Assembly: GCF_000526375.1 (NCBI RefSeq)
Contig: NZ_JAFY01000007.1
Span: 868,001-932,000 of the forward strand
Source of the DNA: Aminiphilus circumscriptus DSM 16581
Lineage (GTDB): Bacteria > Synergistota > Synergistia > Synergistales > Aminiphilaceae
Length of the DNA: 64,000 nt
Direction of reading: 5' to 3'
Shown here: piece after piece, positions 1-64,000 of the stretch
Position numbering within the stretch: position 1 is the stretch's first letter
Layout of the letters: each line of letters opens with the position of its first letter
Position numbers and translations under genes: made by a program
The notes under the pieces: generated by a model
Database searches by the model: none
What the model was told of the DNA's origin: nothing
Seen by the model: the letters and a program-made list of their open reading frames with translations, nothing else

Positions 1-1439
1 GCGTTCCGTATTTTTCTCGCCAGAGCGGGACCGATCCCCGGCACACTGCCAAGGGCCTCCTCGTCGGCGGTGCTCAGTCTGCGCACACTGCCGAAGACGG
101 CGAGCAGAGCGGCGGCCCGTTTTTTGCCCAATCCCGGGATCTCTTCCAGAGCAGACCGGCGCAAGCGGATGTTCCGTTTTCCCCTGTGAGACGTCACGGC
201 AAAACGGTGCGCCTCATCCCGAACTCTCTGCAGCAGCAGCAGTGCTGGATCGTTCCGCTCGAGACGCAACGGCGACATTTCCCCGGGAAGATAGAGTTCT
301 TCCTCCCTCTTCGCCAACGCGACCAGCGGAACATCCTCCACATGATGCGCTTCGAGAGCCTGTTTCGCAAACACCAATTGCTGCGGTCCTCCGTCGATGA
401 GAATGAGCTGCGGCATAGGCTCCTGTCCCTCCAGAACCCGTCCGTATCTCCGTCCCACCACTTCCTCGATGGAACGGAAATCGTCGATCCCTTCCACGCT
501 CTTCACGGAAAATCGCCGATAGAGCGAAGGATTGGGAACTCCCTGCTCGAAGACCACCACGACACCCACGGTCTCCTTTCCGGAGAAATGCGAGATGTCG
601 AAGCCGTCGATTCTCCACGGAATCGTGTCGAGGTGCAACACCTCCTGTACTCTCCGGAGAACGCTCCAGGTCGACCAGTCGAGGTCTCCCTGTTCCGACG
701 CGTTGTTCCGCTGCCCTCGATAGATCCAAAGAGCACGAATCGTGTCACGATAACGAGCCGCTTCTTCAAAAGCAAGAGTCTGGGACGCCCGCTCCATGCG
801 GGAACGGAGACGCTCCACGAGATGCGAGGTGTTTCCTTTCAACAAAAGCAGAATGTCCGCAATCCGCTCTCCGTATTCACTTTCGGAGCAACGCCCCGCG
901 CAGGGAGCGAGACAACGTCCCAAAGCATGCCTCATGCAGGGACGTGTCTCGTATGGCCCCTCGTCCAGATTGCGGGAGCAGCTCCGGAGAGGGAAATAGC
1001 GCTCCACCAAGCGCAAGAGACGGCGGATTTCCGTTACCCTGGTAAAAGGGCCAAGGTAGGTTCCACCATCCTCCTCCCGGTGCCTGGTGATCACAATTCG
1101 CGGAAAACGTTCCCTGGTTATCTTGACGTAGGGATAGCGCTCGCCCATTTTCAGTTCCACGTTGAAAAAGGGTTGATACTTTTTGATGAGCTTCGCCTCG
1201 GTGATGAGCGCCTCCGCCTCGGATTCTGTACGGATCGTGGAAATGTCGGATACCGAATCCACAAGTTTGCGCAATCGGGGCGAGGCATATCCCGTGCGCC
1301 GGAAATAGGAAGCCACTCGCTTCCGCAAAGACTTGGCCTTTCCCACATAAAGAACATTTCCCGCTGCGTCGTGCATGAGATAGACTCCGGGACGATCCGG
1401 AAATGTCCTTATTCGTTCGAGCAGTTTCTCCCTTTCCAT
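1..1439 (-). CDS. uvrC: Excinuclease ABC subunit C (UvrC), 3' end cut by the window edge
   Basis: UvrC makes the dual incisions of nucleotide excision repair after UvrA and UvrB have located the damage. Read on the minus strand from the ATG at 1439, 479 codons are visible. They show the N-terminal GIY-YIG nuclease (PGVYLM, YVGKAKSLRKR, residues 17-41), a conserved Cys cluster near 170-185, a UVR motif (LAFEEAARYRD, about 220), and the RNase H-like nuclease with GFD (about 279), LIDGG and EAHRFA. The last visible residues are already in the C-terminal helix-hairpin-helix (SVPGIGPALARKI), so only a few residues are missing. The spacing from the UVR motif to GFD is about 90 residues shorter than in the usual enzyme; the reading frame stays open throughout, so this is not a frameshift. 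Confidence 0.93.
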   Translation of the reverse strand, partial: MEREKLLERIRTFPDRPGVYLMHDAAGNVLYVGKAKSLRKRVASYFRRTGYASPRLRKLVDSVSDISTIRTESEAEALITEAKLIKKYQPFFNVELKMGERYPYVKITRERFPRIVITRHREEDGGTYLGPFTRVTEIRRLLRLVERYFPLRSCSRNLDEGPYETRPCMRHALGRCLAPCAGRCSESEYGERIADILLLLKGNTSHLVERLRSRMERASQTLAFEEAARYRDTIRALWIYRGQRNNASEQGDLDWSTWSVLRRVQEVLHLDTIPWRIDGFDISHFSGKETVGVVVVFEQGVPNPSLYRRFSVKSVEGIDDFRSIEEVVGRRYGRVLEGQEPMPQLILIDGGPQQLVFAKQALEAHHVEDVPLVALAKREEELYLPGEMSPLRLERNDPALLLLQRVRDEAHRFAVTSHRGKRNIRLRRSALEEIPGLGKKRAAALLAVFGSVRRLSTADEEALGSVPGIGPALARKIRN

Positions 1440-1585
1440 GCCGCTTGCTCCATTCTTCCGGGGAAATTTTCGAAATGTCGCTGTCGCGTTTCACCTGTCA
1501 AGCAGCGTGGTTTGCTTCGACAGGCTTTTCCTTTCCCTTGTGACGGTATAGGATAACATGAAGAGCAATCGAGGAGGTGCCTGTC

Positions 1586-3001
1586 ATGGCATTGACATTG
1601 TACAACGATCTCACCCGGACAAAAGAACCTTTCGTTCCGCTTCATCCAGGCAAGGTCGGTTTCTACGCCTGCGGCCCAACCGTCTATGACTATTTTCACA
1701 TCGGAAACGCCCGCCCCTTCATCGTCTTCGACGTGCTCCGGCGTTACCTGGAGCACTGCGGATATGACGTCACGTTCGTGCAGAACTTCACGGATATCGA
1801 CGACAAGATGATCACCCGGGCCAGAGAACTGGGCATCTCCGTTCCCGAGTTGGCGAAACGCTTCATCGAGGCTTATCGGGAGGACGCGGCGGCGCTAGGA
1901 ATCCGCCCGGCCACAGTGCACCCCCTCGCCACGGAACATGTGGCGGAAATCATTCGCCTTATTGAGGACATCCTTGAAAAGGGACATGGATATGTCATGG
2001 ATGGAGACGTCTATTTCGACGTGCAAAGTTTCCCCGCCTACGGGAAACTGCTCCGACAGGATCTGGATGAACTGCTCTCGGGAGCGCGGGTAGAGATCGA
2101 TCCGAGAAAGAAACACCCGCTGGACTTCGCCCTGTGGAAAGCCCAAAAACCGGAAGAACCAGCCTGGGACAGTCCCTGGGGACCCGGACGCCCGGGGTGG
2201 CACATCGAATGCAGCGCTATGGCCATCAAGTATCTGGGAGAGACCGCGGACATTCACTCCGGAGGAAGCGACCTCGTCTTTCCCCACCACGAGAACGAAA
2301 TCGCCCAGGCAGAGGCGGCAACGGGAAAACCCTTCGTCCGTTTCTGGATTCACAATGGCTATCTTCTTATCGACCAGGAGAAGATGTCTAAGTCTCTGGG
2401 AAACTTTCTCACCGCCCGCGAGGCGAGAAAGCGCTTTCATCCCCTGGCCATCCGTCTTTTCATGCTGAGCGCCCACTATCGCTCTCCCATCAGCTTTTCC
2501 GAGGATGCCCTCGTTCAGGCCACGGCGGGAGTGGAACGACTTCGGAATTGCTGGCGAGATCTCATGGAGAACGTTACCGCTGGAGAGCGCGGAACGAATC
2601 CCGATGAAACGTTGCGCGAAACGGTACGCGTCGCGGAAGAGCAATTCCGGAAAGAATTGGACGATGATTTCAACACCGCCGGTGCATTGGGAGTGGTCTT
2701 CTCCGTCGTAAAAGCGGTGAACACCCACCTGAAGGAGCGCACTGCCGCTGACGTGGAAGGTCTTGCCGAAGCGGAGCGCTTCTTCCGCCTCGTGGAAAGC
2801 ATCATGGGTGTTCTGGGGATTGACGACATGGAGCGCCCTTCGGAGGACGACGCGGCAATCGACGCTCTCGTGGCGGAGCGCAGGGCCGCACGAAAACGGA
2901 AGGATTTCTCCCGCGCAGACGCAATCCGGGCTGAACTGGAAACGAAGGGCATTATCCTCGAAGATACATCTGAAGGCACGAGGTGGAAACGTAAATTGTA
3001 A
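1586..3001 (+). CDS. cysS: Cysteinyl-tRNA synthetase
   Basis: Class I synthetase that charges tRNA-Cys in the cytoplasm. The 471-residue length is normal. The HIGH-type motif is HIGN (38-41), following the zinc ligand Cys29 in FYACGPTVYDY. Further zinc-site residues lie in HIECSAMA and HHENE, and KMSKSLGN is near residue 267. The ATG at 1586 is preferred over a GTG nine bases upstream because GAGGAGGT (1571-1578) lies seven bases before it, whereas the GTG overlaps that ribosome binding site. The gene is monocistronic: uvrC diverges on the left and hflKC converges on the right, with a 15-bp hairpin terminator between. Confidence 0.96.
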   Translation: MALTLYNDLTRTKEPFVPLHPGKVGFYACGPTVYDYFHIGNARPFIVFDVLRRYLEHCGYDVTFVQNFTDIDDKMITRARELGISVPELAKRFIEAYREDAAALGIRPATVHPLATEHVAEIIRLIEDILEKGHGYVMDGDVYFDVQSFPAYGKLLRQDLDELLSGARVEIDPRKKHPLDFALWKAQKPEEPAWDSPWGPGRPGWHIECSAMAIKYLGETADIHSGGSDLVFPHHENEIAQAEAATGKPFVRFWIHNGYLLIDQEKMSKSLGNFLTAREARKRFHPLAIRLFMLSAHYRSPISFSEDALVQATAGVERLRNCWRDLMENVTAGERGTNPDETLRETVRVAEEQFRKELDDDFNTAGALGVVFSVVKAVNTHLKERTAADVEGLAEAERFFRLVESIMGVLGIDDMERPSEDDAAIDALVAERRAARKRKDFSRADAIRAELETKGIILEDTSEGTRWKRKL

Positions 3002-3057
3002 CGACGGATTTCCCCTAGAGAGAGCAGAAACGGTACGCTCTGGAACCAGTCATGGAA

Positions 3058-3087
3058 GAGGGTGGCACCGCTGGCGCCCTCCAGCGG
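3058..3087 (+). promoter_or_regulatory. T-box-like sequence element downstream of cysS
   Basis: Positions 3059-3071 read AGGGTGGCACCGC, matching the T-box antiterminator signature AGGGTGGNACCGCG up to its last base, and GAGGG (3058-3062) can pair with CCCTC (3077-3081) around a TGGCACC bulge. A competing perfect 7-bp hairpin, CCGCTGG with CCAGCGG (3068-3087), uses the same bases. No stem I or specifier loop is recognisable, and there is no downstream gene on this strand within 2 kb. Function is therefore doubtful. Confidence 0.2.
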
Positions 3088-3095
3088 ACAAGTCA

Positions 3096-3130
3096 AAGAA
3101 GGGATACGCACACGATGCGTATCCCTTCTT
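3096..3130. terminator. Bidirectional hairpin terminator between cysS and hflC
   Basis: Perfect 15-bp inverted repeat, AAGAAGGGATACGCA (3096-3110) with its complement at 3116-3130, around a 5-base loop. It sits between the convergent cysS and hflC genes and can end both transcripts; the stem ends in CTTCTT rather than a separate U-tract. Confidence 0.75.
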
Positions 3131-3164
3131 GAGTCATCCTTGCCTACAGATTCCGCAGCGCCCC

Positions 3165-4040
3165 CTACTCGGCACCCTTGAGATACCGAAGTATTCCCTC
3201 CCCAGGCTTCAGGAACACCGGCGTTTCAGGAAGATTTTCCTTGTAGAACTCCAGAGTGCGGAGAAAAAGGTACAGGTCCGGGTTCTGCCCCGCCGCGTCG
3301 GCGATGATGCGCTGGGCCTCCGCATCTCCCTGCCCTCTGGTTTCCTCGGCCTGTTTCTGCGCCGCCGCAAGGATCTCCGTATAGTCACGCTGCGCTTTGG
3401 AGCGCAGGCGCGCCGCTATCGACCGCCCCTCCGCACGAAGTTGGGCCGCAATACGGCTTCGTTCGGCAATCATGCTGCGATACACCGCTTCCTCGTTCTC
3501 CTGAGGAAGAAAAACTCTTTTGAAAGCCACTTTGAGCACCTCCACGCCATAGGCGGAGGTCTGGTCGTTGGTGATTCTGGTGGCCTCGACGAGAGAATCT
3601 CCCCTTCGGGAGAAGATCAGTTCGTCAAAAGTGGATTTGCCTGCGACGATACGCACTGCGGCGTAGACCGAATCGTCCAGGCGTTGCTGCGCTCCTTCCA
3701 CGGTGCGAATACGTCGATAGAACGCATCGGGATCTGCGATGCGGAACACCGCAATACTGTCGAAGACAAGGTTTTTCTTGTCGGACGTGACCACTGCGAC
3801 GGGGTCCGCGTCATACTCGATAAGACGCTTGGTGAACCGTTCCACCACGTCGGCAAAGGGCATCTTCAGATAGAGTCCCGGGTCCCTCACCGACCGGACG
3901 ACCTTGCCGAACCGGAGGACCACCGCCTGCTGGTCCGCCCGGATCACGTAGAAAGAACCGATCCCGACCGCGACCAGGGCAACGAGAAGTACCAGGAGAA
4001 CCGCATTTCGCACTGCCTGACCCAAACCCTGCACGTTCAT
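3165..4040 (-). CDS. hflC: HflC-type SPFH/band 7 membrane protease regulator
   Basis: Partner of HflK in a membrane-anchored SPFH complex that, in well-studied bacteria, restrains the FtsH protease. The 291-residue product has a single N-terminal membrane segment (about residues 10-28) followed by the band 7 domain (VLRFGKVV, DPGLYLKMPF, TSDKKNLVFDSIAVFRI) and a helical region rich in Arg, Ala and Gln (KQAEETRGQGDAEAQRI). The ATG at 4040 overlaps the hflK stop codon (ATGA), showing translational coupling. A longer in-frame start at 4166 would run deep into hflK and lacks this arrangement. Confidence 0.93.
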   Translation of the reverse strand: MNVQGLGQAVRNAVLLVLLVALVAVGIGSFYVIRADQQAVVLRFGKVVRSVRDPGLYLKMPFADVVERFTKRLIEYDADPVAVVTSDKKNLVFDSIAVFRIADPDAFYRRIRTVEGAQQRLDDSVYAAVRIVAGKSTFDELIFSRRGDSLVEATRITNDQTSAYGVEVLKVAFKRVFLPQENEEAVYRSMIAERSRIAAQLRAEGRSIAARLRSKAQRDYTEILAAAQKQAEETRGQGDAEAQRIIADAAGQNPDLYLFLRTLEFYKENLPETPVFLKPGEGILRYLKGAE

Positions 4041-5062
4041 CGCCCTTCCCCTCCCCTTCCGGTGTCGAGAAGCTTGTCCAGCGGAAAGAGCATGACACCG
4101 TTTCCGAAGTCCTCCACGATGACGGTTTTGAGCTTGGGCCAGAGTTCCCGCATGTTCTCGATCCACAGAGACTGGAGGAGAAGATTCGGATTCCGCATGT
4201 AAGCCTCCCGAAGCGCTTCGATGCGCGCCGCCTCTCCTTGGGCGACCTGAACCCGACGGAATTTGTACCCCTCCGACTCGTTCAGAAGGCGTTGCGCCTC
4301 TCCCTGGGCCTGGGGAATGAGTTCATTGGCAAACTGCTCCGCCTCCAGTTGGAGGCGCTCCTTCTCCGCCCTGGCGCTGTTAACCTCACTGAAGGATGCC
4401 TGTACCGCAACAGGAGGCGTGACGTCCTGAAGCTGTACGGCGACGATGCGAATGCCCGTTTCCAGCTCCTCCAGGAGTTTCTGGAAAGCCACCCGAGTCT
4501 CTGTCTGGATCTCCTCTTTGCCGACGGTGAGCACCGTGTCTAGATCCCTGGAGGCGACAATCTTCCGCAGGCTCGACTCCCCGAGATCCCGGACAAGCTT
4601 TTCCCACCGGTCCTCTCCGGAAGGAACGTGCACGACGAAGACAGCCGGATCGGAGATCTGGAACTGAAGCACCCAGTCGATCTCGACGATCTTGTTGTCG
4701 CTGGTGAGCATTTTCGATTCGGCGGGAACATCCCGATACTGCGCAGGCGGTCCCACGTTCACCGTGCGGTAGCCGAACTCGTAGCGGCGTATCCGTTCAG
4801 TGTTGACCTGTATCACCGAATCCAAAAAGGGGACCTTGAAGTGCAGTCCCTGGTCCGCCACCGTATGAACCTTTCCCAGACGAAAAACGACTCCTCTGGT
4901 ACCTGCGGGAACGATGTAGTACGAGCTGTAGGCAGCAACTCCGGCCAGAAGAACGAAAAGGAGCAGCGTGACCATCTTGCCGGACTGGAACATGCGGGGA
5001 ATGCGGTGCTTCGGCCCCGACGGCTCTTCCCGGGACGGTTCGTAAAATTCCCACTCGGACAT
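4037..5062 (-). CDS. hflK: HflK-type SPFH/band 7 membrane protease regulator
   Basis: First gene of the hflKC pair. The 341-residue protein has a short cytoplasmic N-terminus, one membrane segment (about residues 29-47), then the SPFH domain: FRLGKVHTVADQGLHFKVPF, a TSDNKIVEIDWVLQFQI strand pair, and the helical tail AQGEAQRLLNESEGYKFRRV. The ATG at 5062 is preceded by AAAGGGGTG. The upstream 280 bp are shared with the divergent fapA-like gene, so each has its own promoter region. No ftsH is present in the window. Confidence 0.93.
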   Translation of the reverse strand: MSEWEFYEPSREEPSGPKHRIPRMFQSGKMVTLLLFVLLAGVAAYSSYYIVPAGTRGVVFRLGKVHTVADQGLHFKVPFLDSVIQVNTERIRRYEFGYRTVNVGPPAQYRDVPAESKMLTSDNKIVEIDWVLQFQISDPAVFVVHVPSGEDRWEKLVRDLGESSLRKIVASRDLDTVLTVGKEEIQTETRVAFQKLLEELETGIRIVAVQLQDVTPPVAVQASFSEVNSARAEKERLQLEAEQFANELIPQAQGEAQRLLNESEGYKFRRVQVAQGEAARIEALREAYMRNPNLLLQSLWIENMRELWPKLKTVIVEDFGNGVMLFPLDKLLDTGRGGEGR

Positions 5063-5344
5063 AACAACACCCCTTTCTCGACGGAGGCTCGCGCAACACG
5101 ACAGAAACGGCGCGACCACGTCGAGTCCATTATACGGCATTCCGTTTTCCCTTGGACATGCAACAGCCGAAACCGTTAGGGGAAAGTGCCTCACTTTATA
5201 GAATAGACGGCTCCAGAGTATTCTCAGAATGAACCATTTTGCAGTATGATGCGGAAGAGAACACTTCCCACCCGGAAAAGCACACGGAAGTGACGCATCC
5301 TTGCACATCGCACGGCGGGGGTGTCAACCAAAGGGGGGAACGGG

Positions 5345-7003
5345 ATGACCTTTGAGACGATCCTGCAGGAAAAAGAGTTTTCCCTTCTTTCGAAGGACAA
5401 CGGAGTGTTTCTCCTGCGCAAAGGAAGTCCTTCTTCGAAGAAGATCCTCGAGACCCTTCGCGAGCACCTGCCCTCCTGCGAGGTGAACGTGAAGGCGCTT
5501 CTCCTCGCTCTGAAAAACGAAATGATCTACCCTGTGCGTATCGGCACCTTTGCCTCTCGCCAAGAAGAGGGTGCGTCGTTGCCGAGCCAGACGCAAACTC
5601 CGGAGCACACCTCACAGGCGCAAGAACGACAGACGGCGCCAAAAAAGCACATGCCCCCCGCAACACTCGACATTTCTCCCGACGGAATGCTCTGCTCGCT
5701 CTCTCTGCCGGCAGGATGGTCCAACCTGCAACAGGTTCTCGTTCTCTGCGCCGAACGGGGCATTGTACACGGGCTCCGACTTTCCGCAGTGCGGGAAGCC
5801 CTGAAGACAAGCTGCTCCGGCCTTTCCGTGCAACATCTCCCCATCGCCTTCGGCACACCTCCGATTGCGGGCAAAGATGGGGCTCTCGCTCTGGAAATCC
5901 CTCGCCCGGATGGGAAAGCTGTTCCCGGAGACCGTGGAAAAATCGAAAACTACCTTCTTTACTCCATCGTCCCTGTCCGAGAGAACGAACGTGTGGCGAC
6001 TCTTCTCGACCCCACTCCCGGAACCGCCGGAAAAACTGTTCGCGGCGAGCTCGTCCTGCCGCGCCCGGGAAGAAAAGCCATCGGTTATGTGGGCAAGGGA
6101 CTCGCCTTCCGCGGCAGGGAACTTGTGGCGACCCGAGACGGGTGCCTTCTCTGGAAAGGCGGTGTCCTCTCCATCGAACCGCTGCACATCGTTACCGAGG
6201 ATGTGCAACCAGGCCAATCCATAACCATCGATGCACATCTCCTTGTGGAGGGACACGTTCGGGACGGAGCCGTGGTCGAAGCGCGGGGTAACGTGGAAAT
6301 CCGGGGCAGCGTCGGCAGAGCCGATGTCTCCAGTCTGGAAGGAAGCGTTTCCATCCTCTGGGGCATCCTCGGGAAAGGCGGCGGATATATCCGTGCGGCA
6401 GAAGAGATCCGCGCCGGATATGTGGATGAGGCCATTCTCGAGGGTCGAACCGTGGTCGTCAACGAGTACATTTCCAGATCCATCGTGACCGCTCGGAACG
6501 GTGTCAAGGTCGCCGGCAAGAAAGGACTGATCGCAGCTTCCTCGGTAACCGCAAAGGCACACGTCAACGCCAACAACATTCGTGTGCTCTCTAGGGGAGA
6601 CACCAGAATCGATCTTCTCGGTGTGTCCAGGAGCGCTCTCTTTTCCGAGTACGACCTCCTTCCCCACAGGATACGCTGTCTCCAGAGGAAGCTTCTACGC
6701 ATGAGCGAAACGATCCGCAATTCCCTGGAAACCACGCAACAGACACAGCCTGAACTCCCCTTCGACATGTACCGGAGACTCCTCGACGTCCTCGGAGATA
6801 CTCAGGCAAGATTGCTGGAACTTCACGACCTCCTCCTCCATCTTCGCGGGGACGCATCCCTCTCGGTAAGTGGCACCGCAAGTCCCGGCGTGGAGGTAAC
6901 GATCAAAGGCATGGCGGCTCGCATCGACAAAGCATGGGGAGGACTTCACTTGTTTTACCACCCCACTTTCCAGGGACTCGCCGTTCAGGAACAATCCGCC
7001 TGA
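5345..7003 (+). CDS. FapA family (DUF342) polymerising beta-helix protein
   Basis: 552-residue protein of the FapA/DUF342 family. The family typically has an N-terminal domain, a repetitive right-handed beta-helix middle and a C-terminal coiled coil. All three are visible: ITIDAHLLVEGHVRDGAVVE and the following short Gly/Val repeats (about residues 285-420), then a helical stretch from about 430 (LLPHRIRCLQRKLLRM). Family members have been linked to flagellar or cell-envelope functions, but no flagellar gene is nearby, so the role here is open. The ATG at 5345 follows AAAGGGGGG by six bases; a GTG at 5321 lies before that site and is unlikely to be used. Monocistronic, followed by a terminator. 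Confidence 0.85.
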   Translation: MTFETILQEKEFSLLSKDNGVFLLRKGSPSSKKILETLREHLPSCEVNVKALLLALKNEMIYPVRIGTFASRQEEGASLPSQTQTPEHTSQAQERQTAPKKHMPPATLDISPDGMLCSLSLPAGWSNLQQVLVLCAERGIVHGLRLSAVREALKTSCSGLSVQHLPIAFGTPPIAGKDGALALEIPRPDGKAVPGDRGKIENYLLYSIVPVRENERVATLLDPTPGTAGKTVRGELVLPRPGRKAIGYVGKGLAFRGRELVATRDGCLLWKGGVLSIEPLHIVTEDVQPGQSITIDAHLLVEGHVRDGAVVEARGNVEIRGSVGRADVSSLEGSVSILWGILGKGGGYIRAAEEIRAGYVDEAILEGRTVVVNEYISRSIVTARNGVKVAGKKGLIAASSVTAKAHVNANNIRVLSRGDTRIDLLGVSRSALFSEYDLLPHRIRCLQRKLLRMSETIRNSLETTQQTQPELPFDMYRRLLDVLGDTQARLLELHDLLLHLRGDASLSVSGTASPGVEVTIKGMAARIDKAWGGLHLFYHPTFQGLAVQEQSA

Positions 7004-7086
7004 AGACGGGATCCCTCCAGCGAAAACCGGCCCAGCGCAATTTGAAAAAGCGGAGACTACGCGACAAAAAACCCTCTACCCTACTC

Positions 7087-7126
7087 AAGGAAGCTCTTCT
7101 CCGGAATACATGGAGAAAAGCTTCCT
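7087..7126. terminator. Terminator between the FapA-like gene and the permease gene
   Basis: Inverted repeat AAGGAAGCTCTTCTCC (7087-7102) with GGAGAAAAGCTTCCTT (7111-7126), one mismatch, followed by AT-rich sequence containing CACTTTTATTCACTTTT. It lies between two convergent genes. Confidence 0.7.
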
Positions 7127-7183
7127 TAATTCACTTTTATTCACTTTTACGGGTAGCCGGAGAAAAGAGTTTTCGCAGACGAA

Positions 7184-8557
7184 TTACAGCCGAGTGCCAA
7201 TACCGCGTTCCTCCGGCGTGCCCGGAACGATGGAATCCCAGAAGGCTGCGCAGATTCCCGCAACCGCCATGGGCGTCTTCATGATCGCCCAAAGCACCTG
7301 TCCCGCAATGCCGAAACTGAAGAACAGTTCCTGTTTCTCCATTACCCAGCCCGGAAGACCGAGCGCCATGAGAAAAGCGAATCCGACGATGAGCACGTTT
7401 CTCTGGCTGCCCATATCGGCGCGCATGAGCACCTGTATCCCCAGAGCACCGATGGTACCGAAAAGAGCGATGTAGGCACCGCCAATGACGGGGTTTGGAA
7501 CTGTGGCGATGAGGGCTCCCAGTTTGCCGACCATGCTCATGAGAATGAGAAGGACAGCACCGGTCCGCACCACCCATCGGGATGCCACCCCGGTGAGACT
7601 GATGAGTCCGATGTTTTCCGTGTAGGAGGTCGTTCCCACAGCACCCAAGGCTCCTGCAAGGGCACAGTTCATTCCCTCCGCGCCGATACCGCGACTGATC
7701 ATCTCCGGCGTGGGATCCTCGAGTCCTGATGCGTAGGAACAGGAATGATAGTCACCTATGGATTCAATCATGACCGCGAAAAACCCCGCCACGATGGCAC
7801 CGATGGCAACAACGCTGAACTTCGGCGCACCCCAGGGCAGAAACCCAGTGAATTTGAACCAGGGCGCGGCAGCGACACTCGCCATGGTCACATGCGCCGG
7901 ATGTCCCTCGGGGAAAAACCCAGTGGAGCTTCCAATGAAACAGACCAGGTAGGCAAGGACAATGGAGGAAAGGACGGAAAAAATATTGAAATACTTGTTC
8001 CTGCTCATGAGACCGAAGAAGAAAACTCCTGCCACGACCAGGAGAGATACCGGCCAGTAATTCGCCGCGTTGAACTTCACCGCCACATCGTACAGGGAAA
8101 AGCCTATGGCCATGATGGTAGGGCCGATGACCACCGGAGTGATGACCTTCCGGATAATTCCGACGAGACCACTGTAGCCGATGATAGAGAGGACCACACC
8201 TCCGACGATGAGAGCCCCTCCCAGATACTGCATGATCACCTCGGGTCCCATAGCCTTGTAGATCCCAACAATGGTCATGACGGGAGGAATGAAGCTAAAG
8301 CTGGAACCCTGAACGATGGGGAGACCTGTTCCCAGCTTGGGGTGCGTCTGAACGAGCGTGGCGATCCCCATGGCGAAATAGACGCAGGAAATAAAGAAAC
8401 CGATCTGTACCGTATCCATCCCCATCGCAGGCCCGAAAATGAGAGGAACGAGCGTGGTAGCCCCAAAGAGGGTCAAAACATGTTGCGCTCCCGCAAGGAT
8501 CAGGATCTGAAAGGGTGGTTTGTCGAGAAGTCCGTAAACGACTTGTTTGCGTACCAT
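7184..8557 (-). CDS. NCS2 family nucleobase:proton symporter, probably uracil permease
   Basis: Integral inner-membrane transporter of 457 residues, about 14 hydrophobic segments. TM1 carries QHVLTLFGATTLVP, typical of UraA-like members. TM8 has ESIGDYHS and TM10 has ENIGLISLTGVASR. Within NCS2 proteins the Glu in ENxG is characteristic of uracil transporters, while xanthine and urate permeases have QNxG, so uracil is the likelier substrate; this is inferred from the motif only. The ATG at 8557 is ten bases after GAGGAGGT; a GTG at 8563 is only four bases away and less suitable. The gene is alone, convergent with the FapA-like gene and divergent from the ABC-F gene. Confidence 0.85.
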   Translation of the reverse strand: MVRKQVVYGLLDKPPFQILILAGAQHVLTLFGATTLVPLIFGPAMGMDTVQIGFFISCVYFAMGIATLVQTHPKLGTGLPIVQGSSFSFIPPVMTIVGIYKAMGPEVIMQYLGGALIVGGVVLSIIGYSGLVGIIRKVITPVVIGPTIMAIGFSLYDVAVKFNAANYWPVSLLVVAGVFFFGLMSRNKYFNIFSVLSSIVLAYLVCFIGSSTGFFPEGHPAHVTMASVAAAPWFKFTGFLPWGAPKFSVVAIGAIVAGFFAVMIESIGDYHSCSYASGLEDPTPEMISRGIGAEGMNCALAGALGAVGTTSYTENIGLISLTGVASRWVVRTGAVLLILMSMVGKLGALIATVPNPVIGGAYIALFGTIGALGIQVLMRADMGSQRNVLIVGFAFLMALGLPGWVMEKQELFFSFGIAGQVLWAIMKTPMAVAGICAAFWDSIVPGTPEERGIGTRL

Positions 8558-8908
8558 TGGCACTGATACCTCCTCGTGAGCTTTTCTTTCCCCTGTCGGG
8601 CAAAACAAGCCAATCATGTCATCACCATGTGCTGTTTCCTCTGTGGATGTAGAACCTCCCCCCCGGCGGCATGCCGAACACTTCTTTTCGCCGATGTTCC
8701 CGGTCAAACCTCTCGAACAAACCGCAAAGGGAGTGTAGCATAAACTCGATTCCGTCGACATGGATCGTTTCCCGGGCATGGTAAAAAAACGCCTTCCCAA
8801 CTACAATACGGACTGTCCTCGAAAAAAGGCGAAGAAAGGACTTCCGGACAGAAATTCTTAATCGGTCTTTCCCCTGATTCGACGCATTCGACAGAATGGA
8901 GGCATCCC
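8558..8908. other. Intergenic region between divergent permease and ABC-F genes
   Basis: No credible gene. The region must hold the promoters of both divergent genes, but I could not find a clear -35/-10 pair. On the permease strand the leader contains ATCCACAGAGGAA, faintly like a PyrR-binding loop; too weak to annotate. Confidence 0.5.
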
Positions 8909-10873
8909 ATGATCCGCATCTCCACTCTTTCTCTGTCCTTTCGCGAGCACCGCGTCTTCGCGGGACTCAATTGGGCGATTCCCTCGGGAAGCCGCTTCGG
9001 TCTTGTCGGCGACAACGGAGCCGGAAAAACCACACTTCTTCGCTGCATACTCGGTCTCGTCTCGCCTGATGACGGAACTGTGGAGATCACCAAGGGACTC
9101 TCCCTGGGGTATCTTCCACAAGACATGGTCGAGCTGGGAGAAGGGAGCGTACTCGATTTTCTGAAGGAGCGTGCGGGCATCACCCAGATAGAGAAACATC
9201 TCTCCACGCTCGAAGATCACATCTCTCATCTCCCCGCCGATGCCGAGGAGGAGAGGCGAATTCTCCTGGAGCGACACGACCATGCCGTCAAGGAATTCAC
9301 TCTTCGCAATGGGTACGTCTTTCCCTCCCTGGCGGGGAAAGTACTCAAAGGATTGGGTTTTCGGGACGATGCCCTCGGCACTCTTTGCGGAACCTTCTCG
9401 GGAGGATGGAAAATGCGTCTCCTCCTCGCCGCACTTCTCCTGGCCGCCCCGGACGTTCTTCTCCTCGATGAACCGACGAACCATCTCGATACAGAAAGCA
9501 TGGAATGGCTCGAAGGTTATCTGAAAGACTTCAGGGGAACGCTTATCGCCATTTCTCACGACCGACGATTTCTCGACAAAATGACCTCGCAGATCGCGGA
9601 ATTGCGGAATGGAAGGATCACGGTGTACAAAGGCAACTATAGTGCATACCTTCTTGAGCGTGAGCGCCGCCTGGAAGCGCTTCGTAAGGAGATGGAACTC
9701 CAAAAGGCGGAAATCAAGCATATTCGTGATTTCGTAGAGCGATTCCGTTACAAGGCGAGCAAAGCCTCCCAGGTCCAGAGCAGGATCAAGATGCTTGAAC
9801 GCTATCAGGAAATCGAAATGGAAGAAGAGGCCCAGAGAATTTCCATCGTTTTCCCCGAAAGTGAACGAAGCGGGCGGGTAGTCCTCTCAGCGGAGAAAAT
9901 CGGGAAACGTTATGGGAATCTCTGGATATTTCGCAACCTTGACTTCGAAGTGGAGCGGGGCGAGCGCATCGCCCTTGTCGGGGTCAATGGCTCGGGGAAA
10001 TCCACCCTCTGCCGTATTCTCGGCGGGCGGGAGACCCCCGAAGAAGGAAAATTACATTTGGGGCTGCGGGTACAAATGGGATTCTTCTCGCAGGAAAGCG
10101 CGGAAAATCTCGACTACAACAAGACAGTCTGGCAGGAAATACAGGGTTTGGGAACCCGAACGGACGAAAAGGCGAAAAGAAACCTTCTCGGAGCGTTCCT
10201 TTTCTCCGGAGACGACATCCACAAGCCGATACACGTCCTCTCGGGAGGCGAAAAATCGCGCCTCGCCCTGCTCAAACTACTCCTGCTCGACACGAACCTG
10301 CTCATTCTCGACGAGCCTACCAACCACCTGGACATGGCAACAAAAGAGCTTTTCCAAAAAGCGCTTCTGCAATACGGAGGGACACTGCTCATCGTCTCCC
10401 ATGACCGCCACTTCCTCGACGCCCTTGCCACGCGAGTCTTTGAAATTCGAGATGGTACGTTATTGGAATATCGTGGGAATTACTCCTATTTCATCGACAA
10501 GCGCACTCGAATCATGTCGGAAGGAGCTTCGGAAGGACAAAATTCTTCCTTTTCTTCGGGGAAAGAAAGCGGAATTGCTTCTTCGACGTCGAAGGACCGC
10601 GACGGACGCAGGGGTGCTGCGGAGCGTCGCAACGAACTCTACCGAAAACGGCGCGCTCTTCAGGAGCTTCTCGCCCCCGTGGAAAAACACCTTGACGAGG
10701 TGGAAAAAGAAAAACGCCACATCGACTGCCGCCTTTGCGAACCGGATGTTTTGGAAAATTCCACGGAAGTGCAAACCCTGCTTATCCGAAGAGCGTCCCT
10801 GGAGAAAGAACTCGAGCAACTGATGCCCCGATGGGAAGAATTGTTTTTACAAATAGAAGCCCTCCAGGAGTGA
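8909..10873 (+). CDS. ABC-F family ATP-binding protein
   Basis: 654-residue soluble protein with two ABC ATPase domains and no membrane segments, the layout of ABC-F proteins (Uup, YdiF and EttA group), which act on ribosomes or nucleic acids rather than in transport. The first domain has Walker A GDNGAGKTT, signature FSGGW and Walker B LLLDEPTNHLD. The second has GVNGSGKST, LSGGEKSRLALL and LILDEPTNHLD. The linker between them (KASKASQVQSRIKML, about 285-300) is the ABC-F P-site tRNA interaction motif region. The C-terminal 130 residues are charged coiled coil, as in Uup. GGAGG lies six bases before the ATG. Whether it gives antibiotic protection cannot be judged. Confidence 0.92.
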   Translation: MIRISTLSLSFREHRVFAGLNWAIPSGSRFGLVGDNGAGKTTLLRCILGLVSPDDGTVEITKGLSLGYLPQDMVELGEGSVLDFLKERAGITQIEKHLSTLEDHISHLPADAEEERRILLERHDHAVKEFTLRNGYVFPSLAGKVLKGLGFRDDALGTLCGTFSGGWKMRLLLAALLLAAPDVLLLDEPTNHLDTESMEWLEGYLKDFRGTLIAISHDRRFLDKMTSQIAELRNGRITVYKGNYSAYLLERERRLEALRKEMELQKAEIKHIRDFVERFRYKASKASQVQSRIKMLERYQEIEMEEEAQRISIVFPESERSGRVVLSAEKIGKRYGNLWIFRNLDFEVERGERIALVGVNGSGKSTLCRILGGRETPEEGKLHLGLRVQMGFFSQESAENLDYNKTVWQEIQGLGTRTDEKAKRNLLGAFLFSGDDIHKPIHVLSGGEKSRLALLKLLLLDTNLLILDEPTNHLDMATKELFQKALLQYGGTLLIVSHDRHFLDALATRVFEIRDGTLLEYRGNYSYFIDKRTRIMSEGASEGQNSSFSSGKESGIASSTSKDRDGRRGAAERRNELYRKRRALQELLAPVEKHLDEVEKEKRHIDCRLCEPDVLENSTEVQTLLIRRASLEKELEQLMPRWEELFLQIEALQE

Positions 10874-10898
10874 GAGTTCCCTCCACTCCTGGGGTTTT
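10864..10898 (+). terminator. Intrinsic terminator of the ABC-F gene
   Basis: Stem CCAGGAGTG (10864-10872) with CACTCCTGG (10884-10892) followed by GGTTTTT. The left arm overlaps the last codons and stop of the ABC-F gene. It may also stop leftward transcription from the pilus cluster. Confidence 0.85.
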
Positions 10899-10994
10899 TC
10901 AAAGGGAAGCGAGCGGAACATGACCAGCCACCATTTTTCGAGAGAACGTCACGACATCGCAGCTGCCCAGAGCAGATATCCACGCTACCGAAGG

Positions 10995-13900
10995 TCAACG
11001 ATTGAAAACATCCCGCCAATACTGAATCACAGGAACTCCCGGCACATAACGTCGGTTTGCATCCATCACTTTCCGTGCCTCCTCAGGGACATCGAAGACC
11101 AAAACTCCAGGATTTTCTTGAAGATTCAGTCCCTGTAAAGCTGGATCGGAAAAAGGCTTTTTCTCGAGGTTCGTCACACCAAGATACACTTGATGTTTCT
11201 CTCCCTCCGCCGTCTGCGTGGAAGCCACCTGAACACCCGTCACTTTGACGCCGTCGAGACGGAGAGATTTTTTTCCGGCGGCATTCCAAAGCCCCTTGCC
11301 GGAAAAGGCATCCACGATGAAAATTCGGGATGACCCCGTGACACTGCAATTCGCGGCGGAAACGTTCGGATCAGGAGTAAAGGTAGAGACAAAAAGAACC
11401 CCTCCGGCGATCTTCGGCATGTCCGTCACGTACTCTTCCGTTGTTGCCGAACGATACAGCGGGATGTACCATCCCGCATTGTTCGAGGAAAATGCGGTCG
11501 CGTCCGGGTCCAATGCTGCCAGTTCGGCGGTTCGGATCGGGAAGGAGGAGGCGCCTCCCGTATTGACGGCGAAAAAACACTGTCCGTCGTTGTCGAGGGT
11601 TCCCGAAGCGGCGGGAACGTCACGAGTTCCTCCGAAGAGCCAGATGTCTTCGTCGTTCCGCAACGTCACTTCCAAAGCGAAAGGGACACCCACCCGGCGG
11701 AGCACGCCATCCTTCCCCGGTAATTCCAGCACGAAAACCTTTTCCAAGGACGTCGCCCTGGGCAACGAACCGTCGAAAACACCCCGATGGATCACCCCTT
11801 CGCTTGTGCCAAGGAAAAACCCTTCGAGCACGTTGTCGTTGCGAAACGTATAGGCCGAGGGAGGGGCATAAGCCATCCCCTCGGTCCTCATGGGAACACC
11901 TACAATACGTCCGTCCGTCATGTCCATCACGTACACTGCGCCGGAGGCGCCAGAGACCTCGGAAGCGGAAGCCGCACCGCTGGCAAGAAGACCGATCCAA
12001 CAGATCCCCGCATCGCGATTGTTCCAAGAACTGTCACAGCGGACGCTTCCAAGGACAGGGGCTCCCACGGGAAACCGGAGATCGCGATAATCGAAACCCG
12101 CCTCCTCCGGCGTGAGCGAAAGATCTACGGGAGGCGAATTTCTTCCTGCGATCCGGTCGAGGTCGATACGCCGGTAGTCACTTCCTGCCTCTCCCGACAA
12201 AGCGTCCTTTCCTCGCCAAAGGGACATGTAGTGCGTGGCTTTGTTCACCGCCGCAGCCGGAAAAGGAGGAGTTCTCGACGCGTATCCGTTGTATTCCGTG
12301 GCCCAGAGAAACCTCGGCGTGTCCGCCTCCGTGACATCCAACGCGTAAACTCCATATCCCCCCCTGCCGAGCGAACCCAAAAGAACCGTCCGGTATTCCC
12401 CGCCGATCTTCATGTCCTCCACGACGAGAGGACCATCGAGTAAAAAACGGGAAATGGAACGGTTTGTCCCCGTACCGGAAGGCCAACCGGAAAGATCGTC
12501 ACTGACAAGGCCGACGAGGCGATTGAAGCGGAGCACATTCGGGGGGATAAAAGCCCATGCTTCATCACCAGTCTCGAAATCGAAGGCGTGCAGCAGACCT
12601 CCGTTGGATTGTACGTACACCTGAGATTTCCTGTTTCTGTGGGTGACGGCGAACGTTTTGTAGTGGCGATCCGGGTAGGTTCCTCGGGGAGGACCGACCA
12701 CAACGATGTCCGATCCGAACATGTCCGCCAGCTTCCAGCGCTCGACACCTCCGGCGTCAGGATTCCACACGTCGGTGCCACGAACCCAGGAAGTGAGCTG
12801 CCGTGCCCTCGCGGTAGAAAGCCCCATTTCGTCCCGAAGAACCGACGCATTGCCCGTGTCGAAGGCAACCATGTTGCTCCCCGAAAGAGCACCCCCCGCC
12901 GCACTGCTCTGAGAGAAATCCCAGTCCACCGTGTACACCCTTCTCGTATCGCCTTTCTGGCGATCAAGGCGTTCCCCCGCATCCCAGAGCGGCACTTCAC
13001 CGATCAGGACCTTACCCGAAACATCGATGCTGATGGCGTGTCGATAGAGATGCCCCTCCCATTGGTCGTTCTGTTTCGTCGTGTACGCAGCGATAAAATA
13101 GTGCCCCTCTCTCTCTCCTTTGAGAGGAGGGCGGACCACAGGAGCCGAATTGGCACCGCTCACGTCCTTGATGGAGCGAAAGACGATTCTGAATGCCTTG
13201 AGAAGTTCCGACACGTTGTCGCTTAAATACGCATGCGCGTTGGAAGCTTCCGGGTTCCCTTTCTTCGCCATGGCATCGAGGGTGGCTGCAAGTTCGGGCT
13301 GTGCCTCGGGATCAAGAAACCCCACCACCATGGTGCGCACACCCTTTTCCATGACACGTGTTCCCAAAACCGCCGTGTCGCGAGAGAGTGCTTCCACGGC
13401 GACCACCGGATCACCGTTTCTGGATGTATCCTGCCCGTAGACAAAAAGAACGAGCCAGTTCGCCTGACACCTCGAGGCAATGGCAGCCTTGCGCTTGAAA
13501 AATTGTTCGATGGTGCCAGTGGGAAGATTGTTCGAGTCCGAGTCTCTTGCGGTATAGGCGCTTCCAGCGATGGAACCGGCCAGTGGACAGGCACCGTCCG
13601 CTTTGATTTCGTCGTCGCCGGTGTTTTCGATGCCGTCAATGAGGGTGAGAAGAGGCGCCAATTTCACCGATGGGTCGTCGTTCTTTCCCACCGGAAGAAA
13701 CTCACTGCGAAGCATGGCCCGCCGGTAGGCTTCGTTGTCACTTCGCTGATCCGTGTGCAAAACCCCCCACCGCACATATTCGCTGTCGTTGCGTACCGTC
13801 GAATACGGATTGGTGATCCAGCTCCCCAAACGGTACGGGGGTCTCAGGTAAAAATCCGCCCAGGCCGTAATGCGCTGCTGTTTGTAGGTGGCGAAAGCGA

Positions 13901-14561
13901 TGTTCGTCTCCCGAACCAGACTCGGATCGGAAAGGATTCTCGTAAGAATCATCTTCGCCTTGTACATGCGACTGTCGTTGGGGGCAAGATCTGCATCGGA
14001 GAAATGTGACGGATATCCCGACGGAGGCGTGTTGCCGTTGTTTTTCCAAAGCAGATTCGGGTGGTAATTCTCCTCGAGGAAAGCTTCGCGTCGCGTTTCG
14101 TCCAGAGCGATTTCGGGCGTGAGATTGTTCTCCGAGTCGAGATCCCTTCCCCATCTTTCCTGATCTCTGCCGTCGTAGCGCCAGGGACGGGATCCATCGC
14201 CATAGGTGCAATGGTCAAGATCCAGGTCGAGATAAGGGTCGTACGGATATTTTCCCGGAGGATTTCCTTCGCTTGTCCAGAGCATGCGCCCGCTCGTGTC
14301 GAGAAAGAGGAGAATGTTCGGTGGGTCTGAAGAAAACAGCTCGAATTCCGCCCCTAAATCAAAGGAGGATTTCGGGAAAGAAACCGAAGGAAGCCGATCC
14401 CCATCGCCGACTTGAGCACCAGCAAAACCTGACTGGAAGAGAAGAAAAAGGAGGAGCGAAAGGCGAAGAACCGAAACTGTCCCTTTCCGGCACGAAAACG
14501 GCAGTTTCTTTTCATACGGGCTCTCATGCCAGTGGCCAAGGGAATTTCGTCTCGAAAACAT
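10995..14561 (-). CDS. pilY1: PilY1-like type IV pilus tip adhesin/assembly protein
   Basis: Secreted 1188-residue protein, last gene of the leftward pilus cluster. An N-terminal signal peptide is visible (hydrophobic 31-42, AGA cleavage site at 47-49). Residues 82-92 read NILLFLDTSGR, the start of a von Willebrand A-like domain; the usual D-x-S-x-S metal site has Arg92 at the last position. The C-terminal half is the PilY1 beta-propeller, recognised by VQSNGGLLHAFDFETGDEAW near residue 655. In known systems PilY1 sits at the pilus tip with minor pilins, and promotes assembly, adhesion and surface sensing. It starts 14 bases after the preceding minor-pilin gene, so the two are translated together. 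Confidence 0.88.
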   Translation of the reverse strand: MFSRRNSLGHWHESPYEKKLPFSCRKGTVSVLRLSLLLFLLFQSGFAGAQVGDGDRLPSVSFPKSSFDLGAEFELFSSDPPNILLFLDTSGRMLWTSEGNPPGKYPYDPYLDLDLDHCTYGDGSRPWRYDGRDQERWGRDLDSENNLTPEIALDETRREAFLEENYHPNLLWKNNGNTPPSGYPSHFSDADLAPNDSRMYKAKMILTRILSDPSLVRETNIAFATYKQQRITAWADFYLRPPYRLGSWITNPYSTVRNDSEYVRWGVLHTDQRSDNEAYRRAMLRSEFLPVGKNDDPSVKLAPLLTLIDGIENTGDDEIKADGACPLAGSIAGSAYTARDSDSNNLPTGTIEQFFKRKAAIASRCQANWLVLFVYGQDTSRNGDPVVAVEALSRDTAVLGTRVMEKGVRTMVVGFLDPEAQPELAATLDAMAKKGNPEASNAHAYLSDNVSELLKAFRIVFRSIKDVSGANSAPVVRPPLKGEREGHYFIAAYTTKQNDQWEGHLYRHAISIDVSGKVLIGEVPLWDAGERLDRQKGDTRRVYTVDWDFSQSSAAGGALSGSNMVAFDTGNASVLRDEMGLSTARARQLTSWVRGTDVWNPDAGGVERWKLADMFGSDIVVVGPPRGTYPDRHYKTFAVTHRNRKSQVYVQSNGGLLHAFDFETGDEAWAFIPPNVLRFNRLVGLVSDDLSGWPSGTGTNRSISRFLLDGPLVVEDMKIGGEYRTVLLGSLGRGGYGVYALDVTEADTPRFLWATEYNGYASRTPPFPAAAVNKATHYMSLWRGKDALSGEAGSDYRRIDLDRIAGRNSPPVDLSLTPEEAGFDYRDLRFPVGAPVLGSVRCDSSWNNRDAGICWIGLLASGAASASEVSGASGAVYVMDMTDGRIVGVPMRTEGMAYAPPSAYTFRNDNVLEGFFLGTSEGVIHRGVFDGSLPRATSLEKVFVLELPGKDGVLRRVGVPFALEVTLRNDEDIWLFGGTRDVPAASGTLDNDGQCFFAVNTGGASSFPIRTAELAALDPDATAFSSNNAGWYIPLYRSATTEEYVTDMPKIAGGVLFVSTFTPDPNVSAANCSVTGSSRIFIVDAFSGKGLWNAAGKKSLRLDGVKVTGVQVASTQTAEGEKHQVYLGVTNLEKKPFSDPALQGLNLQENPGVLVFDVPEEARKVMDANRRYVPGVPVIQYWRDVFNR

Positions 14562-14575
14562 GCGGCATCACATCC

Positions 14576-15199
14576 TCATCTGGCCTCGATAAACGCCTGC
14601 TCCAGCACCTTTCGTTTCACGCCGTCCTTGAAAAGCGTACTGCGCACCACATAGGCACCGATTTCTCGGTCCTCCTCGCTATAGGATTGCTTTTTGCGAA
14701 CGCTTTCCTTATTCGTCCGAATGGTCAGACGAACCGGTACGAGAGGGTCGTAGGAAAAATCGGACCGGACTTCATAGCGAACGTCGAAAACCGCCACGTG
14801 GAGTGAAAAGACACCTTCCAGGCGAGGAACATAACCACTCTCGAAAACAATGTCCTCGCTGAACACCGGCTTCGTCGGAAAAACACCGGCAACATCGTAG
14901 GAATAGAACGCGAGCAATTTCTCTCGATGTCCGCCGGAAGCCTCCCAAACAAGGACATCGTCGGAGGCGCTCCACCTCGGAAGCGGACGTCCATGGAGCC
15001 TCGCGTCCTTGATCCTGGTAGCAATCCAGTTTTTCCCGACCTCCAGACCATATTGGGCAGCGTTGAACATTTCTCCGTACTCTGCTGCCATGCGTCCCGT
15101 CAGTGCAGTGTTTTCAGCGACGTACAACGCCGCTCCCACCAGCGCACCTCCGAGAAGGAGCACAATGAGAACCGTTACCAGACCGAATCCACGGGACAT
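14576..15199 (-). CDS. PilX-like minor pilin/assembly protein
   Basis: 207 residues. The N-terminus MSRGFGLVTVLIVLLLGG is a short leader followed by a prepilin-like hydrophobic helix, with Gly at -1 and Phe at +1 but no Glu at +5. After the helix come LTGRMAAEYGEMFNAAQYGL, resembling PilX, in which the helix is followed by a similar Arg/Met/Ala stretch. Position between the PilW-like and PilY1-like genes supports PilX. The start at 15199 fits the leader length, although its ribosome binding site is poor; an upstream in-frame start at 15319 would overlap the previous gene by about 80 bases and bury the leader. Confidence 0.7.
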   Translation of the reverse strand: MSRGFGLVTVLIVLLLGGALVGAALYVAENTALTGRMAAEYGEMFNAAQYGLEVGKNWIATRIKDARLHGRPLPRWSASDDVLVWEASGGHREKLLAFYSYDVAGVFPTKPVFSEDIVFESGYVPRLEGVFSLHVAVFDVRYEVRSDFSYDPLVPVRLTIRTNKESVRKKQSYSEEDREIGAYVVRSTLFKDGVKRKVLEQAFIEAR

Positions 15200-15240
15200 G
15201 CCTCGGAAGGAATGACAGGAAAGTTTTGTCGGAAAGGGCC

Positions 15241-16170
15241 TCAATTTCGGATCCTCCAGCTTCTCGTGACCGCCACATAACGATAGTGCAGGTCCAAGTT
15301 CGCTCTGACAGGGCGCCATCCTTCGTTCTGTTCATCCCAGCCGAAAATATGGTGCTGCACCGGCGCGGAATGTCGCTTCGACGCACGCGAAAGAACCGTG
15401 ACCGTGAGAAGAGAATCCGCGAACTCCGCGTGAAAACCCACGATACCCTTGATTCTGGGTTGCACTGAGGAAAAATCATCCGTATACAGTTGCTCGCCTT
15501 GAACGAAAAAACGCAACGCTTTGACTTCGTGAAGCTGGTCATAGAGATTCACCGGCGCGTTTCGCACCGCTCGAAGAGTCAAAGAGTCCGCTCCCACAGC
15601 TTGTACGAAGAAAGGAATTGAGGAGGAAGGGAAGACGATCCACCGTTCCAGGACTTCCGGAGGCACTTCCGAAACCCGGAGAATATCTCCTTCCGCGTCC
15701 AGAATGCGTCCTTCCAGTGCGGCGCATTTTCTCGGCACGGCAGACACAAGGCGCAATTCACTGTTTCCCTCGCCGACACAACTCACGGCGCTCGTCCAAA
15801 AATACGGCGAGCGCCTCCAGGGAGGCAAGCTTGCGCTGCTCCCGCTTCTTGAAGGCCAACACGTGGAAAAACGGTTTTCCTTCCCCGGATCGTCACTGTT
15901 GGGCATGCCCAAACCTGCAAGCAAAACGTACGGTTCAAGGAATGCAAGAGCCATTTCGGCATTTTGCTGAGCTTCGGCATACTCCGTATTGTGTTCGACA
16001 GTGCTGAAAAAGGCATAGAGGGCGAAAAGCGCGGTTGACACAGCAATACCACCAACGAGAAGAGAGACGAGAACCTCCACAAGGGTGAAGCCTCGCTTCT
16101 GTTTCGTGCTCTCCTGTCCGAGACGAATTATCCGGAAAACGTCGCGCCTTCCTCTCGCGATACGCTTCAT
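15241..16170 (-). CDS. PilW-like prepilin-type N-terminal cleavage/methylation protein
   Basis: 309 residues with a 27-residue basic leader and a class III cleavage site, KRG/FTLVEVLVSLLVGG, then a single hydrophobic helix. After cleavage the protein would join the minor-pilin complex that initiates the pilus. Its large globular C-terminal domain has several Cys residues (CWPS, SCVGE, KCAAL), which could form disulfides outside the cell. The ATG overlaps the stop of the PilV-like gene (ATGA), showing coupling. The PilW name rests on size and gene order (V, W, X, Y1), not on sequence identity I can measure. Confidence 0.75.
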   Translation of the reverse strand: MKRIARGRRDVFRIIRLGQESTKQKRGFTLVEVLVSLLVGGIAVSTALFALYAFFSTVEHNTEYAEAQQNAEMALAFLEPYVLLAGLGMPNSDDPGKENRFSTCWPSRSGSSASLPPWRRSPYFWTSAVSCVGEGNSELRLVSAVPRKCAALEGRILDAEGDILRVSEVPPEVLERWIVFPSSSIPFFVQAVGADSLTLRAVRNAPVNLYDQLHEVKALRFFVQGEQLYTDDFSSVQPRIKGIVGFHAEFADSLLTVTVLSRASKRHSAPVQHHIFGWDEQNEGWRPVRANLDLHYRYVAVTRSWRIRN

Positions 16171-16586
16171 TTGTCATCCCTGGCCGTCTCCGCGGCGAAC
16201 GAACTCACCGCTCTCTCCACCATCAATTCCCGGCGGACACCTCGCACATCGTCCCAGAAAACGATGACACGAAGCACGTCCGCCGCGCCTCCCAAACCCT
16301 CGATTTTATTCCAGGAAAGAGCGTACCGCGGATTTGTCCGGTCCGCCTGCTCCGTGACGGAAGAGACGGACGTGGCCCCCTCGAGTTCTTCCAGTTTCAT
16401 CAAGGCCAGGAGTAATGCCTGTCCACGATGGAGACTCTGTACCGTAAGCTTCGTCGTCATCACAGGTATTGCAGCCATAGCAAACAACCCCACCGCCAGA
16501 AGAAGCACGGCAAGAAGCGTTTCGACAAGAGAGAATCCTCGACAGGCACGCTTCGCCTCAACTCGGAAAGCGTCATAAAAAAGCAT
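16167..16586 (-). CDS. PilV-like minor prepilin
   Basis: 139 residues. Leader of 17 residues ending in ACRG, then FSLVETLLAVLLLAVGLFAMAA, a standard prepilin signal with Glu at +5, followed by a small extracellular domain. The ATG at 16586 was chosen because it gives a normal leader. A GTG at 16613 would add nine Ser/Lys-rich residues; neither has a convincing ribosome binding site. It is the first of a coupled set of minor pilins (ATGA overlap with the next gene). Confidence 0.75.
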   Translation of the reverse strand: MLFYDAFRVEAKRACRGFSLVETLLAVLLLAVGLFAMAAIPVMTTKLTVQSLHRGQALLLALMKLEELEGATSVSSVTEQADRTNPRYALSWNKIEGLGGAADVLRVIVFWDDVRGVRRELMVERAVSSFAAETARDDK

Positions 16587-16665
16587 TGTCGAGGAAGAAG
16601 ATCTCTTTTGCACTTTTCGATCGCACTCTCATTTCATCATGCAATCTGCCATCGGTTTGCCGACA

Positions 16666-17136
16666 TTATCTCGCTTTTTGAACCGCCCAGCCTTTTTGGG
16701 AAGCGCGGTCGTAATAGGTGTCTCCGCTCACAACCGCGCAACTGTTCGCTCCCCAAATCTGAAGCCCTTCATTTTTAACAATTTCTCCGAGTTTCCCCTG
16801 CACATCGCTCTCGGTCACAGCAACACAAACGAATATCCCGTTGCTGTCATCACTGACGATGCCATATTTCGTATTCACCAATTCCTTATCCAAATAGGTC
16901 TTCAAATTGTCCAATGTCGCCGCTTTCCCATCGCTCCAAAGCATCATGGCACCGGCTTTCATGGTCCGCAAGTCGGAAATGATCTGTGTTGCCTTCGCTT
17001 TTGCGGCACCACCGCCCATGAGAAGCATCATACTTCCCGCAAGAACACCGATAATGACAATAACAATGAGCAATTCAACCAGAGTGAAACCAGGAGCTTT
17101 CCTGAGTCGTTCGGATTTTATTCTATTTTTCCCCAT
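16666..17136 (-). CDS. pilA: Major type IV pilin (prepilin-type N-terminal cleavage/methylation domain)
   Basis: 156-residue precursor. A 16-residue basic leader ends in KAPG, followed by FTLVELLIVIVIIGVLAG with Phe at +1 and Glu at +5, the sites of methylation and subunit assembly. The mature protein would be 140 residues. Two Cys residues in the C-terminal half (FVCVAV and NSCAVV) could form the disulfide common to pilins. TTGGAGG lies about ten bases upstream of the ATG. It is the most pilin-like of the four prepilins here and sits directly after pilC, so it is the likely fibre subunit. Its coding sequence is less GC-rich than that of its neighbours. Confidence 0.85.
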   Translation of the reverse strand: MGKNRIKSERLRKAPGFTLVELLIVIVIIGVLAGSMMLLMGGGAAKAKATQIISDLRTMKAGAMMLWSDGKAATLDNLKTYLDKELVNTKYGIVSDDSNGIFVCVAVTESDVQGKLGEIVKNEGLQIWGANSCAVVSGDTYYDRASQKGWAVQKAR

Positions 17137-17278
17137 TTTCGCTCTGCCTCCAACAATGTCTTGATGGTTTTATTTTCTAAAAATACCTGATTACGCATCT
17201 CCGTCCCCAAAATACCCTTTAGAATAGTTAATAAAAGAATCTCTTCTCCTTTTCTCCACCGCCTCCTTCTTGCACCTG

Positions 17279-18526
17279 CTAAAGCATCGTTTGAATTGCA
17301 CCGATGATAGGAAGAAAAATAGACAGTGCCACAATGGCGACGATACCACCTACAAAAAGGATGAGTACCGGCTCCAGAACCGAGGTGAGTTTCGACACCT
17401 TCTCGTCCAATTCCATTTCAAACCAGTCCGCGATTTTGTTCAGCATTTCCTCCAAGTGCCCGGTCTGCTCACCGACGGTAATCATGTGCGCCACCATGAG
17501 CGGAAAAATCTTCTCTTTTTTTGCAGTTTCACCAAGAGGTGCGCCTTTCCGTGCAGCCTCGCGAATATTGAGGAAGGCCGAGGCGACACGGGTGTTGTCG
17601 GCGACCTCGGCGGTCATCGTCAAACCGGAAAGAATAGGAACCCCCGCCTGCACCAGCGACGCGAGAGTCCTCATCGAACGAGCCATAATTGCTTTCTGGA
17701 GAATATCTCCAGTGATGGGAAGACGCAGCTTCAATCTGTCCACGTAGGGACGTGTTTTCGGAAATCGATTGAGAAGAAACCCCAAAAAGAACAAAAGAAA
17801 GACGGCACCTGCACACATATACCATTTTTGTTTCATCAAACTGGACAAAGTAAACACAACATGAGTCAGAGCGGGCAATTCTCCTCCCATCTGAGAAAAA
17901 ACCACCTCGAACTTGGGAACAATAAACGTCACAAGTACGTAGAGAACAAGAACGGCAAAGAAAAGCACGACTGACGGATAAGTGACAGCCGAGGTGACCT
18001 TTCGACGAAGAGCCTCCTGTTTTTCGAGAAACAGTGCGAGGCGGCTCAACGTCGTGTCGAGAAGCCCCCCCTCCTCCCCCGCTTGAACCATAGCCACCAT
18101 GAGCGGAGAAAATTCTTTGCGAGTCTTCATTGCCGCCGAAAGCGACCATCCTCCGTCAAGCAGTTTTTTTACCTGACCTATGGAGACAGCAAGGCGTCTG
18201 TTCGATGTCTGATCCTTGAGAATATCCAGCGAAGCAGAGAGAGTCATTCCGGATCCTACCATAGTGGCAAGCTGACGAACGAAAATAGCCTTGTCCTTCG
18301 TAGCCACGGTAGTAACCAACGCAAGCCTGGATTTCCAAGCAAGGAGAGTCTTTGACAGGCTTCCCTTCTCCGTGGAAACAGTCTCGCCACCGACGGTTTT
18401 CGATACGGAAATGGGGAGCAAGCCCTGTGATCTTAGCCACGCCACAAGATTCGCCTCATCCAATGCCTGACGAGTCCCTTCAACAACCTCTCCCATTTCC
18501 GAGCGGGCTCGATAACTGTAGAGAAT
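17279..18526 (-). CDS. pilC: Type IV pilus inner-membrane platform protein PilC, probable ATT start
   Basis: Polytopic GspF/PilC protein of 415 residues that couples the PilB and PilT ATPases to pilin insertion. Two T2SSF domains are visible: FVRQLATMVGSGMTL with a membrane pair near 190-250, then MRTLASLVQAGVPIL with a C-terminal hydrophobic segment. The first ATG (18496) would remove the conserved family N-terminus. Reading from ATT at 18526 gives MLYSYRARSEMGEVVEG, matching the family pattern, and AAGGAGG lies exactly seven bases upstream. No ATG, GTG, TTG or CTG exists in frame between the upstream stop codon and 18496. If ATT is not used the gene is 17279-18496. Confidence 0.85.
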   Translation of the reverse strand: MLYSYRARSEMGEVVEGTRQALDEANLVAWLRSQGLLPISVSKTVGGETVSTEKGSLSKTLLAWKSRLALVTTVATKDKAIFVRQLATMVGSGMTLSASLDILKDQTSNRRLAVSIGQVKKLLDGGWSLSAAMKTRKEFSPLMVAMVQAGEEGGLLDTTLSRLALFLEKQEALRRKVTSAVTYPSVVLFFAVLVLYVLVTFIVPKFEVVFSQMGGELPALTHVVFTLSSLMKQKWYMCAGAVFLLFFLGFLLNRFPKTRPYVDRLKLRLPITGDILQKAIMARSMRTLASLVQAGVPILSGLTMTAEVADNTRVASAFLNIREAARKGAPLGETAKKEKIFPLMVAHMITVGEQTGHLEEMLNKIADWFEMELDEKVSKLTSVLEPVLILFVGGIVAIVALSIFLPIIGAIQTML

Positions 18527-18540
18527 GACACTGCCTCCTT
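18527..18540 (-). promoter_or_regulatory. Ribosome binding site that points to an ATT start for pilC
   Basis: AAGGAGG occupies 18540-18534 on the minus strand, leaving a seven-base spacer before ATT (18526-18524). The nearest ATG is 37 bases away, too far for this site to serve it. Confidence 0.65.
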
Positions 18541-18641
18541 CATCGCCATAGCGGTATTTCCAATTTATTATTTACTCTGATTCTAGTCGAAGAGTTTAAG
18601 GGTTACAATAGGTCTTGAGTTTCATTTTTCCTAACATTTCT

Positions 18642-19718
18642 TTATATAGCATCGAATACAAGACGTTCGAGGTCTTTGGGTTCATATGCGTGCGACATCG
18701 CCTGTTCGAGGTGGAGTTTTCCCTCTCGGACAAGGCGAGCGAGATCCTGGTCCATACTGTGCATTCCCAAAGCCGCACTCGTCTGGAGAATACTTTTGAG
18801 CTGTCCTGTCTTGCCTTCGCGAATGCAGTTCCGAACGGCAGGATTTGCGAGAAGAATCTCCGTGGCAGCCATACGACCGCCACCCGGTAAGGCAATGAGC
18901 TGCTGCGAACAGACTCCCACAAGGACGTTACTCACTTGTAAACGAACCTGTTGCTGTTGATGGGGAGGGAAAACATCAATGATCCGATCCACGGTCTGGG
19001 CGGCATCGGGAGTATGGAGAGTGGCAAGGACAAGATGTCCTGTCTCGGCGGCGGTAACGGCTGCGGCCATCGTTTCCAGGTCACGCAGTTCTCCGATGAG
19101 AATCACATCGGGATCCTGCCGCAAAGCGCGACGGAGAGCCTCTCCGAAACTTTCCGTATCGGTGCCCACTTCTCTTTGATGGACCATGGCCCGTTCGGAC
19201 ACGAAAAGATATTCAACCGGATCCTCAATAGTCACGATGTGACAGCGACGAGTCATATTAATCTGCTGTACCATCGCGGCAAGGGTCGTACTCTTTCCAC
19301 TTCCTGTGGGACCGGTAACGAGAAAAAGTCCGCGGAGTCGCCTTGTTATGCCATCCAGGCACTCCGGAAGCTGCAACTGCTTGAGGCTGCGGATACTGCT
19401 CGTGATGAGGCGCAAGGCTATCGTGACGTTTCCCTTCTCAAAGTAGCAATTTCCTCGAAACCGAACAGGTTCCGCCGGTGCGTCAAAGGAAAAACTGAAA
19501 TCCAACTCCTTCGTTTTTTTAAGGTGATCGATCTGCACTCGCGAAAGCAATTCCCCAGCGAAACGCCAAATATCCTCCACAGTGAGGGGAGAAACATGAG
19601 CCGCAAAATGAAGTTGGCCATCGAGGCGAAAGGCGGGAGGAAAACCGACACCGAGGTGGAGGTCGCTGGCGTTCTTACGGGCCATTTCAGACAGAAGTGT
19701 TGCGATGGAAGATTGCAT
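18642..19718 (-). CDS. pilT: Type IV pilus retraction ATPase PilT
   Basis: 358-residue hexameric ATPase that drives pilus retraction and twitching. The N-terminal PAS-like domain carries SDLHLGVGFPPAFRLDGQL. The RecA-like domain has Walker A GPTGSGKST (about 135-143), an Asp box with VTIEDPVEY, Walker B QDPDVILIGE and the His box TGHLVLATLHT. Length and the absence of the zinc tetracysteine separate it from PilB. It follows pilB by 42 bases and precedes pilC by about 115 bases; all are co-oriented. Confidence 0.94.
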   Translation of the reverse strand: MQSSIATLLSEMARKNASDLHLGVGFPPAFRLDGQLHFAAHVSPLTVEDIWRFAGELLSRVQIDHLKKTKELDFSFSFDAPAEPVRFRGNCYFEKGNVTIALRLITSSIRSLKQLQLPECLDGITRRLRGLFLVTGPTGSGKSTTLAAMVQQINMTRRCHIVTIEDPVEYLFVSERAMVHQREVGTDTESFGEALRRALRQDPDVILIGELRDLETMAAAVTAAETGHLVLATLHTPDAAQTVDRIIDVFPPHQQQQVRLQVSNVLVGVCSQQLIALPGGGRMAATEILLANPAVRNCIREGKTGQLKSILQTSAALGMHSMDQDLARLVREGKLHLEQAMSHAYEPKDLERLVFDAI

Positions 19719-19760
19719 GCGCTGTCGTCCCTTCTTCTCGTCCTCATTCCCCGGAAGCGA

Positions 19761-21440
19761 TCACGCCATGGAAACCTGGAGAACCTCCTCCAGGCTCGTT
19801 TCTCCCTGAAGAGCTTTCCGCAGTCCCTGCTCCCGAAGAGTCCGCATGCCTCCTTCCAGTGCTTTTTTGCGCAGAGCCACCGCCGACTCTCCCGAAACGA
19901 CGCTCCTCTTCATTGTGTCATCCATGACCATAATTTCGAAAATCGCCGTTCGCCCCCTGTATCCCGTTCCCCGGCAGGAAGGGCATCCCACGGCCCGCCA
20001 CACAGGAACATCCGCGACCAGGCCGAGGCTTGCCGCAAGGGATTCCGAAAGTGCATAGCGTTCTTTGCACTCCGGGCATAGCTTACGGACGAGACGCTGC
20101 GCGATCGCCGCAATGAGAGAAGATGCCACGAGAAACGGCGCGATACCCATATCCACCAAGCGCACAATACTGCTGGGTGCATCGTTCGTGTGCAGCGTCG
20201 AGAGAACCATGTGTCCTGTCAGTGCGGCCCGTATGGCCATCTGGGCGGTTACGAGATCCCGGATCTCTCCCACCATGATCTTGTCGGGGTCCTGCCGCAG
20301 AATGGCACGAAGACATTCCGCAAAGGAAAGCCCCGTCTTCTCGTTCACATGTACTTGATTGATACCCGAGATGGTGTACTCCACAGGGTCCTCAATGGTG
20401 ACAATATTCACCTCCGGTTTGTTCAGACGCTCCAGCATCGAGTAGAGGGTCGTGCTCTTTCCGCTCCCCGTAGGGCCCGTCACGAGGAGAATACCGTGGG
20501 GAACGTTCAGCAGTTCTTCGATGAGTTCCTTGTCGTCGCATTCGAAACCGATACGGTCCAGACCGACCATGGTATTGCTCTGGTCGAGAACGCGGATGAC
20601 AATCTTTTCTCCGTAGACGGTGGGGAGGGAGGAAACACGAAGGTCGATCCGATGTTCCAGTACCTTGATGATGATCCGTCCGTCCTGGGGGCGCCTTTTT
20701 TCGGCGATGTCCATATTCGCCATGATCTTGACCCGGGACACCACTGCCGGATGCAATCCCCTGGGATATTCGAGCGCATCGAAGAGGGCACCGTCCACGC
20801 GAAAGCGCACTCGGCTCGACCGTTCATGCGGTTCGAGATGCAGATCCGAGGCGCCTTCTCTCACGGCCTGTTCCAGCATGTTGTTCACCAGCTTGACAAC
20901 AGGCGCTTCCTCCGCCCCGACTCCATCCATCCGGGTGGTGAGTTCCGTTTCGACAATCCCCTGCGAAGCCATGACCTCGATACCCGCATCGGTGAAGGTC
21001 TCCTGAACTATGTACGCCGTATCCAAGGCACGGCGGATCTCCGTCGGCGTCGCGAGGTTTATCTCCACTTCCATTCCCGTGAGCATGCGCAGTTCATCCA
21101 GGGCGAAGACGTTCAAGGGGTCACTGATGGCAACCGTAAGGAGATCGGAACCGGAAACCGACATGGGAAAAACTTCGAGGCGACGGGCTATCTGCTCGGG
21201 AACCAAGCGGAGCGCTTCCGGCATGGGTTTGAAGCGAGCAAGCGAAACCAGGGGTTTTTTCAACTGTTGCGCCAGAGCCCCTGCAAGATGGCGCTCCGTC
21301 ACCCATCCGTTCTTGATGAGAACTTCTCCAAGGCGACTGTGTGTCAGCCGTTGTTCCTCCAACGCTCTTTGCAATTGGGATTCCGAAATGGCACCCGCCT
21401 TGACAAGAAGATCCCCAAGTCGGACTTTCTCCATGGCCAT
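19761..21440 (-). CDS. pilB: Type IV pilus assembly ATPase PilB
   Basis: 559-residue extension motor. The N-terminal MshEN/T2SSE-N domain (LGDLLVKAGAISESQL, LGEVLIKNGWVT) can bind cyclic di-GMP in some homologs. The ATPase core has ASDLHLEPHE, Walker A GPTGSGKSTT (about 321), the Asp box VTIEDPVEYTI, Walker B QDPDKIMVGEIRD and a His box. A zinc-binding tetracysteine, CPEC and CPSC, lies near 453-488. AAAGGAGG is five bases before the ATG at 21440. It is the first gene of the leftward pilus cluster, so the preceding 350-bp region should hold the promoter. Confidence 0.95.
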   Translation of the reverse strand: MAMEKVRLGDLLVKAGAISESQLQRALEEQRLTHSRLGEVLIKNGWVTERHLAGALAQQLKKPLVSLARFKPMPEALRLVPEQIARRLEVFPMSVSGSDLLTVAISDPLNVFALDELRMLTGMEVEINLATPTEIRRALDTAYIVQETFTDAGIEVMASQGIVETELTTRMDGVGAEEAPVVKLVNNMLEQAVREGASDLHLEPHERSSRVRFRVDGALFDALEYPRGLHPAVVSRVKIMANMDIAEKRRPQDGRIIIKVLEHRIDLRVSSLPTVYGEKIVIRVLDQSNTMVGLDRIGFECDDKELIEELLNVPHGILLVTGPTGSGKSTTLYSMLERLNKPEVNIVTIEDPVEYTISGINQVHVNEKTGLSFAECLRAILRQDPDKIMVGEIRDLVTAQMAIRAALTGHMVLSTLHTNDAPSSIVRLVDMGIAPFLVASSLIAAIAQRLVRKLCPECKERYALSESLAASLGLVADVPVWRAVGCPSCRGTGYRGRTAIFEIMVMDDTMKRSVVSGESAVALRKKALEGGMRTLREQGLRKALQGETSLEEVLQVSMA

Positions 21441-21792
21441 GTTTGCCTCCTTTATTTTCACTCCCCTTATTGTACAGAAAAAAGACCCCTTGGGGGCATT
21501 GCAGAGATATTGTCAGATATAAGGAGTCTCTGAATAAGGCTACGTCAGCCCCGCAGGGCGCCTCGCAGAGCCTGATGCGACCCGAGTCAAGGGAAAGCGA
21601 AAGGTCTTTATTCAGGGCTTCCCCAGGTCAAAGGAGACAGAAAAGCCGAAAACCACTCCACTACACCTCGCTTCGTCGTTTTCCCCCTTGGCGGAGTAGA
21701 CAGTGGAGCAAAAAGGGAAAAACGTTTCCTGAGTGTAGCGAACGGTTTTCGGCTCTTTTCGAAGCAAGCAATTGCAAGTATCGAGAGTATTT
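21441..21792. other. Intergenic region between pilB and tRNA-Sec
   Basis: No credible gene. It contains an 8-bp inverted repeat, CTGAATAA (21530-21537) with TTATTCAG (21607-21614), and a weak hairpin with a T-rich tail on the minus strand (about 21711-21729) that could end the tRNA-Sec transcript. A TACAAT hexamer occurs 23 bp before the pilB start, without a good -35 partner. Confidence 0.5.
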
Positions 21793-21890
21793 TGGCGGAG
21801 GCGTGTGGGAATCGAACCCACCCGGGGCGCCGCTCAGCACCCCACACTGGGTTTGAAGCCCAGGGACAGCACCAGCCACCACTCGCCTCC
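21793..21890 (-). tRNA. selC: tRNA-Sec (anticodon UCA), selC
   Basis: A 98-base gene including the encoded 3' CCA. The anticodon arm is CTGGG-CTTCAAA-CCCAG with UCA at 21856-21854. A long variable arm (GGGGTGC with GCGCCCC) and a GTGGG-TTCGATT-CCCAC T-arm are present, and the acceptor begins GGAGGCG and ends CGCCTCC-G-CCA. The eighth acceptor pair expected for bacterial tRNA-Sec is an A-A mismatch. The 98-base length, long extra arm and UCA anticodon exclude tRNA-Ser. It shows that the organism can insert selenocysteine at UGA; selA, selB and selD are not in the window. Confidence 0.96.
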
Positions 21891-21903
21891 GCGTCGCTCC
21901 GTC

Positions 21904-21932
21904 ATTGTAACGGTGCCGGTTTGTCCTGTCCA
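21904..21932 (-). promoter_or_regulatory. Sigma-70 type promoter of tRNA-Sec
   Basis: On the minus strand TGGACA (21932-21927), a 17-base spacer and TACAAT (21909-21904), each one mismatch from consensus. The -10 box ends about 14 bases before the mature tRNA 5' end, leaving a short leader. Confidence 0.7.
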
Positions 21933-21963
21933 GCACTGGAGCTATGCGATATTCTGATGTGAG

Positions 21964-22524
21964 TTATTCCGTTTTCGAGGGGTCGCGCTCCGCCACAAGG
22001 CGCCGGGCCTTGTTCCGTACCCGGGCCAGGGCGTTCTCCACCCTCTTGTAGGGCCAGCCAAGGGTTCCCACGGCGCGGCCCACGCTGCCGCAGGCCCAGA
22101 GAGCGTCCACGGCAGCGATCTCCACGGGGGTGAGCCGGTCCAGCAGATATTCCAGAAACTCCCGGTCCTCGGCGATTCCAAGGAGATCCTCCCCGATTTC
22201 GAGATCCTCCAGGCTGACCGTCTCGTCCACCAGGTCCTCCCGTGAGGACAAGGTCCTCCGCAGGTAAGAGATCATGGCATTCCGCGCACAGGAACAGGCG
22301 AAGGAGGCGTAGGAACCCCGGTCGGGATCGAAAGCTCCGGCGCTGCGACAGAGCGCGAAGAGCCCCTCTTGGATGAGATCGTCCTTGAGATGGGAATCGT
22401 TGCCGGAAAGAATGCCCGCCTGTTTGCGGACAAAAGGAAGAAACGCCACGAGCACGCTCTCCAGGTCCGCTGCGTCCCGCCGATCTTCGGTCGGTGTCCG
22501 CCCCATCGTCTCCACCACCCTCAT
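21964..22524 (-). CDS. Small sigma-70 family RNA polymerase sigma factor (SigH-like)
   Basis: 186 residues. Region 2 is clear: KDDLIQEGLFALCRSAGAFD and YASFACSCARNAMISYLRR, the pattern of SigH/RpoE-sized alternative factors. Region 4 is a helix-turn-helix (LTPVEIAAVDALWACG, then YKRVENALARVRNKARR). Region 1 and a full region 3 are absent. It would direct polymerase to a separate promoter class, but the regulon cannot be told from here and no anti-sigma gene is adjacent. It is the last gene of the long leftward array, 42 bases after the pyrimidine phosphorylase. An internal ATG at 22506 has a slightly better upstream GGTGGAG and is an alternative start. Confidence 0.8.
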   Translation of the reverse strand: MRVVETMGRTPTEDRRDAADLESVLVAFLPFVRKQAGILSGNDSHLKDDLIQEGLFALCRSAGAFDPDRGSYASFACSCARNAMISYLRRTLSSREDLVDETVSLEDLEIGEDLLGIAEDREFLEYLLDRLTPVEIAAVDALWACGSVGRAVGTLGWPYKRVENALARVRNKARRLVAERDPSKTE

Positions 22525-22566
22525 GTCCGGATGAAAAGCCGTCGTCCTTCTCCGCTGCCGCTCCGC

Positions 22567-23871
22567 TCAGTCCACGGCCTCCAGCACCACCGAGCGACGG
22601 GGCGGTTGCTCCTCCACGATGACGAGAGCGTCCCGGAGGGCGTCCTTCGCCTCGGCCAGCCGGGCCTCGTCGTCGTAGTGGAGCCGCAGCACCGGGGAAC
22701 CCGTCTCCACGGCCCCTCCGGGGCGCACCAGCACCTCCGCGGCGACACCGGGACGGATGGCATCGTCCTTGTGCAGCCGCCCGCCCCCAAGGAGTCGCAT
22801 CGCAACGCCCACCTTCCGGGCATCGATCCGGTCGAGCCACCCCGTTTCGGGGGCGACGAGATCCCACCGCAACGGCGCCAGGGCAAGCACGCCTTCGGGA
22901 TCGTCCGCCACTCTCGGAGTGCCGCCCTGGGCGGCGACGAAGCGGCGGAACATTTCAAGCCCCTCGCCACTGCGGAGCACCTTCTCCGCTCTGCGGATCC
23001 CCTCTTCGCGGGAGGACGCAGCCCCGGCGAGGACGAGCATGGCCCCCGCGAGAGCGAGAGAGAGTTCCTCCGTGTCCTTCGGCCCCCGGCCCTGTAGAGT
23101 GTGCACCGCTTCGAGCACCTCCGCAGCGTTGCCGATCCACCGCCCCAGGGGCACGTCCATGTCGGTCACGAGCGCCTTGGCCCTGCGTCCCAAATCGCGG
23201 GAGAGGTCCACGAGCAGCCGGGCCAGGCTTCGAGCATCCTCACGGGTGCGCATGAAGGCCCCGCTGCCGCATTTCACGTCGAAGACGAAGCCCGAGGCGC
23301 CTCCGGCGAGTTTCTTGCTCACAATGCTGCTGGCGATGAGGGGTAGGGAGGGAACGGTACCCGTCACGTCCCGCAGCGCGTAGAAGAGTCCCTCCGCGGG
23401 AGTGATCTGGGGGGAGTGTCCCACCACGGCACATCCCACGGTGCGGATCAGCTCCCGAAATTCCTCTAGGGAGAACCCCGACCGGAAGCCCGGAATGGAT
23501 TCGAGCTTGTCCAGAGTACCCCCGGTGAAGTCCAGTCCCCGACCACTCAGCTTTGACACGGGAACACCGCAGGCCGCGACGAGGGGCACCACCACGAGGG
23601 TGCCCTTGTCTCCCACGCCGCCTGTGCTGTGCTTGTCCACGGCGTGCAGCTCCTCCGGCAGGCGCACCATGTGCCCCGACTCGGCGAGGGCCTGGGTGAA
23701 GACCCGCAGCTCCTCCGGCGCAAGTCCCCGAAAGTACACCGCCATGAGCCACGCGGCGACCTGGTAGTCCCGGAACTCTCCCTTCTGGAAGGCGAGGACG
23801 AACTGCCGTAGTTCCTCCGACGTATGGCACCCTCCGTCGCGCTTCGTTTCGATAAAGGCCAGGGGATTCAT
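22567..23871 (-). CDS. Pyrimidine-nucleoside/thymidine phosphorylase
   Basis: 434-residue enzyme that splits thymidine, deoxyuridine or uridine with phosphate to the base and (deoxy)ribose-1-phosphate. The family signature SGRGLDFTGGTLDKLE is present, preceded by the phosphate-binding DKHSTGGVGDKG (about 80-91). Catalytic-region residues appear in SSIVSKKLAGG and DVKCGSGAFM. The C-terminal barrel-sandwich domain carries GGRLHKDDAI. Pdp and DeoA cannot be separated by eye. It follows punA by nine bases, forming a nucleoside-salvage pair. Confidence 0.93.
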   Translation of the reverse strand: MNPLAFIETKRDGGCHTSEELRQFVLAFQKGEFRDYQVAAWLMAVYFRGLAPEELRVFTQALAESGHMVRLPEELHAVDKHSTGGVGDKGTLVVVPLVAACGVPVSKLSGRGLDFTGGTLDKLESIPGFRSGFSLEEFRELIRTVGCAVVGHSPQITPAEGLFYALRDVTGTVPSLPLIASSIVSKKLAGGASGFVFDVKCGSGAFMRTREDARSLARLLVDLSRDLGRRAKALVTDMDVPLGRWIGNAAEVLEAVHTLQGRGPKDTEELSLALAGAMLVLAGAASSREEGIRRAEKVLRSGEGLEMFRRFVAAQGGTPRVADDPEGVLALAPLRWDLVAPETGWLDRIDARKVGVAMRLLGGGRLHKDDAIRPGVAAEVLVRPGGAVETGSPVLRLHYDDEARLAEAKDALRDALVIVEEQPPRRSVVLEAVD

Positions 23872-23880
23872 GAGGCGCGT

Positions 23881-24732
23881 CTACCTCCCTTCTTCTCCGA
23901 GGGACGCAACGATGCCCACAACAAGGCGCGTGAGCCTGTCCGCGGCGCGTCCCATCTCATCCAGCACTTCCTGGTGCGTGAGGGGCGATTCGGTCATGCC
24001 CGCCGCGTAGTTGGCCACGCAGGAGACGGCGAGGATGCGCATGCCCATGTGCCGCGCCACGATGATCTCCGGCACGGTGGACATGCCCACCAGATCCGCC
24101 CCCAACACCCGGGCCATGCGGATCTCCGCGGAGGTCTCGAAGGACGGCCCGGCAAAGGCGATGTAGACGCCCCGCTTCAGGTTCACCGACTCCCGTAGAG
24201 CCACCTCTTCCGCCAGAGCCATGAGCTTTTTGTCGTAGGCGAGGGTCATGTCGGGAAAACGGGGGCCCCAGTCGTCCTCGTTGGGACCGAAGAGGGGGTT
24301 TGCTCCCATGAGGTTGATGTGGTCCACCACGAGCACCAGATCGCCGGGAAGGAGGCCGTAGTGAACGCCCCCCGAGGCGTTGGTGGCGAAGAAGACCTCC
24401 GTGCCCCAGCCGCCGAAGACCCGCACGGGAAAGGTGATCTCCCGCATGGAATAGCCTTCGTAGTAGTGCAGCCGCCCCTGCATGGCCACCACGGGCACGC
24501 CCTTCAGGTACCCCGCCACGAGGCGCCCTTTGTGCCCCGGCGCGGTGGAGAGCGGCCAGTGGGGAATCTCTCCGTAGGGGATCACCACGGGATTCTCGAT
24601 GGCCTCGGCCACACTGCCGAGCCCCGAGCCCAGCACCACCGCAGCCCGAGGAACAAAGCCCACACTGCGGGAGACAAAGACCGTCGCCTCTTCCACATGC
24701 TGTCTGTATTCCGCACTCCGTTCCTTGGACAT
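23881..24732 (-). CDS. Purine-nucleoside phosphorylase
   Basis: 283-residue trimeric-type (PNP/MTAP family) enzyme that phosphorolyses purine nucleosides. Motifs: GSGLGS (35-40), GHKGR (66-70), QGRLHYYEGY (85-94), TNASGG, and MSTVPE in the substrate pocket. The ATG at 24732 is eight bases after GAGGAGG; a longer in-frame reading to 25122 lies inside the upstream recombinase gene and is out of family. Given mtaD and mtnA elsewhere in the window, it could also act on methylthioinosine; that is inference. Confidence 0.93.
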   Translation of the reverse strand: MSKERSAEYRQHVEEATVFVSRSVGFVPRAAVVLGSGLGSVAEAIENPVVIPYGEIPHWPLSTAPGHKGRLVAGYLKGVPVVAMQGRLHYYEGYSMREITFPVRVFGGWGTEVFFATNASGGVHYGLLPGDLVLVVDHINLMGANPLFGPNEDDWGPRFPDMTLAYDKKLMALAEEVALRESVNLKRGVYIAFAGPSFETSAEIRMARVLGADLVGMSTVPEIIVARHMGMRILAVSCVANYAAGMTESPLTHQEVLDEMGRAADRLTRLVVGIVASLGEEGR

Positions 24733-24896
24733 AAAGAGAACCTCCTCGAAGAACGTCTGCCGTCGTCGCCGTCGGAAATCAGCTGACAGCCCGAGGCGCC
24801 GCGAAAATATCGGCATACAGGATGCGTGTCGCCGGTCGCACCCTCGGGGGCATCCGAACACCCGCCCTTTTCGGGGTGGCCGGGGAACTGCGCCCG

Positions 24897-26063
24897 CTAC
24901 GCCCTGGGATGGCAGGAGTCGTACACGTCCCGCAGCTCCGCGTCGAAATGAGTATACCGCTCCGTGGTGGTGATGGAAGAGTGTCCGAGGAGTTCCTGAA
25001 GGGTCCGCAGGTCCATCCCCCGGCGCAGCAGGTGCGTTCCGAAGGAATGACGCAACACGTGGGGATGGAGTCGAGATGCGGCGATTCCAGCCCCCTTGCC
25101 TCGTCGGCGAATGATACGCCACACGTCCTCCCTGCCCAGGGGGCCACCGGTGCGGCTCAGAAAGACCTCCTCCCGGGCCGCCGCGTCGAGAGCGGGGCGC
25201 CCCTGATGTATGTAGCGCCGCAGCATCTCCCGCACTTCTCCGAGCAGGGGCACTGTCCGTTCCTTGTCCCCCTTGCCGATGGCCCGAAGCCGCCCTCCGG
25301 AGAAGTCCAGATCCCGCAGCCGCAGCGTCACCAGCTCCGACGCCCGGAGGCCGCAGCCGTAGGCGGTCTCCAGGATCGCCCGGTCGCGCAGGTCCAGAGG
25401 AGCCGCACCCGCGCAGGAGGCGAGCAGTCGCTCAACTTCCCCCTCGCTCAGGATCTGAGGAAGTTTGCGCCCTTTGTCCGGCAGGGGAATCGCGGCGTCA
25501 CCGCCGGGAAACCACCCCTCCAGGACGAGAAAGCGCATGCACGACCGGATCGCCGCAGCCCGCCGCTGTATGGTGGCCTTGCTCTTACCCTGGAAGGTCA
25601 GGGCCTTGAGATAGGCCCCGAGGCCTTCCGGCTCGGGAGGAAAGGAGGCGACATGCCTTTTCCGGCAGAAGGCGGTCCAGTCCCGGAGGTCCCTTCCGTA
25701 GGCGAGGACGGTGTTCTCGCTCGCGCCGCGCTCCAACAGGAGAAAGTCGAGAAAAGCGGCGCACTGCTCCTCCGCGGTGTCCTTCCCGCCTCCCGGAAGC
25801 GTTTCGTCCTCCGCCGCGTCGTCAGGCCCGCACCCTGCGCCCGATTCGTCCGGCCCTCCGGCTCCGGCATGCACTGCACCTGTGCCCGCCGTACCGCTTC
25901 GCAGGTGCCCCTCCCGGAGCGGATTCCCCTCCATCGGCCGCTTCCGGGAGAGGCGACCGCCCCGAAGACTCCCGCGCCGCAGAGGCTCGCCAGACCCGTT
26001 CTGCCCGTCCGACGCCTCCGCTCCGTCCGGAGCATCCCGCAAGCGCCCGGCCTCTTCGTCCAT
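24897..26063 (-). CDS. XerC/XerD-type tyrosine recombinase with long N-terminal extension
   Basis: 388 residues. The core (from about 95) has the SAM-like N-terminal domain (FLLLERGASENTVLAYGRDL) and the catalytic set Arg240, Lys264, His335, Arg338, His361 and Tyr370 (GCGLRASEL, GKGDKER, HVLRHSFGTHL, LGHSSITTTERYTHF). This is the Xer pattern used for chromosome dimer resolution. The first 95 residues are Gly/Arg/Glu-rich and unlike any domain I know; they may be partly non-coding. The ATG at 26063 is only two bases after AAGGAG, and an ATG at 25934 is another possible start. The location in a housekeeping array argues against a mobile-element integrase. Confidence 0.85.
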   Translation of the reverse strand: MDEEAGRLRDAPDGAEASDGQNGSGEPLRRGSLRGGRLSRKRPMEGNPLREGHLRSGTAGTGAVHAGAGGPDESGAGCGPDDAAEDETLPGGGKDTAEEQCAAFLDFLLLERGASENTVLAYGRDLRDWTAFCRKRHVASFPPEPEGLGAYLKALTFQGKSKATIQRRAAAIRSCMRFLVLEGWFPGGDAAIPLPDKGRKLPQILSEGEVERLLASCAGAAPLDLRDRAILETAYGCGLRASELVTLRLRDLDFSGGRLRAIGKGDKERTVPLLGEVREMLRRYIHQGRPALDAAAREEVFLSRTGGPLGREDVWRIIRRRGKGAGIAASRLHPHVLRHSFGTHLLRRGMDLRTLQELLGHSSITTTERYTHFDAELRDVYDSCHPRA

Positions 26064-26181
26064 ATCTCCTTCACCCCCCGCAGCCCGGCAATCCGCCCTC
26101 CCTCGCGGCGAAGTACCGCCGGCCCGAAAAAAGTGCCGGGGAGCCCTACGGCATGCCGCGGGTTCCCCGGCGCGAAACGAT

Positions 26182-26865
26182 TCAGCACTCCGTTCCCGCC
26201 TCCGTCTGACATGTCATCTTCCGACAGAGGAAGCGGCACAGCGCAACAAGGGTCTTGCCATCCTTGATCCGCCCCTGGCAGAGCAGGTCGGGAAGCTCCC
26301 GGACGGACACGGGAACGACCCGGATCGTCTCGTCGAAGTCGGGCGCCAGAGCTGAGGGGAAGAGACCCGTGGCGTGAAAGAGAATGAGCACTTCGTCGCT
26401 GAATCCCGGAGCGGTGTAGAAACGGCACATCTCGTCAAAATGCTCCGCGTCGAAACCGATCTCCTCCTGCAGCTCCCTCCGCGCTGTCTCCAGAGGCAGC
26501 TCGTCAGGCTCCATGATCCCAGCGGGCACCTCCAGGAGCACCTCACCCACGGGATAGCGATACTGCTCGACGAGTAGTATCTCCCCCTGGTCGTTCTCGG
26601 CGAGAATGCCCACCGCGGGGGCATGCTCCACCACCTCGCGGTTCGTCCGCTTGCCGCTCGGAAGCCGCACGCCGTCGACGCGCAGGTTCAATATCCGCCC
26701 GCGGTAGAGCGTGATCCCCGAGAGCTTGGTCTCGACGAGGGCAGGATCGACGCTGTTTCCCACGACGATCCGTGCCTTTCCGTCGTCCCTTCCGTTCCGA
26801 CCTTCCATCAGCGTCGCCGCGTCCTGCTCCCGGGATCTCCTTGCGAACTCCTCCACGATACCCAT
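26182..26865 (-). CDS. Nudix hydrolase, ADP-ribose pyrophosphatase type
   Basis: 227 residues. The Nudix box occupies 116-138: GIMEPDE, then ARRELQEEIGF, fully matching Gx5Ex7REUxEExGU. Upstream residues LLVEQYRYPVGEVLLEVPAG are typical of the NudF/ADP-ribose group, which cleaves ADP-ribose to AMP and ribose-5-phosphate. The N-terminus is about 40 residues longer than in common members. The ATG at 26865 follows AAGGAGG by four bases. It lies 32 bases after the oxidoreductase gamma-subunit gene. Confidence 0.88.
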   Translation of the reverse strand: MGIVEEFARRSREQDAATLMEGRNGRDDGKARIVVGNSVDPALVETKLSGITLYRGRILNLRVDGVRLPSGKRTNREVVEHAPAVGILAENDQGEILLVEQYRYPVGEVLLEVPAGIMEPDELPLETARRELQEEIGFDAEHFDEMCRFYTAPGFSDEVLILFHATGLFPSALAPDFDETIRVVPVSVRELPDLLCQGRIKDGKTLVALCRFLCRKMTCQTEAGTEC

Positions 26866-26897
26866 GGTGCCTCCTTGTGTCTTTTCGCCCTCTTCCG

Positions 26898-27458
26898 TCA
26901 GCGGGAAACACCCTTTCGCGCGATCTCCCGGCCCTTCTCGAAGGCGGTGATGTTCATCTCCATCATCTGAGCCTTCTTCTTGCCGAGCTTGTCCTTGATG
27001 GTTGCGAGACACGCGTCGGCTCCCACGATATCCCCAGCCTCCACCAGTGCGCCCAGGACGACCACGTTGGCGACCTTCTCGCTCCCAAGCTCCATGGCCA
27101 AGGAGTTGGCCGGAACGGCGACGACGGTGATGTCCGTCCGGGGGTTCCTGTAGGACACCAGGTCCTCATTGTACAGAAGAATGCCTCCCGGTTTCACCGT
27201 TGGTTCGAACTTCGCGAGGGAGGGCTGGTTCATGATGACCACGTAGTCCGCCCTGCTCACCACGGGAGAGGCGATCTCCTCGTCGCTCACCATGACACTG
27301 CAGTTGGCGGTGCCGCCGCGCATCTCCGGCCCGTAGGAAGGGATCCACGTGACGTGGCGTCCTTCGTACATGGCCGTGTAGGCCACGAGCTGCCCCAGCG
27401 TGAGCACTCCCTGCCCGCCGAACCCGGCGGCGAGAAGGCTCCTGAAGAATTCTGCCAT
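26898..27458 (-). CDS. korC: 2-oxoacid:ferredoxin oxidoreductase gamma subunit
   Basis: 186 residues, the catalytic gamma domain of the 2-oxoacid:acceptor oxidoreductase family (GFGGQGVLTLGQLVAY, PSYGPEMRGGTANCSVMVS). It joins the alpha, beta and delta subunits encoded just upstream to convert a 2-oxoacid and CoA to acyl-CoA, CO2 and reduced ferredoxin. In amino-acid fermenters this feeds ATP formation from transaminated amino acids. The D-A-B-C order with four separate subunits fits 2-oxoglutarate or branched-chain (VOR) enzymes; the substrate cannot be decided from the sequence. Confidence 0.9.
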   Translation of the reverse strand: MAEFFRSLLAAGFGGQGVLTLGQLVAYTAMYEGRHVTWIPSYGPEMRGGTANCSVMVSDEEIASPVVSRADYVVIMNQPSLAKFEPTVKPGGILLYNEDLVSYRNPRTDITVVAVPANSLAMELGSEKVANVVVLGALVEAGDIVGADACLATIKDKLGKKKAQMMEMNITAFEKGREIARKGVSR

Positions 27459-27474
27459 GATGCGGATCGCCTCC

Positions 27475-28218
27475 TTACTCCGGTACCTTGATGTCCCCGA
27501 GGGGATAGTAGGGGATCATCTTCTCTTCCACCCAGTTCGCTGCGTCGGCGGGGCGCATGCCCCAGTTGGTGGGACAGGTGGAGAGCATCTCCACGAAGGA
27601 AAAGCCCTTCCGGTCGATCTGGGTCTGAAAGGCCCGCTTCACCGCCGCCGCAGCCTTGCCCACGTACTTAGGCTTGGCCACGGAGACCCGGGTGATGTAG
27701 GCTGGGGCCGCGAGGGTGGCGAGCAATTCCGCCACGCGCATGGGGTAGCCGTTCACGCCGGGGTCGCGTCCCAGAGGGCAGGTGGTGGCCTTCTGCTGCA
27801 AAAGCGTGGTGGGGGCCATTTGCCCTCCTGTCATGCCGTAGATGGCATTGTTGATGAAGATCACCGTGATGAGCTCTCCCCGGTTGGCGGCGTGGACGAT
27901 CTCCGCCATGCCGATGGAGGCCAGGTCGCCGTCCCCCTGATAGGTGAACCCCACCATGTCGGGACGGATGCGCTTCACCGCCGAGGCCACCGCCGGAGCC
28001 CTGCCATGGGCGGCCTCGTACATGTCGGTATCGATGTAGTTGTAGAGGAACACAGAGCACCCCACGGGAGCGACTCCGAAGGTTTTCTTCTGAATGCCGA
28101 GTTCGTCGATGACCTCCGCCACCAGTCTGTGGGCGATGCCGTGAGTACACCCCGGGCAGTAGTGGGTTGGCACATCCGACATGGATTTCGGGCGCTCGAA
28201 AATCTTGGTCTCTTTCAT
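27475..28218 (-). CDS. korB: 2-oxoacid:ferredoxin oxidoreductase beta subunit (thiamine pyrophosphate-binding)
   Basis: 247 residues. HYCPGCTHG (20-28) carries cysteines for a [4Fe-4S] cluster close to the thiamine. The thiamine pyrophosphate/Mg site is GDGDLASIG followed by [14 protein letters not shown] conserved Cys in STCPTNWG lies near the C-terminus. Length matches the short beta subunits of four-subunit enzymes. It begins 16 bases after the alpha-subunit stop, with GGGAGGGG upstream of the ATG. Confidence 0.93.
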
Positions 28219-28234
28219 GACGTCCCCTCCCGGC

Positions 28235-29296
28235 CTACTTGCCCGTGATCTCGCGGATCCGGGCCTCGATCTCGTCCACCGAGGGCGCGATGCCGCCCAC
28301 GCGTCCGCAGAAATGCACGGGAACGGTCCTGCCGACGCCGATCCTGACGTCGTCGATCATCTGACCGCAGCTCATCTCCACCACCAGCACGTCCTTCACG
28401 CTCCGGGGGAGATTCTCGAAGGGCGCGTAGGGGAAGGGATAGACCGAAATGGGGCGGATCATTCCCACTCGGAGCCCCTCCTTGCGGAGTTCGTTGATGG
28501 CGGACCGGGCGATGCGTGCCGTGGTACCGTAGGCGGCGAGCACGATCTCCGCGTCGTCCGTCCTGTAGCTCTCGTAACGTACCTCGTTCTTCTCCATCTC
28601 GCGGTACTTGGCCTGGAGCTTCATGTTGTGCCGCTCCAGCTCCTCCGGATCGAGGTAGAGGCTCTTCACCAACGCCCGGGTTCCGCGCCGCTCCATGTAA
28701 CCCACGGCCCAATCCCTCTTGTCGGGAAGCTCCATGGGTTCGGGGGTGCGGAACTCCACCGCTTCCATCATCTGCCCCATGAAGCCGTCGCCCAGGATCA
28801 TCACGGGGTTTTTATACTTTTCCGCCAGGTCGAAGGCGAGCATGGTGAGATCCACCCCCTCCTGGAGGGTGCTGGGGGCGAGGACGAGGAGCCGGTAGTC
28901 GCCGTGACCGCCACCGCGGGTGGCCTGGAAGTAGTCCGACTGGGCGGGAAGGATGCTCCCGAGCCCAGGGCCGCCCCGGACGATGTTCATGAGCACGCAA
29001 GGCAGCTCCGCTCCGGCGATGTAGCTGATTCCCTCGGACATGAGAGAAATCCCCGGACTCGACGAGGAGGTCATCACCCGTTCTCCCGTTCCGGCGCCGC
29101 CGAAGATCATATTGATCGCCGCCACTTCGCTCTCCGCCTGGAGATACACCCCACCGACCTCGGGAAGCCGCCTGGACATGTACTCGGGAATCTCGTTCTG
29201 GGGGGTGATGGGATAGCCGAAGAAATACCTGCACCCAGCACGAATCGCCGCCTCCGCCAGGGCCTCATTTCCCTTCATCAGGACACGTTCGCTCAT
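28235..29296 (-). CDS. korA: 2-oxoacid:ferredoxin oxidoreductase alpha subunit (KorA/VorB type)
   Basis: 353 residues. The N-terminal pyrimidine-binding domain has [28 protein letters not shown] and [15 protein letters not shown]; the region [10 protein letters not shown] is diagnostic for this family. The C-terminal domain ends with [18 protein letters not shown]. The ATG at 29296 lies downstream of GAGGTG, eight bases after the ferredoxin-subunit stop. A longer in-frame start at 29494 would overlap almost the whole ferredoxin gene and is rejected. Automated pipelines often label such proteins VorB (2-oxoisovalerate). Confidence 0.92.
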
Positions 29297-29304
29297 CGTC
29301 GCGT

Positions 29305-29529
29305 TCACCTCGCATCCTCGTCGATCCGGAAGACTTCGATCGCCACATCGGGGCACGTGAGCGCGCACATGCGACAGGCGATGCACCCTTCGGCGAACTG
29401 CTCCGCGGGCCGATATCCCTTGTCGTTGATCCTGTCGGAAATGCGCAGAACGCTCTTCGGACAGGCCGCAACACACAGGCCGCAGCTCTTGCACCGATCC
29501 TCGATCACCGTAATTCGCCCTTTAGGCAT
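29305..29529 (-). CDS. korD: 2-oxoacid:ferredoxin oxidoreductase delta subunit, 2[4Fe-4S] ferredoxin
   Basis: 74 residues with two CxxCxxCxxxCP motifs: Cys13, 16, 19, 23 and Cys49, 52, 55, 59. It relays electrons from the thiamine site to external ferredoxin. The ATG at 29529 is eight bases after GAGAGAGG; a GTG at 29538 is also in frame but too close to that site. Its start overlaps the end of the upstream P-loop gene by eight bases, so that gene belongs to the same transcript. Confidence 0.92.
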   Translation of the reverse strand: MPKGRITVIEDRCKSCGLCVAACPKSVLRISDRINDKGYRPAEQFAEGCIACRMCALTCPDVAIEVFRIDEDAR

Positions 29530-30292
29530 CCACCACACCTCTCTCCCATGGCAGAAGAATACGCCGCTTCAGAGGCCAAAGAGGAACGCCCGCGAGCGTC
29601 ACCCCCTCCTCCGAAGATCCGACAACCGCGTACCACAGTGCTTCCGCGACACCCGCGTACAACAGAGGAATCCCCAGGGTTTCCGAGGCCTCTTTCGCGA
29701 GGTCGATCCCCTTTGCCACGTCCTCCATGGTCGTCTCGCCGAGACAATGGGCATTGCTCAGCAATCCCGTGATCCGGAGTCCCGTTACCATTTCGAGGTC
29801 GGCGTGGAGAACGGCGATCTTCTGCAGCGTGTTCGTCTGGGGGCGGAAGGAATTGACGACCAGAAGAAACGTGATGCCTTCTTTCTCGAGAAGCGGCGCG
29901 AACTGGGTGAGGGCCATGCCGCCCCGGGCGTCTCCTCCCACGTCGAGGAAGAGCCTGTCGGTACCCCCGATGGAGCGGGGCACCTCCGGGGAAAGGGCCG
30001 GTGCATCCCCCCACCGGGCGTCCCCCGGAGAGGTGATGACCTGAAATCCTTCGGCGCGGAGCGTCTCCACCCGTTCGCGGACACAAAAATAGGGGTTGGT
30101 GATGTCCACATCGGCGATGCGGACTCCCTCCCCCATCTGGAGAAACGTATGAGCCAGATTCAGGAGCCACTCGGACTTGCCCGATCCGAGGGCTCCGCCT
30201 ACAGCGAGGTTGCGTTCCCAGGAATGAAGACCGATGAGACGTTTCCGCGCCAGGGCGGAACCATGGCGTTTCAGGGCATCGACCGTTCTCAT
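29522..30292 (-). CDS. P-loop NTPase of unknown function coupled to the oxidoreductase operon
   Basis: 256 residues. Walker A is GGALGSGKS (32-40). ADVDITNPYFCVRE (60-73) follows the end of the second strand, and FLDVGGDARGG (115-125) resembles a Walker B/switch II DxxG. A putative base-specificity strand is LLVVNSFRPQT. These are SIMIBI-class (MinD/ArsA/CooC-like) features, but a second Lys in the P-loop is absent. There is no membrane segment or Cys cluster. The gene overlaps both neighbours (ATGA with fmt; eight bases with korD). I do not recognise a named family; a maturation or regulatory role for the oxidoreductase is only a guess from position. Confidence 0.8.
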   Translation of the reverse strand: MRTVDALKRHGSALARKRLIGLHSWERNLAVGGALGSGKSEWLLNLAHTFLQMGEGVRIADVDITNPYFCVRERVETLRAEGFQVITSPGDARWGDAPALSPEVPRSIGGTDRLFLDVGGDARGGMALTQFAPLLEKEGITFLLVVNSFRPQTNTLQKIAVLHADLEMVTGLRITGLLSNAHCLGETTMEDVAKGIDLAKEASETLGIPLLYAGVAEALWYAVVGSSEEGVTLAGVPLWPLKRRILLPWERGVVDA

Positions 30293-31227
30293 TCGAACAG
30301 AATCCCTCCGCTTTCCCGCAGACCCCGGATCCACGCAAGGGCCTGACACCGAGGCTTTCCCTCGGGCTGTACCTCCAGAAGCTCCACCGCGCCGTCGCCG
30401 CAGGCGACGACCGGCCCACCCTCCGCAAGTCGAAGCAGTGCGCCGGGGTGTCCCGTTCCCTCCGCAGGCCTGCTGCGCCAGAGCTTCACGCGTTTTCCTC
30501 CCACACAGGTGAACGCCCCGGGCGCGAGTGCGAGCGCCCGAATCCGGTTGTGCACGGCGAGGGCGGATGTGGTCCACTCCACCCGGGCCTCTTCTTTGGC
30601 GATTTTGGGGGCAATTGTGGCGAGCCTCGAATCCTGACTTTTTTCGAGGGTATGTCCCTGCTGCAACAATTGTAAGACACGGAGCAACATTTGGCTACCC
30701 TTCAGGGCGAGAACCCGCAACAGATCCACCGCGTCGTCCTCCGGGGCCACGGCGTGGCTCTCCCGGGCGAGGATCGGCCCGGCATCCATCTCGCGGACGA
30801 GACGGAACACCGAAACTCCCGTCTCGGCGACACCGTCGAGCAGCGCCCGCTGGATCGGAGCGGCCCCGCGGTAGGCGGGGAGCAGGGAGGGATGGATGTT
30901 GCAGCAACCGAAGCGGGGAAGATCGAGAAAGGGAGGAAGGATGAGCTGGCCAAAATCCACCACGAGCAGCGCGTCGGGACGCTCCTCCTCCAGGGCCTTC
31001 AGGAAATGCTCCTCCCTGGAGAGTTTCTCCGAGTATTCCGGCTCGTAGCCGGCCTGCCGCGCCGCCTCGTCGAGCGGCACAGGACGCAGACGAAGCCCCC
31101 GTCCCGCCGGTCGGGGCGGGGCGGTGACAACCCGGGTAAAGCGCATCTCCGCCGCGAGAGCGGAAAAGCAGGCCGCGGCAAAGAGTCCCGAGCCGAGAAA
31201 CCAATAGCGACCCTCCGGAGGTATCAT
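30289..31227 (-). CDS. fmt: Methionyl-tRNA formyltransferase
   Basis: Formylates initiator Met-tRNA using 10-formyl-tetrahydrofolate. 312 residues with the active-site region NIHPSLLPAYRGAAPIQRAL and the downstream TGVSVFRLVREMDAGPIL. The C-terminal domain has FTCVGGKRVKLW. The N-terminal Rossmann strand is slightly unusual (YWFLGSGLFAAACF). It follows def, as in many bacteria. The ATG at 31227 has AAAGGA six bases upstream; an ATG at 31233 overlaps the def stop (ATGA) but abuts the ribosome binding site. Confidence 0.93.
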   Translation of the reverse strand: MIPPEGRYWFLGSGLFAAACFSALAAEMRFTRVVTAPPRPAGRGLRLRPVPLDEAARQAGYEPEYSEKLSREEHFLKALEEERPDALLVVDFGQLILPPFLDLPRFGCCNIHPSLLPAYRGAAPIQRALLDGVAETGVSVFRLVREMDAGPILARESHAVAPEDDAVDLLRVLALKGSQMLLRVLQLLQQGHTLEKSQDSRLATIAPKIAKEEARVEWTTSALAVHNRIRALALAPGAFTCVGGKRVKLWRSRPAEGTGHPGALLRLAEGGPVVACGDGAVELLEVQPEGKPRCQALAWIRGLRESGGILFE

Positions 31228-31229
31228 GG

Positions 31230-31715
31230 TCATTCCTTTCGTTTCTGCAGGCGTCTTTTGATGAGATGCCTCTTCATGGGCGAGACGTGGTCGATGAGGA
31301 GTTTTCCGTTGATATGGTCGATCTCGTGGGAAAGTGCCCGGGCGGCAAACTCCTCCCCCGTGATGGTACGGAGGTCCCCGTTCTCGTCCCGGGCCTCCAC
31401 TACCACCCGAAGAGGACGCGTCACCTTCTCGAAGATCTCGGGAAAGCTCAGGCACCCCTCCTCGCCCACCTGCTCCCCCTCGACCTCGAGGATCCTGGGG
31501 TTCACCAGGACGTGCCGTTCCCCCTTGAGGACCACCACGATGACCCGCCTGGAAACGCCCACTTGGGGCGCCGCGAGGCCCACGCCGTCCTTCGCCTCCA
31601 TGGTGTCCCACATGTCTCGGAGAAACACCCGGAACGCGTCGTCAAACTCCGTGACCTCCTCCGCGGGAGCGCGCAGCGCCGGATCCGGATAGATGCGCAC
31701 CGGAAGTACCGCCAT
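31230..31715 (-). CDS. def: Peptide deformylase
   Basis: 161-residue metalloenzyme removing the N-formyl group from nascent proteins. All three motifs are present: GVGLAAPQVG (44-53), EEGCLSFP with metal ligand Cys88, and HEIDH with His130, Glu131 and His134. AGGAGGG precedes the ATG at 31715 by about six bases. It lies downstream of rpsA and is coupled to fmt, the enzyme that adds the group it removes. Confidence 0.95.
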   Translation of the reverse strand: MAVLPVRIYPDPALRAPAEEVTEFDDAFRVFLRDMWDTMEAKDGVGLAAPQVGVSRRVIVVVLKGERHVLVNPRILEVEGEQVGEEGCLSFPEIFEKVTRPLRVVVEARDENGDLRTITGEEFAARALSHEIDHINGKLLIDHVSPMKRHLIKRRLQKRKE

Positions 31716-31744
31716 ACCGTTCCCTCCTGCCTGACACGACAAAG

Positions 31745-31773
31745 GACCGCCCGGCCCGAGGGCAAGGCGGTCT
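31745..31773 (-). terminator. Hairpin between rpsA and def
   Basis: Stem GACCGCC (31745-31751 on the plus strand) with GGCGGTC (31767-31773); on the minus strand it is followed by CTTTG. It may partly terminate or protect the abundant rpsA transcript before def. Weak as a terminator. Confidence 0.35.
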
Positions 31774-31800
31774 CGTTCTTTCTCTCGTCGAACCCGGGGT

Positions 31801-33363
31801 CTAGTGGCCGCCGTTGTTGAACATGCCGCCCAGATAGTCTCCGATGGTGACGGAGGCATCCTCCTGGGGCAGAACGGGCTCCTTCTGGCGTCCCTCGCCC
31901 TGGCGACGGCGCGGCCTCTCGGAACGCTCCTCGTCGGAATGCCGCCGGGGCTGCGCCTGCTGTTGCTGCTGCTCCTGGGACTCGTCAGGCTGCTGCAGCG
32001 CGCTCAGGCTGAGGCGGATACGCCGCTCCGCGGGGTTGACCTCCAGAATGCGGGCGGTCACCTCCTGTCCTTCCTGCAGCACGTCCTCGGGTTTCTCCAC
32101 CCGCTGACGGCTCAGTTGAGAGATGTGAATGAGTCCTTCCACACCTTTCTCCAGTTCCACAAAGGCGCCGAACTCTGCGAGACGGACCACCTTCACCTCC
32201 ACGTCCTGGCCGGCGGCGTAGCGTTCGCCCACACCGTTCCACGGGTCGTGCAGCTGCTTGTAGCCCAGGCTGATCCGCTTGCGCTCGCAGTCTACGTCGA
32301 GGATACGCACGTCCACGGTCTCGCCCTTCCGGAGCACTTCCTTGGGATGCTTGATCCGTGTCCAGCTCAGGTCGCCAATATGAATCAGTCCCTCGATGCC
32401 GGGCTCTATCTCCACGAAGGCGCCGAAGTCGGTGAGGTTCGTCACGACACCGGTGGTGAGCACGTCCTTGCCCCACCGCTCGCCCACGGTCTCCCAGGGG
32501 TCCGCCTGGACCTGCTTCATGCTCAGGGAGATCCGGTTGTTCTCGCGATCGATGCCGATGACCTTGACCTTCACCGAATCGCCCTTCTTGACGATTTCCT
32601 TGGGTTTCGCGTTGCGCTGCCAGGAGAGTTCGGAAATGTGCACAAGCCCCTCCACAGGACCGAGGCTCACGAAGACGCCGAAGGACGTGATGCTGCTGAT
32701 CGTGCCCTCGAGAACGGCCCCCTCCTCGACCTGGGAATAGAAGCCGTCCCGCTGGTAGTTCATCTCCTCCTCCAGCACGGAACGCCGGGAGAAAACCAGG
32801 CGACGTTTCTTCCTGTCTTTTTCGAGGAGTTTCACCTCGAAGGTCTCATCTACGAACCGTCCGGGGTTGACACCCCGGCCCTCTTCCGCGAGATGCGAAA
32901 TGGGGATGAAGCCCTCGATGCCACAGCAATCCACGATGAGACCGCCCTTGACCTTCCGGAGACCCCGCACCGTGACGACATCGCTCTTGCCCAGAGCCTC
33001 TTCGACGGCGTTCCACCGGTCGTCGAAGGCCGAGCGCCAGCGGCTCACCACAAGCTGGGATTCCTCGTTCTGAATGATGTTGATCACCTGAACGCGAATC
33101 GTGTCTCCCACGGAGGGCTCGGGTACATCCTCGACCAGAGCGCGATGGGTCCACTCCCGACGGGGAAGGAAACCCTCGCACTTGTAGCCCACGTCGACGA
33201 GCCATCCATCCTCGCTCGCCTCGACGATGACGCCGTCCACCAGTTTTCCCCGATGGATCTCCTGGGCCTCGTACTCCGCCAGCATGTCCTCCATCGTGGT
33301 GCTTCCGCTCTCGATGACCGGATCCATTCCTTCAACGTTGTTCTCGTGCTCCACCATTACCAT
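31801..33363 (-). CDS. rpsA: 30S ribosomal protein S1 (five S1 repeats)
   Basis: 520 residues with five recognisable S1 RNA-binding repeats, for example GVIVEASEDGWLVDVG, GTISSITSFGVFVSLG, GVVTNLTDFGAFVEIE and VKVVRLAEFGAFVELE, rather than the six of E. coli. The C-terminal 70 residues are a Gln- and Arg-rich tail. It would bind mRNA leaders on the 30S subunit. The start overlaps the end of ispH by 32 bases; AAGGGGG lies five bases upstream of the ATG. The ispH-rpsA pairing is known from clostridia, where the two are sometimes fused. Confidence 0.93.
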   Translation of the reverse strand: MVMVEHENNVEGMDPVIESGSTTMEDMLAEYEAQEIHRGKLVDGVIVEASEDGWLVDVGYKCEGFLPRREWTHRALVEDVPEPSVGDTIRVQVINIIQNEESQLVVSRWRSAFDDRWNAVEEALGKSDVVTVRGLRKVKGGLIVDCCGIEGFIPISHLAEEGRGVNPGRFVDETFEVKLLEKDRKKRRLVFSRRSVLEEEMNYQRDGFYSQVEEGAVLEGTISSITSFGVFVSLGPVEGLVHISELSWQRNAKPKEIVKKGDSVKVKVIGIDRENNRISLSMKQVQADPWETVGERWGKDVLTTGVVTNLTDFGAFVEIEPGIEGLIHIGDLSWTRIKHPKEVLRKGETVDVRILDVDCERKRISLGYKQLHDPWNGVGERYAAGQDVEVKVVRLAEFGAFVELEKGVEGLIHISQLSRQRVEKPEDVLQEGQEVTARILEVNPAERRIRLSLSALQQPDESQEQQQQQAQPRRHSDEERSERPRRRQGEGRQKEPVLPQEDASVTIGDYLGGMFNNGGH

Positions 33364-34213
33364 CCATCCCCCTTGACGACCTTTCTGTCGCGAGCATTGA
33401 TATAAGCTGGTGAATGAGCCAGTCCGGAGTGCTCGCCCCGGCGGCTACGCCGATGATGGCCTTGTCCGACAACCACCCCCGATCGAGTTCCTGAGCATGT
33501 TCGATCCAGAGCACGGGTGCCCCCGCGCCCTGGGCGATCTCGAAGAGCTTTTTCGTGTTGGCGCTGTTTCGTCCACCAATAATGATAATACCATCCACTT
33601 CCGCTGCCAAGCGACGCACCGAATCCTGCCGCGCCACGGTGGCTCCGCAGATGGTATTGAACACCCTGATCTCCCGCGCCTGGGGCACCACCCGGGCCAC
33701 AACACCCGCCAGGGTGGTCTCCTTCTGTGTAGTCTGACAGACGATGCCGATTTTGTCACGCCGCGGCGGCAGGGAGAATTCTTTCATGTCGTTCAGCACT
33801 TCCGCCTCGCCTGTGACATAGCCCCGGATGCCCTGCACCTCGGGGTGATCCTCGTCTCCGACGATCACCACGAAATATCCCTCCCGGGAGAGCAGTTCCG
33901 CCCGTTCCTGGGCGTTGCGCACGAAGGGGCAGGTGCCGTCCACGATCCGTCCAGCCCGTTTGCGCGCCGTCTCGAAGACCCGGGGAGACACGCCGTGAGC
34001 GCGGATGAACACCGTCGCCCCCTCGGGGATGGTGTCGGGATCCTCCACCACCACGAGCCCCACCGCCTCCAAGCGCGCGATCTCCTGCGGATTATGGATG
34101 GGACTGCCCAAGGCGAAGACCCGGCCACCGTCCCGCAGCGCGTTCTCAAGCTCCTCCACGGCCCTGCGCACACCGAAGCAAAGACCGGTAGGGTTTGCAA
34201 CGACAACCTTCAT
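33332..34213 (-). CDS. ispH: 4-hydroxy-3-methylbut-2-enyl diphosphate reductase
   Basis: Last step of the MEP isoprenoid pathway, giving IPP and DMAPP. 293 residues with the three [4Fe-4S] ligands Cys12, Cys95 and Cys189 (GLCFGVRRAV, DGTCPFV, NTICGAT), and substrate-site His40 and His123. GGNS-type residues appear in GGRNSANTKKL. It starts with an ATGA overlap with miaA and its end overlaps rpsA, so the three genes share a transcript. Confidence 0.95.
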   Translation of the reverse strand: MKVVVANPTGLCFGVRRAVEELENALRDGGRVFALGSPIHNPQEIARLEAVGLVVVEDPDTIPEGATVFIRAHGVSPRVFETARKRAGRIVDGTCPFVRNAQERAELLSREGYFVVIVGDEDHPEVQGIRGYVTGEAEVLNDMKEFSLPPRRDKIGIVCQTTQKETTLAGVVARVVPQAREIRVFNTICGATVARQDSVRRLAAEVDGIIIIGGRNSANTKKLFEIAQGAGAPVLWIEHAQELDRGWLSDKAIIGVAAGASTPDWLIHQLISMLATERSSRGMDGNGGAREQR

Positions 34214-35244
34214 GCGCCCTCCCGAACTGCGCCGGGATCTCCTCCGGCGTTTTTTCCGGAATGCCCCGCGAGATGTCTTCCACAGGATTCCAGAATTGTA
34301 GCATAAGAAGATTCCTCCAAAACATGCGATGCATCATACCACAAGACCGGTGAAAATTTGCGGAACCACGTCATCTGTCTTCGTGAAAAAGCCCGGGTCG
34401 CCGCAGCGTCTCCGTTCATCGCCTCCTCGAACGTGCACTCCCCCCGGTGGTACGCCACCAGTTCCCGGTAGCCGAATCCCTGCAGGGCGGGCATGCTCTC
34501 GTCGAAGCCGTGTTCGAGGAGCCACGCCACCTCCTCCGGAAATCCCGAGGAGAACTGTCTGCGCACCCGCTCGTTGATCCGCCGGTACAGCTCCTCCCGG
34601 GAGCGGAGCAGACCAATGTAGAGCACCGCGTAGGGCGCGGCGGAAAGCGCTCCCTTCCGGTAGGTCTCCGTGGCAGGGCGCCCGGTCAGCTCGAAGAGTT
34701 CCAGGGCGCGGACGACTCGCCGCAGATCCCTGGGGTGGATCCGCGCCGCCGACGGGGGATCCAGCTCCGCGAGGTGCCGGTGCAGCGCCTCTCTCCCGAT
34801 CCGGGCCGCCTCGTCCTCCAAGCGCCGCCGCACTTCCCAGCTCCTGGGCAAATCCTCCGTGAGAATGCTGTCCAGGAGCGCCCTGTAGTAGAAGGGCGTG
34901 CCTCCCACCAGCAAAGGGACCCGTCCCCGAGCCCGGAGACGGGAGATCGCCGCCCCCGCCGCCGCGGCGAACTCCGCCGCAGAATAAGGCTCGTCCGGGT
35001 CCGCCACGTCGAGGAGGTGGTGCACGATGCGGCGGCGCATCTCCGGCGACGCCTTGTCGGTTCCCACATCCATGTAGCGGTAGACCTGCCGGGAGTCCAC
35101 GGAGAGAATCTCCGCACCCAGGTCCTCCGCAAGGCGGAAGCTGAACTCGGTCTTGCCCACTGCGGTGGGGCCGATGATCGCCACCAGCGACACCGTGTCG
35201 ATGCCGAAGCGATCCCCGAATGTTTTTTTCGTCTTTTCCGTCAT
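34210..35244 (-). CDS. miaA: tRNA dimethylallyltransferase
   Basis: Transfers the dimethylallyl group to A37 of tRNAs reading UNN codons. 344 residues; P-loop GPTAVGKT (25-32), SVDSRQVYRYMDVGTDK and GGTPFYYRALLDSI are family motifs. It consumes DMAPP, the product of the adjacent IspH. The ATG at 35244 is seven bases after GAGGAG. It is the first gene of the long leftward array reaching the sigma factor at 21964. The C-terminal 25 residues are Gly/Arg-rich and vary in the family. Confidence 0.94.
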   Translation of the reverse strand: MTEKTKKTFGDRFGIDTVSLVAIIGPTAVGKTEFSFRLAEDLGAEILSVDSRQVYRYMDVGTDKASPEMRRRIVHHLLDVADPDEPYSAAEFAAAAGAAISRLRARGRVPLLVGGTPFYYRALLDSILTEDLPRSWEVRRRLEDEAARIGREALHRHLAELDPPSAARIHPRDLRRVVRALELFELTGRPATETYRKGALSAAPYAVLYIGLLRSREELYRRINERVRRQFSSGFPEEVAWLLEHGFDESMPALQGFGYRELVAYHRGECTFEEAMNGDAAATRAFSRRQMTWFRKFSPVLWYDASHVLEESSYATILESCGRHLAGHSGKNAGGDPGAVREGA

Positions 35245-35781
35245 GACGCGTCTCCTCGCTTCCATTCCGAGAGGCACGGCAAAGGCGCAGCCTTCCCGGT
35301 GACACTGTATTGTACCATCCGAAACCCCTCCACCGGACCGCCTTTCTCAGATACCTCCGCTCCTCCGAAAAGCTGGCAAAGCACCCCTCGGAAATGCCGA
35401 ACACCGGAACGATCTTTTCACAGGGCATAACGCACACGACGGCTCCGGGAGCACGTATGCGCTCTTCTCGGAGACAGAGTCGCCGTCCTCCGAAGGCTCC
35501 CTTTCCTCCAGTGGCTTTCCGCTGCGGTGCCCCGACTTGTGCTAAACTGAAAAGGTAAAACAACCTTCTCCGGGAAAACGGTTCGCCTGTCGCACATCGT
35601 GTCTTTTCACGGCCGTGCGTGGATATGCGAGGGACGTGCGACAGCCCGTTCCCCGGAAGATACCCCACCGTAGCGATCCGAACAAATAGGCCGTTCCGGG
35701 GAGTTCCGGACCAATCCAGGGCGAAAACGCGGAAAATTCGACGGAGAGAGAACGCAGGGAAGCAAAGAGGAGGAATGAACC
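35245..35781. other. Intergenic region between divergent miaA and hemerythrin genes
   Basis: 537 bp without a credible gene; reading frames here have GC-driven composition and no ribosome binding sites. It should hold the promoter of the whole miaA-to-sigma-factor array on one side and of the hemerythrin-cheC-cheD operon on the other. TACAAT occurs on the minus strand near 35315 and TAAACT on the plus strand near 35545, both without a convincing -35 box. I could not fit a known riboswitch. Confidence 0.5.
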
Positions 35782-36174
35782 ATGGGAGTCGCATGGAGCG
35801 ACGATCTCGCCATCGGCATCGGCATCATCGACGATCAGCACCGGAAGTTGATCGAGCGCATCGCCGCCTTTTCCGAGGCGGTGGAGCGGAAGGAGGTGGA
35901 CCAGATCGACGAGACCGTGAACTACCTCGTCGGCTACGCCATCCAACACTTCGGCGCGGAGGAACTGCTCATGATCCGCAATTGCTACGACGAGTTCGAC
36001 GCGCACCGGGATGAGCACAGCTGGTTCATCAAGGAGGTCGGCCGGGTTCACCGGAACCTGGTGGAGGGAGCACTCTCTCCAGAGCGCATCACCGAGCTGC
36101 GGGACATGCTGGTCCGATGGACGCTGGAGCACATCAGCGTCAAGGATCGGCGGATCGCACGATTTATCCGCTGA
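35782..36174 (+). CDS. Bacteriohemerythrin
   Basis: 130-residue four-helix oxygen-binding protein with a di-iron site. The full ligand set is visible: His20, His56, Glu60, His75, His79, His117 and Asp122 (DDQH, HFGAEE, HRDEH, LEHISVKD). In anaerobes such proteins bind, deliver or sense O2. AGAGGAGGA precedes the ATG. It is followed 17 bases later by cheC on the same strand, which suggests a signalling role. Confidence 0.92.
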   Translation: MGVAWSDDLAIGIGIIDDQHRKLIERIAAFSEAVERKEVDQIDETVNYLVGYAIQHFGAEELLMIRNCYDEFDAHRDEHSWFIKEVGRVHRNLVEGALSPERITELRDMLVRWTLEHISVKDRRIARFIR

Positions 36175-36191
36175 GGCGGGAGGGAACGGCC

Positions 36192-36833
36192 ATGAACGAC
36201 AAGACCGACGCGGGCCAACGCGACGCGTTCCGGACGGACGTGCTTCGGGAGATCTGCAACATCGGCGCGGGAAATGCCGCCACCGCCCTGTCCAAACTCA
36301 TGAACCGTCGCGTGGACATGCGCATCCTCCGGGTGCTTGCCCTGCCCTTCAACGACATCGTGGAATACGCCGGCGGCGCCGAGAACATCGTCGCCGCCGT
36401 GTTTGCCCGCTTCGAGGGCTCCCTGTCGGGCAACGTGCTCTTCGCCGCGGACGAACAGGAAGCCAGGCACCTGATTCTCGCCCTCACGGGAACGGAACAG
36501 GAGGGGTTCTCTCCTCTGGCCTGCTCGGTGATCCAGGAGATCGGTAACATCCTCATCGGCTCCTACCTGACGGCGCTCTCGGATTTCCTCGGAATGGAGC
36601 TGCGCCCCACCGTGCCATCCCTCGCGGTAGACATGGCGGGGGCCATCCTCAGCTTCAGCCTCATGGAGATCGGCCGGACCTCCGACACGGCCATCATGAT
36701 CGACGCCGGCCTGGGTACGGAGGACGCCCCTCCCAGCGAGGAGCGGACGAGCCGCATCTTCCTCCTCCCCGATCCCGAATCGTTCGAGACGATCTTCATC
36801 GCCCTTGGAGTCGCGGACCATGGCAAAGATTAA
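36192..36833 (+). CDS. cheC: CheC family CheY-P phosphatase
   Basis: 213 residues with both CheC/FliY active-site motifs: EICNIGAGNAATALS (Glu20, Asn23) and EIGNILIGSYLTAL (Glu116, Asn119). CheC dephosphorylates CheY-P and is stimulated by CheD. The ATG at 36192 follows GGGAACGG; a longer frame from 36117 lies inside the hemerythrin gene. Its last 14 bases overlap cheD. No CheA, CheY or receptor gene is in the window. Confidence 0.92.
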   Translation: MNDKTDAGQRDAFRTDVLREICNIGAGNAATALSKLMNRRVDMRILRVLALPFNDIVEYAGGAENIVAAVFARFEGSLSGNVLFAADEQEARHLILALTGTEQEGFSPLACSVIQEIGNILIGSYLTALSDFLGMELRPTVPSLAVDMAGAILSFSLMEIGRTSDTAIMIDAGLGTEDAPPSEERTSRIFLLPDPESFETIFIALGVADHGKD

Positions 36834-37305
36834 GGTCGGCATCGCGGAACTTGCCGTAGCCCGCTTCCCCGATTCGGTGACCACCCTCGGCCTCGGCTCC
36901 TGCGTCGGCGTGGCCATCTACGACGAGACAAAGCGAATCGCCGGACTGGTGCACATCATGCTCCCCTCCATGGATCTGGCAAAAGGGGCAGAGTTCAACC
37001 GCGCCAAATTCGCCGACTCGGGCATCCCCCAGTTGCTGGAGATGATGCTCCGGGCCGGAGCGCTCGGGCGACGCCTCACGGCGAAGATCGCCGGAGGAGC
37101 GCAGATGTTCAACTTCTCCGACAAGGAGAATTCGGTGCGCATTGGGTCGAGAAACGTGGAGGCCTGCAAGAGGACACTTCAAAACCTGGGAATTCCTCTT
37201 CGTGCGGAGGACACGGGGGGCAGTTTCGGACGCACCGTGGAGATTTTTTCCGAGACGGGGCTCTACGAAATCCGCGCCGTCGGTAGGAACAAAAAGATCA
37301 TCTGA
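36820..37305 (+). CDS. cheD: CheD chemoreceptor glutamine deamidase
   Basis: 161 residues. Catalytic Cys28 and His45 lie in LGSCVGV and LVHIMLP, with the third active-site region DTGGSFGR. CheD deamidates receptor glutamines and, bound to CheC, raises its phosphatase activity; co-transcription with an overlapping start agrees with that partnership. The overlap suggests translational coupling. Confidence 0.93.
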   Translation: MAKIKVGIAELAVARFPDSVTTLGLGSCVGVAIYDETKRIAGLVHIMLPSMDLAKGAEFNRAKFADSGIPQLLEMMLRAGALGRRLTAKIAGGAQMFNFSDKENSVRIGSRNVEACKRTLQNLGIPLRAEDTGGSFGRTVEIFSETGLYEIRAVGRNKKII

Positions 37306-37341
37306 ACCCGGAAATCCGTCCCGCACTCCCGAACACGCCGG

Positions 37342-37366
37342 AGCCGGAGAGCACCTTCTCCGGGCT
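37342..37366 (+). terminator. Probable terminator after cheD
   Basis: Stem AGCCGGAGA (37342-37350) with TCTCCGGGCT (37357-37366), one bulged G, followed by GGACTCTTCTCCC. It lies 37 bases after the cheD stop in the region convergent with mutL. No long U-tract. Confidence 0.45.
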
Positions 37367-37604
37367 GGACTCTTCTCCCGGCTCCCAAGCATGGCAGCAG
37401 AACCCCTTCGTGCAGTGGCATCGTCGTCAGGCGTGCTCCCGAACTCCAAAGCATTTCGAAAGCCGCGCAGCGGCTACGAACACCAGTGTCGTTTCACGCG
37501 ACACACCGCACGGGGAGCCCTCTCTCCGGATCTCGAAGGGGCTTCCGCCCCCACCTCCCGGATCACCGGGAAGGAACGTTCCCGCCCCAGGATCCCGGAG
37601 AACA

Positions 37605-39512
37605 TCACGCCCTTCCGAAAAAGCGCTCCAGAGCGAAACGGGAGAGGCGCAGCAGGGTGGGGCGTCCGTGGGGACATGTCTCGGGCTCTTCGCAGGCAAA
37701 AAGCGCATCGAGCAGGGCGAAGAGTTCCCGTTCGTCCAGGACATCACCGAGCGTGACCGAGCGTTTGCAGGCCATGGTGGCCCAGACGCGCCACAGGGGC
37801 GAGCACGGATCTCCCCCCCCTCCGTCTTCCTCCGCCGCGTCCAGGGCCTCCAGCGTCCCCCGAAGCAGTGGAACCGGCGGCACTCCCTCGTCCCCGAGGC
37901 AGAAGGGCACCTCCGCGAGCAGTAGCACTCCCTCGTCGTGCAGAAAGGCAAACCCCAGCTCCTCCAGGGCTTCCCGGTGCTCCTCAGCCCGCAGCGCCAG
38001 CGACGGCGGCAGCGCGGGCGGCAGGGCCAGGGGCTGCCGCCGGGTTCCCGCCCGGGCGAGACGGCGGATCTTTTCGTAGTGAACCCGCTCCTGTGCGGCG
38101 TGGGGGTCCACCAGCAAAAGCCCATCCTGGTCCTCCACCAGCACGTACCCGGCCCGCATACGCCCCAGAAGGGAAAACCGCCCCGCCTCCGCCGGAGGAA
38201 GGGAACTGGGCTTTTTCGATTCGGATTGCTCCGCCCAATGCCCTTCCGGTTCTTCCAACTCCGGCTTCCGCTCCGGGAAAAGACCCGGGGCGGACTCCAC
38301 CGGAAGGGAAAGGAGATGGCCCGCAACGGGCGAAGCCACCCGGAACCGCTCCGGGACCTCCCTGTCGGAACGTCTCACACCTTCTCCCTGGCCAAAGCCG
38401 GAATAGGGGTCGTCGTACCACCGCCACGGGGAGTGCGTCGCACCATCCTCGTTTCGGAGTCCCTTTCGGAACACATCCGCCGTCGAGCTTTTGGGAAAAG
38501 CCCTTTCCGCGTTCGTCCCCGAAACCCATTCCGCCCCACCGTCGAGGGGAACCTCCGGAGCGAATCGGAAACCCTCGGCAGCGCTCCGGAGCAGGCGGAA
38601 TACCTGCCCGGCATTGCGGAAGCGCACCTCCGTCTTCGCGGGATGGATGTTCACGTCCACCTCTTCCGGAGGTAATGACAGAAGAACCAGCCAGTTACCG
38701 CCACCCCCTTGGGCGAGGGCGGCCCGGACGGCTCTGTCGGCAAAGCGGCGCCCGTTCACGAAGGAAATCACCTCCGCCCGGGAAGCTCCCGGCAGGGGCT
38801 GGAACCACAGCTCCGCCGCGGAGGAATCCATGCGGAGACGGCGCATCCGCAGCGGCGGCGAGGGACCCCAGATCTGTCCGAGCAGAAGATCCCGCCGCCC
38901 GTCTCCGGAGGAGGCGAAGAGGCGCCGTCCGTCGGAGAAGAGAAGGAACGACACGCCGGGATAGGCGAGGGCGTACTCCCGAAGGACCGTGGCGACCCGG
39001 CGGACCTCTCCCGCAGCGCTCTTGAGAAACTTGCGCCGGGCGGGGAGATTGAAGAAAAGATCCTCCACCTGCACCCGTGTTCCCTCGGGGCAGGATACCT
39101 CTCCCTCGAAGAGGATCTTTCCCTCGGCGATACGGAGAATACCCCCCTCTCCGGATCGGCCGCGCTCGCGGCTCCGGATCTCCAGCCGCGCCACCGCAGC
39201 CAGACTGGCCAGAGCTTCTCCCCGGTAGCCAAGGGTGGCAATGCGCTCCAGGTCGTCCACGGTGGTGAGCTTGCTCGTGGCGTAGCGCTCCACCGCGAGA
39301 GGAAGTTCCTCCCGGGGAATGCCCAGACCATCGTCCTCCACCACGAGGGAGCGCCGCCCTCCCTCCTCAAGAAAGACGGCAATCCGCGTCGCCGCTGCAT
39401 CGAGAGCGTTTTCGAGAAGCTCCTTCACCGCCGAGGCGGGGCGTTCGATGACCTCTCCCGCGGCGACCCTGGAGGCCACCAGCGCCTCCAGTCTGCGAAT
39501 CGCGACCCTCAT
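37605..39512 (-). CDS. mutL: DNA mismatch repair protein MutL, endonuclease-type
   Basis: 635 residues. The GHKL ATPase domain has VASRVAAGEVIERPASAVKE, ELLENALDA and TLGYRGEAL, followed by GTRVQVEDLFFNLPAR and NIHPAKTEVRF. The C-terminal domain carries the metal-binding motif as DPHAAQERVHYE (canonical DQHAx2Ex4E, with Pro for Gln), plus ACKRSV and CPHGRPT. It is therefore the nicking type found in bacteria without MutH. The linker (about 330-440) is Pro/Glu-rich. The start overlaps the mutS stop (ATGA). Confidence 0.95.
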   Translation of the reverse strand: MRVAIRRLEALVASRVAAGEVIERPASAVKELLENALDAAATRIAVFLEEGGRRSLVVEDDGLGIPREELPLAVERYATSKLTTVDDLERIATLGYRGEALASLAAVARLEIRSRERGRSGEGGILRIAEGKILFEGEVSCPEGTRVQVEDLFFNLPARRKFLKSAAGEVRRVATVLREYALAYPGVSFLLFSDGRRLFASSGDGRRDLLLGQIWGPSPPLRMRRLRMDSSAAELWFQPLPGASRAEVISFVNGRRFADRAVRAALAQGGGGNWLVLLSLPPEEVDVNIHPAKTEVRFRNAGQVFRLLRSAAEGFRFAPEVPLDGGAEWVSGTNAERAFPKSSTADVFRKGLRNEDGATHSPWRWYDDPYSGFGQGEGVRRSDREVPERFRVASPVAGHLLSLPVESAPGLFPERKPELEEPEGHWAEQSESKKPSSLPPAEAGRFSLLGRMRAGYVLVEDQDGLLLVDPHAAQERVHYEKIRRLARAGTRRQPLALPPALPPSLALRAEEHREALEELGFAFLHDEGVLLLAEVPFCLGDEGVPPVPLLRGTLEALDAAEEDGGGGDPCSPLWRVWATMACKRSVTLGDVLDERELFALLDALFACEEPETCPHGRPTLLRLSRFALERFFGRA

Positions 39513-42316
39513 GGAGCACCCTCCTCCAGAGCAGAGCGGCTCTTCTCTCGGAGCCGGTAGAGCACCTCCAGGGCCTGGAGGGGCGTCATGGAATCCGGAT
39601 CGAGGAGGGCCAACTCCTCGAGCACGGCGTCCTTTGCGGCGTCCAGGAGCGAGAGCTGACGCATCCGCCCGCGCCCCTGTCCGAGGGCAGCCCGCGACGC
39701 TTCCGGCCAGGCGGCTCCGTCCGGAAACGCTCCGGCCCAGCCCTCACCGCCGGGAACGACCCGACGGGTCTCGAACTCCCGGAGCAGCTCCCGGGAGCGA
39801 CGGAGCACCGTCTCGGGAATGCCCGCGAGACGGGCCACCTCGATGCCGTAGGAACGATCCGCCGGGCGGGGCACTACCCGATGGAGGAAGGTCACACCCT
39901 CCGCCGTCTCCTCCACGGCCATGCTGCAGTTCGTGATCTCCCTGTGCCGCTCCGCGAGCGCGGTGAGTTCGTGGAAATGAGTGGCGAAAAGCACCTTTGG
40001 CCTTGCACCGCAGGGGGTGAGGAGATATTCCAGCACGGCCCAGGCGATACTCATGCCGTCGTAGGTGGAGGTCCCCCGACCGATCTCGTCCAGGACGACG
40101 AAGCTCCGGTCCGTCACGTTGTGGAGAATGCCCGCGGTCTCCACCATCTCCACCATGAAGGTGGAGAGCCCCCGGTCCAACTCGTCCCGAGCGCCAATGC
40201 GGGTAAAAATCCGGTCCGTAAGCCCCACCTCTGCCCTTTCCGCGGGAACGAAGCTCCCCATCTGGGCCATGAGGATAAGCAGTGCCGCCATGCGGAGGTA
40301 GGTTGACTTGCCCGCCATGTTCGGTCCCGTGACCACGGCAATGCGCACGCCGTCGCCGTCGAGGAGCACGTCGTTAGGGGTGAAGGAGCGATTTCCCAGA
40401 GCCACCTCCACCACGGGATGGCGCGCTCCGTGCAGGGCAAGGCGCGTTCCTTCCGTCACGAGGGGACGCACGTACCCCCGCTCCCAGGCCACGTCCGCAA
40501 GGGAAGCCGTGGCGTCCAGGGCCGCCAGAGCACGCCCCAGCTCCTGCACACACGATCCAGCCTCCAGGGTGACCCGGATCAGTTCCTCATAGAGGGCGCT
40601 CTCCCGGGCGGCAATCCGCTCGGAGGAACTGCGCATCCGCTCCTCGAAGACGGCAAGTTCCTCCGTGACGAACCGCTCGCCCCCCACGAGGGTCTGTTTC
40701 CGGCTGTACTCGGGGGGAATGTTCTCCAGGTTCGCCCGGCTGATCTCGATGTAATACCCGAAGACCTTGTTGTACCCCACTTTCAGGGACTTGATCCCCC
40801 GGAGTTCCCGCTCCCGGGCGGCGTAGTCCCGGAGCCATTCCTCACCGCCCCGGGCAACACACCGCCACTCGTCCAGCTCCGGATCGGCCCCGTCCCGGAT
40901 GACGCCTCCGGCGTGCACCAGTCGGGGCGGATCGTCCGCCAGAGTTTTCAGTGTCTCCGCCAGCGGTGCGAGGTCCGGAACGGCCCGCAGGAGTTTTCCC
41001 ACCTCCCGGGCCGCGCAGAGGGCCACCAGGCCGGGAAAGGCCGCCAGGGTGTCCCGGATGGCCGCCAGGTCCCGGGGCGTACCCACCCGGAGGCTCAGCC
41101 GCCCAAGGGCGCGCTCCACGTCGCGGCATGCTCCCAGGACATCCCGGACGGCCCGGAGGAGCGCCGGGTCCTCCGTCAAGGAGGCCACGGCGTCCTGCCG
41201 TTTCCGGATTTCCTCCACAGAGCGCAAAGGGCGCAGGATCCACTCCCGGAGACAGCGCTTTCCCATAGGTGTACTGCAGCGATTCAGGACGGCGAAGAGG
41301 GAGAGCCCGTCCCCTTCCACAAGATCGAGGTTCCGCACAGTGGTGACGTCCAAATGGAGAAAAAGTCCCGAGTGAAGGGGGCGGAGGCGCCACACGTGCC
41401 GGGCGGCACTGAAGTGGGTCTCTTCCAGGTAGTCCAGGACTACCCGGGCGCATCCCGCGGCGGCGTCGCCGGGGAGAACGCCGTGGGCGGCGAGGCTCGC
41501 CACGGCAAAACGGGCGGCGAGGCGCTCCTCTCCCGCGGCGGGGTCAAAGTGGTTCCGCGCCAGAAGGCGCTGGGGTACTCGGGCAATCTGCTCGCGAATG
41601 CGCCCGGGAAGACGCTCCAGTGTTCCCCTCGGCAGCAGGATCTCCTGGGGAACGAAGGTTGCCAGAAGGGATGCTGCTTCATTCTCCGACACCGTTCCCG
41701 CTTCGAGAGAGCCTGTTCCCGGCGCAAGCAGCGCCAGGGCAATGCCCCCGTCCCCCGCAGGAGCGAGCGCGGCGAGGCGCCCCTCTCCGGAGGGGTCCTC
41801 GGGAACGTAAGTTCCTGGAGTCACCACCCGGACGACGCTCCGCTCCACCAGGGTACGCCCATCCGGCTCCGTCACCTGGTCACAGAGCGCAACGGAGAAT
41901 CCCTCCCGGACGAGCTTGCTCAGGTAGCTCTCCACGGCGTGGAAGGGAACGCCCGCCATGGGAATCTTCTTCTCCGGGTCCCGGGCGGTGAGAGTGATGT
42001 CCAGCACCGCCGAGGCGGTCCTCGCGTCGTCGAAGAAGAGTTCGAAGAAGTCCCCCATGCGGAAGAAGAGAAGGCAGCCGGGATAGCGCTCCTTCCAGAA
42101 GAGATACTGTTCCAGCATGGGAGTGCGCTTGATGTCCGGGGGAAGGACGGGGATCTTCCCCCCGCTCGGAGCGTCCGACAACGCAGACAGCTCCCGCAGG
42201 AGAGAGGAACCTTCTCCGCATTCCGTTCCGTTCCGCACCGTCACGAAACCCTCTTCTTCCGCAGGTGTCGTATCACGCCCCGCCCCGTCGCAGTCCTCGG
42301 CGTTTCCGTTCCTCAT
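39509..42316 (-). CDS. mutS: DNA mismatch repair protein MutS
   Basis: 935 residues. The mismatch-recognition motif FFRMGDFFELF lies near residue 85. The ATPase domain has Walker A GPNMAGKST (about 665), FVVLDEIGRGTSTYDG and FATHFHEL. The C-terminal tail has the tetramerisation-region motif LALLDPDSMTPLQALEVLYRL. About 60 residues precede the usual start of the family (TPMLEQYLFWKERYPG). The ATG at 42316 overlaps the ruvX stop (ATGA), which favours this start; a shorter start inside the extension cannot be excluded. Confidence 0.95.
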   Translation of the reverse strand: MRNGNAEDCDGAGRDTTPAEEEGFVTVRNGTECGEGSSLLRELSALSDAPSGGKIPVLPPDIKRTPMLEQYLFWKERYPGCLLFFRMGDFFELFFDDARTASAVLDITLTARDPEKKIPMAGVPFHAVESYLSKLVREGFSVALCDQVTEPDGRTLVERSVVRVVTPGTYVPEDPSGEGRLAALAPAGDGGIALALLAPGTGSLEAGTVSENEAASLLATFVPQEILLPRGTLERLPGRIREQIARVPQRLLARNHFDPAAGEERLAARFAVASLAAHGVLPGDAAAGCARVVLDYLEETHFSAARHVWRLRPLHSGLFLHLDVTTVRNLDLVEGDGLSLFAVLNRCSTPMGKRCLREWILRPLRSVEEIRKRQDAVASLTEDPALLRAVRDVLGACRDVERALGRLSLRVGTPRDLAAIRDTLAAFPGLVALCAAREVGKLLRAVPDLAPLAETLKTLADDPPRLVHAGGVIRDGADPELDEWRCVARGGEEWLRDYAARERELRGIKSLKVGYNKVFGYYIEISRANLENIPPEYSRKQTLVGGERFVTEELAVFEERMRSSSERIAARESALYEELIRVTLEAGSCVQELGRALAALDATASLADVAWERGYVRPLVTEGTRLALHGARHPVVEVALGNRSFTPNDVLLDGDGVRIAVVTGPNMAGKSTYLRMAALLILMAQMGSFVPAERAEVGLTDRIFTRIGARDELDRGLSTFMVEMVETAGILHNVTDRSFVVLDEIGRGTSTYDGMSIAWAVLEYLLTPCGARPKVLFATHFHELTALAERHREITNCSMAVEETAEGVTFLHRVVPRPADRSYGIEVARLAGIPETVLRRSRELLREFETRRVVPGGEGWAGAFPDGAAWPEASRAALGQGRGRMRQLSLLDAAKDAVLEELALLDPDSMTPLQALEVLYRLREKSRSALEEGAP

Positions 42317-42737
42317 GGGGCACCCCCGCGCTCCCGGAGCCGGTCCAGATACCCCTGCAGCAGCACCGTCGCGGCGATCTTGTCCACATGCCCCTTCCGC
42401 TTCTCCCGGGAGACGTCCGCCTCCAGCAGCACCTGAGAGGCCGTCACAGTGGTGAAGCGCTCGTCCCAGGTGGCGATCTCCAAGTCGGGATAGCGGCGGC
42501 GCAGCTTCTTTGCCAGAGTGTGAATCCGCTTCGCCTCGGGACCTTCCTCGCCGGTGGTGCGCACAGGAAGCCCCAGGACGATGACCTGCACCCCATAGGC
42601 CGCCACGGTCTTGTCGAGTTCGGTGAGCCAGTCCCCCCCCGCGGCGAAGACGGCGATCCCCTGGGCAAAGCTGCCCAGGGGGTCGCTCACGGCAACTCCG
42701 ATACGGACGGTCCCGACATCGAGTGCGAGAATGCGTT

Positions 42738-42741
<4 letters not shown>
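42313..42741 (-). CDS. ruvX: RuvX/YqgF Holliday junction resolvase-like protein
   Basis: 142-residue RNase H-fold protein of the YqgF family, implicated in pre-16S rRNA 5' end processing. Active-site acidic residues are in LALDVGTVRIGVA, WDERFTT and VDKIAAT. It sits between alaS and mutS with ATGA overlaps at both ends; alaS-yqgF adjacency is common in bacteria. Confidence 0.93.
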
Positions 42742-45383
<2,642 letters not shown>

Positions 45384-45496
45384 GGTTTTGTCACCTCTTC
45401 CGAAAGTTCTGTCGTTGTGTCTTCCGTTACCTCTCCTCGCCGTTTTGTCGCGGTGTCCTCCACGACCCCTTCTTCCGCGAAGAGCCCCTTGCCGCC

Positions 45497-46786
45497 TTAA
45501 ATCTCAAGCAGTTCCCGCCGGGCGCTCCGCGAGGCCGCGAGGATTTCCTCCGCGTCCAGGGTGGGGAAACAGCCGTTCTGGTAGACCCATTTCCCCGCCA
45601 CCATGGTGCCCGTCACATCCATGGCGCTTCCCGCGTAGACGAGATACTGGACGAGGTTGCCCTCGTTCCATCCCACGTAGTGGGGTGCGTCCAGATCCAC
45701 CAGCACCAGATCCGCCTGCCACCCCTCCCGGATGAGTCCCACGTCGCTGAAGCCGAGGGCCCGGGCTCCTTCAAGGGTGGCCATGCGGAGCACGTCCCGG
45801 GCGGGAATGGCCGTGCAGTCTCGCCGACATCCCTTGTGGAGGAGCGCCGTCATGCGCATCTCTCCCCACACGTCGAGACGGTTGTTGCTCGCCGCGCCGT
45901 CCGTCCCGAGGGCCACGTGGACGCCCGCCCGGAGCATCTCCGGAACGGGGGCGATGCCGCTGCCCAACTTGAGGTTGCTCGAAGGGTTGTGCACCACCGT
46001 GAGATTGTTCCGGGCGATGCGGGGAAGCGCCTCGGGGTCGAACCACACGCCGTGGGCGAGGACCGCGAAGGGAGCGTCGAGGATGCCCGTCTCCTCCAGC
46101 AAGTCCACGGGATCCCGTTTCAGTTGCTCAAGAATGTATCCCTTTTCCCATTCCGTTTCAAGCCAGTGGATGTGCACGCCCACCCCGAGTTCCCGGGCGG
46201 CGTCGGTGACGACCCGGAGCTGTTCCGGAGAGAGCGTGTAAGGCGCGTGGGGGCCGAGCTGAACGGAGATGAGCCCTTCCCTGCCGTGCCAGTTCCGGAC
46301 GAGATCACAGGCGTTCTCCAGGCGATCTCCGATGCCTTCCTCCCCGGCGGAGATGATGCCCCGGCAGAGCCCCGCTCGGACTCCCGCATCGAGGGCCGCC
46401 TGGGCGGTCTGTTCCATCTCGAAGTACATGTCTCCGAAGCAAGTGACACCTCCGGAAACCATTTCGAGAAGCGCCTGTTTCGTCCCCCAGGCAAAGTGCT
46501 CCCGACGGAGCCTGGCCTCCACGGGCCAGATGGATTTCTGCAGCCAGTCCATAAGGGGCTTTTCCTCGCCAAGGCCGCGCAGGAGCACCATCACCGCGTG
46601 GGTATGGGCATTCACCAGGCCGGGGATGATCGCGGTCTTTCCGTAGCATTCCACCACGTTCTCTCCTGTCCCCTTCCCCGCAGGAAGGACCGCCGCGATA
46701 CGGCCGCCCTCGACGGCCACGTCGGCGAAACGGGCTCTCTCGCTTTCACCATCGAGAACAACCACGTGACGCAGCAACAGACCCAT
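45497..46786 (-). CDS. mtaD: 5-methylthioadenosine/S-adenosylhomocysteine deaminase (amidohydrolase)
   Basis: 429-residue metal-dependent amidohydrolase. Metal ligands: NAHTHAVM (His61, His63), HIHWLETEWEKG, LAHGVWFD and the Asp of LGTDGAASNN. The HxxE-type helix and SNLKLGSG are typical of the MTA/SAH deaminase group, which converts MTA to methylthioinosine and SAH to inosylhomocysteine. Guanine deaminase and chlorohydrolase relatives look similar, but the neighbouring ahcY supports MTA/SAH. AAGGTGG precedes the ATG at 46786. Confidence 0.88.
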   Translation of the reverse strand: MGLLLRHVVVLDGESERARFADVAVEGGRIAAVLPAGKGTGENVVECYGKTAIIPGLVNAHTHAVMVLLRGLGEEKPLMDWLQKSIWPVEARLRREHFAWGTKQALLEMVSGGVTCFGDMYFEMEQTAQAALDAGVRAGLCRGIISAGEEGIGDRLENACDLVRNWHGREGLISVQLGPHAPYTLSPEQLRVVTDAARELGVGVHIHWLETEWEKGYILEQLKRDPVDLLEETGILDAPFAVLAHGVWFDPEALPRIARNNLTVVHNPSSNLKLGSGIAPVPEMLRAGVHVALGTDGAASNNRLDVWGEMRMTALLHKGCRRDCTAIPARDVLRMATLEGARALGFSDVGLIREGWQADLVLVDLDAPHYVGWNEGNLVQYLVYAGSAMDVTGTMVAGKWVYQNGCFPTLDAEEILAASRSARRELLEI

Positions 46787-47088
46787 GACGAACGACCACC
46801 TTTCCTCTCCGGCTTCCGGGCCTCCTCAGGCCCTGGGGAAATTTCCCAGGGAATGCCCGCTTTCTTCGAGAGCATCGCGGCCTCTTGCGGCACGGCACCG
46901 GCAACACCCTTCGCAAACGCTCTCCCGCCTCTTCTCGAAAGAGAATGCACACGACTCATTCCCGAAGCGCTCCGGGAGTTCCCGCCTCTGGCATCGCTTC
47001 CGACGCAAGGTGACCTTCCCTCGGAACCGCTCCTTCCGGTCGCGGTGCGGGCGCGCGTTCGGGCGCAGAAAGCCCGAACGCGCGCCGC
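46787..47088. other. Intergenic region between ahcY and mtaD
   Basis: 302 bp without a credible gene. It contains a palindrome CCCTGGGGAAATTTCCCAGGG (46831-46851) and the strong GC-rich hairpin at 47050-47086 listed separately. mtaD may be transcribed through from ahcY or have its own promoter here; no clear -35/-10 pair was found. Confidence 0.5.
47050..47086. terminator. Strong GC-rich hairpin after ahcY
   Basis: Perfect 15-bp stem, GGCGCGCGTTCGGGC (47050-47064) with its complement at 47072-47086, loop GCAGAAA, two bases past the ahcY stop. No U-tract follows on either strand, so it could be a terminator aided by other factors or an mRNA 3'-end stabiliser. Confidence 0.55.
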
Positions 47089-48336
47089 CTAGTCTTCCTT
47101 CCAGCTGTCGAGGTAGAGTCGCTGCTCCTCCGTCAGCTCGTCCAGAGCAATGCCAAGGCTCTCCAGCTTGAGCCGGCCCACCTGCAGATCCAGCTCCTCC
47201 GGCACATTGCTCACCCCCGGGGCGAGTCGGGTGGTCCAGATATAGAGCGCAGACAGGAGCTGCACGGCGAAGCTGAGATCCATGATCTCCACGGGGTGGC
47301 CATCGCCGGCGGCGAGATTCACCAGCCGTCCCTCGCCGAGCAGGTGGAGGTGCCGTCCATCCTTGAGCACATAGGTCCGCACGTTGGGGCGAAAGCTCTC
47401 CCACCTCTCCGACAGTCCCTCCAGATCGGGAATGGAGATCTCCACATCGAAGTGCCCCGCGTTGGCCAGAATCGCGCCGTCCTTCATGACCGCCATGTGC
47501 TCACCCCGAATCACCCGGGTGTTCCCCGTGACGGTGACGAAGACATCCCCCAGGCGAGCCGCCTCCATCATGGGAGCAACGTGATGTCCATCCATGAGGG
47601 CCTCCAGAGCACGGTGGGGATCCACTTCCACCACCACCACCGTGGCGCCCATCCCCCGGGCTCTCGTGGCGACACCCTTGCCGCACCAACCGTACCCCGC
47701 AACAACCACGGTACGGCCCGCAATGAGCAGATTCGTGGTACGCAGCAGCGCGTCGAGAACGGACTGCCCCGTTCCGTACCGGTTGTCGAAAAGATATTTG
47801 CTGTAGGCGTCGTTCACGGCGATCATGGGAAACTGGAGACGTCCCTCCCGATCCAGAGCGCGCAGGCGCTTCACCCCCGTGGTGGTCTCCTCGCAGCCGC
47901 CCCGGATACGGGGGATCAGCTCGGGAAACTCCTCGTGAACCATGGCGACCAGGTCGCACCCGTCGTCGATGAGCACGTCCGCGCCGCCGCGCAACGCATC
48001 CCGAAGGGAATCGAAATACTCCTCGGAAGTCATGCCCCGCCTGCTGAACACGTGCACACCCTCCTCCACCAGGGCAGCGCACACGTCGTCCTGGGTGGAG
48101 AGAGGATTGCTTCCCGCAGCGACCACCTCCGCACCCAGCTCCTTCAGGGTCCGGAGCAGGCAGGCCGTCTTGGCCTCCAGGTGGAGACAGGCAACGAGGC
48201 GACATCCCACAAGGGGTTTCTCGTCCCGGTATTTCTTCGCTAGCAGCGAAAGGACCGGCATGTATTGCCAGGCCCAGCGGATCTTGTTCGCCCCGGAGGG
48301 AGCGAGGGAAGGATCGGCGATACGGCTTGTCGTCAT
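47089..48336 (-). CDS. ahcY: Adenosylhomocysteinase
   Basis: NAD-dependent enzyme splitting S-adenosylhomocysteine into adenosine and homocysteine, relieving inhibition of methyltransferases. 415 residues, the short type seen in thermophiles and archaea. Motifs: ETTTGVKRL, AVNDAYSKYLFDNRYGTGQS, the NAD fingerprint GYGWCGKG, and NAGHFDVEI. AAGGAGG precedes the ATG by seven bases. It lies in the same orientation as the Synergist-CTERM protein and mtaD. Confidence 0.95.
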   Translation of the reverse strand: MTTSRIADPSLAPSGANKIRWAWQYMPVLSLLAKKYRDEKPLVGCRLVACLHLEAKTACLLRTLKELGAEVVAAGSNPLSTQDDVCAALVEEGVHVFSRRGMTSEEYFDSLRDALRGGADVLIDDGCDLVAMVHEEFPELIPRIRGGCEETTTGVKRLRALDREGRLQFPMIAVNDAYSKYLFDNRYGTGQSVLDALLRTTNLLIAGRTVVVAGYGWCGKGVATRARGMGATVVVVEVDPHRALEALMDGHHVAPMMEAARLGDVFVTVTGNTRVIRGEHMAVMKDGAILANAGHFDVEISIPDLEGLSERWESFRPNVRTYVLKDGRHLHLLGEGRLVNLAAGDGHPVEIMDLSFAVQLLSALYIWTTRLAPGVSNVPEELDLQVGRLKLESLGIALDELTEEQRLYLDSWKED

Positions 48337-48551
48337 GGCGTTTCCTCCTTGAATGCGTTCATGGCTTTCGCAACGGCTTCACAAAAGTGTTACAAGAGCT
48401 TCAGCAGGTCCTTCAAGCGTTCCGCCACCGCTTTCGGACGTCGTAGATTCCACAGATGACTCCAGCAGCGGAGGTCTCTTCAAAAAAGGAAAAGCGAGAC
48501 GGAGACGCAACATGCGTTTCCGCTCCGGCGGGCGCCTTCCGACGAAATTCG

Positions 48552-49376
48552 TCAGTTCCCGCCACGGCGCCTCCGGAAACGGGCGGCCAGAGAAAGTCCC
48601 GCCAGAAGCGGCAGGATCGTCCAGGGAGACGCGCCGCCCAGAACGCATCCTCCGCTGCTCAGGGACTCGTCGATCTCCATCGTCCGGAAGGACCAAACCA
48701 CCGAAGAAGTGGTGTTCCCCCGCTCGTTCGTCGCCTCCACCCGCCAGAAGTAGAGAGTTTTCCCCTTCAGCGGCTGGGGCGGCGTGAGATGCGGAACGGT
48801 GATCTCCGCTCCGTCCGAGGGAACGGTCATGTTCTGCGAGGTGGTTCCGAAGTACACCGTGTAGGTGACGCCCTCGCTCCCCGCTCCCTCGCTAGGGCTC
48901 CAGCGGAGCGAGATGTCCCCCGCCACCTCCGTGGCGCCGTCGGCGGGGTCGGGAGAATGGGGTGCGCTGGGATAGCCCTCGGCGACGGTCGTAAAGGCCC
49001 ACACGTCGGAGGTGGCCGTCACCTCGCCGTTTGTCGCCCGGACATACCAGTAGTAGGTTCTCCCCACCTGAAGATCCCCTGGAGTGTAGAGCGTGGCCGT
49101 ATATCCGGGACCCGCCCGGCGCGTCATCGTCTGACTCGTGGCCCCCAGGAAGACTTCGTAGGTGAATGCATCCGAGGGGATCTCCTCATCGCCGCTTGTG
49201 ACGGCGATGGACCAACGAAGACTTCCCGTGACGGGAAAATCCGTCTGGTTGTTCGTGGGGCTCACCGGCGTGAAGGTGATCTCCGCCGCCGTGGCAACGG
49301 CCCAGACGCCGAAAGTACAAAGGAGTGCGAAGAAAAAAACGCAAAGGACATTCCGTGCTGTTCTCACCGGTTCCAT
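48552..49376 (-). CDS. Secreted fibronectin type III-like protein with Synergist-CTERM sorting signal
   Basis: 274 residues. An N-terminal signal peptide (hydrophobic 10-29, ATAA cleavage) is followed by two fibronectin type III-like repeats (ATNGEVTATSDVWAFTTV and ATNERGNTTSSVVWSFRTM are matching C-terminal strands). The C-terminus has SGGCVLGGASPWTILPLLAG and then RFRRRRGG: an invariant-Cys motif, a membrane helix and a basic tail, as in Synergist-CTERM proteins thought to be cleaved and anchored by a dedicated sorting enzyme. The ATG at 49376 abuts AAGGAG; a GTG at 49367 has better spacing and may be the true start. Cargo function unknown. Confidence 0.8.
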   Translation of the reverse strand: MEPVRTARNVLCVFFFALLCTFGVWAVATAAEITFTPVSPTNNQTDFPVTGSLRWSIAVTSGDEEIPSDAFTYEVFLGATSQTMTRRAGPGYTATLYTPGDLQVGRTYYWYVRATNGEVTATSDVWAFTTVAEGYPSAPHSPDPADGATEVAGDISLRWSPSEGAGSEGVTYTVYFGTTSQNMTVPSDGAEITVPHLTPPQPLKGKTLYFWRVEATNERGNTTSSVVWSFRTMEIDESLSSGGCVLGGASPWTILPLLAGLSLAARFRRRRGGN

Positions 49377-49872
49377 CTCCTTATCTGTGTACTGTGACGT
49401 GCTCAGCCTGTGCGGTGTTCTCGAGGGACTGGACGACGCATCTCTTCCGTTGCAGCTCCGCTACCGCGTGCGGGCGCTTCGGAAACGGAGTGGCATCTCT
49501 CCTCCGCCTCCGGGAGAAACCAAAAACGACACGCATTCTCCATGTCTCACCGCGGAAAAAGCAACCCCCTTCCATCCCCGAAGAACTCGAAAACAACGCC
49601 GCTCCTCCGTCTCCGGCAACGTCTGCAAAGGACACGCACTTCCTCCAACTCGCCGCGCCTTCCACAGAGAACACGTCGATGGATGCAGAAAAAACGACAT
49701 ATTCCTCAAGAGCAAACCCGTGCGTCGGTTCCGCCTTGGCGCATTACACCATCGGGCTCCTTGGGAGAGGGCATGGAGAAGATATTCTCCGCTCTACGTA
49801 ACCTCTGAACAATGCCGCGCCCGCCTCGGAAAAACTCGATGCTGCGATCGAAAGAGGGCGATTCCTTCTTAA
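49377..49872. other. Intergenic region between mtnA and the Synergist-CTERM gene
   Basis: 496 bp, slightly less GC-rich than the flanks, with no frame supported by a ribosome binding site or recognisable protein. I see no RNA gene, repeat or clear terminator. It probably holds the promoter for the Fn3 protein and ahcY downstream. Confidence 0.5.
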
Positions 49873-50889
49873 TCAGAGCTTTCCTACGTCCTTTTCCGCC
49901 GCCCCGAAACGATAGGGAGGAAACGTCACGGACTCCTCGCTGATGATGGCCGTGATAAGCGCCCCTGGGGTGACGTCGAAGGCTGGGTTCCACACGGGAA
50001 TGCCCTCGGGGGCTGTGCGCACGCCACCGAAGGAACGAACTTCCTCGCCGTTTCGCTCCTCGATGGGGATGGCCGCACCGTGCGGCAGAGATGGGTCGAA
50101 GGTGCTCGTCGGAGCCGCAACGTAAAAGGGAATGCCGTGGTGACGGGCCAGGACAGCCACGCCGTAGGTTCCGATCTTGTTCGCCACATCGCCGTTGGCA
50201 GCGATGCGGTCCGCTCCCACGATCACTGCGTCCACCCGCCCCGAGGCCATAAGCGCTCCCGCCATGCCGTCACAGATGAGCGTCACGGGGATGGCCTCCT
50301 CCCGGAGTTCCCAGGCGGTGAGGCGCGCACCCTGGAGCACCGGGCGGGTTTCATCCGCGTAGACCCGCACGTCCTTTCCCATCCGGATGGCAGCGCGGAC
50401 AACCCCTAGGGCCGTGCCGTATCCTCCCGTCGCCAGAGCACCGGCGTTGCAATGGGTGAGAACGGCGCACCGCTGCGGAAGCAGGGTCGCTCCGTTCGCC
50501 CCCATGGCGCGATTCATGGCGACGTCCTCCTCGTGGATCCGCACTGCCTCGTCGAGCAGGCCTTCCGCGAGAGTCGCGTCGCCCACGGAGCGGCTCTTTG
50601 CGAGCATGCGCTCCAGCGCCCAGAAGAGGTTCACTGCGGTGGGGCGAGTCCTGGCAAGGCGTTCCTCCGCGCTGGCGAGGGCATTCCGTCCTCCCACACG
50701 GGCGGCGAGAACCATACCGTAGGCCGCGGCGATGCCGATGGCGGGCGCGCCCCGCACGGCGAGCGTCTCGATGGCGACAGCCACGGTCTCCACGTCGCGG
50801 CAGACGAGATAGCGCACGTCTCCAGGAAGCACCCGTTGGTCGAGGAGGACCAGGGCATCGTCTCTCCATTGCAGCGTCTCGGGTAACAT
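49873..50889 (-). CDS. mtnA: S-methyl-5-thioribose-1-phosphate isomerase
   Basis: Isomerises 5-methylthioribose-1-phosphate to methylthioribulose-1-phosphate in methionine salvage. 338 residues. VRGAPAIG (46-53), catalytic Cys147 in THCNAG and Asp227 in [18 protein letters not shown] distinguish it from eIF2B-like relatives. GGAAGGAGTGAGG precedes the ATG; the gene begins four bases after the xseA stop, so it is co-transcribed with nusB-xseA. Other salvage genes (mtnB-mtnE) are not in the window. Confidence 0.94.
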
Positions 50890-50893
50890 GTCC

Positions 50894-52132
50894 TCACTCC
50901 TTCCCCGGTTCGGGCGCGTGGAGTGTCATTTCCTCCGTGACCTCCGCGCCGATTTTTCCGTCGGCGAAACAGAGGCGCACTCCATCCCCCCGGCGCAGCG
51001 CTGCGCCGGAGACGACGGGATGCCCGCCTTCGTCCTCGCAGGAGATGAAGCCCCGGGACAGCACGCTCAGGGGGGAAAGGACATCCAGCGCGGCAGCAAG
51101 CCCGCCAAGGCGGGCCTCGGCACGCATGATTCCCTGGGATATCCGCCCATAAAGCTCCTGGAAGGTCCGGGCGATCCGAGTCTCCGCCTCCGCGAGAGGC
51201 CCTCGGAAAATCGCCACGGTCATGCGGTGCCGGAGCTGGGCCAGATGCTGCTCCCGGCTCCCGATCCGGCGTTCCGCGCTGCGGTACAGGTGGCGCCGCT
51301 GGAGCGCGAGCTGAGCGAGCAGGGCGTGTCTGTCGGGAAACACCCGCTCCGCCGCCGCCGAGGGGGTCGGGCAAGCCGCATCCGCCGCAAGATCCGCCAG
51401 GGATTGGTCCACCTCGTGTCCCACGCCGGTCACCACGGGAACGGGACAGGAACGGAGGGCCCGGATGATCCGCTCGTCGTCGAAGGCGGCGAGATCGTCC
51501 CGCGAGCCGCCTCCACGGACGAGGAGTACCGCCTCCACGCCGAAGGAGCTTCCGGCGATGCCGAGGGCACGAGCGACGCTCTCCGGAGCCTCGAACCCCT
51601 GGACGACCGCGGGAACAACCAGAATGGCGCAGGCGGGAAAACGCTTCCGAGAGACCTTGAGAACGTCCCGGACCGCCGCCCCCGTGGGGGATGTCACCAG
51701 GGCCACCCGCATCGGCCAGGGCGGCAGAGGACGTTTATGGCGCGGATCGAAGAGGCCTTCCCGAGCAAGGCGTTCCTGCAGCTCCGCCTTGGCCCGGGCC
51801 TGGGCGCCCGAGCCCGCGGGGACGAGGCGGCGGGCATAGAGCTGATAGGTGCCGCGTGCGGCGTAAACGCCGATGCGCCCCTCCACGAGGACGTCGTCCC
51901 CCACCTGAGGCCACTGGGGCACATGCACGGCGTCGCCCCGGAAGAGCACCGCAGCGAGGCGGCTTCCCGCGTCGCCCACGGTGAAATAGACGTGTCCGCT
52001 GGTGTGCCGCTTGAGTTCCAGGATTTCGCCGCGGACGACGCAGTTCTGCAGAAGGGAGTCCGCCCCGAGCAGTCCCTCGACCCGGGCGTTGACCTCACTC
52101 ACCGTGAGAAATGTCTTCTGGAACTCCCTCAT
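50894..52132 (-). CDS. xseA: Exodeoxyribonuclease VII large subunit
   Basis: 412 residues. N-terminal OB-fold ([22 protein letters not shown]), then the nuclease domain with [38 protein letters not shown] and the C-terminal SRGFISCED. The small subunit gene xseB, which usually follows, is not here; mtnA is in its place. ATG at 52132 aligns with the family start ([15 protein letters not shown]) and overlaps the nusB end by 38 bases; an ATG at 52177 is further upstream. Confidence 0.94.
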
Positions 52133-52586
52133 CTCGTTTCTTTCTCTCCCCTTCGTCGCCGAGTCCCTCCAGGGCACGGACGATGCGCCCCAGCACGCCG
52201 TTCACGAAACGTCCCGATTCCTCGGTGCCGAAGACCTTGACCAGCTCCACCGCCTCGGAGATCGCCACGGCGAGGGGCGTCGTCTTCGCAATGAAACCCT
52301 CGTACAGAGCCATCCGGACCGCCACGCGGTCCACGACGACCATGCGTTCGGGGCGCCAGTTCACGATGTAGGTGCGAATCAGAGTGTCGATGGCGACCCG
52401 TTCGGACCAGACTCCGAAAACGAGCTCCTTCGCGTACCGGACGACCTCCGGATCCTCCGAATCCATGGGAAACGTTTCCAGCACCGATGCGGGCAGTTCA
52501 TCCGGGCGCAGATCCAGCGTGTAGAGAAGCTGCAGGGCGATCTCCCTGGATCTGCGTCTTCTCTGGGGCAGCAAATGTCTTTCCAC
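52095..52586 (-). CDS. nusB: Transcription antitermination protein NusB
   Basis: 163-residue all-helical protein that works with NusE (S10) on rRNA boxA. SREIALQLLYTLDL at the N-terminus and AISEAVELVKVFGTEESGRFVNGVL at the C-terminus are family hallmarks. It uses a GTG start (52586), six bases after GAGGG and three bases after the upstream stop. The C-terminal 20 residues are charged and variable. Confidence 0.92.
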   Translation of the reverse strand: MERHLLPQRRRRSREIALQLLYTLDLRPDELPASVLETFPMDSEDPEVVRYAKELVFGVWSERVAIDTLIRTYIVNWRPERMVVVDRVAVRMALYEGFIAKTTPLAVAISEAVELVKVFGTEESGRFVNGVLGRIVRALEGLGDEGERKKRDEGVPEDISHGE

Positions 52587-52589
52587 TCT

Positions 52590-53087
52590 TCACCCTCGCA
52601 GACGTCGCAGAATGTTTCGAACCATCATCCGTCCCCGCAGGTCGAGGACGAACCACGCTACACCGAAAGCGATTCCTCCGGCGACAAGCGCCCGCACGAG
52701 ACCGGGAACACCCATGTGCGCAAGCCCCACGAGCAGGGCGGCGGCACCTCCCCAGGCACGGGGGTCGTGGAGTATCTTCTCCAGGGAGCCGCTCTCGGAG
52801 GGTTTCTCCGCGGCGAGCCACATGACCTCCACGGCCTCGAAACCCAGAGGGACCAAAAGCCGCCGAACCAGTTCCTCGGCGGACCGGAGCCGCTCCCTGT
52901 CCGCCGCGTCACTCCCCTCGGGGAAGCCGATGCGCGGGACGAGCAGTCCCTTCTCGTCCCAGAGCGCTACGTCTTTGCACTGGAACCCCTCGGGCAGTTT
53001 TTCGTTCAACAGCGTCCTCACGCCGCTCTCGGAGATCCAGAGTTTCCCTTGCGGTGACGATTTCCAGTACAAGAACACGGGCCTCAC
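52590..53087 (-). CDS. Uncharacterised membrane protein between asp23 and nusB
   Basis: 165 residues. The first about 105 residues look soluble (KLWISESGVRTLLNEKLPEG, a mixed alpha/beta stretch). The C-terminal part has two hydrophobic helices (GGAAALLVGLAHMGV, LVAGGIAFGVAWFVLD) and a basic tail. I do not recognise a family. In Gram-positive bacteria Asp23 is tethered by small two-helix membrane proteins (AmaP, DUF2273), so this protein may have a comparable role. A GTG at 53078 has a better spaced GAGGTG than the GTG at 53087. Confidence 0.75.
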   Translation of the reverse strand: MRPVFLYWKSSPQGKLWISESGVRTLLNEKLPEGFQCKDVALWDEKGLLVPRIGFPEGSDAADRERLRSAEELVRRLLVPLGFEAVEVMWLAAEKPSESGSLEKILHDPRAWGGAAALLVGLAHMGVPGLVRALVAGGIAFGVAWFVLDLRGRMMVRNILRRLRG

Positions 53088-53098
53088 CTCACAGAACA

Positions 53099-53126
53099 GG
53101 AGCCGGCCCCGCGAAAGACCGGCTCC
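53099..53126 (-). terminator. Hairpin between asp23 and the membrane protein gene
   Basis: Perfect 8-bp stem GGAGCCGG (53099-53106) with CCGGCTCC (53119-53126). On the minus strand it is followed by TGTTCTG. It could lower expression of the downstream genes relative to asp23. Confidence 0.45.
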
Positions 53127-53144
53127 TTCACGATCAGCCCACGA

Positions 53145-53723
53145 TCAGGAGTTTTCCTGATCTTTCTCCGGCTCCTCCTCGGGGCGATGGGGATCTCCCG
53201 ACACGACGAAACCCGGCGTCTGGGGCGTCGTGTCTGCCTGCGGTCCGCCGTGCCCCTGGGAAACGGGAGGCGATGGCGGCGACTCCGGTTCGGCTTCGTT
53301 GAGATAGATGTTCTGCACGTAGACGTTGACGGATTTGACGTGATAGCCCGTGTAGGTCTCGAGATGGCCCTTGACGGACTCCTGAACGTCCCAGGCAACA
53401 TCGGGTATGCGCATGCCGTACTTCACGGAAATGTAGGCGTCCACGAGAATACGCGGAGGCATGCCCTCCTCGACGGCGATGCGGATGCCGTTCGTGGTCT
53501 TCCGTCCCAGTCCGAGAGAAGCCAGTGGCCCCGCTCCGGCGGGTTTGACCCCATGGACATTCTTAAGGGCCTGGGTCGCCAACTGCAGAATCACTTCCTC
53601 CGAGATACGAACCTCACCGTCGGCCTGAGGACGGAACTCCTCGGGTGCGACATCCTCCTGCATCTCGTCCTCCTGAACAGCGTCCTCTTCGAGATCGAAG
53701 TGCTCCCGGTCTTTCTGCTCCAC
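53145..53723 (-). CDS. Asp23/Gls24 family envelope stress response protein
   Basis: 192 residues. The DUF322/Asp23 core spans about 36-140: GEVRISEEVILQLATQALK, NGIRIAVEEG, DAYISVKYGMRIPDVA and SVNVYVQNIYL. The N-terminus is acidic and the C-terminal 50 residues are Pro/Gly-rich. In staphylococci Asp23 is a peripheral membrane protein tied to envelope stress. The gene uses GTG (53723) ten bases after GGGAGG. It lies in an efp-nusB housekeeping operon, a setting also common in Firmicutes. Confidence 0.9.
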   Translation of the reverse strand: MEQKDREHFDLEEDAVQEDEMQEDVAPEEFRPQADGEVRISEEVILQLATQALKNVHGVKPAGAGPLASLGLGRKTTNGIRIAVEEGMPPRILVDAYISVKYGMRIPDVAWDVQESVKGHLETYTGYHVKSVNVYVQNIYLNEAEPESPPSPPVSQGHGGPQADTTPQTPGFVVSGDPHRPEEEPEKDQENS

Positions 53724-53774
53724 CTGATCCGAACCTCCCCTCCGTGCCTGTTCCTGTTTCCGTTCAGTGCCTCC

Positions 53775-54245
53775 CTACTCCCTCAGCGCGAACATACGAC
53801 CGCACTGGGGACACTGGAGTTCCTCCTCGTCCTCGTAGGCATCGGGAGCGAAGAAGAACACGTGGCCGCAGTGCACGCACACACAGGATTCGTACTGGTC
53901 AAGGAGATCTTCATCCTCGTCTTCTTCCCCGTCGAGGGGCTCCTCCTCCGAAAAGGAATCGTCCTCCTCGTCGGAACCGCCGAAGGACCAGGAAGACCCC
54001 CGTTGCGGACCGTCGAAGGATTCCACCACCTCGTCCAGATCCTCCCGAAGTTCCGCGATCTCTCCGGCGAGTTCCTCCAAGTGTTCCTGCTGGTCCTCCG
54101 CACGGCGCTCGTTCTCCTCGATCTGCTCCGCCAGGGCGGCGAGAGCGGCGACAATTGCGTCGTACACCTGCCGATCCGCTGCTTCCAGCGAGGTTCTGGC
54201 ATCGAGCATGCCCCTTATGTAGGCTATCGTCTCCCGCGCACGCAC
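53775..54245 (-). CDS. Coiled-coil protein with C-terminal zinc ribbon
   Basis: 156 residues. An N-terminal helical region (ETIAYIRGMLDAR, then heptad-rich EQIEENERRAEDQQEHLEEL) leads into a very acidic linker and a zinc ribbon, CVHCGH and CPQCGR, near the C-terminus. Similar proteins in clostridia carry the CD1247 N-terminal domain and have no known function. GGAGGTGAT, fully complementary to 16S rRNA, precedes the GTG start. It lies between efp and asp23. Confidence 0.82.
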   Translation of the reverse strand: MRARETIAYIRGMLDARTSLEAADRQVYDAIVAALAALAEQIEENERRAEDQQEHLEELAGEIAELREDLDEVVESFDGPQRGSSWSFGGSDEEDDSFSEEEPLDGEEDEDEDLLDQYESCVCVHCGHVFFFAPDAYEDEEELQCPQCGRMFALRE

Positions 54246-54277
54246 GTCGGATCACCTCCGCCCTTCTTCGGGGCCGT

Positions 54278-54850
54278 CTACTTTTTGGCCCGTTCGATGT
54301 ACTGACTCGTCCGGGTATCGACGACGACGACCTCTCCCTCGTTGATGAACATGGGCACGCTGATGGTAAGTCCCGTCTCGAGGATCGCGGGCTTACCGCT
54401 CCCCGACACGGTGTCCCCCTTGAAGCCCGGGTCCGTCCGCACCACCTTGAGTTCCACCGACTTCGGGAGTTCGATGGTCATGACCTTCCCCTCGTACATC
54501 TCCAGGTTCACGTCCAGGTTGTCCTTGAGGAAGAGCACCGCATCTCCCAGAATTGCCTTCGACAGGGAAATCTGATCGTAGCTGTCCAGATCCATGAAGA
54601 CGTAGCCGTCTCCCTCCTGGTACAGATACTGGGCGGGTTTCTCGTCGAAGATGATCCGCTCGAACCGCTCGCCGGAACGAAAGGACGTCTCCACGATGGA
54701 TCCCGTGAAGAGGTTCTTCACCTTGGTCTTCACCGTCGCCCCGCCCCGCCCCATCTTGTGATGCTGAAAATCGAGCACTTCCCACACGCTGTCCTGCCAC
54801 TTGAACTTCAACCCGTTGTAAAAATCACTGGTATCGACTACCTGCGCCAT
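54278..54850 (-). CDS. efp: Elongation factor P
   Basis: 190-residue, three-domain factor that relieves ribosome stalling at polyproline. Domain I has DFYNGLKF and the loop HHKMGRGGATVKTK; the tip residue that is usually a modified Lys is Arg35 here. Domains II and III are standard (GDTVSGSGKPAILETG, FINEGEVVVVDTRTSQYI). The ATG at 54850 follows GGGAGGG by seven bases; the in-frame extension to 54925 lies beyond it and is not conserved. It is the first gene of the operon running to mtnA. Confidence 0.95.
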   Translation of the reverse strand: MAQVVDTSDFYNGLKFKWQDSVWEVLDFQHHKMGRGGATVKTKVKNLFTGSIVETSFRSGERFERIIFDEKPAQYLYQEGDGYVFMDLDSYDQISLSKAILGDAVLFLKDNLDVNLEMYEGKVMTIELPKSVELKVVRTDPGFKGDTVSGSGKPAILETGLTISVPMFINEGEVVVVDTRTSQYIERAKK

Positions 54851-54931
54851 GGACGCACCCTCCCGATCCTTCCGACAGTGCGGAGCAAATTCCAAACGTC
54901 CGTCCGTTCTACGACGGTTCGTCAAAGAAAC

Positions 54932-54960
54932 AGATTACCCGATAGCATGATCCTTGCCAA
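54932..54960 (-). promoter_or_regulatory. Sigma-70 type promoter upstream of efp
   Basis: TTGGCA (54960-54955), a 17-base spacer and TAATCT (54937-54932) on the minus strand, about 80 bases before the efp start. It separates efp and the downstream genes from the pilM-Q block. Confidence 0.55.
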
Positions 54961-55001
54961 GCCGGGAAATGCGGTTTTTCCCCCCGGATGAATCGGAGCG
55001 G

Positions 55002-56750
55002 TCAGGGAGTGCTCGAACGTCGGATTTCCGTGCTCTCGATCCCGCCCTCGGGAATGTCCAGGATGTAGGGAACAATGACCATGATCACCTCGGTGGTCCT
55101 TTCGGATTTGCTCGTGGTGCGAAAGAGCGTTCCCAGCAGGGGTAGGTCCCCCAGAATGGGAATCTTCGACACGTTCTCGCTGCGACGGGTGTCGAAAAGA
55201 CCGCCCACCACGAAGGGCTCGCCGTTGCGGACCCGCACCCGGGTTTCCACCTCCTGCTTGTTCGACTCGGGAACCTGGAAGTTGGAACTTTCCTTAAAGG
55301 TTACGTCTCCCGTGGCGAGCTTCATGGCAAGGGTGATCATCCCCTCACGGCCGATGATGGGGACGATCTCCAGGGTGGGGCCCGCCTCCACGTCGCCGTA
55401 GGTGGGGTTTCCCGCGTCGTCCCTCCCGGAGACGTACTTGATCTGCTGGGTGAGGCGTACCACTGCCTTCTCGCCGTCCACGGCGATGACCGTCGGCTGG
55501 GCGAGCACGTTGGAGTTCCCCTTGGCGGTGACGGCCCGGAGCCCTCCGTCGAGCATGCGCATGGTGTTCTTCATGATGTTCTCCGGCTCGATGCCCTCGG
55601 GGGGCCGGAGAAGCTCGTCGTCGTCGTAGTCGGGGTCGTACCTATCGGGTTTGTTGGAGTCGATGTAGCCGATCACGCCGCCTCCGGGCCCGTAGGTGAA
55701 GTACCAGTGCTTGTACACCGCGGAGAGGGAAGCCTCCACCTCGTCGCTGTCGCTCTTGGCGACCTGGATGATTCTGGCCTGGACCATGACCTGCCTCCCC
55801 GGATGGTCGATGCGCTCGAGGAAGCGCGCCACCTCATCGAGGATTTCCGGCGAGGCCGTGACGTAGAGCTCCCGGAGCCGCTCGTCCACCACCACCTTCT
55901 GCACGTCCACAAGCCCCTGGACCAGCGCGGGAAGCGTCTTCGGATCCCCGTAGCCGATCCGGAAGACACGGGTGGTCTCCCGCCCAAGGGTCCGGGCCAG
56001 ATTCTCCCGCTTGCCCACCAGAATGGTGTTCCCCACCAGGGCGTAGCGGATGTCGTACATGCGAAGCAGGTAGTTCATGGCCTGGTTGAAGGGGACATCC
56101 TTCAGGCTGAGCGTCACGGACTCCGTGGGAAGGGAGGGATCGCAGACGATGTTGCACTTCGTCATCCTTCCGAGCATGAGGAAGACGCTCCGCAGCTCCA
56201 TGTCCCGCACGTCGATCGTCACGGGAGTGGTCCGCTGGAGGGGATCCCCTGCGGCGGGAGCAGGAGGGGGAGGTGTTGGCGACGGTCCCTGGGGGCGATA
56301 GGAGGCGGGGGAGAAGAAGAGGGAAACCCGGCGCAGCGGAGGAACCCCCTCGGGCGCTTTGAGCGACAGCGGCAGCGGAGACTCCACGTCCATCCGCAGG
56401 CCCCGTTCTTCCTGCAAGAGGGAGATCCGGTCCAGCATGGGGAGGCTGTAGACACGTTCCCATCCTCCGGCGGGAAGGGAGACCCCGGGCCAGAAGAGCG
56501 TGATGCGCCCCGATTCCTCGCCGCGCACCACCGGAAGGGGAAGTGCCGTTCCCTTCACCTCGAGGATGAGCATGTTACCCCCCTGATTCGCCTCGATTCC
56601 CTCGAAGACCGGAAGAACAATCGACGCCGAAGCCGGGACGGCGGTCAAAACACCCCAAAGCATTCCCAGACCCCAGAGAAGATCGCGGAGAAGGCGACAC
56701 GTCCAGACAAGCGCCCCGCCGCGGCGTTCGCTCCTGGGATTCACCGTCAT
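55002..56750 (-). CDS. pilQ: Type IV pilus secretin PilQ
   Basis: 582 residues. A signal peptide (TAVPASAS cleavage, about 36) is followed by an AMIN-like beta domain (GGNMLILEVKG), an STN domain (TIDVRDMELRSVFLMLGRMT), an N1/NolW repeat (ELYVTASPEILDEVARFLERID) and the secretin channel domain (NSNVLAQPTVIAVDG, RNGEPFVVGGLF, PILGDLPLLGTLFRT). It forms the outer-membrane pore for the pilus, so the cell has two membranes. The ATG at 56750 overlaps the stop of the PilP-like gene. In-frame sequence upstream to 57209 is shadow coding within neighbours. Confidence 0.92.
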   Translation of the reverse strand: MTVNPRSERRGGALVWTCRLLRDLLWGLGMLWGVLTAVPASASIVLPVFEGIEANQGGNMLILEVKGTALPLPVVRGEESGRITLFWPGVSLPAGGWERVYSLPMLDRISLLQEERGLRMDVESPLPLSLKAPEGVPPLRRVSLFFSPASYRPQGPSPTPPPPAPAAGDPLQRTTPVTIDVRDMELRSVFLMLGRMTKCNIVCDPSLPTESVTLSLKDVPFNQAMNYLLRMYDIRYALVGNTILVGKRENLARTLGRETTRVFRIGYGDPKTLPALVQGLVDVQKVVVDERLRELYVTASPEILDEVARFLERIDHPGRQVMVQARIIQVAKSDSDEVEASLSAVYKHWYFTYGPGGGVIGYIDSNKPDRYDPDYDDDELLRPPEGIEPENIMKNTMRMLDGGLRAVTAKGNSNVLAQPTVIAVDGEKAVVRLTQQIKYVSGRDDAGNPTYGDVEAGPTLEIVPIIGREGMITLAMKLATGDVTFKESSNFQVPESNKQEVETRVRVRNGEPFVVGGLFDTRRSENVSKIPILGDLPLLGTLFRTTSKSERTTEVIMVIVPYILDIPEGGIESTEIRRSSTP

Positions 56751-57346
56751 TCCTCCATCCGAAGTTCCATACGCCTGCCCGCCCATGAGACGACCACCTT
56801 CTTCTCGGAAATGGAAAGCACCCTGCCCAACCCTCCACCGAATCGCGTTCCCGGTTCCACCAGGAGTTCCGATGACTCCCCCTCCACGTCGAGCACGGCG
56901 CTGCGCCTTTCTCCCATGAGGAACACCGCCCGGAGCACCATGTAGGGGGGGATAATCTCCTGCACCGTCCGGGCAGGCTGCGCCGACGCCGCCACCTCCA
57001 CCGTGACCGCCTGGGCCACGGCTCCGGAGGGGGCGAAGGGGCGCCGGTCCGCGGCGACGGTGAGCGCCACGAGCTGGCGGCTGGTTTGCCGGGAAAGCAT
57101 GGTGGCGGAAAAGTCCTTCACCATTCCTTCCAGTCGGGCGCGGTCCTCCACCAGAACGATCTCCCCGGAAGATTCCGGGACGATGTCGCTCCGAGCCAGG
57201 AGGCGCCACAGGCCCATTCCCTCGAAAAGGGCAAGTCCGAGAAAGAGAGCAAACAGCAGGATCCGCAGTCCCCTCGTGCCCGGGGATTCCCCCTGGAGTA
57301 GCTCCGACAGTGCTTCGAAGGGAGATTCTTCACCGGCGAAATTCAT
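56747..57346 (-). CDS. PilP/GspC-like inner-membrane linker protein
   Basis: 199 residues with a short cytoplasmic N-terminus, one membrane helix (about 28-48) and a periplasmic region ending in a GspC homology-type beta domain (PGTRFGGGLGRVLSISEKKVVVSWAGRRMEL). Position between PilO and PilQ is that of PilP, which links PilNO to the secretin. Classical PilP is a lipoprotein; no lipobox Cys is present here, and the anchor resembles GspC. ATGA overlaps at both ends. Confidence 0.75.
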   Translation of the reverse strand: MNFAGEESPFEALSELLQGESPGTRGLRILLFALFLGLALFEGMGLWRLLARSDIVPESSGEIVLVEDRARLEGMVKDFSATMLSRQTSRQLVALTVAADRRPFAPSGAVAQAVTVEVAASAQPARTVQEIIPPYMVLRAVFLMGERRSAVLDVEGESSELLVEPGTRFGGGLGRVLSISEKKVVVSWAGRRMELRMEE

Positions 57347-57888
57347 CGTTCTCCCTCTCCTTCCAGCACCGTCTCCAGCAAGGTCGATCCCGTCACGTGC
57401 CCCTTGTTGTCGGAGAAGGAGAGGGACAGGGAACCCATGCGCACCATCACGGGCATGGCCCGCCAGTCCGCCATGGCCTTGAGAATCGTGTAGTAGGGGC
57501 CCTCGAACTCCACGGTCACGGCGGTCCGCCCGGAAACCATGGCCGAAGCGGGGGCGATGCGCTTCACTTCCACATTGTATTTGGTCAGCTCGCTCTCCAC
57601 CGCCGAGAAGAATCCCACCCGGTCGCGGGGAAACTGCAGCACGTATGCGTCCAGGCGGGAGAGAGCGCTCTTGTAAAGTTCGAGAAGGGCGGAGGTGCGT
57701 TCCAGATGCCGCTCCATCGCGGCCGTTTCACGTCGCAGGTCGAGAAGCCTCCTTTCCTCCTCCGCGCAACGGGCGCGGAGATGCTGGTTCAGGAGAACGC
57801 CCCCCACCACCACGACCACCAGGAAGAGCATCAGCAGAAGCGAAAAAACACCGAAACCGGCGGAGAACCGTCTTTTCCTTTCTGTCAT
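57343..57888 (-). CDS. pilO: Type IV pilus alignment protein PilO
   Basis: 181 residues: a short basic N-terminus, one membrane helix (about 15-33), a coiled coil (RCAEEERRLLDLRRETAAMERHL) and a ferredoxin-like periplasmic domain (FFSAVESELTKYNVEVKRIAP, VEFEGPYYTILKAMADW). With PilN it forms the inner-membrane ring that transmits force. GAGGGG lies six bases before the ATG, which is directly after the pilN stop. Confidence 0.87.
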   Translation of the reverse strand: MTERKRRFSAGFGVFSLLLMLFLVVVVVGGVLLNQHLRARCAEEERRLLDLRRETAAMERHLERTSALLELYKSALSRLDAYVLQFPRDRVGFFSAVESELTKYNVEVKRIAPASAMVSGRTAVTVEFEGPYYTILKAMADWRAMPVMVRMGSLSLSFSDNKGHVTGSTLLETVLEGEGER

Positions 57889-57889
57889 T

Positions 57890-58471
57890 TCATTCCCCTC
57901 CGGCGGAATCGCCCAGCGAGGCGAGGTCGGCGAGCGAACAGGACAGACTGAAACGCACGCACCGCCGCCCGTCCCGGACAACACCGCTGGTGACGGGAAG
58001 ACTTACCTCCCGCACCACCGTCGCTCTGGCCAGGGCATTGCCGAAGACCACCACGTCCCCCTCGGAATAGGCGTATCCCTCGGCATCCGCACGACCGGGG
58101 CGGATGGAGATCCGATCCACCCACACCGTTCCGGGAAGGGATGCCTCGAGGGCCGCCAGAAATTCCAGGGAGGGAATGTCCTCGCGCACCATGGAGAGCA
58201 CCTCCGCGTGGAGTTTTTCCTGCTGCTGCAGTCGCTGCAACTCCCTATCGAGTTCTTTCGCCTGTCGCTCCAGAGAAAACATCCGTTCCGAGACGGAGGC
58301 CGCCTCATTCCTGAGGGACTCCAGCCGGAAAGAGCCAAGCAGTGTGTTTCCGAGGGAGAGCGAAAGATACACCGCGAAAAGGGCGGCGAGCATCAGCCCG
58401 GGCCGGCCCGACTGCCGCTTCTGGGCTTTGCTTCGATATTTCTCCGGCCTCAGATCGAAACGGACACTCAT
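57890..58471 (-). CDS. pilN: Type IV pilus assembly protein PilN
   Basis: 193 residues. MSVRFDLRPEKYR is the conserved cytoplasmic PilN N-terminus that docks in the groove of PilM (the usual motif is INLLP-like; here RFDLRP). One membrane helix (about 26-44), a coiled coil (LERQAKELDRELQRLQQQ) and a periplasmic ferredoxin-like domain follow. The ATG overlaps the pilM stop (ATGA) and is seven bases after GAAGGA. Confidence 0.87.
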   Translation of the reverse strand: MSVRFDLRPEKYRSKAQKRQSGRPGLMLAALFAVYLSLSLGNTLLGSFRLESLRNEAASVSERMFSLERQAKELDRELQRLQQQEKLHAEVLSMVREDIPSLEFLAALEASLPGTVWVDRISIRPGRADAEGYAYSEGDVVVFGNALARATVVREVSLPVTSGVVRDGRRCVRFSLSCSLADLASLGDSAGGE

Positions 58472-59415
58472 GCAAAATCCTTCACCGCGAGGCCGAAGGC
58501 GGTCTCCCAACCGCTGGCCTCCTCGGGCACCTCTTCAAGACCCCATGTATCCCAGAGGGAAAAGGGGTGAACGGCCACCTGCGGAAGTGATTCCGCGAGA
58601 AACGCCAGGGAATTCTCCCGGGTCACGGCGGTACTGCATACAAGCACCCGATCCACGACGAGATTCCGGAACTGTCCCGTCGCGAAGGTGATGGTGGATC
58701 CCACCTCCCGGGCGAGAGAGCGGAGCGCCTCGTCGAACCCCATGGAACTCTCGGCCCCCACGAGAAGCGTTCGAAAGAGAAGGCCCGAGGTCCGGTAACC
58801 CACGACGACGTGGCTGCTCAGCCGTCCGACGGAAAGACACAAAAAGCCCCCCTCAGCGGAGGGAATCGGCCCAGAGAAGGTCCTCAACAGCCCCGCGAGA
58901 GCGGGCTCCAACCCCGCGACGGACATGCCCGCATTCTCGCAGGCCTCCAGGAGCAGCTCCACCAGACGCAACCGAGCGGCGGCAACGAGGAGCCTCATGT
59001 TCTCGCCGCTCCCCTCCTCGGGATGCTCCACGGGACACGTATCGTACACCGCCTCGGTCACAGAGAAAGGGAAATACTTGTCGAACTCCCACCGGAAGGC
59101 CTCCCGGGCGTCCTCGGGATTCATCCTGGGCAGCTCCACCACCCGGAGCATCACATCCCGGGAGGGAAGCCCAACGTAAACGGGAAGAATGAAACCGCGC
59201 CCTCTTCGGGCACGCAGCTCCTCCAAGGCGGAAAGCAGTTTCGTCGGATCTCCCAACAGTTCCTGCTGCACTGTTCCCGGAGGGAGCGGCTGAATCAGGT
59301 TCGACAGAACGCGAAAGACTCCGCCTCGCCTCTCGATCTCGAGATAGCGCAAGCCATCCCCCTCGATCGAGAGGGCTGTTCTCGATTCCTTTCCGCCAAA
59401 GAAGGAATAGGCCAC
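58468..59415 (-). CDS. pilM: Type IV pilus assembly protein PilM
   Basis: 315-residue cytoplasmic actin/FtsA-like protein. TALSIEGDGLRYLEIER begins the ATPase fold, VGLPSRDVMLRVVELPRM is the typical PilM stretch, and FLCLSVGRLSSHVVV is the second phosphate loop. It binds the PilN tail and links to PilB. The start is GTG at 59415, preceded by GGGAGGTG at five to six bases; the longer frame to 59826 crosses the promoter region and is not credible. First gene of the second pilus operon. Confidence 0.87.
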   Translation of the reverse strand: MAYSFFGGKESRTALSIEGDGLRYLEIERRGGVFRVLSNLIQPLPPGTVQQELLGDPTKLLSALEELRARRGRGFILPVYVGLPSRDVMLRVVELPRMNPEDAREAFRWEFDKYFPFSVTEAVYDTCPVEHPEEGSGENMRLLVAAARLRLVELLLEACENAGMSVAGLEPALAGLLRTFSGPIPSAEGGFLCLSVGRLSSHVVVGYRTSGLLFRTLLVGAESSMGFDEALRSLAREVGSTITFATGQFRNLVVDRVLVCSTAVTRENSLAFLAESLPQVAVHPFSLWDTWGLEEVPEEASGWETAFGLAVKDFA

Positions 59416-59475
59416 AAGTCCACCTCCCTCAGGGTGCGGGCGCCGCGTGTCGCGACGCGGAACCTCTGCACACGC

Positions 59476-59508
59476 AGTATAGCATAGGCGAACCGGAAAA
59501 CATCTCAA
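59476..59508 (-). promoter_or_regulatory. Promoter of the pilM-Q operon
   Basis: On the minus strand TTGAGA (59508-59503) with TATGCT (59486-59481) at 16 bp; an overlapping TGCTATACT (extended -10 form) lies at 59484-59476. Either would give a leader of about 60 bases before the pilM GTG. Confidence 0.55.
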
Positions 59509-59564
59509 GAGAGTTAAACGTTCCCGTGGAGAAACATGTCTCTGAGCCAGTAAGGAATAATTTA

Positions 59565-59601
59565 CGAAATAGACCGTTTTTTTCAAAAAATATCTATTTC
59601 G
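59565..59601. terminator. AT-rich hairpin after the transglutaminase-like gene
   Basis: Stem CGAAATAGA (59565-59573) with TCTATTTCG (59593-59601), the interior adding a T-run opposite an A-run. It lies about 160 bases past the transglutaminase-like stop on the minus strand and could insulate the pilM promoter. Confidence 0.5.
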
Positions 59602-59756
59602 CATCCCCCCTTTTTGCAACACTTTCTGCTCTCCCGGGGAGAAAATCCTTGGGGCGGAAAGAGTTACCCTCTCCGGCGCCATGCCGCGCTCTGTCCTTCT
59701 GGTCGTTCTTTTTCCTTCTTCCTCTTTTCGTTTCCGTTTTGCTTTTTCGTCTTTCT

Positions 59757-60659
59757 TCACGGACCGGGGAACGGAACGGGAGCGGGGGGAAAGGCACTCC
59801 GATCCCAGACATGGCCGCTCCGCCACATGGTCGCGTCGTCCTGCAACAGGTAGTTCCTCCGGATCTCTCCGGCGATGCGCCGCTTTTCCTCGGGGGTGAA
59901 ATGCCCCTGAAAGTCGTAGGTGGGATCGTCGAAGGTGGTGTCCACGTGGTACCAGTTCTCGCCCACCCGGATCAGGTTCCAGGCGTGGTCGCCCCCGGAG
60001 ATGATCCGCACCTCGTAGCCAAGAGCACGATACATTTCAAAGGCGAGTAGAGCATAGCCGTGACAGACCGCCTTCCCCTGGAGCGCATCATAGGCGGTGA
60101 AGCGCCGCAGCGTCCGGTCGTAGTCCACGGTGGCGACAATAAAGTCGTGCACCGCGGCGATGCGCTCGTAGTCGTCCATCTCCGGGGTGACGAGCTCCGC
60201 GAGGATCTCCCCGACCCGGCGCGCCACGAAGGCGCGCTGCTCCGGATTCTCCCAGTAGTCGATACGAACCTCAACCGCGCTCTTTCCGCCGCCCCGGACA
60301 ATCCGAAAGGTCCACCGCTCCACCAGATAGTCGAATTCGGGTACCTCGCGCAGCACCTCTTCCCGGGCGGCTTCGACGCTCCGCCGGTCGAAGGAGGCAC
60401 CGCCTTCCTCGTAACGGAAAAAAGTCTTCCGCTCCAGGAGTGCCGTTCGCAACGCCACGGCAAAGGAATCCGCCTCTCCGAAGGCCCCGGGCAGAAGGGC
60501 GAACACGAGTCCCAGCACGAGGGACACCAGCGCATAAAAACGGGCGCGAACGCACCTGTACTGGGAAATCCGTCCCCGCCCTTCCTCCGGCACACCCCCG
60601 GAGAGGGCGTTCCGTCGTCTCTCCGCCGCTGCTTCCGGTTTTTCCGCCGTCCCCGTCAT
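59757..60659 (-). CDS. Transglutaminase-like domain protein, membrane-anchored or secreted
   Basis: 300 residues. A hydrophobic segment (about 42-60, LVSLVLGLVFALLPGAFG) after a basic N-terminus acts as signal or anchor. The catalytic triad of the transglutaminase/papain-like fold is Cys199 (GKAVCHGYA), His225 (GGDHAWNL) and Asp240 (WYHVDTTFDDP). Bacterial proteins of this type are mostly peptidases or cell-wall related; the substrate is unknown. AGGAGGTG precedes the ATG at 60659. Monocistronic by context. Confidence 0.85.
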   Translation of the reverse strand: MTGTAEKPEAAAERRRNALSGGVPEEGRGRISQYRCVRARFYALVSLVLGLVFALLPGAFGEADSFAVALRTALLERKTFFRYEEGGASFDRRSVEAAREEVLREVPEFDYLVERWTFRIVRGGGKSAVEVRIDYWENPEQRAFVARRVGEILAELVTPEMDDYERIAAVHDFIVATVDYDRTLRRFTAYDALQGKAVCHGYALLAFEMYRALGYEVRIISGGDHAWNLIRVGENWYHVDTTFDDPTYDFQGHFTPEEKRRIAGEIRRNYLLQDDATMWRSGHVWDRSAFPPAPVPFPGP

Positions 60660-61077
60660 GCGCACCTCCTCCGAAAAAACGGACCCAGCCACACACTCCG
60701 CGCCGCAACATCCAGAACAGGCGCGCCGCGCCACTACACCTGACAAAAATCCACCTCCGGCGCCCAGAAAAGTTCCCCCCGTGCCGCCCGTAAAAAGTTC
60801 CGCTCCCGCGCCACCACGTCCAGGAAAACTCCGCCCCCTCGCTGCCGAACCCGGAACAATGTCGTCTCCGTGCCACTGCACTCCTTCGCGCCCCTGCTCC
60901 GTTCCGGTTTGTCCTCCTCTGCACGAATGGCTCTTCTTCGAGTTCTCCCCGGCAAAGGACCGGAAAAGGAGTAGAATGAGACTCGTCTTTTGACACACAA
61001 ACGTTCAGGGGCGGACCGGATAACCGGACAGGACGGAAAAGGCGGCACCGGCCCGACCCGTTGCGGAGGAATTTTTC
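60660..61077. other. Intergenic region between divergent transglutaminase-like and nudC genes
   Basis: 418 bp without a credible gene. A consensus TTGACA occurs on the plus strand at 60990-60995, but no matching -10 lies at the right distance. No terminator or RNA gene seen. Confidence 0.5.
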
Positions 61078-61953
61078 ATGACAGCAGACGACACGCACGA
61101 CAACGACCGAAATCCGGCACACCCCGACGGCGGAAGCGACGGCGCCGCCGCCGGAACCACCTGGTTTCTCTTCCGGGGCAACGACATTCTCCTTCGCTCC
61201 GGAGAAATGCCCGCGCTTCCCTTCGGCGAGGAACCGCCCCTCGCCCGGGAACTCCTTCGGTCAGGACACTTCGGCCCCCCGGATGGAAAGCGCCTCGCCT
61301 GGGGAGAACTTCCTCCGGACTGCACTGTCCCCGTGGATTTTTTCCAAAAGGACCTTCGTTCTCTCTGGACACTGCTCGGAGAGAGGGCTTTCTCTTTGGC
61401 GGGAACGGCCTTTCAGCTCATGAACTGGACCCGGAACACCCTCTACTGCGGACGCTGCGGAGGCCCAATGCGAAACTCCGCGAAGGAACGCGCCCGGGAG
61501 TGCCCGGCCTGCTCCTTCGTGACCTATCCTCCGGTCTCCCCGGCAATCATCGTGGCAGTGCGCAGGGAGAACCGACTGCTTATGGGCCGAAGCCCCCACT
61601 TCCCCAAGGGGCGCTACAGCGTCCTCGCGGGATTCGTCGAACCGGGGGAGAATCTGGAGGAAGCCGTGGCGCGGGAGATCTTCGAGGAAGTCCGCATCTC
61701 CGTGAAGGACGTCCGCTACGTCGCCAGTCAGCCCTGGCCCTTTCCCCACTCCCTCATGGTGGGCTTCACCGCCCTCTGGGAATCAGGGGAGATCCGCATC
61801 GACGAAAAGGAGATCGAGGACGCCCGGTGGTTCTCTCCGGAGGAGCTTCCGGACCTTCCGCCTCCGCCGAGCATCTCCCGGCGCCTCATCGACGCCTTTC
61901 TCCTGGAGATGGGCGAGGACCCGAAAAAACGGGCGGGCGTCCCTTGGACGTAG
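61078..61953 (+). CDS. nudC: NAD(+) diphosphatase / NAD-cap RNA decapping Nudix enzyme NudC
   Basis: 291 residues. A zinc ribbon (Cys124, 127, 142, 145) precedes the Nudix box (185-207: GFVEPGE, AREIFEEVRI) and the NudC-specific SQPWPFPHS (218-226). It cleaves NAD(H) and removes NAD caps from RNA in model bacteria. Arg206 replaces the Gly of the REUxEExGU consensus, a notable change. GGAGGA precedes the ATG. It is monocistronic and ends in a hairpin overlapping its stop codon. Confidence 0.93.
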   Translation: MTADDTHDNDRNPAHPDGGSDGAAAGTTWFLFRGNDILLRSGEMPALPFGEEPPLARELLRSGHFGPPDGKRLAWGELPPDCTVPVDFFQKDLRSLWTLLGERAFSLAGTAFQLMNWTRNTLYCGRCGGPMRNSAKERARECPACSFVTYPPVSPAIIVAVRRENRLLMGRSPHFPKGRYSVLAGFVEPGENLEEAVAREIFEEVRISVKDVRYVASQPWPFPHSLMVGFTALWESGEIRIDEKEIEDARWFSPEELPDLPPPPSISRRLIDAFLLEMGEDPKKRAGVPWT

Positions 61954-61977
61954 GAGCGCGCCGCGGACGCTCCTACG
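61949..61977 (+). terminator. Hairpin terminator after nudC
   Basis: Perfect 10-bp stem CGTAGGAGCG (61949-61958) with CGCTCCTACG (61968-61977), overlapping the nudC stop codon and facing the convergent recD2. No U-tract. Confidence 0.6.
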
Positions 61978-62058
61978 CTGTCCAGGCCCCTGCAAGCGCT
62001 GCAGAGCGAGGCAGCCTCCTTCGGGACAGCCTCTGCGGATCCGACAGTGAGACCTCCG

Positions 62059-64000
62059 TCATCGACCCGGCGGCGGAGCGGGCAGCGCCGCTTCGCCTCG
62101 GGCGGCCATGATTCGCTCCGCCAGCAGGGAATAGCGCTTCTCCCGGCGGTCGTTCCCCACCGCGATGGCCAGAGCCTTCCGGGTGCCCACGAGGACGACG
62201 AGCTTTTTCCCTCGTGTCACCGCCGTGTAGAGAAGGTTTCGCTGGAGTAACATGTAGTGCTGGGTGAGCAGCGGAATGACCACCGCGGGATACTCCGATC
62301 CCTGGGATTTGTGCACCGACACAGCGTAGGCGTGCACCAGCTCGTCCATCTCGGAGAAATCGTAGGACACATCCCGCCCCTCCACGCGAACCATCACAGT
62401 CTGCTCCTCCCGGTCCACCCGGACGATGCGCCCCAGGTCGCCGTTGAAGACCTCCTTGTCGTAGTTGTTCCGGATCTGCATCACCTTGTCTCCCTCGGCG
62501 AAGACGCGCCCTCCCCGGAGAAACCCCGCCTCGGCGTCGAGGGAGCGGGGATTCAGTGCCTTTTGGAGCACCAGGTTGAGGTTGCCCGCCCCCACAATCC
62601 CCCGGTGCATGGGCGTGAGCACCTGGACATCCTCCACGGGATCGAGGCCAAAGCGCCGGGGAATCCGATTCCGCACGAGGGCCACAATGATGTCCACCAC
62701 CCGTTCGGGCTCCTCTTTTTCGATGAAATAGAAGTCCGTCAGCTCCTCCCCGGCGCTCTCCGTCCGTGGCATTTTCCCCGCGTTGATACGGTGGGCGTTC
62801 AGGACGATGCGACTCTCCCGGGCCTGGCGGAAGATCTCCGTGAGGGTGGTCACGGGAAAGGCCCCGCTCCGGATGAGATCGGACAGAACGTTTCCCGCCC
62901 CCACGGAGGGAAGCTGGTGAATGTCCCCCACAAGCAGCAGGGACGCCCCGGGAGGCACAGCCATGACCAGGTGGTACATGAGCACTGTGTCGATCATGGA
63001 CGCCTCGTCCACCACGAGCAGGTCACACTCCAACGGCCGGGAGGCGTTCCGGGAAAAGGCTCCCCGGGAAGGCGCGTATTCGAGGATCCGGTGGATGGTC
63101 TTCGCCGCACGCCCCGTGGCCTCGGCCATCCGCTTCGCCGCACGCCCCGTGGGGGCCGCCAGCAGGACGGTCCGCCCCCGGACGGCGAAGAGTTCGAGAA
63201 GAACCTTGAGGATGGTGGTCTTTCCCGTTCCTGGGCCTCCGGTGATAATGGAGACCCGAGAGCCGAGGGCCATCCGGAGGGCATCGCGCTGCGCCTCCGC
63301 CAGGGTGATGGGCAGACGCCGCAGCACCGCCTCCACGGCGGCGGGGGAAAACTCCCGCGCCGGCGACGCACCGCACCGACAGAGGCCGAGCAGCCCCGAG
63401 GCAATGCCCTCCTCGCAGGTATGGTACTTGGCGAGATACACCGCGGGCGCAAACTCCTCCCCGCCGTCGGCGGAAAGTTCCTGCGGAAAGGATTCCTCTT
63501 TGGAAAGAGTCCCCACCTTCGGCGTACCTCTTCCCGGAGTATGCGCGTCCACCACAAGCCGGTTCGCCGCGGTCGCGGAGGCGATGGCCCGAAGGATGTC
63601 CTCCGCCGTCGCCTCTCCGGAGACGGAGTTCGTGCCGTCCATGCCTTCCGCCCTCTTCGCGGACGCCCCTTCCGCAAACCCCGCCGCGCTCCCGTCCGGG
63701 CCGGTGCCGGACTTGGACGACTCCGGCGCTCCCGCGACGCCCTCGTCCTTGCGGCGCTTCTCTCCCAGCACGTCCAAGCAGGTCTTCACCAGCACGTCCC
63801 GGGGACAATAGACGTGTCCTTCGTCGGCGAGCGTGTGCAGCACGTGCAGCACCCCCGCCTCCAGGCGCAGCGGCGAATTCTCGAGAAACCCCAGGCGGGA
63901 GGCGATACGGTCCGCCGTGAGAAAACCGATCCCCCAGATATCCGTGGCGAGGCGATAGGGGTTCTCCCGCAGGAGTTTCAGAGCCGCGCTGCCATACTGG
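62059..64000 (-). CDS. recD2: ATP-dependent DNA helicase RecD2, 5' end cut by the window edge
   Basis: 646 residues of a 5'-3' superfamily 1B helicase are visible; the N-terminus lies beyond position 64000. The visible part begins in the helix-hairpin-helix region (ENPYRLATDIWGIGF, TADRIASRLG). The ATPase core has Walker A GGPGTGKTT, LAAPTGRAAKRM, VDEASMIDT, GDIHQLPSVGAGNVL and the C-terminal SVHKSQGSEYP and AVTRGKKLVVLVG. Unusual for the family are about 50 Gly/Ser/Ala-rich residues before Walker A (about 63640-63760) and a second insert near 63470-63550. The GTG at 63852 is internal, not the start. No RecB or RecC gene is nearby, as expected for RecD2. Confidence 0.93.
   Translation of the reverse strand, partial: QYGSAALKLLRENPYRLATDIWGIGFLTADRIASRLGFLENSPLRLEAGVLHVLHTLADEGHVYCPRDVLVKTCLDVLGEKRRKDEGVAGAPESSKSGTGPDGSAAGFAEGASAKRAEGMDGTNSVSGEATAEDILRAIASATAANRLVVDAHTPGRGTPKVGTLSKEESFPQELSADGGEEFAPAVYLAKYHTCEEGIASGLLGLCRCGASPAREFSPAAVEAVLRRLPITLAEAQRDALRMALGSRVSIITGGPGTGKTTILKVLLELFAVRGRTVLLAAPTGRAAKRMAEATGRAAKTIHRILEYAPSRGAFSRNASRPLECDLLVVDEASMIDTVLMYHLVMAVPPGASLLLVGDIHQLPSVGAGNVLSDLIRSGAFPVTTLTEIFRQARESRIVLNAHRINAGKMPRTESAGEELTDFYFIEKEEPERVVDIIVALVRNRIPRRFGLDPVEDVQVLTPMHRGIVGAGNLNLVLQKALNPRSLDAEAGFLRGGRVFAEGDKVMQIRNNYDKEVFNGDLGRIVRVDREEQTVMVRVEGRDVSYDFSEMDELVHAYAVSVHKSQGSEYPAVVIPLLTQHYMLLQRNLLYTAVTRGKKLVVLVGTRKALAIAVGNDRREKRYSLLAERIMAARGEAALPAPPPGR

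What the first reader, a model, noticed from the sequence alone, without database searches (positions are those of the whole stretch)
35782..37305. Hemerythrin-CheC-CheD island: a possible compact oxygen-response module
A full-ligand bacteriohemerythrin is co-directional with cheC and cheD at 17-base and overlapping spacing, with no other chemotaxis gene around. In an anaerobe an O2-binding protein linked to a CheY-P phosphatase and a receptor deamidase suggests oxygen-dependent adaptation of taxis or pilus motility.
Basis: inference. Interest (0 to 1): 0.55.

Follow-up and report, generated by a model that had tools for sequence, protein, structure and literature searches.

The report
Conserved hemerythrin–CheC–CheD chemotaxis operon
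A small oxygen-binding protein is encoded as a tight three-gene unit with a second copy of two chemotaxis-adaptation proteins, and the same unit recurs in two distant groups of anaerobic bacteria, which suggests that these cells feed oxygen information into the adaptation arm of their chemotaxis system.

Summary
Window 35782-37305 (+) holds a full-ligand single-domain bacteriohemerythrin (Hr), cheC 17 bp downstream and cheD overlapping cheC by 14 bp. It is the only bacteriohemerythrin in this Synergistota genome, and this CheC-CheD pair is a second one: the main pair sits with cheB-cheA and a fliA-like gene elsewhere.

The trio is an old, mobile unit, not a chance arrangement. Related Hrs occur in 11 of 185 Synergistota genomes and 7 of 9 Heliobacteriaceae; all 18 are followed by cheC-cheD in the same order. 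58 more distant Hr loci have no CheC/CheD beside them. Hr, CheC and CheD of the module each form one clade, separate from the hosts' main CheC/CheD. All genomes tested keep a main CheD (17 of 17) and a CheA (14 of 14). Metal ligands and catalytic residues are kept, and the Hr has a module-specific outward-facing stripe that looks like a docking surface.

Best reading: Hr senses O2 (or redox state) and modulates the CheC-CheD pair, an O2 input to the adaptation limb of chemotaxis supplied in trans. Functional coupling is strongly supported; O2 control of CheC/CheD and its direction are inferred. No paper linking hemerythrin to CheC/CheD turned up.

The parts
35782..36174 (+). Bacteriohemerythrin (Hr), 130 aa, full diiron ligand set H20/H56/E60/H75/H79/H117/D122
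   Evidence: ligands 17 of 17 module Hrs; AlphaFold model closest to DcrH-Hr
36192..36833 (+). Second CheC (CheY-P phosphatase family), two D/S-x3-E-x2-N sites
   Evidence: site 2 kept in 17 of 17, site 1 in 16 of 17; module clade 100/99
36820..37305 (+). Second CheD (receptor glutamine deamidase family), T22/C28/H45, GGAQMF CheC/receptor contact loop, module-specific C116
   Evidence: residues 17 of 17; C116 17 of 17 module, 0 of 48 other CheDs
36820..36833 (+). 14-bp cheC/cheD overlap, the same length in 16 of 17 module loci
35767..35774 (+). Ribosome-binding-site-like AGAGGAGG upstream of Hr
   Evidence: read from the sequence; similar purine runs upstream of most module Hrs
35278..35781 (.). 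Upstream intergenic region (divergent with miaA), presumed promoter region; no sigma-70-like or sigma-28-like site found on the + strand
34210..35277 (-). miaA, left flank of the inserted unit (true start probably near 35196)
   Evidence: TIGR00174; homology to relatives starts near residue 28
37605..39512 (-). mutL, right flank; mutL and miaA are directly adjacent in 15 of 19 relatives without the module
   Evidence: TIGR00585

Best explanation
The three genes are a stand-alone, horizontally spread 'oxygen input' unit for chemotaxis. A soluble bacteriohemerythrin binds O2 (or changes redox state) and, through a conserved face on its helices A and B, contacts the co-encoded CheC and/or CheD. 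This shifts how much CheD is free to bind chemoreceptors and activate CheA. The CheC-CheD pair keeps its CheY-P phosphatase and deamidase residues and its mutual contact residues, so it can plug into the host's single CheA/MCP array beside the main CheC-CheD. In an anaerobe the likely result is a reset of receptor-array activity when O2 appears, giving avoidance of O2 without a dedicated O2 chemoreceptor. Shown: gene order, co-inheritance, conserved residues, presence of a host chemotaxis system. Inferred: O2 binding, Hr-CheC/CheD contact, sign of the response.
For: Conserved trio in 11 of 185 Synergistota genomes and 7 of 9 Heliobacteriaceae; 0 of 58 other Hr loci are next to CheC/CheD. The cheC/cheD overlap is 14 bp in 16 of 17 loci; Hr stop to cheC start is -4 to +42 bp, with 4-bp stop/start overlaps in 6 of 17. 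The module's Hr (18 rows, 100/99), CheC (17 rows, 100/99) and CheD (17 rows, 94/99) are each one clade, apart from the main CheC/CheD. Every module genome tested has a further CheD (11 of 11 Synergistota; 6 of 6 heliobacteria) and CheA (14 of 14). Own genome: one CheA domain, 19 MCPs, and only one bacteriohemerythrin domain, so no Hr-MCP. Ligands and active-site residues kept. Nine Hr residues (G14, K22, N47, G51, Q55, L62, R66, N67, D70) are kept in at least 16 of 17 module Hrs and in at most 9 of 57 others; K22, N47, G51, Q55, L62 and R66 point away from the metal site by helical wheel. CheD C116 is 17 of 17 in the module, 0 of 48 elsewhere. Closest solved Hr is the O2-sensing domain of chemoreceptor DcrH. 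In B. subtilis, CheC-CheD binding, tightened by CheY-P, controls receptor-bound CheD (PMC3513319, passages).
Against: No direct evidence of O2 binding, Hr-CheC/CheD contact or co-transcription. No promoter-like site on the + strand and no sigma-28-like site linking the unit to motility regulation. 7 of 9 heliobacteria but only 11 of 185 Synergistota carry it, so it is dispensable for most anaerobic Synergistota. The module-specific residues could reflect common descent of one Hr clade rather than a docking site. One carrier (G133) has lost CheC site 1.
Confidence: 0.55

Rival explanations
1. Protective or buffering role. Hr scavenges O2 or holds iron locally to protect CheD's catalytic cysteine (and the module-specific C116) or the receptor array from oxidation; it does not signal.
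For: Hrs protect O2-labile enzymes in Campylobacter (PMC4257069, abstract in listing). CheD C28 and C116 are conserved thiols.
Against: The main CheD loci of the carriers examined have no Hr beside them. One small Hr per CheC-CheD operon gives little scavenging capacity. The module-specific surface stripe is not expected of a free scavenger.
Confidence: 0.17
2. The unit feeds a different output (type IV pili, c-di-GMP or another CheY-like regulator) rather than the flagellar array; CheC acts on another response regulator.
For: The unit lies away from the flagellar/che cluster; in Heliorestis a response regulator-GGDEF-EAL gene follows it.
Against: All 14 carriers tested have CheA and all 17 tested have a main CheD. 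CheD's known substrates are chemoreceptors. The GGDEF-EAL neighbour is not in the shared-neighbour groups.
Confidence: 0.15
3. Hr senses something other than O2 (NO, H2O2 or cell redox state through the diiron site), with the same CheC-CheD coupling.
For: Bacterial Hr domains also act as redox sensors (PMC9388753, abstract and passages).
Against: The closest solved relative, DcrH-Hr, has been studied as an O2 sensor; no sequence feature here separates the two.
Confidence: 0.2
4. Chance neighbours or mere co-regulation, with no molecular coupling.
For: Operons can group genes for co-expression only.
Against: 18 of 18 against 0 of 58; same order in two phyla at unrelated sites; each protein a separate clade.
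Confidence: 0.05

Closest known systems
DcrH of Desulfovibrio vulgaris (Hr domain fused to an MCP)
   Same: Hr domain with the same ligands, closest solved structure (2avk: 32% identity, TM 0.85); links O2 to chemotaxis in an anaerobe
   Different: There the Hr is the C-terminal domain of a receptor. Here it is a free 130-aa protein encoded with adaptation proteins, and this genome has no other bacteriohemerythrin domain.
CheC/CheD/CheY-P adaptation system of Bacillus subtilis and Thermotoga maritima
   Same: CheC with both phosphatase motifs, CheD with its triad and the GGA-MF loop; adjacent cheC-cheD; aligns to the 2F9Z complex
   Different: A second, separate CheC-CheD lineage with a hemerythrin as first gene; module CheD carries C116 in place of T/V
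[quoted passage not shown]
   Same: Hr used as an O2/redox input to a signalling enzyme (PMC9388753, passages)
   Different: Fusion proteins acting on c-di-GMP; no CheC/CheD
Bacteriohemerythrin genes near chemotaxis genes in Methylomonas denitrificans (bhr-77/-88)
   Same: bhr genes in a neighbourhood with chemotaxis genes, suggested O2 sensing (PMC12607906, passages)
   Different: CheD is not mentioned in that paper's text; aerobic methanotroph; not described there as a three-gene cassette

Membership tests
Bacteriohemerythrin (NF033749 / O2-binding Hr) | Profile match above curated cut-off | tested here: met
   96.0 bits against 84
Bacteriohemerythrin (NF033749 / O2-binding Hr) | Five His, one Glu, one Asp diiron ligands and four-helix fold | tested here: met
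   17 of 17; helices and DcrH-Hr match
Bacteriohemerythrin (NF033749 / O2-binding Hr) | Reversible O2 binding | not testable with these tools
   needs purified protein
CheC phosphatase | Pfam CheC repeats and D/S-x3-E-x2-N sites | tested here: met
   PF04509 two stretches; site 2 17/17, site 1 16/17
CheC phosphatase | NCBIfam equivalog cut-off (CheC_Thtogales) | tested here: not met
   151.6 bits against 250; by its name that model is for Thermotogales CheC
CheC phosphatase | CheY-P phosphatase activity | not testable with these tools
   needs assay
CheD deamidase | Pfam CheD and Thr/Cys/His triad (positions recalled, aligned to the T. maritima chain) | tested here: met
   PF03975; T22, C28, H45 17/17; alignment
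CheD deamidase | NCBIfam equivalog cut-offs | tested here: not met
   best 164.9 bits against 251 for PRK13490: divergent CheD
B. subtilis-type CheC/CheD/CheY-P adaptation system | CheC-CheD contact residues (CheD M-F of GGA-MF, CheC Asp at the interface) | tested here: met
   CheD M96/F97 and CheC D147 17/17; equivalence to B. subtilis M101/F102 and D149 inferred from motif and passages
B. subtilis-type CheC/CheD/CheY-P adaptation system | Host CheA and MCPs present | tested here: met
   CheA 14 of 14 carriers; 19 MCPs in own genome
B. subtilis-type CheC/CheD/CheY-P adaptation system | CheD binds receptors and CheY-P tightens CheC-CheD | not testable with these tools
   needs binding assays
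DcrH-type Hr chemoreceptor | Hr fused to an MCP signalling domain | tested here: not met
   stand-alone 130-aa ORF; only one bacteriohemerythrin domain (TIGR02481) in the genome

The most novel reading that the evidence does not exclude
A previously undescribed signalling route: a soluble hemerythrin acts in trans on the adaptation proteins CheC/CheD, so that O2 resets the whole chemoreceptor array through CheD availability instead of through a dedicated O2 receptor. It is packaged as a transferable three-gene cassette that moved between heliobacteria and Synergistota.
Probability: 0.42. Interest if true: 0.8.

Novelty: new variant of a known kind. Interest (0 to 1): 0.62.

Why it matters
Known O2 inputs to chemotaxis enter through receptors. 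A cassette that plugs an O2-binding protein into the CheC-CheD adaptation limb would be a new entry point, would explain why some bacteria keep a second CheC-CheD pair, and would be directly testable with purified proteins (CheC-CheD affinity with and without Hr and O2). It occurs in named, cultured strict anaerobes (Heliobacterium, Heliorestis), so experiments are possible.

Tried and rejected
Chance adjacency: rejected (18 of 18 against 0 of 58). Recent duplication of the host's main cheCD: rejected, the module CheC and CheD form their own clades. A fourth core gene: none; a shared downstream block of frames is found in 5 of the 11 extended neighbourhoods (L050-L053, L055; MatE where checked, in L051) and is absent from the window, L049, L057 and the three heliobacterial ones. 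Motility (sigma-28-like) promoter: no signal in 18 upstream regions (observed scores no better than shuffles); the sigma-70-like scan found nothing on the + strand. Plasmid vehicle: best CheC match on plasmids 39% identity, none close. An Hr-MCP in this genome: none. Literature: hemerythrin+CheC+CheD gives 1 irrelevant paper; bacteriohemerythrin+chemotaxis 13 papers; hemerythrin+heliobacteria 0; hemerythrin+DcrH+oxygen+chemotaxis 8; hemerythrin+Synergistetes 2 unrelated; in the 2022 Hr-sensor review and the 2026 aerotaxis review CheC occurs 0 times, and CheD 0 and 2 times, the latter not linked to hemerythrin. The held library lacks most subscription papers.

Rows dropped: G068 (35-residue Hr fragment at a contig end) was left out of the 11. 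In the CheC and CheD trees L077 was dropped as a duplicate of the G067 module, and L199 (G585) was not included; it is in the Hr tree only. L018 was checked for neighbours but is not in the Hr tree. Six divergent second CheDs (L164-L169) were left out of the residue comparison but kept in the tree. Fisher values treat related genomes as independent and are only indicative. Of 157 genomes with Hr matches only the 30 loci returned were checked for neighbours.

Full report
WHAT IS THERE. Window 35782-37305 on the + strand holds three co-directional genes. The first is a 130-aa single-domain bacteriohemerythrin (Hr; NF033749, 96 bits against a cut-off of 84). The second is a CheC (PF04509, two stretches), 17 bp downstream. 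The third is a CheD (PF03975) that overlaps cheC by 14 bp. miaA lies on the left and mutL on the right, both on the opposite strand.

GENOME CONTEXT. The window is part of a 3.22-Mb Synergistota genome. Its same-genus relative G001 appears to be 'Synergistaceae bacterium UBA5560', because a contig of 80,041 bases carries the same locus in both. The genome has one TIGR02481 bacteriohemerythrin domain, this one, 19 MCP signalling domains, one CheA dimerisation domain and two CheDs. The other CheC-CheD pair lies directly behind cheB and cheA and just before a sigma-70-family factor (fliA-like) and a FapA-type gene. The finding is therefore a second, separate CheC-CheD pair headed by a hemerythrin.

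CONSERVATION. In 185 Synergistota genomes, 11 have a full-length Hr at least 59% identical; one further fragment (G068) was dropped because it ends at a contig edge. The next Hrs are at most 33% identical by that search. All 11 are followed by CheC and then CheD; none of 20 more distant Hr loci is. A scan of genome contigs with the aligned Hrs returned 10 loci: 7 Synergistaceae MAGs and 3 heliobacteria (Heliorestis acidaminivorans, Heliobacterium mobile, H. chlorum). All 10 have the trio; they overlap the other counts. In the Heliobacteriaceae held, 7 of 9 genomes have it (neighbours), while 26 Hr loci from a wider sample around Heliorestis and 12 other Hr loci of that family have no CheC/CheD in the stretch held. 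In all: 18 of 18 against 0 of 58. Only the first 30 loci were checked.

OPERON ARCHITECTURE. In 17 loci examined all three genes share a strand. The cheC/cheD overlap is 14 bp in 16 and 8 bp in 1. The Hr-stop to cheC-start distance runs from -4 to +42 bp, with a 4-bp stop/start overlap in 6. Start codons were chosen by a script as those nearest the aligned start, so the exact Hr/cheC spacings could shift by alternative starts. This points to one transcript with translational coupling, but no RNA evidence is available.

EVOLUTION. The module CheCs (17) form one clade (bootstrap/SH-aLRT 100/99), as do the module CheDs (17; 94/99), both apart from the main-cluster CheC/CheD of the same genomes (for heliobacteria only the main CheD was in the set). 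The 18 module Hrs form one clade (100/99), whose nearest relatives in the set are two stand-alone heliobacterial Hrs; the Synergistota Hrs lie inside the heliobacterial ones. This fits origin in or near heliobacteria and transfer to Synergistota as a unit, though the Hr alignment is short and long branches were flagged, and the CheD tree splits the two phyla cleanly. Apart from the trio no neighbour is shared by all; the one cross-phylum match is a single ORF pair between L053 and L054, at different places. In the window's lineage the unit sits, in reverse orientation, between mutL and miaA, which are directly adjacent in 15 of 19 relatives without the module: an insertion site.

DEPENDENCE ON CHEMOTAXIS. 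Every carrier tested has a further CheD (11 of 11 Synergistota; 6 of 6 heliobacteria) and CheA (14 of 14). Among the 174 other Synergistota genomes 119 have CheD (Fisher one-sided p 0.018, not corrected for relatedness). The unit therefore adds to an existing chemotaxis system rather than replacing it.

RESIDUES. The seven diiron ligands are kept in 17 of 17 Hrs, CheC site 2 in 17 of 17 and site 1 in 16 of 17 (lost in G133), the CheD triad T22/C28/H45 in 17 of 17 (triad positions recalled; aligned with the T. maritima chain), CheD M96/F97 in 17 of 17 and CheC D147 in 17 of 17. In B. subtilis the matching CheD F102 and CheC D149 are needed for CheC-CheD binding, which matters more for taxis than either enzyme activity; CheY-P tightens CheC-CheD about seven-fold, from 3.95 to 0.55 uM (PMC3513319, passages read). 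The numbering match to B. subtilis is inferred.

MODULE-SPECIFIC FEATURES. Against 57 other Hrs, G14, K22, N47, G51, Q55, L62, R66, N67 and D70 are kept in at least 16 of 17 module Hrs and in at most 9 of 57 others. On helices A and B, K22, N47, G51, Q55, L62 and R66 point 100-160 degrees away from the ligand side by helical wheel, so they are not metal-site residues and could form a docking face. Module CheD has C116 in 17 of 17, against 0 of 48 other CheDs. The AlphaFold model of Hr (mean pLDDT 88.8) is closest to the Hr domain of the chemoreceptor DcrH (TM 0.80-0.88).

MECHANISM, STEP BY STEP. (1) Hr binds O2 or changes redox state: inferred from ligands and DcrH. (2) Hr contacts CheC or CheD: inferred from co-inheritance, gene coupling and the conserved outward face. 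(3) This changes the share of CheD bound to receptors, hence CheA activity: inferred from the B. subtilis system. (4) The cell avoids or adapts to O2: inferred. Confidence in the whole chain 0.55; in functional coupling of the three genes about 0.9.

LITERATURE. Searches for hemerythrin with CheC and CheD, with heliobacteria and with Synergistetes gave nothing relevant. Two reviews, of hemerythrin sensors (PMC9388753) and of aerotaxis (PMC13401364), searched by term, do not connect hemerythrin with CheC or CheD. A 2016 Hr survey lists Hr-MCP fusions as the commonest architecture of long Hr proteins (PMC4919030, passages). The combination seems undescribed in the held library, which lacks most subscription journals.

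VERDICT. Observation confirmed; interpretation partly supported and strengthened. It is a new variant of known parts: a portable hemerythrin-CheC-CheD cassette.

Noticed in passing
L013:10138-10719 (-) (own genome, C5 near 496254): A CheX/CheC-like protein (193 aa) lies about 0.7 kb from a dCache MCP gene (L013:7367-9403), so this genome has further CheC-family proteins outside both CheC-CheD pairs.
   Followed up: partly
L014:9605-10120 (+) (own genome, C5 near 540904): Another CheX/CheC-like protein of 171 aa.
   Followed up: partly
L164, L165, L166, L167, L168, L169 (G001, G002, G003, G043, G138, G137): A third, divergent CheD lineage (28-35% identical to the module CheD) with no CheC or Hr found in the stretch held; in G001 it lies some 5 kb from a second CheA.
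   Followed up: partly
L054:7610-9283 (+): In Heliorestis acidaminivorans a response regulator-GGDEF-EAL gene follows the module, a possible c-di-GMP link in that species.
   Followed up: no
window 34210-39512: The unit interrupts a mutL-miaA pair that is adjacent in 15 of 19 relatives, in reverse orientation.
   Followed up: yes
L201 and L202 (G185, G490): Stand-alone heliobacterial Hrs, about 42% identical to the module Hr, are its nearest non-module relatives in the set and candidate sources of the module Hr.
   Followed up: partly
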